This document shows, piece after piece, positions 1-35,840 of a stretch of 35,840 nt of DNA. The DNA lies in NCBI GenBank assembly GCA_018970165.1, contig JAGWWZ010000033.1:1-35840 (forward strand), read 5' to 3'. How positions within the stretch are numbered: position 1 is the first letter of the stretch; every line of letters begins with the position of its first letter. Source of the stretch: Planctomycetota bacterium. Its GTDB lineage: Bacteria; Planctomycetota; Planctomycetia; Pirellulales; Pirellulaceae. The translations under genes and the position numbers were made by a program. Below the pieces are notes generated by a model. It was not told the DNA's origin and ran no database searches. It saw only the letters and a program-made list of their open reading frames with translations.

Positions 1-429
1 CTCTGGAGTGCCTGCGGTGGTCCATGCAATGGCAGCAGGCATGAAGAGGGCTTCGGAGATCCCCATCGCGGCTCGCATTGCGAGCAACATCACAGCAGAC
101 ACCGACAATCCCGTAGCGATCGTGACGAGACTCCACACGATGAGGCTGGCGATGATCAGCCGTCGTTTGGAAACTCGATCCGCTAAGATTCCAGCGATAG
201 GGCAGCCAACGCCGTAAACCCAGAGAAAGAATGCACCCGTCAAACCGAGTTGCCCATCGGTCATCGACAACTCATCCTGCAGGACCGTAAACATCGCGAA
301 GACAGCTTGGCGATCGCAGTAGTTCAAGAAGTAGGCCACCCACATCCAAGCTACCAAGATCACCGTGGCGAGGGCTGTCGGCTCCCTTTTTGGGTGCTCT
401 CCGTTACTGACGTAGTCGCTTTGTGGCAT
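1..429 (-). CDS. MFS transporter, N-terminal part (cut by left window edge)
   Basis: Reading the minus strand from the ATG at 429 gives 143 codons open to the window edge, so only the first half of a 12-helix carrier is present. The N-terminus is a short polar tail (MPQSDYVSNGEHPKRE), then hydrophobic helices. The NYCDRQ motif at the end of helix 1 is typical of the anion:cation symporter branch of the major facilitator superfamily, and ADRVSKRR is the conserved loop between helices 2 and 3. A good Shine-Dalgarno (AAGGA) lies about seven bases before the ATG. The gene sits 93 bases downstream of the epimerase-like gene on the same strand, so an organic acid or sugar substrate is plausible. 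The substrate cannot be told from the sequence. Confidence 0.85.
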   Translation of the reverse strand, partial: MPQSDYVSNGEHPKREPTALATVILVAWMWVAYFLNYCDRQAVFAMFTVLQDELSMTDGQLGLTGAFFLWVYGVGCPIAGILADRVSKRRLIIASLIVWSLVTIATGLSVSAVMLLAMRAAMGISEALFMPAAIAWTTAGTPE

Positions 430-522
430 TCTTTATCCTTCGACCAGGGTAATAGGAACGGAGAGTAGTATCAAAGAATGAGCTCTTTTGCACGCAACCA
501 GTCGCGGGGTGAAATAAACAAG

Positions 523-1368
523 TCAGTGCGCCGAAGTGATTTTGGTTGGATCTGTGGTTTTTACGGCTAAGAGTTTCTGAAAGGATTCAACGGTCCGCCG
601 CGCGGCGGACTCGGAGGAAGGGAGTGGGAAGACCTCGGCGCTGAGGTAGCCGGTATAGCCGATCCGCTGAAGGGCTTCCACTAGAGGCTTGGCATCCAGG
701 TGCCCAAACCCTATCGCATGGCGATTGGTGTCGGCGAAATGAACATGACCGATTGCGGAACCCGCATGCTCGATCGCTTGGATCATGTTCGCTTCCTCGA
801 TGTTCATGTGAAACCAATCGGCCAAAATCTGCGTTCGATGCAGACCGCGAATCATGTCGGTGCCCTGCGCGAGCGTATTGCACTGGTCGGTTTCGTAGCG
901 ATTGAGCGGTTCGTAAAGGAGGCGTCCAGTGGAGTCGGATGAGTGACGATCAAGGGTCTCTAGAGATTCTCGAAGCAGGCCACGGCTCCGATCTGGCGGG
1001 CAGTCTGCGGAGGAGCGTCCCTGCATCGACCCGATGATGGCGGCGGCCTGAAACTCAACTGCGGTGTCGATCATGCGGCGCACAAAGTCGATAGCCAGCG
1101 AACGCCTTGCTTGGTTGGGATCGGCGAGAGTCAAACGCTCGACAAGCCATCCGGCTCCGGTCCCGAGGGCGGATACCTGCAACCCGAGGTTATCGACCAA
1201 CGACTTGAACTCAGCCACGGGGACCGATTCCGGAGATCTCGGAAAGATTTCCACGGCATGGAAGCCAAGCTCCGAGGCAGTTTGAACGGCGGACCGCCAA
1301 TCCCCATGGAAAACAAAGGGCCCCTGGCGTGCCTCCGGAACGAGTGAAACGGTGATCGAGGAACGCAT
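523..1368 (-). CDS. sugar phosphate isomerase/epimerase, ketose 3-epimerase-like TIM barrel
   Basis: This 281-residue protein has the xylose-isomerase-like TIM-barrel fold. Motifs match the D-tagatose/L-ribulose 3-epimerase family: YEPLNRYET (first metal Glu), ADWFHMNIEE (Asp and His), GHVHFADTNRHA (His and Arg) and SAEVFP (last metal Glu). These four acidic/His positions normally bind one divalent metal that drives proton exchange at C3 of a ketose. No signal peptide is seen, so it should be cytoplasmic. The MFS gene follows on the same strand, suggesting uptake plus conversion of a sugar. It is divergent from pstS, and the shared intergenic region contains a PHO-box-like repeat. The family includes many planctomycete paralogues of unknown substrate, so only the fold and likely chemistry are secure. 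Confidence 0.85.
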   Translation of the reverse strand: MRSSITVSLVPEARQGPFVFHGDWRSAVQTASELGFHAVEIFPRSPESVPVAEFKSLVDNLGLQVSALGTGAGWLVERLTLADPNQARRSLAIDFVRRMIDTAVEFQAAAIIGSMQGRSSADCPPDRSRGLLRESLETLDRHSSDSTGRLLYEPLNRYETDQCNTLAQGTDMIRGLHRTQILADWFHMNIEEANMIQAIEHAGSAIGHVHFADTNRHAIGFGHLDAKPLVEALQRIGYTGYLSAEVFPLPSSESAARRTVESFQKLLAVKTTDPTKITSAH

Positions 1369-1395
1369 AGCCCCTTACTTTCTCTGGAATTTACG

Positions 1396-1424
1396 TATAA
1401 TTCAAGTCTTAACGCGGTCTTAAC
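1396..1424. promoter_or_regulatory. candidate PHO box and promoter in the epimerase/pstS divergent region
   Basis: GTCTTAAC occurs at 1406-1413 and again at 1417-1424, an exact direct repeat with an 11-base period. This is the spacing used by PhoB and PhoP dimers bound head to tail, and the CTTAAC core resembles the TTAACA half-sites of the Bacillus PhoP box. A perfect TATAAT is at 1396-1401. On the minus strand the repeat lies just upstream of the complementary AT-rich element, the arrangement expected for activation of the epimerase gene. On the plus strand the box would lie at or just past the start point given by TATAAT, about 130 bases before pstS. Which gene it serves is therefore unclear. 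Assignment rests on repeat geometry and the pst neighbour only. Confidence 0.5.
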
Positions 1425-1556
1425 ATACATCGACTAGTCGCTTACACACCAATGCGACATACTCCGACTCGAATAGTCAAAAATGTACTTTGCCAAGGGG
1501 CTTCGCGACAGCTATCCAAGCCTCGATAGGTTCTCTCCCAAGCTAGGAGTTTCTCT

Positions 1557-2555
1557 GTGATTTGCCACTTTCGAGCTGCGAGTCGGGTGTTGGCCGGTTC
1601 GCTTTGCACAAGTTGTTTTCTTCTGATTTCGCTAGTTGCCCAGGCCCAGGTAACGGTAGATCCACAGCTTCCAAGCTACAAGCCGGTCGCTGGGGTGTCG
1701 GGGCAACTCAAGAGTGTTGGTTCGGACACCATGAATCCGTTGATGCTTCTTTGGACCGAGAAGTTCTCCGAGTACTACAAAGGAGTCCGTTCCGAGGTGG
1801 AGGGGCAGGGATCCTCGAAAGCCATGCCGGCGTTGATTGAAGGTTCGGCGAGCTTCGGACCGATGAGCCGCGATGCCAAGGCGAACGAGATCAGCGACTT
1901 CGAGAAGAAGTATGGATACAAGCCAACCTTGCTTCCGACAGCGATCGACCTGTTGGCAGTTTATGTGCATCGCGACAATCCTTTGGATTCGGCTTCGATA
2001 CCGCAGCTGGATGCGGTTTTTTCGAGCACTCGCAAGTCGGGTGGAGAGGCGATTGATCGGTGGGGTCAGTTGGGACTGACAGGCGATTTCGATTCCGCTC
2101 CAATCACTATTTTCGGTCGCAACGCGGCTTCCGGCACTTATGGTTTCTTCAAGGAGAAGGTCCTAGGCAACGGTGACTTCCGCAACACGGTTAATGAACA
2201 ACCCGGCAGCACGGCCGTGATTCAATCGGTTGGCGAGAATCGATTTGCAATCGGATTTAGCGGCGTTGGATTCAAGACTTCGTCGGTCAAGATCCTGGCT
2301 CTTTCGCCTAAGACGGGTGAAAAGGCAGTGGAAGCAACTAGCGAGAACGCCTACAACGGCAAGTATCCGCTGGCGAGATACCTGTATCTCTCGGTCAATC
2401 ACAAGCCTGGCACGAACCTCGATCCACTGCGTCGCGAATTCATTCGTTTCGTATTCAGCAAGGAAGGGCAGGAACTGGTGGCCAAGGAAGGTTCGTTGCC
2501 TGTCGATGCCAAGACCGCTGCCAAGGCGCTCAAGATGTTGGGAATCAATCCCTGA
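1557..2555 (+). CDS. pstS: phosphate ABC transporter substrate-binding protein PstS
   Basis: The 332-residue product begins with a signal peptide (residues 1-30, ending VAQA before Q31) and continues as a periplasmic binding protein of the PstS family. Phosphate-contact segments are visible: GSDTM near the N-terminus, EGQGSSKA, GPMSRDAK and GRNAASGTYGFFKE, the last matching the conserved Arg and Ser-Gly-Thr that bind the anion. The start is GTG at 1557; TAGGAG lies seven bases before it, which supports this codon. PstS captures inorganic phosphate outside the inner membrane and delivers it to PstC/PstA. It is the first gene of the pst run; pstC begins 48 bases after its stop. The upstream region has a PHO-box-like repeat, consistent with induction in phosphate starvation. 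Confidence 0.95.
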   Translation: MICHFRAASRVLAGSLCTSCFLLISLVAQAQVTVDPQLPSYKPVAGVSGQLKSVGSDTMNPLMLLWTEKFSEYYKGVRSEVEGQGSSKAMPALIEGSASFGPMSRDAKANEISDFEKKYGYKPTLLPTAIDLLAVYVHRDNPLDSASIPQLDAVFSSTRKSGGEAIDRWGQLGLTGDFDSAPITIFGRNAASGTYGFFKEKVLGNGDFRNTVNEQPGSTAVIQSVGENRFAIGFSGVGFKTSSVKILALSPKTGEKAVEATSENAYNGKYPLARYLYLSVNHKPGTNLDPLRREFIRFVFSKEGQELVAKEGSLPVDAKTAAKALKMLGINP

Positions 2556-2603
2556 TTTCCATCCACTTGTTGCTCGGAACAAGGCAACTGCGGAACTTCA
2601 TCA

Positions 2604-5288
2604 GTGACCACACCGGATTCCACCGAAACGGCATCGACGGCTAGGGTGCACCGCCGCAACCGCAATTCTTCTGCGATGGTCCGGTTATCCGACCGGATCG
2701 CTAAGCATGTCATCACGATTGGTGGCATCGGCACGATTCTTGTCGTGCTGATGGTGGTGGTTGTTTTGCTAGGCAATGTCGCGCCTCTGTTTCGACAGGC
2801 CCAAGTCAAACCGATTGCCGAATTGAATATCGCCGGTCGCGTGTTGGCGTTCGGTTTGGACGAGTACAACGATCTCGCCTGGTTACTGCATGATGATCCG
2901 AAGATTAGCATCGCTTCGATCTCCGGTGGTTCTCAATCATTAAGCAGACCTCTTGCCGAATATCCTCTCTCGGCATCCTCGGGATCCTTGCCCAAGATCA
3001 CTGCTGTCGCAGTCGACGCGAAAAATTTTCACTTGCTTCTCGGCTTTGAGGATGGAACGATCCGCCCTGCATCTGTTTCGGTCGAAGTTGCGTTTCGAAA
3101 GCTGTCGGATCTGCCGACCGAAACGGGGGAATCACTCAAGGCGGGAGTGGTCGTCGATAGCGGATCCATCTATCGCCTGACTGCTGGCAACTTAGTCCGA
3201 CAAACGCGAGTCACTTCCGTCGATATCCAAGACCCCATCGCTGTCTTTCAAGCTCCGATCGAGTCGTTGCACTGCGTTGTTCGGAGCGATAACTCCGGCT
3301 TAGATCCATCTACCCAATGGTGGTGGGGCGCGAGCGCCGGACCACAGGTCGCTATGGGGAACCTCGAGCAGAAACCGGCGATGTTCGGAGGCGGTCTGCA
3401 AACGGAGAGCCGCGTATGGCGAAGCTTTAGCATCGACAAGCCGCAAGCGAAGGACGCAAAGAAGGTATCCGGCGTCATGGTTGCGAACCGCGGCGATTCC
3501 CTGCAATCGCTGGATGAACAGGGAGAAATCACATGGTGGTCCACGGGTGACAACGAGCAATTGAGCGTCAAGCAAAGCTACCTCACTATCACTGGCAGCG
3601 AGAGTCAAACGACTAGTTTCTCTCCGTTACTTGGAGGGGGAGCTTGGCTGATAGGTGGAGCTTCAGGGCATGTAGAGTCGGTGACTTTTGCAGCCACTGA
3701 TAGTGGTCAAGAGCTGTTATCGATTCATCGTGCACCTGTAAGTCAAGGAGCGATTTCATCGATCGCGAGTGCTCCAGAGAGTCGAGTCTTTGCCACCATC
3801 GATAGTGCAGATAGGGTCTCCCTGCGTTACACAACCTCCGAAAGTCAGTTGGCTCAATGGCAGCTTCCAGCATCGAGTAACCCTGTATTCGACGAAGATA
3901 ATGGCAACGATGGATCGCGTCGTCGGCGATTGATGCAGTTCAATGCGGCCGGTAACGCATTGGCTCTTTTGGATGGGGATCGATTTCGGGTTTGGGGGAT
4001 CGATGCTCCATTCCCGGAGGCTTCTTGGGGAACATTCTTCTCACCAATCTGGTACGAGGGATATCCGGAACCTCGGCACATTTGGCAGAGCAGTACTGGG
4101 AGTGCCGAAGGGGAAACCAAATTCGGGATGTGGCCCCTCATTTTTGGGACTTTGAAGGGGACGTTTTACTCGTTGCTGATCGCTGCTCCGATCGCGCTAT
4201 TGGCGGCTATTTTCGGGAGCGAGTTCATGAGTCGCTCATGGCGACTACGATTCAAACCGCTGATCGAATTGATGGCGAGCATACCAAGCGTGGTCCTAGG
4301 CTTCATCGGAGCGATGGTCCTGGCCCCTTTCTTGCGAGAACATTTGGCCTGGGTACTCACATCCGGCGTGATGACTTTATTGCTGTTCATCTTTGCAGCC
4401 CATCTCTGGATGCTTCTTCCTACTTCGCGATCAATTCCCTTGCAGCGCTATCGATTACCTCTGATGTTTTTGGTTCCTATTCTAGCCCTTTGGATTGCTT
4501 GGTTTATTTCCCCGGGAATCGAGGGTTGGTTGTTTGGAACCAAGATGACTGATTGGCTCGGGAATCAGATGCTCGGAGCCTGGCCCGGATGGTTTTTGTT
4601 GTCGTTGCTGCCGATGTCCTTGTTGGTGGTTTGGCTTATTGTCGGTCCGCTTCGATCCTGGATTGAGATGCTTTGGAGCGCACTCTCGCCGCGTCATCAA
4701 TCCGTCGGTAGCTTGATGACCTTTTTGTTGGGTTGCGTGGCGATTCTGATGTTATCAATGCTGGCGGCAACTGTATTGACTTCGATGGGTTGGGATTCCC
4801 GTGGTAGCATCTTGGGTTCCTACCAAGAGCGAAACGCCCTGTTGGTGGGCGGTATTCTGGGATTCGCAATTATCCCCTTGATCTATACCCTCGCGGATGA
4901 TGCTCTTCAGTCGGTTCCTCAGCATCTGCGGAGCGCATCGCTTGGATGCGGAGCGACGGTTTGGCAGACGACGACTCGGGTTGTGGTTCCAACAGCTATG
5001 AGTGGCTTGTTTAGCGCTTTGATGATCGGTTTCGGCAGAGCCATCGGCGAAACAATGGTTGTTCTCATGGCAGCCGGGAATACTCCATTGATGGATGTCA
5101 ATCCCTTCAATGGTTATCGAACATTGTCGGCCACATTGGCAACTGAGTTACCGGAGGCTGCGCGCGGTTCGACCCATTATCACACGCTGTTTTTGGCAGC
5201 CCTATTGTTGTTCTGTTTCACTCTTATCATCAATACCTGCGCTGAGTGGGTTCGTATTCGATTTCGAAAGCGAGCCTACCAGCTATGA
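2604..5288 (+). CDS. pstC: phosphate ABC transporter permease PstC, greatly enlarged
   Basis: At 894 residues this is almost three times the size of E. coli PstC. Residues 1-34 are cytoplasmic; helix 1 is about 35-58. Residues about 65-500 form a predicted periplasmic domain with recurring short beta-type blocks (GFEDGTIRP, LDEQGEITWW, DSADRVSLRY), suggestive of a beta-propeller. The permease core starts near 510 (WPLIFGTLKGTFYSLL). A second insertion of roughly 170 residues with about four extra helices lies between the IPSVVLGFIGA segment and the C-terminal half. The cytoplasmic EAA loop that docks on PstB is present (SLGCGATVWQTTTRVVVP). Start is GTG at 2604 with a weak GGAA upstream. The stop overlaps pstA by four bases (ATGA). 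Enlarged PstC proteins are known in some Gammaproteobacteria, but this one is larger still. Confidence 0.93.
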   Translation: MTTPDSTETASTARVHRRNRNSSAMVRLSDRIAKHVITIGGIGTILVVLMVVVVLLGNVAPLFRQAQVKPIAELNIAGRVLAFGLDEYNDLAWLLHDDPKISIASISGGSQSLSRPLAEYPLSASSGSLPKITAVAVDAKNFHLLLGFEDGTIRPASVSVEVAFRKLSDLPTETGESLKAGVVVDSGSIYRLTAGNLVRQTRVTSVDIQDPIAVFQAPIESLHCVVRSDNSGLDPSTQWWWGASAGPQVAMGNLEQKPAMFGGGLQTESRVWRSFSIDKPQAKDAKKVSGVMVANRGDSLQSLDEQGEITWWSTGDNEQLSVKQSYLTITGSESQTTSFSPLLGGGAWLIGGASGHVESVTFAATDSGQELLSIHRAPVSQGAISSIASAPESRVFATIDSADRVSLRYTTSESQLAQWQLPASSNPVFDEDNGNDGSRRRRLMQFNAAGNALALLDGDRFRVWGIDAPFPEASWGTFFSPIWYEGYPEPRHIWQSSTGSAEGETKFGMWPLIFGTLKGTFYSLLIAAPIALLAAIFGSEFMSRSWRLRFKPLIELMASIPSVVLGFIGAMVLAPFLREHLAWVLTSGVMTLLLFIFAAHLWMLLPTSRSIPLQRYRLPLMFLVPILALWIAWFISPGIEGWLFGTKMTDWLGNQMLGAWPGWFLLSLLPMSLLVVWLIVGPLRSWIEMLWSALSPRHQSVGSLMTFLLGCVAILMLSMLAATVLTSMGWDSRGSILGSYQERNALLVGGILGFAIIPLIYTLADDALQSVPQHLRSASLGCGATVWQTTTRVVVPTAMSGLFSALMIGFGRAIGETMVVLMAAGNTPLMDVNPFNGYRTLSATLATELPEAARGSTHYHTLFLAALLLFCFTLIINTCAEWVRIRFRKRAYQL

Positions 5289-7558
5289 GTTCTTCAACGC
5301 GTCGTCAACGCAGCGGCAATCATCTGCGAGCTCAAGGTGAGCCGTTGATCTGGCTGACCGGTGGCATGTTTGCCATCGCATGCTTCATGATCATTGGTCT
5401 GCTAGGTTTCGTGCTTTATCAGGGTCTGGCCACACTCTGGCCAAGGAGCTATCTGCTCTTGGGTACTCTCGACGGCGAGTTGGTTGCGGGGGAGTATCGC
5501 GAACGCCGTTCCTATGTTTTGAGTCGACAAAATCTGGACGATTTGCTCCCCAAGAGTCGAGAAGCCGCACAATCACAATTGGACAATCGCTCTGAAGTCA
5601 CAAGTCATCAGTGGTATTTGCGAACGGGAAACTTTGAAGTGATCAATCGTCACTTTCAATTTGTGCCCGAAATCTCGATCGCTTCACGCGAGCCGTTTCA
5701 TCCACCTGATATTTGGCTGCTCGAGCGGCGTCAGTGGGGCAACCTCTACGGTTTTCCGAAGAAGCTGTCGTGGGAACTCGAGCAAGGCGAGACCGCAATA
5801 CAAGCAGTGCGATCGGCGATGATCGAAGCAGCGAAAACCAACCGACTATTCGAACGTGCCAAGAGGGAATTGGAGCAGTTGGATCGAAGGCTTTCGAATG
5901 CTAGGCTGCGGGTTCGTGAAGCGGAGTTGGCGGACGGATCCGATCTGCAACGATTGGCGGACGATGTGTTAGCAACCGCCGTCAATATTCCACGCGTCGA
6001 TGATACGTTGAGCGCTCATCTCAAGCCCATCATTGAAACCGCAAGCCAGAAGGAACGAAAAGCATTAGAACACTTGGCCCGTGAGACCATTTCGGTTCAA
6101 TCCCAACAGATCAGCATCAACGAGGAGCTAGCACGACTCGAACAGGAGATGCGATCTCGCTCGCTGGTCATGCAGCTACCGGTTCTCGATTTTCGAGGAG
6201 AGGTGGCTTTATCAGCTGATAGCTTTGGTTTGTCACAGACATCGTGTCCCGAACCCCTCCATACCGTTCTCGGATTGGAAGGGAAGGCGGACGACTACAA
6301 GATGAAGGTGATTCTCATCTCGGAAGGGCATTTCCTGGTTTCTTTGCAACAGTCAAACGCGATCCCTGTTTATGCGTGGGTCGATATCGCCGCATCGAAG
6401 AACACCGCAAAGATCCACGCGTTGCGCGAACATCAAGTCTTGTTGTCCGACATCGTCCGGTTGATCGAACCCAACCGATTGAGTTGGACTGGCAAACTGG
6501 GAGTCTACGGTTCTCGATGGTGGGAATTCCTCTTCGGAGAGCCTCGCGAAGCGGGTGTGGAAGGGGGAGTATTCCCAGCGATTTGGGGAACGATCGTCAT
6601 GACACTGATCATGTCGATGGTCGTGATGCCGTTTGGCGTACTGGCTGCGTTATACATGCGAGAATACGCAAAAGGAGGTTGGTTGCTGAGCACGATTCGG
6701 ATCAGCATCAACAACTTGGCTGGCGTGCCGAGCATCGTATACGGAGTCTTCGGTTTATCGTTTTTCTGCTATACCATCGGTGGATACATCGATGGCGGAC
6801 CCGTCAAGGCGGGCTTCACTCCCTGGCCGGAAACAACATGGTTTTCCGCGCTGGCCCTGCTAGCGATCATCGGATTGGTCGCCTTCACATTATCTTTCCT
6901 CACTGGTCGTTCCAAGCCAGATGGTTCAATCGGGCGCAGGTTGCTCTCCACGGGATCGGGCCTGCTGTGGCTGGCGACTCTTGCTGGGATTGTTCTCTTG
7001 CTCGCCAAGACACCGATGTTCGATGGTTTTTATCAAGCTCAATTGCCCAACCCCACCTTTGGGAAAGGCTGTTTGTTGTGGGCAGCATGCACATTGGCGC
7101 TGTTGACTCTGCCGGTTGTGATCGTCGCGACCGAGGAAGCGCTCGCTGCGGTTCCTAACTCCCTGCGAGAGGGTTCCTATGCCTGCGGTGCGGGGAAATG
7201 GCAAACGATCGAGCGGATTGTGCTTCCGTATGCCCGACCGGGTATCATCACCGGGTTTATTCTGGCGATGGCGCGAGGGGCCGGCGAGGTGGCACCGATG
7301 ATGCTCGTCGGTGCGATTCCCCTGACATCGGACCTCCCTCTCGATATGGAATTTCCGTTCCTTCATGGTTCCCGATCGTTCATGCACCTCGGTTTTCAGA
7401 TTTACGCATTGGGATTTCAAAGCCAAAATAGCGAAGCGGCCAAGCCGATGGTTTTTACGGCGACGTTGCTACTGTTGACCATCGTGACCCTACTGAATTT
7501 GACCGCAATCTGGCTGCGTGCCCGATTGCGAAAACGATTCCAATCCAGCCAATTCTGA
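5285..7558 (+). CDS. pstA: phosphate ABC transporter permease PstA with periplasmic coiled-coil insertion
   Basis: The ATG at 5285 overlaps the pstC stop as ATGA and is preferred to an in-frame ATG at 5246 inside pstC. The 757-residue product is more than twice the usual length. Helix 1 is about 18-45; residues 46-425 are predicted periplasmic and include a charged heptad-like stretch near 170-290 ([19 protein letters not shown]) that should form a coiled coil. The permease core starts at about 429 ([15 protein letters not shown]) and holds [15 protein letters not shown] and the EAA loop [19 protein letters not shown], followed by [11 protein letters not shown]. An extra hydrophobic pair lies in the middle of the core ([27 protein letters not shown]). 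It partners PstC as the membrane channel for phosphate. Some gammaproteobacterial PstA proteins carry a DUF3333 N-terminal extension; relation to that is possible but unproved. Confidence 0.93.
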
Positions 7559-7565
7559 TTCACCC

Positions 7566-8390
7566 ATGAACCGACTCAAAGCGATCGCCGATGGACAAGA
7601 CATCGAATCCGTGGTTCATGATGAAGTCTTGAGCCGCGAACCGGTCCTGACAATCCAGGATTTCAGTCTCTACTACGGTCGTAAACAGGCGCTGCACCAT
7701 ATCACCATGCCGATCGCCAAAGGATTGGTCACAGCCTTGGTCGGGCCGAGCGGGTGCGGAAAGTCCACCCTCCTCCGTTCCGTCAATCGGATGAACGACT
7801 TGATCGACTCGGTTTCGATCGAAGGGGATATGGTCCTGGGCAAAGACTCGATCTTTGCTCCCGGGGTCGACGTGATTCAATTGCGCAAACGGATGGGAAT
7901 GGTGTTTCAAAAACCCAATCCGTTCCCGATGAGTATCTTCGAGAATGTTGTTTATCCATTGCGCATCGACGGCGAACGCAACAAGAGCACCCTGATGCAG
8001 GTCTGCGAACAATCGCTTCGAGGGGCGGCCCTTTGGGATGAGGTCAAGGATCGATTAGGGGAGTCTGGGTTGGGGCTCTCGGGGGGGCAGCAACAGCGAT
8101 TATGTATCGCTCGCGCCATCGCTAGTGATCCAGAGGTTCTCTTGCTCGATGAACCCTGCTCCGCTCTCGATCCTATCGCAACGAGCAAAATCGAGGATTT
8201 GATTGAGAAACTCAAAGGGGACTATTCGATCCTGATCGTAACCCATAACATGCAACAGGCCTCCCGAATCAGCGACCATACTGCGTTTATGTATTTGGGA
8301 CGGTTAGTGGAGATGGGACCAACATCGACCATATTCACTCGACCGAAACTGCAAGAGACCGAAGACTACATCACCGGTCGCTTTGGCTGA
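7566..8390 (+). CDS. pstB: phosphate ABC transporter ATP-binding protein PstB
   Basis: The chosen ATG at 7566 lies seven bases after the pstA stop and gives 274 residues, near the usual 250-265; an upstream GTG at 7518 would overlap pstA. All ABC ATPase motifs are intact: Walker [10 protein letters not shown], the PstB-typical Q-loop region [17 protein letters not shown], signature LSGGQQQR, Walker B VLLLDEP followed by CSALDP, and the switch His in IVTHNMQQA. The first 25 residues are an N-terminal extension ahead of the conserved fold. PstB dimers power phosphate import through PstC/PstA. A phoU gene, which commonly follows pstB, is not here; a nitrilase-family gene follows instead. Confidence 0.95.
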
Positions 8391-8420
8391 TCGGAGGCTA
8401 TTTTCTTTCTCAACAAGGGC

Positions 8421-9311
8421 ATGCCGACGATGTCTGAATCCCCCGCGAACAATCCCATGATTCGAAATATCTGCGGAGTGCAGAGCCACGTCGACTTCGC
8501 CGATACCTCAGCAAATCTGCAACGCATGCTTCGATGGCTTGAGCATTCCGATACAGCGGGTATGGATTTAGTCGTATTCCCGGAATGCATGCTGAGTGGG
8601 TACTGCTTCTCGAGCCTTGAGGAGGCGATGCCTCACACCGAGACCGTCCCGGGGCCGGCGACCCAAGCCATCCAGAAAGTGTGCGAAGATCGCTCGATGT
8701 ATGTCGCGTTTGGCCTGCTGGAGAGAGATGCGCAGGGGCGGGTATTCAATAGTTGTCCGTTGGTTGGCCCCTCGGGAGTGATCGCCAATTACCGCAAAGT
8801 CCATTTGCCCTTTTTGGGGATCGATCGCTTTGTGACCCCGGGAGACCGAGGATTCCAGGCCTTCGACGCCGGGGAGATGCGGGTCGGTATTCACATCTGC
8901 TACGACGGTTCGTTCCCTGAATCTTCGAGGTGCTTGGCTCTCGATGGCGCGGACTTGCTGATTCTCCCCACCAACTGGCCGCCGGGGGCGGAAACCTTTG
9001 CTCGTTATCTTCCGAACGCTCGGGCCCTTGAGAACAACGTCTATTTCATGAGTGTCAATCGCGTCGGAACCGAACGAGGCTTTCGATTCATCGGAAATAG
9101 CCGAATTTGCGATCCGAACGGCCTACCTATGGCTGAAGCATCTCATGAAGAAGAAGGGATCATTCGTGCCAAGATCGATTTAGGTCGCGCTCGCAACAAG
9201 AGATTGGTGCGAGTCCCCAAAGAGCATATCATCGATCGATGGGCCGATCGCCGTCCGGAGTCCTACGGTCGCATTGTGGAGCCTCATCAACTCCAACGAG
9301 ACACTCAGTAA
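8421..9311 (+). CDS. carbon-nitrogen hydrolase (nitrilase superfamily amidase)
   Basis: The 296-residue protein carries the Glu-Lys-Cys triad of the nitrilase superfamily: Glu55 in VVFPECMLSGY, Lys126 in NYRKVHLPF, and Cys160 in IHICYDGSFPE. Such enzymes hydrolyse amide C-N bonds of small molecules in the cytoplasm; no signal peptide is seen. Length fits a stand-alone amidase of the omega-amidase or N-carbamoyl amidohydrolase type, but substrate cannot be decided. Start choice is uncertain: ATG at 8421 has AAGGG only one base before it, whereas ATG at 8430 has it ten bases upstream, and an ATG at 8457 begins the conserved fold. The gene starts 30 bases after pstB on the same strand and may be co-transcribed with it, although no functional link to phosphate is obvious. 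Confidence 0.88.
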   Translation: MPTMSESPANNPMIRNICGVQSHVDFADTSANLQRMLRWLEHSDTAGMDLVVFPECMLSGYCFSSLEEAMPHTETVPGPATQAIQKVCEDRSMYVAFGLLERDAQGRVFNSCPLVGPSGVIANYRKVHLPFLGIDRFVTPGDRGFQAFDAGEMRVGIHICYDGSFPESSRCLALDGADLLILPTNWPPGAETFARYLPNARALENNVYFMSVNRVGTERGFRFIGNSRICDPNGLPMAEASHEEEGIIRAKIDLGRARNKRLVRVPKEHIIDRWADRRPESYGRIVEPHQLQRDTQ

Positions 9312-9347
9312 ACACTCTCGTCACTGTTTCGCATCTCGACACGGAAT

Positions 9348-9376
9348 TATCGCTGTTGCTCTGCGATAGATTTATT
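9348..9376 (+). terminator. weak candidate terminator after the nitrilase gene
   Basis: TATCGC at 9348-9353 and GCGATA at 9363-9368 can form a six-pair stem with a nine-base loop, followed by a T-rich GATTTATT. It lies between the ends of two convergent genes, where a terminator is expected. The stem is short and the T-tract interrupted, so the call is tentative. Confidence 0.25.
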
Positions 9377-9388
9377 CCATTTCAGGGC

Positions 9389-10069
9389 TCACTCTGCATG
9401 ACCGTCCGCAACGAGTCCTATCGGGTCGACGTTGAGTTTCGGTAGCCCGTTTCGGATCGCCCATACCGCAGCTGCTGTTCGATCTTTTGTCTTCAGTTTG
9501 CGAAGAACGTTTTGTACGTGTTCCTTCACAGTCTCCAAACTGATCCCCATGGAAGCCGATACTTCGCGATTGCTGAGACCAAAAGCCAAATGCGCGAGAA
9601 CTTGGCGTTCCTTGGGTGTCAAAGTCTTAGCTTCGGATCCTTGATAGTTTGGAACGGTACAAAAATACTCTTTCGCCATCGGAATGATAGATCCGTTCGG
9701 ACGATTCACTTGAGAAACGGAGTTGCAGGATTCAACAAGACGACGTGTCGGTTGCCGCTTCGTGATGTAATCCCACGCTCCGCAAGATGCTGCTCGTGCG
9801 ATGTGAGTGGGATTATCGTTGTAGGTATAAAGAATCAATTTAGTACCGTCATAGCGATTGGAATGCATATGCCAGTAATCGAGCATATCATCTTTGCCGA
9901 TTCGAATTTCAGAGATCAGAATGTCGATCGATTGAGAATCTAGGATCTGTTCCAATTCCAAGATCGATTGAAAACCACCCTGCCATAGAAAGCGAGCGTT
10001 CTCACAAACCATCTGAACACCCAGAAGGCAGACGGCGCTGCTGTCGATACAACTTACTCGAAGTACCAT
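9389..10069 (-). CDS. NarL/LuxR-type response regulator with atypical receiver
   Basis: The 226-residue protein has a CheY-like receiver (residues 1-110) and a LuxR-type helix-turn-helix (about 150-210; LTPKERQVLAHLAFGLSNRE then ISLETVKEHVQNVLRKL). The receiver lacks key residues. The usual acidic pair is reduced to Asp9-Ser10 (CIDSS), and the phospho-acceptor Asp is replaced by Glu54 (DILISEIRIG). Thr82 (ILYTYND) and Lys104 (YITKR) remain. Family knowledge says Asp-to-Glu can mimic phosphorylation, so the protein may bind DNA without a kinase or respond to another signal. No histidine kinase gene is adjacent. The upstream neighbour on the same strand is the STN-module protein, 167 bases away. 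Target genes are unknown. Confidence 0.88.
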   Translation of the reverse strand: MVLRVSCIDSSAVCLLGVQMVCENARFLWQGGFQSILELEQILDSQSIDILISEIRIGKDDMLDYWHMHSNRYDGTKLILYTYNDNPTHIARAASCGAWDYITKRQPTRRLVESCNSVSQVNRPNGSIIPMAKEYFCTVPNYQGSEAKTLTPKERQVLAHLAFGLSNREVSASMGISLETVKEHVQNVLRKLKTKDRTAAAVWAIRNGLPKLNVDPIGLVADGHAE

Positions 10070-10236
10070 TCTTCAACCTACAATACAGCACCCGATGGGC
10101 GAAATGGGGTGTGGGACGTGATGGATGAGCGTTAACAGTTATTCAACTAGTGTTTTTCCAATCCGCATAAGTGTAACAAAAGCCATGTGGGAAAGTGTGC
10201 AGAGAAGCATTATTTTAGTAGACAGCTCGCTTCACC

Positions 10237-11385
10237 TCAGGGCGAAGTGACTTGCAAGCGAATCCCATCTGACCGCAACTGCAATCCGGATGCATTACTG
10301 ATTCGATTCAGGATCTCATCGAACGTGGCCTGTTCAAAAACCAGATCCAATTCCTGTCGAAGGACCGATTGAGGAAGGTCCGGCATCTCGAGCTGAAGCT
10401 GTTTTTGCTTGGCCAGACTCTTCAAGATTGCCTGCAACTCGCCTCGGTAACGACCGGTGTAGCGCACATTCGAACCATCGGAAATTATGGGGTTTTTAGG
10501 TGGAGGTGCGAGCGGACGGACGAGTTCGCGATGGGCGGACACGGGTGCCACAATCATCCAACGGGTCTTTGACTCCTCGCCGACTCGCCGGACTTCGATA
10601 TCGGACCAGCGACCGCGCCACTCCTGCCAACGCTCCTTCCCTAGCCTTGCAATCTCGTTCCGATATTCCCAAGGCAGACGCTCGGGCGCTACATCCTTTT
10701 TGATGGGAGCGACCGAGATACCCTCATCCCTCAACACGGGCTGCAGATCGAAATTGCTCAGCAGTCCAACGGCTGCTACCAGGGGAGAAGTTTTGTCGAG
10801 GCTCATAGCACCCCATATATCATGCTCGAGTTTGGCTGGCTCAAAATCAATCAACGGAAAGCGTTCACAGAAAGCCTGCAGGACATCGTTCGCTACAGCC
10901 CCTTCCTCCCACGAGAGAACCGTCTCTTCGATTCGCAGCCATGATCGCGGGATCTTGCTCACCGCGAGAGACCAGTATGCCGTCTCTAGATGCGCAGCTA
11001 TCCCCTTGGGTACAATCATGACTACACCATCGATGTAGGCTGCATCGGCATCGATTTGTTCAGCGACTCCGGCAATCGATTCCCCAAGCGTGGTCCATGA
11101 CTCGGAGAGCACAAGCTCGGTATCCTTGGGGATGCGACGATCCAACCAGACAGGCGTTGAGTAACCGATCCGCCATTGAGCAATCACATCGAGCAACGGC
11201 ATGCGAAGGTTTTTTGATTGCCAATTTTTTTGAAGCGAACTGGTTAAGGCGATAGACGATGCGGTTTGATAAGGATGAGTCTCCTGCCCAAGGGCCGGGC
11301 ACATGATCACGAACCACGACAGGAAGCAATAACATGCCATCCAAGTCGATGTCAGACTTACCGAGGTCGTGAATGTCAATTGCAT
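10237..11385 (-). CDS. secreted protein with three STN-like (secretin N-terminal) modules
   Basis: The 382-residue product starts with a hydrophobic export signal (about residues 16-33, ending ALG before Gln34). Three segments of similar length share the pattern of short secretin/TonB N-terminal (STN) modules, each beginning with a helix, then LxL strands, and ending in a hydrophobic strand: about 60-126 (NLRMPLLDVIAQW to VVMIVP), 163-228 (AVANDVLQAFCERF to GISVAPI) and 312-380 (RYRGELQAILKSLAKQ to IRLQV). The third is the most convincing. No secretin barrel, TonB plug or membrane helix follows, so it is a free periplasmic or secreted protein. A long Trp/Arg-rich stretch (240-265) separates modules two and three. 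The ATG at 11385 is used; an ATG at 11340 would give a shorter signal. Its function is unknown. Confidence 0.7.
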   Translation of the reverse strand: MQLTFTTSVSLTSTWMACYCFLSWFVIMCPALGQETHPYQTASSIALTSSLQKNWQSKNLRMPLLDVIAQWRIGYSTPVWLDRRIPKDTELVLSESWTTLGESIAGVAEQIDADAAYIDGVVMIVPKGIAAHLETAYWSLAVSKIPRSWLRIEETVLSWEEGAVANDVLQAFCERFPLIDFEPAKLEHDIWGAMSLDKTSPLVAAVGLLSNFDLQPVLRDEGISVAPIKKDVAPERLPWEYRNEIARLGKERWQEWRGRWSDIEVRRVGEESKTRWMIVAPVSAHRELVRPLAPPPKNPIISDGSNVRYTGRYRGELQAILKSLAKQKQLQLEMPDLPQSVLRQELDLVFEQATFDEILNRISNASGLQLRSDGIRLQVTSP

Positions 11386-11504
11386 AAACGGTAGAAAATT
11401 ATGATTTCATGGAATCGATTGCGAATGGGATTCGCACCGACTACAGTGGATCCTGTCGTCACTACTTGTTGATTGTAGCACCATTCGAGATTGTTGAGAA
11501 AACC

Positions 11505-12161
11505 ATGAGCCGACTGCCGAAGCTAGTGGAATTTTTCAACGCTTGCCTCAGCGAGCGCGGTGCCTCCGTTGCGTTTGCCGCCGTTCAGGTGGCAGCCTGG
11601 TATACCCCCGCTACGCTTTTTCGGTTGATCGGAGCGTCGAAATCCCAGGTTCGGATGGCTGCTGCGTGGGGGTTAGGACTCATCGGAGATGAAATGCACT
11701 TAAGGCCCCTCGGCCACATGTTGCGGGATGACATTCGAGGAGTCCGTTTGGCTGCCGATGAAGCCCGTCGCAGTATTTTGTTTCGCACCCAAAGTCCATG
11801 GCATCGTCGCACCGCCGAAGAGGTTGAGGATTTTTTGGCTTCTTCGGAAATGGAAAAGGCCAGTAGCCTTGCCGACCAACTCGTTGAGGAGACAGAACTG
11901 CGTTCCGATGCGTATCTTCTGCGGGCATGGGTTCGCGTTTGCAATGTACAATGGGATGCCGCGATTGAGGATTGCAAAAAGACCCTGACGATCGACCCGT
12001 TTTGCTATCGAGCCTGCGTGGCTCTCGGGCAGTGTTTCTGGCACCAGAATCGCAATGCGGCAGCCCGCGAATGCTTCTACGAGTCGATGCGATTGTATCC
12101 CGACTTCGAACCCGCTCATGTCGCCCTGAGAATGCTGTACGGTTCCAACTCGGTCGTATGA
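11505..12161 (+). CDS. HEAT-like and TPR-repeat protein
   Basis: From the ATG at 11505 the product is 218 residues; an in-frame ATG at 11409 would add 32 residues that look unlike repeat sequence, and a TATGAT at 11400-11405 could be a promoter element placing the true start downstream. The first half has HEAT-type helices (SQVRMAAAWGLGLIGDEMHL and DDIRGVRLAADEARRSIL). The second half has TPR-type helical pairs (SDAYLLRAWVRVCNVQWDAA, CYRACVALGQCFWHQNRN, PDFEPAHVALRMLY). There is no signal peptide or catalytic motif, so it is probably a cytoplasmic scaffold. It is divergent from the STN gene and ends one base from the end of the nuclease-fusion gene, whose N-terminal half also carries HEAT-like repeats. 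The partner and function are unknown. Confidence 0.75.
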   Translation: MSRLPKLVEFFNACLSERGASVAFAAVQVAAWYTPATLFRLIGASKSQVRMAAAWGLGLIGDEMHLRPLGHMLRDDIRGVRLAADEARRSILFRTQSPWHRRTAEEVEDFLASSEMEKASSLADQLVEETELRSDAYLLRAWVRVCNVQWDAAIEDCKKTLTIDPFCYRACVALGQCFWHQNRNAAARECFYESMRLYPDFEPAHVALRMLYGSNSVV

Positions 12162-12162
12162 A

Positions 12163-13701
12163 CTACCGGAATGGAACTCCGTTTGTCGGCTGATTCGCTA
12201 CCGATGGCGAGGCTCCCGAGGGTCGCTCGAGCAAAGTGAATTCACCCCAGACCGGCATGTGATCCGAGATAGTCAGGGCCTCCTCCATCGAGATTCCAAA
12301 CCAAGCGGCAAAGTCCAAGACTCCGCTGCGCCCTGTATACTCTGAGGTCAGCCCGGAATCGAAGATGATGTTGTCGTACAACTTCGTTTTGCGAGTATTG
12401 GTCGGCTGATTTTGAATGATCCAGAAAATGCCAGGGACCTGTGCCAAAGGGCCGAACTTAGACGGTTCGCAATTGAGATCACCCATCATCAGGACATCAT
12501 CTTCGCCAGCCGTTGCCCATTCGTACTCCCGAACGCCCCGCAACACAGTGTGCATGACCGGCATCTCCAACTTCACTTCATCCGGGTCGGTATGCATATT
12601 CATCAAAGAAAAAGTAAACGGCTGATAGCCGGGGGGCACGCGGGTCACGAATCGAGCTACTAATGGTTCGCGGTGCAGCAGGTCGGCGTTGTCCTCAACG
12701 GTATACGACGCTTGAGGACTCGATAGCAGGCGATTGGTATCGTAAATGTAGCAATATTGTTCCTTGGAATTGGATCGACCCAAGCGCGGTCCCAAGATGT
12801 AATCGTATTTTGCTCCCTGAGCATTCACATACTGAAGCAGTCTTGGGATGACGGTTTGATCGATGGCGCGGACTTCTTGGATACCGACTACATCGAATTG
12901 GCGAATGATCGCTGCGATCTTTTCTGCCATGGCCCGATCTCCAACCTTCTTTTCGCCAAATGCCTGAATATTGAAACTAGCGATCAGAATGGTTTGTTGC
13001 GTGCGCTGCGGGATAGCCCCGTTATTCGAGGGTGCAACATTCGTGGAAACGAATTGCCCGGGCACACCGGATGAAGTTGCTCCGGTGGTTGGCGGTGTCG
13101 CAGTCGGCCTTGCCGATTGCCCTGCGATCGGCCCATTCTGCAGAGGGACGTTTTGTTGAGGGACGTTTTGCTGGATGGAATCTTGAATGGCGCTCGGGTC
13201 GACATCGCAGCCGACTATCAGCCCCATGCTCAAAACCAACGCCAACAAGCCCACCGCCGCCTGAAGCAATCGCTTCATCCGGTCCGGGGACGTTTGTATT
13301 TTTCCGCGTAACGCTTCCCGCACGGGAGGAAGCAGCGGACCGATTTCTCCCAAGCACCAAGCAGCTCGTTCGCGGGCGTGGAGTTCTATCGATTCGTCGC
13401 AGGCGATCGCGGCCAGACGATCCTGGAAATCGCGAGATTGCTCGCCTGACCGACCCAGCAGAGTGCAAATCCAATAGATTCGCTGCGAGCCTAGGCCCTT
13501 GAGATCCTCTTGCAAGCGACGCCCCAGTTCCTTGATCGCCGCGTCTGGAACGGTGCCGCAATTTTCGAGTGCCTCGGTTGCCTGCTCCAGTTCGGTCTCG
13601 TCCTGGCTAGTAACCTTCTCTAGCAGGAACGCCCATTGCTCCGATGCATATGCCGGGTCGGTGACGCATCGGTCCAGCGTCGTCGCGTCTTGATTTGGCA
13701 T
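12163..13701 (-). CDS. HEAT-domain/membrane-anchored endonuclease-exonuclease-phosphatase family protein
   Basis: The 512-residue protein has three parts. Residues 1-140 are helical with HEAT-like repeats (ERAAWCLGEIGPLL) and no signal sequence. Residues 142-165 form a hydrophobic segment ending in a lipobox-like IVGC, then a Pro/Gln/Thr-rich linker to about 230. Residues 232-500 are a DNase I-like domain with the expected catalytic segments: IASFNIQAFGE, VVGIQEVR (metal Glu), NMHTDPDE, MMGDLNCEPS (Asp-Asn) and ISDHMPVWGEF (final Asp-His). The family cleaves phosphodiesters or phosphomonoesters of nucleic acids, lipids or inositols; the substrate is not readable here. The domain order suggests a cytoplasmic HEAT part and an external hydrolase, or two fused genes. 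An internal ATG at 13278 would start a standard lipoprotein signal, but it has no clear ribosome binding site. Confidence 0.82.
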   Translation of the reverse strand: MPNQDATTLDRCVTDPAYASEQWAFLLEKVTSQDETELEQATEALENCGTVPDAAIKELGRRLQEDLKGLGSQRIYWICTLLGRSGEQSRDFQDRLAAIACDESIELHARERAAWCLGEIGPLLPPVREALRGKIQTSPDRMKRLLQAAVGLLALVLSMGLIVGCDVDPSAIQDSIQQNVPQQNVPLQNGPIAGQSARPTATPPTTGATSSGVPGQFVSTNVAPSNNGAIPQRTQQTILIASFNIQAFGEKKVGDRAMAEKIAAIIRQFDVVGIQEVRAIDQTVIPRLLQYVNAQGAKYDYILGPRLGRSNSKEQYCYIYDTNRLLSSPQASYTVEDNADLLHREPLVARFVTRVPPGYQPFTFSLMNMHTDPDEVKLEMPVMHTVLRGVREYEWATAGEDDVLMMGDLNCEPSKFGPLAQVPGIFWIIQNQPTNTRKTKLYDNIIFDSGLTSEYTGRSGVLDFAAWFGISMEEALTISDHMPVWGEFTLLERPSGASPSVANQPTNGVPFR

Positions 13702-13755
13702 CCTGCCAATCCTTTCTGATTCCGTCGGCTTCCTTGCCGAGACTCTCAGAAGTCT

Positions 13756-13770
13756 TTACAAGTTTTGTAA
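13756..13770. promoter_or_regulatory. 15-base palindrome in a divergent intergenic region
   Basis: TTACAA and TTGTAA flank a three-base centre (GTT), forming a perfect inverted repeat. It sits between the start of the nuclease-fusion gene (minus, 13701) and the start of the glycosyltransferase (plus, 13819). Size and symmetry suit a dimeric repressor or activator site, but no second copy was noticed and no regulator is adjacent. Confidence 0.3.
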
Positions 13771-13818
13771 GATGGGCACAACACGGATTCCCATTTCAGA
13801 CCCCAAAGCCGAGCATCC

Positions 13819-14925
13819 ATGAGAATCGATCTGCTAATTACCGAACTGGAGCCGGGGGGAGCGGAACGATGTTGCGTTGCCTTGGCAATATTCGCGCAGC
13901 AACGAAATCACTCGGTTCGTGTGATTTCGCTTGGCAAGCGACCCGATTCGAGCTTGGATGCATTGGTTCGCCAACTAGAAAGCCAAAACGTTCCCGTTCA
14001 TTTCCTCGATGCGACCCCGCGAACCCCTCCTTGGACCGTCCGCCGACGATTGCTAGCTCTGCTTGATGTTTCACGTCCTGAGGTTGCCCAAGGCTTCCTG
14101 TGGCATGCCAATTGGATTGGGGCATCCGCTTATCACAAGTTGTCCGTCCCCTTTTGTGCCGGAGTGCGAGTCACCGAACCTCGGCGATGGCGAGCATGGT
14201 TCTCGCGCAGTTGGATCCGTAAAAGTCGCAAGATTGTTTGCGTTAGCCATGATGTCGCCCAATGGTGCCATCGCTTCGAGGGAGCACCGATGGAAAAACT
14301 GATCGTGATTCCCAATGGGATCGAACCGATCGATGTTACTCAACCCGTTGCGGATCCCCGATCCTCGCCGAAGGATCGCGTGCTGTTGTTCGTTGGAAGA
14401 TTGGTAGAGCAAAAGGGAATCGATGGACTGATCCGTTGTGTTCCACGGTTGCTTCAAGCATTGCCTGAGCATCGGGTAGTGATTTTAGGGGACGGGCCAC
14501 TGATGGAAACGGTGAAGAAGAGACGCGATGGCTTATCGTCGGCTGATCGCGATCGCATTTCGATTTTGGGTCGAGTGGAAAATGTGCTTGGTTGGATGCG
14601 TCATTCCGAGATACTGTTGCATCCCGCCCGCTACGAGGGGATGTCCAATGCGGTTCTCGAGGCTATGGCCCAAGGACTCGCTGTTGCGGCGTTCGATGTG
14701 GATGGGATGCAAGAACTGCTTGGTGAACAGTCAGGCGCGCAGACCGTTCCCAAGGAGGATTGGGAGGCATGGATGAAGCTAGTGATCCGTTTGGGTAGCC
14801 AGGATGAACTTCGAAACCGACTTGGTTCGGCGAATCGCAATCGTGCCGAAACACTCTTTCGATTGCAGGATCAATTAGCGAAATACTTCAATGTATGGAC
14901 ATCCAGTATCGATGCCAGCCGTTAG
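13819..14925 (+). CDS. GT4-family glycosyltransferase
   Basis: The 368-residue protein has the two-domain GT-B layout. The N-terminal domain opens with LLITELEPGGAERCC, the glycine-rich acceptor-side loop of GT4 enzymes. The C-terminal donor domain begins near residue 190 (LLFVGRLVEQKGIDGLI) and holds VILGDGPL and the nucleotide-sugar binding segment HPARYEGMSNAVLEAMAQG, in which the Glu of the E-x7-E motif is visible. Such enzymes retain the anomeric configuration and build glycolipids or polysaccharides at the cytoplasmic face of the membrane. No transmembrane segment is seen. It stands alone on the plus strand with no sugar-metabolism neighbours, ending 20 bases from the end of aspS. The donor and acceptor are unknown. 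Start is the ATG at 13819, just before the conserved strand; no strong ribosome binding site is present. Confidence 0.88.
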   Translation: MRIDLLITELEPGGAERCCVALAIFAQQRNHSVRVISLGKRPDSSLDALVRQLESQNVPVHFLDATPRTPPWTVRRRLLALLDVSRPEVAQGFLWHANWIGASAYHKLSVPFCAGVRVTEPRRWRAWFSRSWIRKSRKIVCVSHDVAQWCHRFEGAPMEKLIVIPNGIEPIDVTQPVADPRSSPKDRVLLFVGRLVEQKGIDGLIRCVPRLLQALPEHRVVILGDGPLMETVKKRRDGLSSADRDRISILGRVENVLGWMRHSEILLHPARYEGMSNAVLEAMAQGLAVAAFDVDGMQELLGEQSGAQTVPKEDWEAWMKLVIRLGSQDELRNRLGSANRNRAETLFRLQDQLAKYFNVWTSSIDASR

Positions 14926-14945
14926 GACTTTGTCAGCAGGTTCAC

Positions 14946-16718
14946 TTACTTGGGCTGACCCACGATAGCGATTCGTAGTTCGCGAAGTTGTTTTTCGGAC
15001 ACGTTGGAGGGAGCCCCCATCATCAGGTCTTCCGCTTTTTGGTTCATGGGGAAGAGGATCACTTCACGGATGTTGGGTTCATCTGCCAGCAGCATCACGA
15101 TGCGATCGACTCCGGGAGCCGAACCACCGTGGGGTGGAGCGCCGAACTTGAAAGCGTTGATCATGCCACGGAACTTCTCATCCACGACGCTTTGATCGTA
15201 GCCGGCAATTTCGAAGGCCTTGTACATGATCTCGGGCTTATGGTTTCGTATCGCGCCTGAGGACAACTCGATCCCATTGCACACGATGTCGTACTGGTAG
15301 GCCAAGATCTCAAGCGGATCTTTGTTCAGGAGCGCATCCATTTCTCCCTGGGGCATCGAGAAGGGATTGTGGCTGAACACAACGCGTTGTTCGAGTTCAT
15401 CCCATTCGTACATAGGGAAGTCGACGATCCAACAAAATCGGAACGCGTTCTTTTCGATCAGATCCAGTTCTTGAGCAACGCGGGTTCGAGCCAGGCCGGC
15501 GAGTTTCGCTGCGTTGCCTGGTTTGTCGCATGCAAAGAATACGCCGTCGTTGGGACCGAGCCCCATTTTGGCAACCAATTGAGCCACTCGTTCGGGGCCG
15601 AGATTCTTGGCGATACCGCCACCTTCCCCAGCTTTGAAGTTGATGTAGGCCAAGCCTGCGAATCCTTCATCGCGTGCCCACTGGTTGGTGGAGTCGAAGA
15701 AACTGCGTGCCATGGTTCCCGCCTTGGGTGCAGGGACCGCCCGAACAACCGAGCCTGCTTCGATCGCTTTGGCAAAGACCGCAAACGGTCCCCCTTGAAA
15801 GACCTCCGTTACATCGACGATCTCGAGAGGGTTGCGGAGGTCGGGTTTATCCGAACCGTAGCGGAGCATCGCGTCCTTGTAAGCGATGCGAGGGAACGGC
15901 GGAGGAGTGACGGCTCGCCCCTTGGAGAATTCATCGAAGACACCGTATAGGACCGGCTCGATGGCCGCGAACACATCTTCCTGTGTGACGAAGCTCATCT
16001 CGAAATCGAGTTGATAGAATTCGCCAGGGGAGCGATCGGCGCGGGCATCTTCATCGCGGAAGCAGGGGGCGATTTGGAAATAGCGATCGAAGCCAGCGAC
16101 CATCAACAGTTGTTTGAACATCTGCGGCGCTTGGGGCAAAGCGTAGAACTTGCCATGATGCAATCGGGACGGGACGAGGAAGTCACGCGCACCCTCAGGG
16201 CTGGAGGCAGTAAGAATCGGCGTTTGGAACTCGGTAAAGCCCGCATCGATCATGCGTCGACGAAGGCTGGCGATGACCTGGCTTCGCAGAACCATGTTCG
16301 AATGCAATTTCTCTCGACGAAGATCGAGAAAACGATATTTGAGCCGAACGTCTTCGGGGTAGTCGACATTGCCTGCGACCGGCATCGGAAGTTCTGCAGA
16401 CTCCGAGAGAACTTCGACGGACGAAGCACGCACCTCGATCTCGCCGGTCGGCAAGTGCGGGTTGACTTCCTTGGCACCGCGAGACTTCACTGTTCCCTGG
16501 ATACAAATGACCGTTTCGAGTTTCAATGACTCAGTTACGGCGAATGCGTCGCTATCGCGATCGACGACTACCTGAGTGACCCCGTAGTGATCACGCAAGT
16601 CAACAAACAGCAGGTTGCCATGATCCCGCTTGCGATAGACCCAACCGGAGAGGCGAACGGTCTCGCCAACGTTGGAAGCTCGCAGTTGGGCACAGGAGTG
16701 GGTGCGATACGGATGCAT
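14946..16718 (-). CDS. aspS: aspartyl-tRNA synthetase
   Basis: The start is the ATG at 16718, two bases beyond the secDF stop; a longer reading frame to 16772 only extends into secDF. The 590-residue product matches bacterial AspRS length. It has an N-terminal OB-fold anticodon-binding domain ([20 protein letters not shown]), class II motif 1 ([11 protein letters not shown]), motif 2 ([20 protein letters not shown]), the bacterial GAD insertion in the middle, and motif 3 ([13 protein letters not shown]). It joins aspartate to tRNA(Asp) in the cytoplasm. Whether it also charges tRNA(Asn) cannot be decided here. It is the last gene of yajC-secDF-aspS and probably depends on an upstream promoter. 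Confidence 0.97.
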
Positions 16719-16720
16719 GC

Positions 16721-19700
16721 TTAGGAAACTTTCGCTGCCAATCGTGCTGCTTGCTCGCGTCGCTCGAGCCAAAGGAGAACGGGACTAGCGACGAAGATCG
16801 AGCTGAATGTTCCGACGATGATTCCCGCCAGCAGACAGAACGCGAATCCGTGAATCCCTTCGCCACCCCAGATGTACATCAACAGGATTGCGATGATCGT
16901 GGTGGAGGAGGTGAGCAACGTACGACTCAGGGTTTGAGTAACGCTCTTGTTGACCATCTCTTCGGTCAGCGTGGGGGACTTGCCCTTCACTTCGCGAATG
17001 CGGTCAAAGACCACAATCGTGTCGTTCAGAGAGTAACCGATAATAGTCAGAATCGCTGCAACGATGGTCAACGAGATCTTGAAGTCTTCGATCAGCAGGA
17101 AGCCCAACGGCTTGAACAGCCAGTGGCTAATCGCCAGGAACGCGATCGTAATCAACACATCGTGAACGAGAGCGATCACTGCTGCGATGCCGTAGGAGAC
17201 CTTATTAAATCGGAACCAGATGTAGATCGTGATGAAAACCAGGCTCAACAGAAGGCCTGCGATCGCACGCTGCTGCATCTCTCCAGCCACGCGTCCTTCG
17301 ATTTTACTGAAGGACTGAAATACGGGCTTGGACCTCACCTGTTCTTGCATCTTGCCGAGCAGAGAAGTCGTGGTGGCGGTATCGAAGGGGAGTTTGACTT
17401 TCCATTTCGAATATCCGACATCGGACTCGCGGGTCCAATCGGTTGCACCGATGGGTTGCAGATCGATCTGGGCATCCACCAACGTCCGATCCATGGATTG
17501 AGCGGATGCAATCAGTGCCTCGATGATCTGCGATGCATTGAGCTTTGCTCCTCCGGATCCCTTGGTGGCGTTGAAAGTCAAGTCGACCGAGGTGAATTCG
17601 GTGGGTTCGAGAGCCGCGATGGTGGGTGGCTGGGGGGAAGTTGCTGCGTCGACCGCAGGGACTCCCTCGTTTGTTGCTGGTGGGTCGCTTGCTGGTGCTG
17701 GGTCTTGGAAAGCGACCAGTTTGGCTTTCATTTCCTGAATGCGGTTCGACTGACCACCCGCAGGGAACTCGTAGTTCATGTCGTAGGTAACCAGGGCGGC
17801 GCCATTGGCTGCGGTGAAGCCCTTCAGGAGACGGTCTCGAACTTCGTTTTCATCCTTGAGGGACACGTCCAGCTTGTAGACCGAGTTCTTGTCGAATTCC
17901 CTCATCTCGACATTGGTGAGGGTGGTTTGAATAGGCAGGCCATTCTCATCCTGATCGAAGGCTTGTTGTGCCATGGTGCGGACCTTGTCCGGTTCCACGG
18001 TTCGGTCCAAAACGAACACCACCGAGCTACCGCCGTTGAAGTCGATGTCTAGGAACTCCCGACCGCGAAGGAACGTAGCGACCAAGCCAATCAGAATCAG
18101 CGCCGCCGAAATGGCGTAACACATCTTTCGATAATCAAAGAATCGGATGACTTCATCTCCGAAGAATCTTTTCCTGGCTGTGTTCACCCAATCGGACATG
18201 CCCAATGAAAGGAACTTCCATCGTTCGGCGATCTCGAACAGTTTGTGAGCGAAGAAGACCGCAGTGAACATGCTGATAGCCAAGCCGATGATGAGGGTGA
18301 TGGCAAAGCCTTTGATCTGTTCCGTTCCGACGTAGTAAAGCACCGCGGCACTGATCAGGGTCGTCAAGTTGGAGTCGAAGATGGTGGTCCATGCACGATC
18401 GAAGCCGTTGCGAATCGCCAAGCGAGGCGTTGCGTTCTTTTGACGCTCTTCTCGCATCCGTTCAAACACGAGCACATTAGCGTCAACACTCATACCGACC
18501 GACAAAACCAAACCTGCGAGGCCAGGCAAGGTCAGCGGTTGCCTGAACAGCATCATGCACGCAACGATCATCGCCAAATTCAAGACCAGGGCCAACGTGG
18601 CCACCAAACCACAGAAGCGGTAGTAAGCGACAACGCATAGCACCGTCGTTGCCAAACCGAGAAGACTCGCGTATTGCCCCTTTGTGATGGCGTCCTGTCC
18701 CATGCTCGCGCCGATCACGTGCTGGCTGACTGGATCCTTGCTGATCGCTCCCGGCAAAGATCCGGAGTTGAGGATTTGCACCAAGAACTCGACATCCTTC
18801 AGCGTGAAGGACCCCTGGATCACCCCTTCACCACGGATGGGGCTGTTCAGGTTGGGTGCGGAGAGAACCACGTTGTCGAGAAGGATGGCCATGCGTCGCT
18901 TGAAGCCACTATTGGGGTCGGGTTGGTTGGCTCCTGTGAGCTTGAGCATTTTCTCAGCCCCGCCCGTAGTCATCGTAAACTCGACTTCATAGTTTCCGGA
19001 CTTGCCAAAACCTACCTTGGCACGCGCGAGGTCTGCACCTTTGACATCGACGTACGGAGTACCGTTGCGTTGCAGAGCGAGAAGGATATCCACGCTTTGA
19101 ATTTTCTCACGTTCAAGCCATCGTTCGAATTCACCGGGACGGTCCTGGATTGCAGGATTAAGGATCTGGCCTGAGAAGCCGTTACGGATCGTATCGCCAA
19201 GTTGGAAGCCTTCGACTTGTTTCGCGCCGTTTTGTTCTGCACCCCGGCCGAGTTTTCGCCAAACTCCAGCCAACTCCTTGGCTCCGGTAACTTTGTTGGT
19301 GATGTAAACTTCGCTTCGCAATCGGACGTCAGCGCTCGGATCTTCCGATTGAGTCTTGGCCGCCTTGATCAATTCCTCATGGTCGTTCCTGTTGGCAACG
19401 ATTCGGAATTGGAGAATACCGGCGTTAGTAATCTTGCGCTTGATATCTTCAATTTCTGCATCGTCGACCGCTGCAATGATGATTTCAATTTGATCATTGC
19501 CTCGCGGGCGGACCACCGACTCGTTCATACCCGATGGGTTGATGCGGTTGAGCAGCGGAGCGATAAAGTCCTTGGCCGACACAGCCGTATCCGTATTTCC
19601 AAGGGCACTCGGATCGATTTGATAAATCAAGTTCGTACCACCCTTGATATCGGGCCCCAGGCGAAGAGTGCCGGTGGCAAGCACAATTCCCGTAGCGATC

Positions 19701-19915
19701 ATTGCCAGCAAGATCCAACTGAAGGCCATCGCCTGCGACGGCATCTTGAGACCGTTGGAAACAAGCTTGCCGAGCACAAACGGGATAATCACAGCCAGCA
19801 GGAACAAGCCAACATCCATCAGGCCTTTCCAGTCGCTAACGGTTGAGTCCCCCGAACCCAAAGAGGGGCCTTGGCTGGCCTGTGCAAGTACGAAATTCAG
19901 AAAGCATTCGAACAT
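16721..19915 (-). CDS. secDF: protein translocase subunit SecDF (fused SecD-SecF)
   Basis: This 1064-residue protein joins SecD and SecF in one chain. Two hydrophobic segments near residues 32-50 and 64-82 precede the SecD signature [13 protein letters not shown]. The large periplasmic P1 region follows, then helices with [17 protein letters not shown] (SecD D4). The SecF half starts around 615 ([15 protein letters not shown]) and ends with [19 protein letters not shown]. The SecF periplasmic region contains an Ala/Pro-rich linker near residue 730 ([14 protein letters not shown]). SecDF uses the proton gradient to pull exported proteins out of SecYEG. yajC ends four bases upstream and aspS begins two bases downstream. 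The extra N-terminal helix relative to six-helix SecD is unusual. Confidence 0.95.
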
Positions 19916-19919
19916 GAGT

Positions 19920-20345
19920 TCATCCGTCCTTATTTACAACGCGAATCGTTTCTCGATTCACTGTCATCTTTGCGTTAGTGTTCTCATCGATACGAAGGGT
20001 GACGGTTTTGGTTTCACTGTGGATCCCGGCAACCACGCCATGGACCCCAAAGGATGTCACCACTCGATCATTTTTCTTTAGGTTGGCTAGCTTTTGATCC
20101 AAGTCCTTTTGCATTTTCTTGCTCGACCGATAGCTAGGAACGATCAGCAACAGATAAAAAACCATGGCCATCAGGAGCAGGAGGGTCACTGGATTGGAGA
20201 CAACCTCGAGCCAACTTGCTGGCGACCCTTGGGCCCGCGAACCCTGAGTTACTTCGCGAATTTCCGACTCCTGTGCCACTCCGGACGCGACAAGACATCC
20301 GAAGAGGAGGCAGAGGCTCCCAAGACTCGATTTGCTCAGGCTCAT
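19920..20345 (-). CDS. yajC: preprotein translocase subunit YajC
   Basis: Using the ATG at 20345 gives 141 residues; a TTG at 20387 would add 14 uncharged residues. The N-terminus resembles a signal sequence (MSLSKSSLGSLCLLFG), and a second membrane helix carries the YajC signature (LLLIVPSYRSSKKMQKDLDQ). The C-terminal cytoplasmic barrel reads NLKKNDRVVTSFGVHGVVAG and TLRIDENTNAKMTVNRETI, conserved in the family. YajC associates with SecD, SecF and YidC. Usual YajC is about 110 residues with one helix, so the N-terminal signal-like segment and following linker (QESEIREVTQGSRAQ) are an extension. It leads the yajC-secDF-aspS run. Confidence 0.93.
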   Translation of the reverse strand: MSLSKSSLGSLCLLFGCLVASGVAQESEIREVTQGSRAQGSPASWLEVVSNPVTLLLLMAMVFYLLLIVPSYRSSKKMQKDLDQKLANLKKNDRVVTSFGVHGVVAGIHSETKTVTLRIDENTNAKMTVNRETIRVVNKDG

Positions 20346-20438
20346 CGGGAACACGCCAGGAAGGGAAAAACTAGAAAACCACTGCAATTACGCGAATCGA
20401 GCAGTGTACGGCGATTGAAAAAAGGTCACAAGTCCAAC

Positions 20439-20458
20439 GCGGGGGTATCCTTCCCCGC
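20439..20458. other. GC-rich hairpin in the yajC/repeat-protein divergent region
   Basis: GCGGGG at 20439-20444 pairs with CCCCGC at 20453-20458 around an eight-base loop. No T-run follows directly on either strand, so it is not a convincing terminator. On the minus strand it would lie in a long yajC leader if transcription starts upstream. Confidence 0.3.
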
Positions 20459-20497
20459 ACAGGCGGGAGAAAATCCCCAAAACACCCAGTTTCACCA

Positions 20498-20536
20498 ATC
20501 GGCAAAGGCTAAAGAGTCGGTATAGATTTTGCCGAT
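20498..20536. promoter_or_regulatory. 9-base inverted repeat upstream of the repeat-protein operon
   Basis: ATCGGCAAA (20498-20506) and its exact complement TTTGCCGAT (20528-20536) are separated by 21 bases. The spacer ends in TATAGAT (20521), a possible -10 element for the operon that starts at 20608. Arms flanking a promoter element suggest an operator or leader stem. The rest of the 20388-20607 gap holds nothing else recognisable besides the GC-rich hairpin. Confidence 0.35.
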
Positions 20537-20607
20537 AAGGGACGATAGAGTCCTGCGTCTACTCATTTCCCAGGGAACGGGAATCCTCGGCCGAAAGGAA
20601 TCGATCC

Positions 20608-21873
20608 ATGCCAGCCACCCGAACCGTGCATAATCCGTATGCAACCGGACAGGGGTTCACCTCTGTGCCGGTTCTGTTTTCCCTTCCCAACGTCCAGCCT
20701 GCCATCGCGGCGGCTAGTTCCGGGGTTGCCTCGGAAACCACTACGGGCAGGCAAACCATGCGTGAACCACGGCCGGACGTAGCCGTCACCGAGTCCACGG
20801 TCGCAGCGAACAATACCTCTTTCGATTCCGCACCCATCATGGTTTCCTCCACGGGGAGCACGTCCAATCGAACCGACGCCTGGTTGAGCAAGCTGACGTC
20901 ACAAATGACGAACATCACCATCGTCGTCTTGCTCGTCGCGGTCGCGGGACTGGCGTATCAAAATCAACAGAATTCCCAAGGCAAGAAGTCCTCACCCGAA
21001 TCCGATACTCTCGCTCAGGTCGCTCCCGTTGTTCCAACCTCGTCACAGGCACCCGCCACTACGCTAGCGGAACCCGAAAACAGCGACCCAGCACCCAGCC
21101 AGTTGGAAATGCCTGACCGCGAACATGGCACGAACGAGTCACCGGCTATCGCCTTGCCAACGCCGCAAAAGGAATCTTTGGTCGTTGAAAAGGGAACTGT
21201 TCCACTCCTGTTGCCACCCGCTCCTCAAGAATCCGTGAACAACAAGGGGAACGATACAGCTACCAACGGATCGCTACCGACGATCACCAACGGCCCATAC
21301 GGCACGGTGACAAACGGCACGGTGACAAACGGCACGGTGACAAACGGTACGGTGACGAACGGTACGGTGACGAACGGCACGGTAGCCAATGGTCCCGCAA
21401 CGAATCTGTTCAGCTTGACATCATCCAAGGTAGGTGTGACTCAGGGAAGCGCGGCAACCGCGACAAACAGCAGCGCACAGGCTCAAGCAGATCGCGCTCG
21501 TTGGGAAGCGATCGAAACCGAAACGCCGTCTCTGAATACTCGCGACATTATATTGCTTCGCAATGGTCAACGACGTCCTGAGAGCGGTACTTCGGATCCT
21601 GGGCTCCCAAGAGTGGAGTCGGTCATGCGTCCCCAATCCGGATCGCGTGTGATTTCCTCATCCAATGGAGGGACACCGGTAATGACGGGCCAGTCCTATC
21701 CGCCGATCGCACCACAGTACGAACCGATCAGTATGCCGAAGCCATCGCCATCGAGGATCACTCAGCCCTCGACGGATGCTTCGCAGAAGCCCGCGCAGAA
21801 GCAGTACATACCTCTCGGTGCCGTTTTGCCTAATCCAAACGAAGCCAATGGTTTCGAAAATAGAAACCCGTAG
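20608..21873 (+). CDS. single-pass membrane protein with NGTVT tandem repeats
   Basis: The 421-residue protein is not recognised as a named family. Residues 1-95 are low-complexity and polar; a single hydrophobic helix lies near 101-118 (NITIVVLLVAVAGLAY); the rest, about 300 residues rich in Ser, Thr, Pro and Asn, is predicted extracytoplasmic and disordered. It contains an array of the pentapeptide NGTVT around residues 230-262, encoded by a 15-base tandem repeat. The C-terminal part has basic-proline stretches but no clear domain. It is followed by the ATPase gene 15 bases downstream, so the pair is very likely co-transcribed. By position it may be the membrane partner of that ATPase, as Wzc-type transmembrane parts are to CpsD-type ATPases, but it has no Wzz domain. 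Function is unknown. Confidence 0.8.
   Translation: MPATRTVHNPYATGQGFTSVPVLFSLPNVQPAIAAASSGVASETTTGRQTMREPRPDVAVTESTVAANNTSFDSAPIMVSSTGSTSNRTDAWLSKLTSQMTNITIVVLLVAVAGLAYQNQQNSQGKKSSPESDTLAQVAPVVPTSSQAPATTLAEPENSDPAPSQLEMPDREHGTNESPAIALPTPQKESLVVEKGTVPLLLPPAPQESVNNKGNDTATNGSLPTITNGPYGTVTNGTVTNGTVTNGTVTNGTVTNGTVANGPATNLFSLTSSKVGVTQGSAATATNSSAQAQADRARWEAIETETPSLNTRDIILLRNGQRRPESGTSDPGLPRVESVMRPQSGSRVISSSNGGTPVMTGQSYPPIAPQYEPISMPKPSPSRITQPSTDASQKPAQKQYIPLGAVLPNPNEANGFENRNP
21301..21390 (+). repeat. 15-base in-frame tandem repeat (six units)
   Basis: Three identical units GGCACGGTGACAAAC (21301-21345) are followed by two identical variants GGTACGGTGACGAAC (21346-21375) and a degenerate unit GGCACGGTAGCCAAT (21376-21390). 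The unit is five codons, so copy-number change keeps the frame. Identical neighbours in two blocks indicate recent duplication by slippage. Confidence 0.97.
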
Positions 21874-21888
21874 TCAACGGAACGTATC

Positions 21889-23415
21889 ATGAGCGATGTG
21901 AACCAAGCGTTTTTAAGAGCCTATGTAAAGAGTCGCGCGGCGGCCGGTTCTCAACCTTTGAAAACATCTCAGGGAGATGTTCAACTCCGGGTCGATCCAG
22001 CGGTTGGCCAAGTCGCGCCGGTTCGACCTACAGTTTCGCAACCAGAGGCTCCAGCCAAGACAGCTCCAGCCAATACCGCTCAAGCGAAGGCTGCTCCAGT
22101 GAAGACTGGTGTCTGGTCCGCGTTAGGAGTGGAGCGAGGAATCAAGGCAGCTGTCGTTTCGCAACCCCCACCCGCCGTCGTTCGCAACGCCGCTACGGCC
22201 GTTCCGATCGAATCGACACAAGTGCAAACTCGGCAAACACCAGCACCGACCATGGTGGTTCAAGAGAAAAGCCCCAGCTTGGAGACGTTGAATCAAGCTT
22301 GGACCAAGAAGCGAGCACCGGTTCTGTCTGAATTGAAGCCTCAAACCGCCGCGCTGGCAAACGCAAAAGTCGAACAGAATGTTGCGAAAGCACCGACAGC
22401 TCGCACTTCCCAAGGAATGGGCGTACCCAAGGGTCCGATGTTTGTAAGTGGTGGCATCGGGGTGAGCGTCAGCCAAGTAGGAAGTGTCGCTCCTGAGGTG
22501 GTTCATAACGCAACAACCGCCGATGCACCCGGAGTGGGTAAATTCTTTGCAGCTCCGGAATTCCCAATCGATACCGACTCGGCCGCACCGTCGATTCAAA
22601 CGCGGACCGATCCACCGATCTTCAATCGCGTCTCGGGTCCTCACTCGAACCCGGCCACGCAGCAGCGAGAGACAACAACAGGTTCCAAACGCGGGGCCGC
22701 GGGCTCTCAAAGAGGGATCGACCGCGAAAGCTTGCAGAAACTACCTCTTCCGGTTTCGTTTATTCCCAGTTGGGAAGTCGATTCATTTCTGTGGCCGGAA
22801 GTAGTGCTGCGACTCGAACAAGTCGACCCCAGCTCCTTCCGACAAATCGGACATCACATCGCTAATGCGAATCAATCGGGTCTCAAAGTTTTGGCCGTCA
22901 CCAGCGGCGAACGCGGTGTAGGACGCAGCACGGTTGCGATGCATTTGGCTCGCGCGGCGGCATGTTCTGGATTGAAGGTCGCGATCGTCGATACCGATGC
23001 CGCAAATCCAAGCCTGGTCGATCAACTTCGATTGGATCTGGAACACGGTTGGCAGGATTGTTTGTTCGAAGCGGTTCCGCTCGAGGAAGTTGCGGTCCAT
23101 GCAATCTCGGATTCCATCACCCTCTTTCCATTGACCGAAGCAGTGTCGCCGCAACAGGTCCATGCCAATCTCCACCGCATGTCGAAGCTGATTCGACGCA
23201 TTTCCACGGCTTTCGACTTGGTCGTACTCGATGGCGGACGACTCCATTTGGACCAACGTTACTTGATCGGTGTATCCAGCGAGCGGGTTGTGGATGCTGC
23301 AGTGGTTGTCTTTGACACCGAACTGAGCATCAAGGAAAAGATCGATTCGGCGATCTCGATCCTCCAATCCCTAGGACTGAGCTCCATCGGCCTAGTCGAG
23401 AACTTTCGATCCTGA
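21889..23415 (+). CDS. CpsD/ParA-like P-loop ATPase with altered Walker A and long disordered N-terminus
   Basis: The 508-residue protein has about 270 residues of Ala/Pro/Thr/Gln-rich sequence followed by a SIMIBI-class ATPase domain (about 330-508) of the exopolysaccharide tyrosine-kinase type. Walker A reads SGERGVGRSTVA, with Arg in place of the usual Lys. The second acidic motif is VAIVDTDAANP (usually DxDxRxP), and Walker B is LVVLDGG rather than IIDTPP. The chain stops at GLVENFRS without the C-terminal tyrosine cluster of BY-kinases. It may therefore bind nucleotide but is doubtful as an autokinase. The C-terminal half of the gene is well conserved in style while the N-terminal half is low complexity. 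The next gene, an ExeA-like ATPase, begins 17 bases downstream. Exosortase-linked EPS loci pair these two ATPase types, which is the best guide to its role. Confidence 0.82.
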   Translation: MSDVNQAFLRAYVKSRAAAGSQPLKTSQGDVQLRVDPAVGQVAPVRPTVSQPEAPAKTAPANTAQAKAAPVKTGVWSALGVERGIKAAVVSQPPPAVVRNAATAVPIESTQVQTRQTPAPTMVVQEKSPSLETLNQAWTKKRAPVLSELKPQTAALANAKVEQNVAKAPTARTSQGMGVPKGPMFVSGGIGVSVSQVGSVAPEVVHNATTADAPGVGKFFAAPEFPIDTDSAAPSIQTRTDPPIFNRVSGPHSNPATQQRETTTGSKRGAAGSQRGIDRESLQKLPLPVSFIPSWEVDSFLWPEVVLRLEQVDPSSFRQIGHHIANANQSGLKVLAVTSGERGVGRSTVAMHLARAAACSGLKVAIVDTDAANPSLVDQLRLDLEHGWQDCLFEAVPLEEVAVHAISDSITLFPLTEAVSPQQVHANLHRMSKLIRRISTAFDLVVLDGGRLHLDQRYLIGVSSERVVDAAVVVFDTELSIKEKIDSAISILQSLGLSSIGLVENFRS

Positions 23416-23432
23416 TATCTCGGACTCGAGTC

Positions 23433-24269
23433 ATGTACGAAGAGCATTGGAATCTCACAGCGGAACCATTCGATCAGCGGATCGAACCGCAGTTCTATTA
23501 TCCGTCGGAATCGCATCAGGCTGCACTCCTGAAGCTCTCGTATGCGATCGAAACCAGACGAGCCGCAGCGGTCCTGTGCGGCGATTCGGGAACGGGCAAA
23601 TCGATGTTGGTGGAGAGTTGCATCGAACAACTCCCAGAGTCGATTTCTCCAATCGTCCGCGTTCCCTACCCCGCAATGCCCGCCGAACAACTGGTCCGGT
23701 ATCTTGCGCGTCAGGTCGAGCCTGATATTCAGCCCGAACCGACTGCCTTGTTCAGCCACTCGGTTGAAATCCTAGATGCATTTCTTCGACGGAATTTGTC
23801 GCAAGGAAAACATGCCTTGGTCATCGTGGACGAAGCCCATCTGCTCGACTCCTTCGGTTCCCTACAACCTCTGCGGATGCTACTGAATGTTGCCGCCGAT
23901 CAAGCTCGATCGGAATCGTCATGGACTCTCTGCCTGGTCGGCGGCGTTCCGCTGGTCGGACATGTTGCCCGTTACGGTGATCTGGAGGATCGTATCGCCG
24001 TTCGCTGTTCTCTCGACCGCTTTACGTTGGATGAAACGTCTGCTTACATGCTCCATCGACTGCGAGCCGCCGGGCATTCCGGACCGCCGATCTTTACGGA
24101 TCGAGCCGTCGAAGCCGTGCAAGAAGCCTCCCTCGGGATCGCTCGCCGCATCAATCGCATTTGCGACATGTCCCTAATGATCGGTTACGCGAGGGATCTC
24201 AGGCAAATCGATGTTCCGGTGGTGCATGCCGCCCAGCATGAACTCAGCTCGCGCAGCATGGCGGCCTGA
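23433..24269 (+). CDS. ExeA/GspA-type AAA ATPase
   Basis: The 278-residue protein opens with the family's typical start (HWNLTAEPFDQ and FYYPSESHQAALLKLSYAIE), followed by Walker A GDSGTGKSM (about 50-58), Walker B VIVDEAHLL (about 129-137) and a C-terminal winged-helix-like region (GIARRINRICDMSLMIGYA). It lacks the peptidoglycan-binding domain seen in full GspA/ExeA. Such ATPases act at the inner membrane in secretion or capsule assembly, and one subfamily is the standard partner of exosortase/PEP-CTERM EPS loci. It is the third gene of the run and ends 16 bases from the end of a convergent small-membrane-protein gene. The exact role is inferred from context. Confidence 0.88.
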   Translation: MYEEHWNLTAEPFDQRIEPQFYYPSESHQAALLKLSYAIETRRAAAVLCGDSGTGKSMLVESCIEQLPESISPIVRVPYPAMPAEQLVRYLARQVEPDIQPEPTALFSHSVEILDAFLRRNLSQGKHALVIVDEAHLLDSFGSLQPLRMLLNVAADQARSESSWTLCLVGGVPLVGHVARYGDLEDRIAVRCSLDRFTLDETSAYMLHRLRAAGHSGPPIFTDRAVEAVQEASLGIARRINRICDMSLMIGYARDLRQIDVPVVHAAQHELSSRSMAA

Positions 24270-24285
24270 TCGATTTGGTTTCGGT

Positions 24286-24561
24286 TCAAAAAATGCCAGC
24301 TTCTTTGAATCGTAGATAGCACCAGTAGCAGACGCCTGCAGCAAGTCCGATCAGCATGAGGGTGTAGAGGGTGTTCAGGATGGTCCAGAGGACCTTTTCC
24401 CCGACGGTGAACACATGGCTGATCCACAGGAGCGGTAAACCCAAAACCCCGGTCATGCCAAACAGAATGATCAAGATCGTTTTGCGGCTCGAAAGAAGCT
24501 TCTCCCACTGAGACCGACCTCGCGAGGGTTGTGGTACCTGGCTCGCAGCACCGTTGCTCAT
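24286..24561 (-). CDS. small two-helix membrane protein
   Basis: The ATG at 24561 overlaps the stop of the upstream hydrolase gene (ATGA), giving 91 residues; a longer frame inside that gene is not credible. A basic/polar N-terminus (QPSRGRSQWEKLLSSRK) precedes two hydrophobic helices, about 27-47 (TILIILFGMTGVLGLPLLW) and 60-82 (TLYTLMLIGLAAGVCYWCYL). The short loop between them carries a Val-Gly-Glu-Lys. No family was recognised. Translational coupling to the metallo-beta-lactamase-fold gene points to a shared role or simple operon membership. Confidence 0.7.
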   Translation of the reverse strand: MSNGAASQVPQPSRGRSQWEKLLSSRKTILIILFGMTGVLGLPLLWISHVFTVGEKVLWTILNTLYTLMLIGLAAGVCYWCYLRFKEAGIF

Positions 24562-25340
24562 TTGGGAAGTCTTCCTTCGGCGATCTCTTGCTCCCACTGC
24601 TTGATCAGTGGCCAGTCGATCGCGCACGTCCCGAAATCGGAGAGATGCAAATAACCCTTCAGCCGATCGATCACGCGATTGATCATCGCCGGATCCTTGC
24701 GAAAGTAGGGACCATGGCTGGGAAGAAGCCACTGGATATCGCAATCGCGAATTCGTTCCAGCGAGCGAATGAAGGAGGGAATATCGCTGCCGTGATGCGC
24801 GTCGATTGCACCGACGCCTCCGTCGCGATAAATGTTGTCTCCGCTCAGAAGCAGATCTCCTAACCGAAACGCCAATTGGCTGTCGGCATGCCCGGGGGTT
24901 GACCAGACCTCGATTTGCAGGCGGCCGACTTCGATGACGCTCCCTTCGTTGACTTTGTGCTCCACAGCCACCGGAGGCATCGCTTCCCGGATCCCTTGGG
25001 CATTGATTTCTGCGAAGGTTTGAAGGCGGTCGCCTGACTCAAGAAGTTCCGCAGCTCGTGGGTGGGCTGTTACGGTCGTCTTGAGGATCTGTTTGGCTTT
25101 AGCAAAGCCTTGGCTGTGATCGACGTCAGCGTGCGTCGCGATCAAGGACTTGCATTTCGATAAAGGAAAATCGAGATCTCGGACCAAATCGATCACTTCA
25201 TCAACGGTGTCTTCATAACCGATATCGATCAGCACCCACTCGTCTGCATCATAGATCAGGTAGACGTTGCAGCCGATCAAGTGACCAGCCTGGACGTTGA
25301 GTTCAATGACGTTTGGGAAGATCGGTTTGCGTGTGATCAT
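24558..25340 (-). CDS. metallo-beta-lactamase-fold hydrolase
   Basis: The 260-residue protein is a stand-alone MBL-fold enzyme. The metal motif is ATHADVDHSQG, the HxHxDH signature with Ala at the second position (H-A-D-V-D-H), so the first His pair is H and H with Asp-His following; the downstream metal His is in WSTPGHADSQL, with DLLLSGDNIYRDG holding the bridging Asp. The C-terminal region LLPSHGPYF supplies the last His. MBL-fold proteins of this length hydrolyse thioesters, lactones or phosphoesters; the substrate is unknown. There is no signal peptide. It starts 60 bases after the methyltransferase stop on the same strand and overlaps the small-membrane-protein gene. Confidence 0.87.
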   Translation of the reverse strand: MITRKPIFPNVIELNVQAGHLIGCNVYLIYDADEWVLIDIGYEDTVDEVIDLVRDLDFPLSKCKSLIATHADVDHSQGFAKAKQILKTTVTAHPRAAELLESGDRLQTFAEINAQGIREAMPPVAVEHKVNEGSVIEVGRLQIEVWSTPGHADSQLAFRLGDLLLSGDNIYRDGGVGAIDAHHGSDIPSFIRSLERIRDCDIQWLLPSHGPYFRKDPAMINRVIDRLKGYLHLSDFGTCAIDWPLIKQWEQEIAEGRLPK

Positions 25341-25400
25341 AAAGCTTCTTCGATGAGGTACTCCGCGATGTCGATAGCCTAGCAGAGACCAATATTGCTC

Positions 25401-26231
25401 TCAAGGAGAACGAACTTGGCGAGCGACCTCGAAAAGGAGAATCGCACTGCAGACCGATGCGTTCAGCGAATCGGTGGTTCCAAGCATCGGGATCGATATA
25501 TTTCTTATCCCCCCCTCTGACCATCGGTCGCTCAAGCCATGCGCCTCATTGCCGACGACGATGGCGGTACATACAGGATATATCACAGAGGCGTAATCTA
25601 CACCGCATTCCGTTCTCGCCGCATATAACTCTGCGCCCCGGGCTCTCAGCCAGGACTCCAACTCGCTTTGTGAACCTACGATTAAGGGGACCGAAAAAAT
25701 CGCGCCGAGGCTCGAGCGGATCGCGTTGGGATTCCAGATCTCACAAATCGGATCGCTCATCAATACTGCAATGACTCCCGCGGCATCCGCGGAACGCAGC
25801 ATGGCCCCGAGGTTCCCTGGTTTCTCCATCCGATCCAGGACCAAAAACAGCTCCCGCTGGCTGCTTCTGATACGCTGCGAGGCCGTTGTCAACGAAGTGT
25901 CAGGGGGAACCGCCAATGCGATTGCATCCTCGTCCCGCTGCCCATATTGGAGCTTTGCAAAGGCCGTAGGACCGACCGCTAGAACGCGAGCCGATGGACA
26001 TAGCTCCACCCAAGATTGAAGCTTTTCGACCCCTTGGGCTTCGAGTCCTTCGAGCCAACTCAGCCGAACAAAGATTTCCTCGCACACGATTCCTGCGTGC
26101 AACGCACGATCGATCGACGTCGCGCTGTCGATCAGCACGCGCCCCTCGCGTTTGCGATACTTGGGCTCCCGCAACAATATCGCGTTCCGAAGACGCGGAT
26201 TGCTCGGGCTAGTGATCACTTCGTATCGCAA
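25401..26231 (-). CDS. TrmH/SpoU-family RNA 2'-O-methyltransferase
   Basis: The likely start is the TTG at 26231, preceded by a strong GAGGAG, giving 276 residues; a longer frame from 26294 runs into the tRNA and is rejected. All three SPOUT motifs are present: PGNLGAMLRSADAAG, IVVGNEAHGLSD and IPMLGTTDSLNASVCSAILL. The N-terminal substrate-binding domain includes SPSNPRLRNAILLREPKYRK, typical of rRNA-type enzymes of this family. It transfers a methyl group from S-adenosylmethionine to a ribose 2'-hydroxyl in rRNA or tRNA. The tRNA-Leu gene ends 24 bases upstream on the same strand, so both may share a transcript. The target nucleotide cannot be told. Confidence 0.9.
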   Translation of the reverse strand: MRYEVITSPSNPRLRNAILLREPKYRKREGRVLIDSATSIDRALHAGIVCEEIFVRLSWLEGLEAQGVEKLQSWVELCPSARVLAVGPTAFAKLQYGQRDEDAIALAVPPDTSLTTASQRIRSSQRELFLVLDRMEKPGNLGAMLRSADAAGVIAVLMSDPICEIWNPNAIRSSLGAIFSVPLIVGSQSELESWLRARGAELYAARTECGVDYASVIYPVCTAIVVGNEAHGLSDRWSEGGIRNISIPMLGTTDSLNASVCSAILLFEVARQVRSP

Positions 26232-26255
26232 ACCCTCTCCTCTTTCAATGACCAG

Positions 26256-26337
26256 TGGCCGCTCGGGGAGTCGAACCCCGACGCCTTGCGGCACAAGATC
26301 CTAAGTCTTGCGTGTCTGCCAATTTCACCAAGCGGCC
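26256..26337 (-). tRNA. tRNA-Leu (anticodon UAG)
   Basis: The minus strand folds as a class II tRNA of 82 bases. The acceptor stem pairs GGCCGCT (from 26337) with AGCGGCC, and the T-arm is CGGGG-TTCGACT-CCCCG. The anticodon stem CAAGA/TCTTG encloses CTTAGGA, giving anticodon TAG for CUA and related leucine codons. A long variable arm (GCC-GCAA-GGC) fits leucine. The discriminator base is A, as required by leucyl-tRNA synthetase, and CCA is not encoded. Confidence 0.97.
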
Positions 26338-26377
26338 ATGCTGCTTTCCACAGACTAGTTTAATTGACGAAAAGGAT

Positions 26378-26415
26378 TCGGTGTAGTCCTGCTCAATCGG
26401 TGTAGTCCTGCTCCA
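26378..26415. repeat. 19-base tandem duplication
   Basis: TCGGTGTAGTCCTGCTCAA (26378-26396) is repeated directly as 26397-26415 with one mismatch. It lies between the tRNA and the end of the lipoprotein gene, outside any called gene. It looks like a slippage duplication without evident function. Confidence 0.9.
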
Positions 26416-26424
26416 TCCGATGGA

Positions 26425-26979
26425 TCAGCGTGGCGTCGGCTTGCGCCACTGGGCATTGGGGTCGGTAAAGGTTGTTCCTCCCTGGTCGCTCAGCGAACCG
26501 TTGGTCCCCGAAGCGGAAGGGGGCATGGGAGGCAAGGCTCCCATCGCCGAGTCGCTCAGGATTTGCGAAGCCTGAACCACTCCAGCACCCATCTTGTCGG
26601 CGCGAGCGCTGGCCTGCTCGACTTGGTTCTGTAGATTCTGAGTCGATTGCATGACCGCCGACCGCGCGCTGTCCGTGGCTTGCTTCAACTGATTTTGCGC
26701 GGAAGCGACCTGATCTACAAATGGAGATCCGCTCGGTAATGAACCGACAGTCGGTGCGACCCCGGTCCCAGTCGCCGGCGTCGGACTCTTCACTCCGCTG
26801 GGAGCATTGACACCCGTCGCGCCCGAATAGGAACCGGGAACTTGATAGGAACCGGTGGGCGGCGGCGGCACACGCCCGGGCTGCGTCAAACCATTGATCC
26901 CCGGCAACGGTCCCTGACATCCGCTCAATGCCACCATCACCAACGAAAAAGAAAGCGCTTTTCTCATTTGCCTGTCCAT
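26425..26979 (-). CDS. lipoprotein, Pro/Ser/Gly-rich with coiled helix
   Basis: From the ATG at 26979 (or 26967, both before the signal) the product is about 184 residues. It begins with a lipoprotein signal (MRKALSFSLVMVALSGC), lipobox LSGC, then a Pro/Gly/Thr-rich stretch. A helical region near residues 95-145 has a repeated Gln/Ala/Ser pattern (VASAQNQLKQATDSARSAVM, NLQNQVEQASARADKMG) likely to form a coiled coil, followed by a Gly/Ser tail ending WRKPTPR. No known domain is evident. A longer reading frame into rpoN is rejected. The gene lies 115 bases downstream of rpoN on the same strand, but no functional link is known. Confidence 0.72.
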   Translation of the reverse strand: MDRQMRKALSFSLVMVALSGCQGPLPGINGLTQPGRVPPPPTGSYQVPGSYSGATGVNAPSGVKSPTPATGTGVAPTVGSLPSGSPFVDQVASAQNQLKQATDSARSAVMQSTQNLQNQVEQASARADKMGAGVVQASQILSDSAMGALPPMPPSASGTNGSLSDQGGTTFTDPNAQWRKPTPR

Positions 26980-27094
26980 GGCCCGCGGCCAGATGATTTC
27001 TTGTTCGCTATGCTCCATGCGATGCGATGCCGGAAAGATAGAATTTTGTTCCCGAGAATCGCAAGACAGATTGTTCAGCGAATCGAGCGAAATG

Positions 27095-28588
27095 CTAGCT
27101 ATGCTGCGTCCAGTCGCGGCGCTGGCGACTGCTGGGGATCCCCATTTTCTTCCGATACTTGGTGATGGTTCGTCGTGCGACTCCCAAACCATGCTTCTTG
27201 AGTTCATCGACCAGATCGTCGTCGCTCAACGGGTTGCTCTTGTTTTCTTTCTCGATGATATCTTGCAATTTGAGCCTTATGGTTTCGTAGGCGACGTCGT
27301 CACCATCGGCGCTTTGCGTTCCGAAGACGAAGAAGCGGCGAAGGGGGAAAATGCCGCGTGGAGTTTGGATCCATTTATCGTCGACAGCTCTGGATACGGT
27401 GGTCACATGCACACCGACTTGATCGGCGATCTGCTGCATCTTCAGCGGTTCGATCGCTTCCGGTCCTTCGTCCAAGAATCGTTTCTGATAATCGACGATG
27501 GCCTGCGCTACGCGTGTCAGCGTACGCCGTCGCTGCTGAATCGATTCGATCAGCCACTGCGCACTCCCGATCTTGCGCTTGATGAATTCCTTTTCCTCTT
27601 CAGTTGCCTTGGTGTCCATCAATCGCTTGCGATAATAGTCGCTGATACGCAAGTTCGGTAGATAATCGTCAACGAGCCGAACCACATACTGCTCCTGGTC
27701 GTTTTGTTCGACGATGATATCTGGAGTTACCAACGGAACGTAGGTTTCCATGAACGAAGCGCCAGGCTTCGGATTGAGTTTGTGAAGCTCCTCGCGGATC
27801 CGCTGGATCAATTCGATCGAGTATCCAGTTCGCTTTTGGATAGCGAGCATGCGGTTTTCAGCTAGATCATCGAGATGGTTGGAGATCAACACTCGCATCT
27901 CTTCGACCATATCCATGTCGTCGCGAAGTTGGTTCAGCAAGCATTCTTTCAGGCTTCTCGCAGCGATCCCGGCGGGCTCAAGCGATTGCACCAAACGAAG
28001 TGCTTCCTCAGCGGTCGCCATGTCGGAGGGTTGGTGATCTGGGGGTAGCATGTCTGCTAAAGAAGACTTGAAATAGCCTCCGTCGCGAGCGTCCAAGCAA
28101 GAAATGATTCGTTCTGCGATTCGCTCTACCGAATCGTCGATGTCCATTTCGGCGATTTGGTGCATCAGGTAGTCGTTCAGTGACTCGGGGCGTTCGACTG
28201 CGTTGGCCATCACATCGTGCTGGCGATCCATATCCTCCTGCAACCGATTGCTCGAACGACGGAAATCGTCGAAGTTGTCGGGCATGTCGTTGTCCATGTT
28301 CGCCAACCGCTCGAAATCCTCAGCGTTGGACGAATCATCCTTAACGATCAATTCCTTTTCATCTTCGGTTCGTGAGGCTGGGGTGCTTTCCTCACCGTCG
28401 GTTTCTTCGTCCGGTAGCGTCTCGTCGCGTTCGGCCACCTCCAGCATCGGATTCTCTTCCATTTCCTGCTCGATACGCTCTTGCAATGCCTGGATCGGCA
28501 ACTGCAAAATCTCCATCGACTGGATCATCCTAGGAGCCAGTTTTTGGGTTTGAACTTGGCGTGCTTCGAGTCCGAACGAAAGACGCAT
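27095..28588 (-). CDS. rpoN: RNA polymerase sigma-54 factor
   Basis: The 497-residue protein has the full sigma-54 layout. Region I (residues 1-50) is Gln/Leu-rich (QKLAPRMIQSMEILQLPIQA) and contacts activators. Region II (about 50-135) is strongly acidic. The core-binding domain follows, then the DNA-binding part with the helix-turn-helix (QIADQVGVHVTTVSRAVDDK) and the RpoN box ARRTITKYRKK (about 471-481), which reads the -24 promoter element. It directs RNA polymerase to promoters that need an enhancer-binding ATPase. No such activator gene lies in this window, and no clear -24/-12 promoter was noticed. A short palindrome (TCAGG-GG-CCTGA, 28607-28618) sits about 20 bases before its start. 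Confidence 0.96.
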   Translation of the reverse strand: MRLSFGLEARQVQTQKLAPRMIQSMEILQLPIQALQERIEQEMEENPMLEVAERDETLPDEETDGEESTPASRTEDEKELIVKDDSSNAEDFERLANMDNDMPDNFDDFRRSSNRLQEDMDRQHDVMANAVERPESLNDYLMHQIAEMDIDDSVERIAERIISCLDARDGGYFKSSLADMLPPDHQPSDMATAEEALRLVQSLEPAGIAARSLKECLLNQLRDDMDMVEEMRVLISNHLDDLAENRMLAIQKRTGYSIELIQRIREELHKLNPKPGASFMETYVPLVTPDIIVEQNDQEQYVVRLVDDYLPNLRISDYYRKRLMDTKATEEEKEFIKRKIGSAQWLIESIQQRRRTLTRVAQAIVDYQKRFLDEGPEAIEPLKMQQIADQVGVHVTTVSRAVDDKWIQTPRGIFPLRRFFVFGTQSADGDDVAYETIRLKLQDIIEKENKSNPLSDDDLVDELKKHGLGVARRTITKYRKKMGIPSSRQRRDWTQHS

Positions 28589-28723
28589 AAAATGGTTCCG
28601 AGAGGGTCAGGGGCCTGATATCAACCGAAAACCAAGCCTCTGCTCTTTACTGTATCACTCTGAACAAGGACAGTGCAGTCTCGGCCGCAAAGTTTTCTAA
28701 AAAATGGAACAGAGTTTGCACAA

Positions 28724-29707
28724 ATGCATTTTTTGACGGGATCCGACGATGATTCGCCGCCCGCTCGGGGCCGAGCTCGCCTCGCTCCCTCCCCCACCGG
28801 AGCCCAGCATGTCGGCAATGCGAGAACCTTTTTGGTTGCTTGGCTAGATGCCCGATGCAGCGGATCGGAATTACTTCTCCGGATCGAGGATCTCGACACG
28901 CCGAGAACCAAACCCTGGGCCTCCGATCAAATTCTCGAAGATCTTGCTTGGTTGGGCCTGGATTGGGATCGGCAAGTCCCCCATGCATCCCAACGAGCAG
29001 ATCGTTACACGGAGGTCTTGGAGATCTTGAAGCAGACCAACAGGGTCTATCCGTGTACCTGCACCCGGAGCGAGATCGATCAAGCCGCTAGCGCGCCGCA
29101 TGAGGGAACGCTCGATGGGGCCGTGTACCCAGGAACGTGTCAGACTCGCCGAGCCGATGACGCTCGGCAACTCGATCAACAAGGGGTGAAGTACGCCTGG
29201 CGATTTCGCATGCCGCCGGGCGTTCAATCCTGGCGGGATGGACTGCACGGCGTGCGTTCGCTCGAGCCCTCGCGTGACCTGGGCGATTTTGTTGTTGCAC
29301 GCAACTACGGTCCAGCAGCGTATCAACTAGCCGTCGTTGTCGATGACCACGATCAAGGAATAACACGCGTGGTACGCGGTGATGATTTGATCTACAGCAC
29401 ATTTCGCCAACTCGCCCTGTACGCTGCCTTGGAGTGGATGCCGCCAGATTATTTGCATGTCCCGTTGGTTGTTGGTACCGATGGAAAACGACTCGCAAAG
29501 CGCCATGGTGACACGCGGCTTTCATATCTTCGTGAACAAGCTATTGCGCCCGAGCGGCTGATCGGCTACCTGGCGTGGTCCTTGGGTTGGATCGAAAGGG
29601 GACGAGTGATCACTCCGCGCGAGTTGGTCGAGTTTCTTGCAATGCGACCCGGATGGCGATCGGAACTGCCTCGAGAACCCTGGGTCTTTCGCATGCAGGA
29701 TTTGTAA
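28724..29707 (+). CDS. gluQ: glutamyl-Q tRNA(Asp) synthetase
   Basis: From the ATG at 28724 the product is 327 residues; a GTG at 28673 would add 17 residues without family resemblance. It is a shortened class I glutamyl-tRNA synthetase catalytic domain: RLAPSPTGAQHVGNARTFL (HIGH motif as HVGN), LLRIEDLDTPR, a Cys zinc site (YPCTCTRSE and YPGTCQTRR) and KRLAKRHGDTRL in place of KMSKS. The anticodon-binding domain is missing, which marks GluQ enzymes. These attach glutamate to the queuosine base of tRNA(Asp). The gene is divergent from rpoN and ends 25 bases from the GT2 gene. The KRH motif resembles GltX more than E. coli YadB, so a small chance remains of another role. Confidence 0.9.
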   Translation: MHFLTGSDDDSPPARGRARLAPSPTGAQHVGNARTFLVAWLDARCSGSELLLRIEDLDTPRTKPWASDQILEDLAWLGLDWDRQVPHASQRADRYTEVLEILKQTNRVYPCTCTRSEIDQAASAPHEGTLDGAVYPGTCQTRRADDARQLDQQGVKYAWRFRMPPGVQSWRDGLHGVRSLEPSRDLGDFVVARNYGPAAYQLAVVVDDHDQGITRVVRGDDLIYSTFRQLALYAALEWMPPDYLHVPLVVGTDGKRLAKRHGDTRLSYLREQAIAPERLIGYLAWSLGWIERGRVITPRELVEFLAMRPGWRSELPREPWVFRMQDL

Positions 29708-29732
29708 GCCGATCCCGAACCCATGAGTCGCC

Positions 29733-30863
29733 TTAGCCAACGCGGCCTCGCCATGCGGTGCGGACTCTGAAGATGCTCATCACCAGCGCGACCCATTGAA
29801 GGATCGTGAACCAGGCGATCGACAACGGATGCAAGAGGACTCCCAACCACGATTGACGGAAACGAATCGATGCAGCGACTCGCGGATACCATGACAACGC
29901 AGTCGCGATCGTTAGCAATCCGATCGTCATCCAGCCCGATCCTATAACCACGCTGATCACCAGCAATACGATGGGAAGGACGGATCCGCCGAGTAGCAAC
30001 ACAGAGAAGGGAAGAATCAAACGAGGATTGGCGATCCCTTCGGTCGCGTTCTTGAGCAAACCGCGGATGACTTGAGGCAAGGACTGATACATCCGACAGG
30101 TAGCGAGATCGGTTGCGTCGAAGATATCGGTCTTCATACCATGCTTGCGGAATGCCTTGGGCAGTTGAATGCCATCGTGCCGCGATGCCGCGATTGCGGA
30201 GTGACCTCCAACCTCAAAATAGCGATCCCGATGAGCGAGGAAGAGTTGACCGCATCCGGCTGCGAATCCCGGTTGTGTCGAAGATCGCATTTGATCGATA
30301 GGTAAAAAGCCCAACAACACGTAATGCATCAGCGGGATGAGGAGTTGTTCGGACCAAGTTCCCGTTTCTTGGCGCGGGAAACCGCTGATCAACGGTGATT
30401 GCCGCTCGCGGTACTCGGCAACGATGCGTGTCAACGCATCGCTGGACAATCTCACATCGGCATCCAGGAACAACAGCAGGTCATAACGAGCATGGCTGGC
30501 CAATCCCCAGCATGCATGCTGCTTTCCATTCCATCCCTGCGGCAATCCAGCCGATTGAACCAACCGTACGCGTGGATCGCTTGAGGCAAAGCCCTGAACG
30601 ACCTCTGCGGTCCGATCTTCGGAGGCATCATCCATGACGATAATCTCAAACTCCGGATGGCTCGACTGCAGGATCGATTGGAGTGCTCCGCTGATACTCG
30701 CTTCTTCATTGCGAGCAGGGATCAAGACGCTGACTCCGTCTGCCTTGGCCTTATCGATTACCAAAGGATCCTTGCAGGCTGGCTGAAATTGCTTCAGGTT
30801 GCGCATAGTCATCAAGGCGGGAAGAGTAGCCAGAGCAAACGCAATCAGGGCCAGAATAAACAT
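29733..30863 (-). CDS. GT2-family glycosyltransferase, CrtQ-like
   Basis: The 376-residue protein begins with one membrane helix (1-20). The GT-A domain follows, with VSVLIPARNEEASI, VMDDASEDRT, the metal-binding FLDADVRLS (DxD, about 133-136) and GFAAGCGQLFLA. At least two to three helices close the chain (about 280-376). This layout matches membrane GT2 enzymes that glycosylate carotenoid acids, such as CrtQ of the staphyloxanthin pathway. It is the last gene of a four-gene minus-strand run with aldehyde dehydrogenase, a CrtN/CrtP-type oxidoreductase and a PlsC-like acyltransferase; the upstream gene ends 12 bases before its ATG. Transfer of glucose to a C30 carotenoic acid is inferred from these neighbours and is not proved. 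Confidence 0.88.
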   Translation of the reverse strand: MFILALIAFALATLPALMTMRNLKQFQPACKDPLVIDKAKADGVSVLIPARNEEASISGALQSILQSSHPEFEIIVMDDASEDRTAEVVQGFASSDPRVRLVQSAGLPQGWNGKQHACWGLASHARYDLLLFLDADVRLSSDALTRIVAEYRERQSPLISGFPRQETGTWSEQLLIPLMHYVLLGFLPIDQMRSSTQPGFAAGCGQLFLAHRDRYFEVGGHSAIAASRHDGIQLPKAFRKHGMKTDIFDATDLATCRMYQSLPQVIRGLLKNATEGIANPRLILPFSVLLLGGSVLPIVLLVISVVIGSGWMTIGLLTIATALSWYPRVAASIRFRQSWLGVLLHPLSIAWFTILQWVALVMSIFRVRTAWRGRVG

Positions 30864-30875
30864 GAACAGTGGATG

Positions 30876-31667
30876 TTAGGATTGCGAGTTTCGGGTAACG
30901 GTAGAATGTCTAGGATCGAATGGTTGACCATGATACCAGGCAACCCAGGCGCGGACGGTATCGTACCACGAGGTTCTCGCGGCTCGCGGTGCGATGAGAT
31001 ATTCAAACAAATTGGCTTGGCGAAGCATGACCGAGGCGGCCAGGTCGTGCTGGGTTTGCCGCAGAGCTTTTTCGAGTTGTTCGCTACATTCCCGCTTGGA
31101 AACATCTCCGTCAAATACTTGGCGTGGTCCAAAGCGGACCGCGATCATCGGGCGAGGTTCTTCCCAAAACGGGTACTCGATCGCGAGTGGGAGAAAGGAA
31201 ACCGAGGGAACGCTCGCCGCGATATGCGCCAGGCCCGGCATCAGCGGTTGGGAGTGGTCTCGGCAATCCGCGAATCGTCCTTCGGGGGTTACCCACAAAC
31301 TCGAGCGAGGATCGGCCAGAATGGCGCGCGATGACTTCAAAAAATCCGAAGCGCCGGAAAGCCGATCGAGATGAATGCCGAAGAAGCCCATCTTCGAGAA
31401 GATGCGATATGCCTTGAGTGCCTCCGCATCGATGGGCGCATAGAGAATACGGTCCGAAAAGTACGACTTGCGAAGGAGCATCGCCGTGATTGGATCCCAC
31501 CAGCTGGCATGGTTAGCGTAGACCACCAATGCCTGATCTCTGGGTACGCAGGACGCAATAGGTTCGGCGAATTGGACACCGAATGCAGTGAACCGGCGGC
31601 TGACCATTCGGTGGGTGTAGCGACAGAACCCATCGACCAACCATGCTCTCGATTCGGGCAACGACAT
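30876..31667 (-). CDS. PlsC-type (lysophospholipid) acyltransferase
   Basis: The 263-residue protein carries the acyltransferase motif NHASWWDP (His53 and Asp58, the HX4D dyad) and the substrate motif WVTPEGRFAD. It shows the compact PlsC fold, with a weak membrane-associating N-terminus and no signal peptide. PlsC-family enzymes acylate glycerol phosphates, but in this position, between a carotenoid oxidoreductase and a GT2 enzyme, it may add a fatty acid to the sugar of a carotenoid glycoside, the job done by the unrelated CrtO in Staphylococcus. The gene starts nine bases after the oxidoreductase stop and ends 12 bases before the glycosyltransferase. Confidence 0.88.
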   Translation of the reverse strand: MSLPESRAWLVDGFCRYTHRMVSRRFTAFGVQFAEPIASCVPRDQALVVYANHASWWDPITAMLLRKSYFSDRILYAPIDAEALKAYRIFSKMGFFGIHLDRLSGASDFLKSSRAILADPRSSLWVTPEGRFADCRDHSQPLMPGLAHIAASVPSVSFLPLAIEYPFWEEPRPMIAVRFGPRQVFDGDVSKRECSEQLEKALRQTQHDLAASVMLRQANLFEYLIAPRAARTSWYDTVRAWVAWYHGQPFDPRHSTVTRNSQS

Positions 31668-31676
31668 AGCGAAGGA

Positions 31677-33221
31677 TTACGTCCCAGCTTTGGAAAGGCG
31701 TGTATCTTGATCGACCGTATCGCCAGCGATCCAACCGCTCATCATCACCATCGGCATACCTGGCCCGGGATGGGCTGCACCTCCTGCGAGGTAGAGTCCC
31801 TCCAGATCGCGCGAACGATTGGCTGGCTTAAATGCGCCGACGAAGCGACCGTGGCTGGCCAGTCCATAGATGGCACCATTGAGAACGCGGTACCGTTTGT
31901 GAATCCCTTCCGGAGTCAATGCATTCTCCATGACGATGCGATCGCGTATGCCCTTCATGCCACCGGTGGTCTCGAGTTTATCGAGGATGACTTCGCGGTA
32001 TTCGGGCAACATCTTTGACCAATCGTGATCGGGACGCAGGTAGGGAGTATGCACGAGAATGTACAGCGCTTCGCCTCCCTCTGGCGCTACCGCAGGTTCT
32101 GTTGCGGCCGGTGCACAGACGTACGCGGTCGGGTCGGGTGCGGGTTTGCCTTGCCGATAGATGTAATCGAACTCTTCGTGCGGATCGCGCGAGAACACGA
32201 AGTTATGATGAAGGATATGATCGTATCGCTTGTTGAGTCCCAGATAGAGGACAACCCCCGAGCACGCAGGTTCGTAGGTTCGTCGCTTGTCGAATCGGCG
32301 TTGTGCTTCACTACCGCTAAGCAATTCGCGATGCGTTCGGACTGAATCGCAGTTGGAGACGATCGCGTCGAACGAATACTGCTCGCCCGATGTTGTCGTC
32401 AACCCTGTGACTCGCATTCCATCGTTTTGGATCGATGCCACATCGGTACTGGTCTTGAAATCGACGCCGAGTCCTCTCGCAAGCTTTTCCAACGCCAAGG
32501 GCACCGCGCGCGTTCCTCCCATCGGATACCAGACTCCCTCTTCGGTCTGCATGTGCGCAATGCCGCACAGCACCGCAGGGGAGGCTTCGGGAGAGGATCC
32601 CACATACTGCGTGAAGTGGTCGATCATTTGTGCAGCGCGTTCATCCTTGACACACGATCGGACCAATCCCGCAACCGATCGTCCCATTCGCAAACTCAAT
32701 ACATCGACCAGCACCGATGCAGAGAAGGCTCCGGATACCTCCATGGTATCACCGATCCCGCCGACGCTTCGCCAGAAAAAGAACTTGTCGGAGACCTCAT
32801 GCAGTTTCTTCGAGATCTTCATGAAGCGATCGTATCCCTCGCCGACTCCGGGTTTGCCGGAGAACCGATCCAGGTTTTGCTTCATTTGTTGGATGTTGGC
32901 GACCAGATCCAAAGCGCTTCCATCGACAAAGAAGCATCTCCACTGCGGGTCGAGAGCCACCAATTCCATGTAGTCGCTCAGTTTGCGTCCCGCTTCGTCA
33001 AAGATGCGTTTCAGGACCGAAGGGAGCGTGAGAATGGTTGGGCCCATATCGAACCGGAAGCCGTCCTGATGGTGGACTGCGGCTTTTCCTCCCACCCACT
33101 CGTTTTTCTCAAACACCGTGACTTTGTGACCGCGAGCGGCCAGGGTGCAAGCGGCAGCCAGACCTGCAAGGCCACCACCTATCACCGCCACATTCAAACT
33201 GCGTCCTGACCGCTTAATCAT
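31677..33221 (-). CDS. CrtI/CrtN/CrtP-family carotenoid desaturase or oxidase
   Basis: The ATG at 33221 overlaps the aldehyde dehydrogenase stop by eight bases and starts just before the FAD-binding strand; a longer frame to 33344 lies inside that gene. The 514-residue protein begins NVAVIGGGLAGLAAACTLAA, the Rossmann dinucleotide fold, with FEKNEWVGGKA and FDMGPTILTLPSV. It ends with the family's second FAD motif (YLAGGAAHPGPGMPMVMMSG). These enzymes desaturate or oxidise carotenoid chains in the membrane. Staphyloxanthin producers have two such enzymes (CrtN and CrtP); only one is here, and which step it performs cannot be decided from sequence alone. A squalene- or dehydrosqualene-forming gene is not in the window. 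Confidence 0.9.
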   Translation of the reverse strand: MIKRSGRSLNVAVIGGGLAGLAAACTLAARGHKVTVFEKNEWVGGKAAVHHQDGFRFDMGPTILTLPSVLKRIFDEAGRKLSDYMELVALDPQWRCFFVDGSALDLVANIQQMKQNLDRFSGKPGVGEGYDRFMKISKKLHEVSDKFFFWRSVGGIGDTMEVSGAFSASVLVDVLSLRMGRSVAGLVRSCVKDERAAQMIDHFTQYVGSSPEASPAVLCGIAHMQTEEGVWYPMGGTRAVPLALEKLARGLGVDFKTSTDVASIQNDGMRVTGLTTTSGEQYSFDAIVSNCDSVRTHRELLSGSEAQRRFDKRRTYEPACSGVVLYLGLNKRYDHILHHNFVFSRDPHEEFDYIYRQGKPAPDPTAYVCAPAATEPAVAPEGGEALYILVHTPYLRPDHDWSKMLPEYREVILDKLETTGGMKGIRDRIVMENALTPEGIHKRYRVLNGAIYGLASHGRFVGAFKPANRSRDLEGLYLAGGAAHPGPGMPMVMMSGWIAGDTVDQDTRLSKAGT

Positions 33222-34740
33222 TCGATTTCCTGTTTTTTCGTTGCAATAGTATGGCCTGCACGATTTGACGGAGTCCAGCCAAGCGGCGTCTCCAATTCTT
33301 CCCGTGCACGAATTGTAACACCCCGTCGAGCAACTGTTCATCACCCTCGGCGGGTAATGCCGCGTGGGGCAGCCAGCTTCCCAACCGCGTCGAAACGACC
33401 TTCGGAACGGTCATCGATAGCAATCCCTCGTGTCCGCGGGTCACACCGAAACCGCTTTCCCCGCGACCGCCAAAGGGGAGTCGCGGGTCGGCTGTCGGAA
33501 CGATGAGGTCGTTGATCGTGATGGTTCCCGCCGAGATCAACGGCACCAGACGAAGAGCATCTTCGAGCGGTCCAAAGATGGACGCGGTCAATGCATACGG
33601 ACATTGCGAATCAGCCATGAGCGCATCGGACCAATTCTCCAAAGGAACAATCATCACGAGGGGGGCAAAAATCTCTTCGCGGTAGAGTTTCATATCGGTG
33701 CGGACATCGGTCAGAACGATATGTCCTGTAGATACCCACTCGGGTTCCGGCCCCGATACAGAAGACGCCTGTCTGGCTTCTCCAGAAAAGATACGAGCCC
33801 CTTTATTCAGGGCATCTGCAACGCCATCCCAAAGTCGGCGATACGTTGTCGCAGCGATCGGAGTTCGCCAATCGCGCTGCGCCGGATCGGACAATCGTTC
33901 GGCGAGCAGTCGATAGAAGACCTCGCATACTTTATGGGGCACGAAGACTCGACGTGGCGCCATACAGGTGGCGCCGCCGTTGAGCCGCATACCGAATCGA
34001 AGGAGATCGCACACGCGATGAAGGTCCGCGCCCGGAAGGACATAAACGGCATCGTTTCCGCTCAGCTCCAACGTCGCTGATGTCAGCGACGGGATCGCTT
34101 GATTCAAAACAGCTCGACCGCTCAGGCTACTCCCCGTGATCACGACATGATCGACACCCAGTTGCATCGCCGATTTCGCCGCATCAACGCTACTATCCAG
34201 CAGAATGATCAACGACTCGGGTACTCCGCATGCAATCAATTGCTTTACCAGGTGACGAACGACACCCTCGGTGCGAGGAGCAGGCTTGATCGCTACTGCG
34301 TTGCCGGCGACCAAGGCTTGGATCAATTGCACGCCGGTCAACAAGATCGGATAGTTCCATGTTCCAATGATCAAAACCATACCGTGCGGAACACGATGAA
34401 CCACCGATCGCAATCGGCCAAGCCAATACGGACTTCCTCCCCCATCGAGATAACGGGTTGCGAGGGTTCGAGTGGCATAGCGAGAAACCCACTTTGCGGC
34501 ATCGGCCAGCGGAAGCAATTCGGAGGAAACGGTCTCGCGATAACCGCCTCGCATCGGCAAGTCGAGCAGTCGCTGAAATTCTTCCCTGTCATCGACGATC
34601 ATGGCAGACAGTTGACCTATGATCTTTGCGCGGGCTCGGATGGTCTGCTGGCTCCATCGAAGCTGCGACTGATACGCTGCCGCGAACGCAGCTTCTATCT
34701 GCGGGGCCTGCTTCTTTGGATCGTCGGGGCCGTTGCTCAC
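33214..34740 (-). CDS. aldehyde dehydrogenase of the carotenoid gene set
   Basis: The 508-residue protein has the ALDH active-site residues: Asn129 in IIGTWNYP, Glu225 in LELSGND and the nucleophile Cys259 in NGGATCMAPRR. The NAD(P) site includes VITGSSLSG. It oxidises aldehydes to acids with NAD(P). As the first gene of the run, with the CrtN/CrtP-type gene overlapping its stop (ATGATTAA), it is a good candidate for turning a terminal carotenal into the carotenoic acid, the AldH step of staphyloxanthin synthesis. The C-terminal 60 residues are basic (GKNWRRRLAGLRQIVQAILL) and could associate with the membrane, as in fatty-aldehyde dehydrogenases. Substrate is inferred from context. Confidence 0.9.
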   Translation of the reverse strand: MSNGPDDPKKQAPQIEAAFAAAYQSQLRWSQQTIRARAKIIGQLSAMIVDDREEFQRLLDLPMRGGYRETVSSELLPLADAAKWVSRYATRTLATRYLDGGGSPYWLGRLRSVVHRVPHGMVLIIGTWNYPILLTGVQLIQALVAGNAVAIKPAPRTEGVVRHLVKQLIACGVPESLIILLDSSVDAAKSAMQLGVDHVVITGSSLSGRAVLNQAIPSLTSATLELSGNDAVYVLPGADLHRVCDLLRFGMRLNGGATCMAPRRVFVPHKVCEVFYRLLAERLSDPAQRDWRTPIAATTYRRLWDGVADALNKGARIFSGEARQASSVSGPEPEWVSTGHIVLTDVRTDMKLYREEIFAPLVMIVPLENWSDALMADSQCPYALTASIFGPLEDALRLVPLISAGTITINDLIVPTADPRLPFGGRGESGFGVTRGHEGLLSMTVPKVVSTRLGSWLPHAALPAEGDEQLLDGVLQFVHGKNWRRRLAGLRQIVQAILLQRKNRKSND

Positions 34741-34833
34741 GGTTTCTTCTGTTCAGCTATCGGGTGATTGTCGCGCCGTATAGACAGAAGTATAGCGATG
34801 CATCGACAAATCGTCGAAGCCGAGTGGATCGGT

Positions 34834-35840
34834 TCACGTACCCGGCGTCGTGGCCTGTCTCAGGACTCGCAATAAATTTCCGTAAAGAATTTTGTGTATT
34901 TGGGCCTCGTTGTATCCGCGGCGATGCAGAAGCTCAGTGATCACGGGGTACTGGCTGACGTCTTCCATCCCTACGGGCAGCTTCGAAATCCCATCGAAAT
35001 CCGATCCCAATCCGACATGGTCGATGCCCGCGACGCGAATCACATGCTCGATGTGATCGGCCAGTATTTCAGCATCCCCGGCTGGGTAGGGATTGGCGAC
35101 CTGCATCGCCTTGACGGCTCGATCGTATTCCTCTTTGTTGTCAGGGTACTTTCGTTTCAATTCTCGCCGTTTGTCGATCATGTCCGCGAGGATTCGCGCC
35201 GATTCGGGGACAACAAACCCTGAGAAGAAGTTGATCAAAACGACGCCGCCGTTATCGGGAAGCCTGGCAAGGACATCGTCGGGTACGTTTCGGGGATGAT
35301 CGGCGATCGCTCGCGCCGACGAGTGAGAAAAGATAATCGGCCTGCTGCTGATATTCAACGCATCATGCATGGTTGCTGGCGACACATGGGACAGGTCGAC
35401 CAACATGCCCAGTCGATTCATCTCGCGAACGACCTCTTCACCAAAGGGTGACAATCCATCGTTCTTTGCAGCATCGGTGGCTGAATCGGCCCAATCGAGG
35501 CTGTCGGTGTGGGTCAAAGTCATATACCGGGCACCCATCCCGTGCAGTTGTCTCAATTTGCCGATCGAGCCCTCCATGCTGTGCCCACCTTCCATGCCGA
35601 TGAGCGAAGCGATCTTTCCCTTCGCCTGGATGCGCTCGACATCCTCGGCATTGAGGGCTAATTCGAAGACATCGGGATACCGCGCGAGCATCTCATTGAC
35701 GAGTTGAATCTGTTCCAAGGTTGTCTGGAAGGCGTTTCCCTTTTCGATCGTGTCGACCGAAACATACACCGACCAAAACTGAGCCCCGACATTTCCTCGT
35801 CGCAAGCGATCGATATCGGTGTGCATTTTGGGTTGAGGCT
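34834..35840 (-). CDS. dipeptidase, renal dipeptidase family (M19), N-terminus beyond the window
   Basis: The minus-strand frame is open to the right edge. The first ATG (35826) lies inside the conserved segment TDIDRLRRGNVGAQFWSVYV, so the true start and the first zinc ligands (HxD) are outside. Visible zinc and substrate residues are in GMEGGHSMEGSI (bridging Glu), VDLSHVSP and FSHSSARA (His), and HVGLGSDFDG (Asp). These enzymes cleave dipeptides, including those with a D-residue at the C-terminal side, using two zinc ions, and many are exported. About 335 residues are present. The gene is 93 bases upstream of the aldehyde dehydrogenase on the same strand and probably a separate unit. Confidence 0.93.
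   Translation of the reverse strand, partial: PQPKMHTDIDRLRRGNVGAQFWSVYVSVDTIEKGNAFQTTLEQIQLVNEMLARYPDVFELALNAEDVERIQAKGKIASLIGMEGGHSMEGSIGKLRQLHGMGARYMTLTHTDSLDWADSATDAAKNDGLSPFGEEVVREMNRLGMLVDLSHVSPATMHDALNISSRPIIFSHSSARAIADHPRNVPDDVLARLPDNGGVVLINFFSGFVVPESARILADMIDKRRELKRKYPDNKEEYDRAVKAMQVANPYPAGDAEILADHIEHVIRVAGIDHVGLGSDFDGISKLPVGMEDVSQYPVITELLHRRGYNEAQIHKILYGNLLRVLRQATTPGT

Follow-up and report, generated by a model that had tools for sequence, protein, structure and literature searches.

The operon described here encodes what is probably the late part of a squalene-route C30 carotenoid pathway, with an acylated glycosyl ester of 4,4'-diapolycopene-4,4'-dioic acid as its likely product (probability about 0.85). 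It lies on the minus strand of a 35,840-nucleotide stretch of planctomycete DNA (the window), contig 84 of the 330 into which the 5.2 Mb genome is divided, and consists, in order of transcription, of genes for an aldehyde dehydrogenase (AldH), a CrtI-family diapocarotene terminal oxidase (CrtP), a PlsC-type acyltransferase and a membrane glycosyltransferase (GT2). The gene content of the operon, the family placement of its products and the conservation of its neighborhood are direct observations for the source organism.

In the proposed pathway, HpnC and a fused HpnD-HpnE, encoded elsewhere in the genome, would produce squalene, which would be desaturated by CrtN, likewise encoded elsewhere. 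CrtP would then oxidize the terminal methyl groups to aldehydes, and AldH is the putative enzyme that turns the terminal aldehyde group(s) of the carotenoid into carboxylic acid(s). The carotenoid acid would be esterified with a sugar by GT2, and the PlsC-type enzyme is predicted to place a fatty acid on the sugar, giving a membrane pigment that may act against light and oxidative stress.

Enzymes of the operon and precursor genes

The operon begins with AldH (33214..34740, minus strand; PF00171, Aldedh, 1.6e-75), in which the Cys and Glu catalytic motifs are intact (Cys in GATCMAPR at 256, ELSG at 225). CrtP (31677..33221, minus strand; TIGR02734, crtI_fam, 408.9 bits against an NCBIfam cut-off of 238.1) retains its GGGLAG motif (15) and starts with an ATG at 33221, overlapping the end of AldH at 33214 by 8 bases; a GTG start listed at 33344 merely extends the CrtP frame into AldH. 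After a gap of 9 bases follows the PlsC-type acyltransferase (30876..31667, minus strand; PF01553, 33.6 bits, Pfam cut-off 23), with intact HX4D (HASWWD, 53) and PEGR (128) motifs, and after a further 12 bases GT2 (29733..30863, minus strand; PF00535, 81.1 bits, Pfam cut-off 23.3), with intact DD (78) and DAD (134) motifs and hydrophobic stretches at 1-21, 280-323 and 342-367. In all four proteins, these motifs are the ones that we take to be catalytically important. The sequence-only reading had described four genes of these types separated by overlaps or 8-12 bases, and the coordinates of all four open reading frames and their Pfam and NCBIfam families bear this out. The operon is flanked on its 5' side by an M19 dipeptidase gene on the same strand, at a distance of 93 bases, and on its 3' side by a convergent gene encoding a class I (Glu/Gln) tRNA synthetase domain.

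The oxidoreductase, proposed earlier to be of CrtN/CrtP type, is assigned to CrtP rather than to CrtN or CrtI. A quick phylogeny of 44 CrtI-family proteins chosen by hand (from 10 phylum loci, 11 loci of Alphaproteobacteria, Bacillota, Pantoea and Thermus, and 4 genus loci), in which staphylococcal members sit on long branches and the rooting outgroup does not fall on one side of a branch, places it in a clade (support 100) with Methylobacterium and staphylococcal CrtP. It is 35% identical to staphylococcal CrtP, versus 28% to staphylococcal CrtN. A second full CrtI-family gene in the genome, on contig 55 (525.5 bits to crtI_fam), groups with Methylobacterium CrtN in the same tree and is identified as CrtN, while, in two genus members, the CrtI linked to rhodopsin stands apart from CrtP, with Pantoea CrtI. 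A sequence search of solved structures with CrtP returned none named CrtP, the nearest being gamma-carotene desaturase (4rep) and phytoene dehydrogenase (4dgk).

The precursor genes are also present. HpnC (256.2 bits, NCBIfam cut-off 250.45) is followed by a single 927-aa frame in which HpnD and HpnE are fused. The HpnE part scores 388.1 bits (NCBIfam cut-off 283.05); the HpnD part, at 190.2 bits, is under its NCBIfam cut-off of 278.6, yet is fused to HpnE. The genome contains three SQS_PSY genes, two of them adjoining on one contig, which are labeled HpnC, HpnD and CrtB from their neighbors and NCBIfam matches; the best model for the CrtB-labeled copy is HpnD (184.4 bits, cut-off 278.6), and in a 17-row SQS_PSY tree the position of staphylococcal CrtM, on a long branch, is uncertain. 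A search for hpnCDE and a second crtN/crtP gene, proposed with the sequence-only reading, thus finds HpnC, the HpnD-HpnE fusion and CrtN all encoded, so a C30 precursor route is present in the genome.

Relation to known acyl-glycosyl C30 cassettes

The closest characterized counterpart is in Methylobacterium extorquens AM1, where, according to Mo et al. 2023 (PMC10448405), deletion and complementation established the roles of the glycosyltransferase META1p3663 and the lysophospholipid-type acyltransferase META1p3664, which convert 4,4'-diapolycopene-4,4'-dioic acid to a 2-O-octadecenoyl-glucosyl ester, the glycosyltransferase acting before the acyltransferase. Three enzyme types of the window operon match META1p3665-3664-3663 (CrtP, PlsC-type acyltransferase and glycosyltransferase), and HpnCDE supplies the precursor. 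Differences lie in CrtN, which in strain AM1 is encoded close by (META1p3670) but in the window's genome on another contig, and in AldH, which is neither linked nor identified in M. extorquens but begins the window operon. Methylorubrum rhodinum DSM 2163, which stands in for M. extorquens in the sequence comparison, carries CrtN upstream of the cassette; the window proteins are 64% (CrtP), 33% (PlsC) and 42% (GT2) identical to its homologs. That the cassette need not always yield its product is illustrated by M. extorquens PA1, which has it and, according to the same source (PMC10448405), does not make the glycosylated product.

A second system is that of Azospirillum brasilense Sp7, in which deletion of hpnCDE or of crtNPOQ abolishes carotenoids and the crtNPOQ mutant accumulates squalene, according to a 2026 report (PMC13274349). 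The window proteins are 67% (CrtP), 38% (PlsC), 48% (GT2) and 45% (AldH) identical to those of A. brasilense MTCC4038, where, unlike in the window, AldH is transcribed divergently and CrtN lies inside the operon. The order CrtP, lysophospholipid acyltransferase, glycosyltransferase is found on annotated plasmids of A. brasilense, A. oryzae, Microvirga ossetica, Limimaricola variabilis, Palleronia sp. and Gluconobacter thailandicus, with CrtN immediately before CrtP (one gene between them in Microvirga) and an aldehyde dehydrogenase nearby. In 89 further loci, for which presence alone was counted and gene order was not used (first-start open reading frames run long), CrtP, PlsC and GT2 occur together in 84, namely in 77 of 80 loci on genome contigs of Methylobacterium, Microvirga and relatives and in 7 of 9 on plasmids, where the two without the full set are from Bacillota. 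A single one of the 80 genome-contig loci has an AldH match (L161, 28%), and there GT2 is on the opposite strand. An unannotated Indioceanicola plasmid locus encodes CrtN, CrtP, PlsC and GT2, with no AldH match in 17 kb. Comparison of loci and trees of PlsC and GT2 place the window's acyltransferase and glycosyltransferase, which lie directly 3' of crtP, in this cassette.

The sequence-only reading had likened the four genes to the late staphyloxanthin pathway with PlsC in place of CrtO. The dissimilarity of the acyltransferase to CrtO stands: the best alignment of window PlsC with staphylococcal CrtO has an E-value of 1.7 over 19 residues, with no detectable similarity. Compared with crtOPQMN of a Staphylococcus pasteuri plasmid, CrtP is homologous (35%) and GT2 weakly similar to CrtQ (28%), whereas CrtO is unlike the window PlsC and the window genome's precursor route is through HpnCDE. 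The staphyloxanthin cluster proper is ruled out by the dissimilarity of PlsC to CrtO. Because homologous glycosyltransferase/acyltransferase cassettes are characterized in Methylobacterium and Azospirillum, PlsC for CrtO is an already known variant, and the operon is better described as the Methylobacterium/Azospirillum CrtP-PlsC-GT2 cassette than as a staphyloxanthin cluster in which the acyltransferase has been exchanged. By product rather than by genes, it may also be likened to the diapolycopenedioic acid xylosyl esters A-C of the verrucomicrobium Rubritalea squalenifaciens, described in PMC3967232, which share the C30 diacid aglycone and the 2-acyl sugar, the sugar being xylose.

The AldH proteins linked to such operons form a group of their own. 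A quick tree of a small, hand-chosen set separates 22 operon-linked AldHs (the window's and 21 others, from the phylum and Alphaproteobacteria) by one branch (support 100) from 14 other aldehyde dehydrogenases of Methylobacterium/Methylorubrum and Azospirillum, collected from four genomes and one plasmid with an Azospirillum AldH query at E <= 1e-20; left out are the L032 fragment, the AldHs from genus loci L063, L064 and L066-L072, and the weak match in L161 (28%), and the AldH of L216 (28.6%) is likewise outside the set. With the same query, four Methylobacterium/Methylorubrum genomes yielded no operon-type AldH, all the aldehyde dehydrogenases retrieved from them falling outside the clade. 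The enzyme for aldehyde oxidation in M. extorquens AM1 could not be assigned by Mo et al. (PMC10448405), who also report that a CrtO homolog was not found and that two AldH candidates are uninvolved; the missing clade member in these four genomes would fit that failed hunt. The AldH clade, whose members accompany CrtP in two phyla, offers a concrete candidate for this aldehyde oxidation step.

Distribution in the phylum and the genus

Among 246 sampled genomes of the phylum, 13 have a PlsC match, the window's genome included, and at least 18 encode CrtP (E <= 1e-90; at most the six best candidates were scored per genome, so that diverged CrtPs may be missed), all 13 with a PlsC match among them. 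Around the other 12 PlsC matches, the order CrtP-PlsC-GT2 is kept in 11 loci, and the twelfth ends at a contig end; CrtN adjoins the cassette in 9 of the 12 and AldH in 6, one of these as a fragment match. Since identical neighbors recur in distant genomes, the arrangement is not due to chance. Five of the 18 CrtP-bearing genomes lack a PlsC match, and neither PlsC nor GT2 occurs in their CrtP loci, which encode CrtN and CrtP, and in three cases AldH (two of the five loci are contigs of only 12.2 and 5.2 kb).

Relatives from the same order or family have variants of the full set: crtN-aldH-crtP-plsC-GT2 is found in L053 and, with a squalene-synthase-like gene added, in L054 and L055, where the extra gene best fits the TIGR01559 model of squalene synthase (about 87 bits, under the cut-off of 286.75). 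AldH is missing in L056 and CrtN in L057, and L058 has AldH and CrtP only. A putative one-enzyme squalene synthase gene adjoins the operon in the relatives G303 and G275. The window PlsC shares just 29-43% identity with cassette PlsCs outside the genus, so that its acceptor is a prediction. Carotenoids of the C30, C40 and C45 classes are known in the phylum, as described in PMC12078418, and the openly readable planctomycete literature yielded no acylated glycosyl C30 product, which is not a claim of absence in print.

Within the genus, the genes are mostly retained while the operon is scattered. CrtP is present in all 27 genomes (as a fragment in one and split in two frames in another), PlsC in 25 (one with an internal stop) and a close GT2 in 25, a further GT2 in G248 being just 28% identical; 23 genomes have all three. 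SQS_PSY genes are found in 26 of the 27, the one genome without a match (G255) having CrtP. The CrtP-PlsC-GT2 linkage is weak in most of these genomes: the three genes lie together on one contig in three (G000, G250 and G263), and in two more (G252 and G270) the linkage is consistent across contig ends. CrtP and PlsC adjoin in seven, without a visible GT2 adjacency (two of these reach a contig end), and PlsC and GT2 adjoin in three, without a visible CrtP adjacency. In the other 12, CrtP, PlsC and GT2 are on separate contigs or far apart, or one is missing; in the one-contig genome G251 they map to about 4.96, 5.24 and 0.74 Mb, respectively. The most stable link in the genus is AldH-CrtP, adjoining in 14 of 14 loci fetched out of the 26 other genus genomes. 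Retention of most of these genes despite the broken operon argues for their joint function.

Alternative products and the C40 route

The genome also has a C40 set on contigs 117 and 46, encoding CrtE, CrtI (its gene truncated at contig ends), a CrtB-like synthase, CrtY, Blh and a xanthorhodopsin-like rhodopsin, and the operon might conceivably decorate a C40 carotenoid from this cluster; a PlsC-type gene adjoins a glycosyltransferase gene beside a lycopene cyclase domain gene in Thermus, so the pair is not C30-specific. We consider this very improbable. Because CrtY, Blh and the rhodopsin belong to it, the C40 cluster points to retinal rather than to an operon substrate, and it is best read as retinal supply. 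The CrtI-family phylogeny and the genus distribution oppose a C40 glycoside ester as well: with a rhodopsin match taken as the marker of the C40 cluster (many genus genomes being incomplete), rhodopsin occurs in 14 of the 27 genomes versus CrtP in all. The 13 with CrtP and without a rhodopsin match include several incomplete genomes and one, G249, with a third SQS_PSY gene, but also the one-contig G251, which encodes CrtP, AldH, PlsC, GT2, CrtN and hpnCDE with two SQS_PSY genes and no rhodopsin. The frequent CrtN neighbor of the cassette in the distant phylum loci likewise speaks against a C40 substrate.

A product of the C30 route itself could take other forms. That the pigment is a free or methylated C30 acid, with PlsC and GT2 serving another lipid and merely adjoining crtP, seems quite unlikely, although the top NCBIfam match of GT2 is HpnB (116.2 bits, under the cut-off of 379.25), PlsC and GT2 often lie away from the constant AldH-CrtP pair in the genus, and CrtN-CrtP loci without them occur; the repeated adjacency of PlsC and GT2 to crtP in distant phylum genomes and in Alphaproteobacteria weighs against it, as does the glycosylation and acylation of a carotenoid by the M. 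extorquens AM1 homologs, described in PMC10448405. Somewhat less improbable, but still unlikely, is a staphyloxanthin-type monoacid with a diaponeurosporenoic acid backbone. CrtP is common to the staphyloxanthin route and the genome's CrtN might desaturate to an extent that leaves room for a monoacid, but window CrtP and genome CrtN are much closer to the Methylobacterium enzymes, for which the aglycone is the diacid (PMC10448405). For the source organism, all chemistry, including diacid versus monoacid, the sugar and the acyl chain, and the pigment's role are what we infer. The glycosylated, acylated C30-type carotenoid proposed from the start draws its support from the precursor genes in the genome, the CrtP clade and published homologs (PMC10448405 and PMC13274349).

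Salinixanthin, a known rhodopsin antenna, is an acyl-glucoside, and the genome's rhodopsin has a glycine aligned with xanthorhodopsin residue 156, which presumably forms the antenna opening. We nevertheless give scarcely any credence to the idea that this xanthorhodopsin-like pump harvests light with the operon's acylated glycosyl C30 carotenoid as its antenna. Since nearly all genomes of the genus have the operon genes and about half of them rhodopsin, their co-occurrence neither supports nor excludes such a link.

The operon is thus a further, well supported case of the already known acyl-glycosyl C30 cassette. It extends this genetically proven cassette to a planctomycete genus, most of whose genomes have CrtP, PlsC and a close GT2, and predicts the class of product to be expected there, a C30 route being encoded in the same genome beside a C40 route that probably supplies retinal.

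Squalene synthesis: fusions and possible alternatives

HpnD and HpnE are encoded as a single 927-aa frame in the window's genome (L015, contig 233, 8036-10819). The check for HpnE itself covered this genome and G251, a one-contig member of the genus. HpnD gave a match in 26 genus genomes, and 23 of these carry it inside an open frame of at least 790 aa. In the genus member G256, the HpnC and HpnD matches both fall within 1122-aa frames. A 552-aa protein with two squalene/phytoene synthase domains, encoded on a Microvirga ossetica plasmid (L074, 11394-13052), is apparently an HpnC-HpnD fusion.

The carotenoid genes of some relatives are adjoined by a putative single-enzyme squalene synthase (TIGR01559, under cut-off; L054 8550-9512, L055 12963-13922 and L040 11680-12885), which possibly replaces HpnCDE in these bacteria.

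Other carotenoid loci in the genus

The detached crtN has a KASIII-like gene close by, both in the window's genome (L014 12498-13595, ACP_syn_III_C) and in the genus member G263 (L202 8543-9625).

Separate from the window operon, the window's genome has a C40 retinal cluster in two parts (contig 117, L013 773-4974; contig 46, L012 2-1545), with genes for a rhodopsin, Blh, CrtY, CrtE, a CrtI truncated at contig ends, and a CrtB-like synthase. The best PDB relatives of the rhodopsin are psXR, the Gll0198 protein and xanthorhodopsin, and it has glycine at the position aligned with xanthorhodopsin residue 156. Rhodopsin is present in 14 of 27 genus genomes.

Sulfotransferase genes after GT2

On plasmids of Azospirillum oryzae (L081) and Palleronia (L078), GT2 is directly followed by a sulfotransferase gene (11446-12558 and 11352-12461, respectively), an arrangement hinting that these bacteria make the glycosyl carotenoid in a sulfated form.
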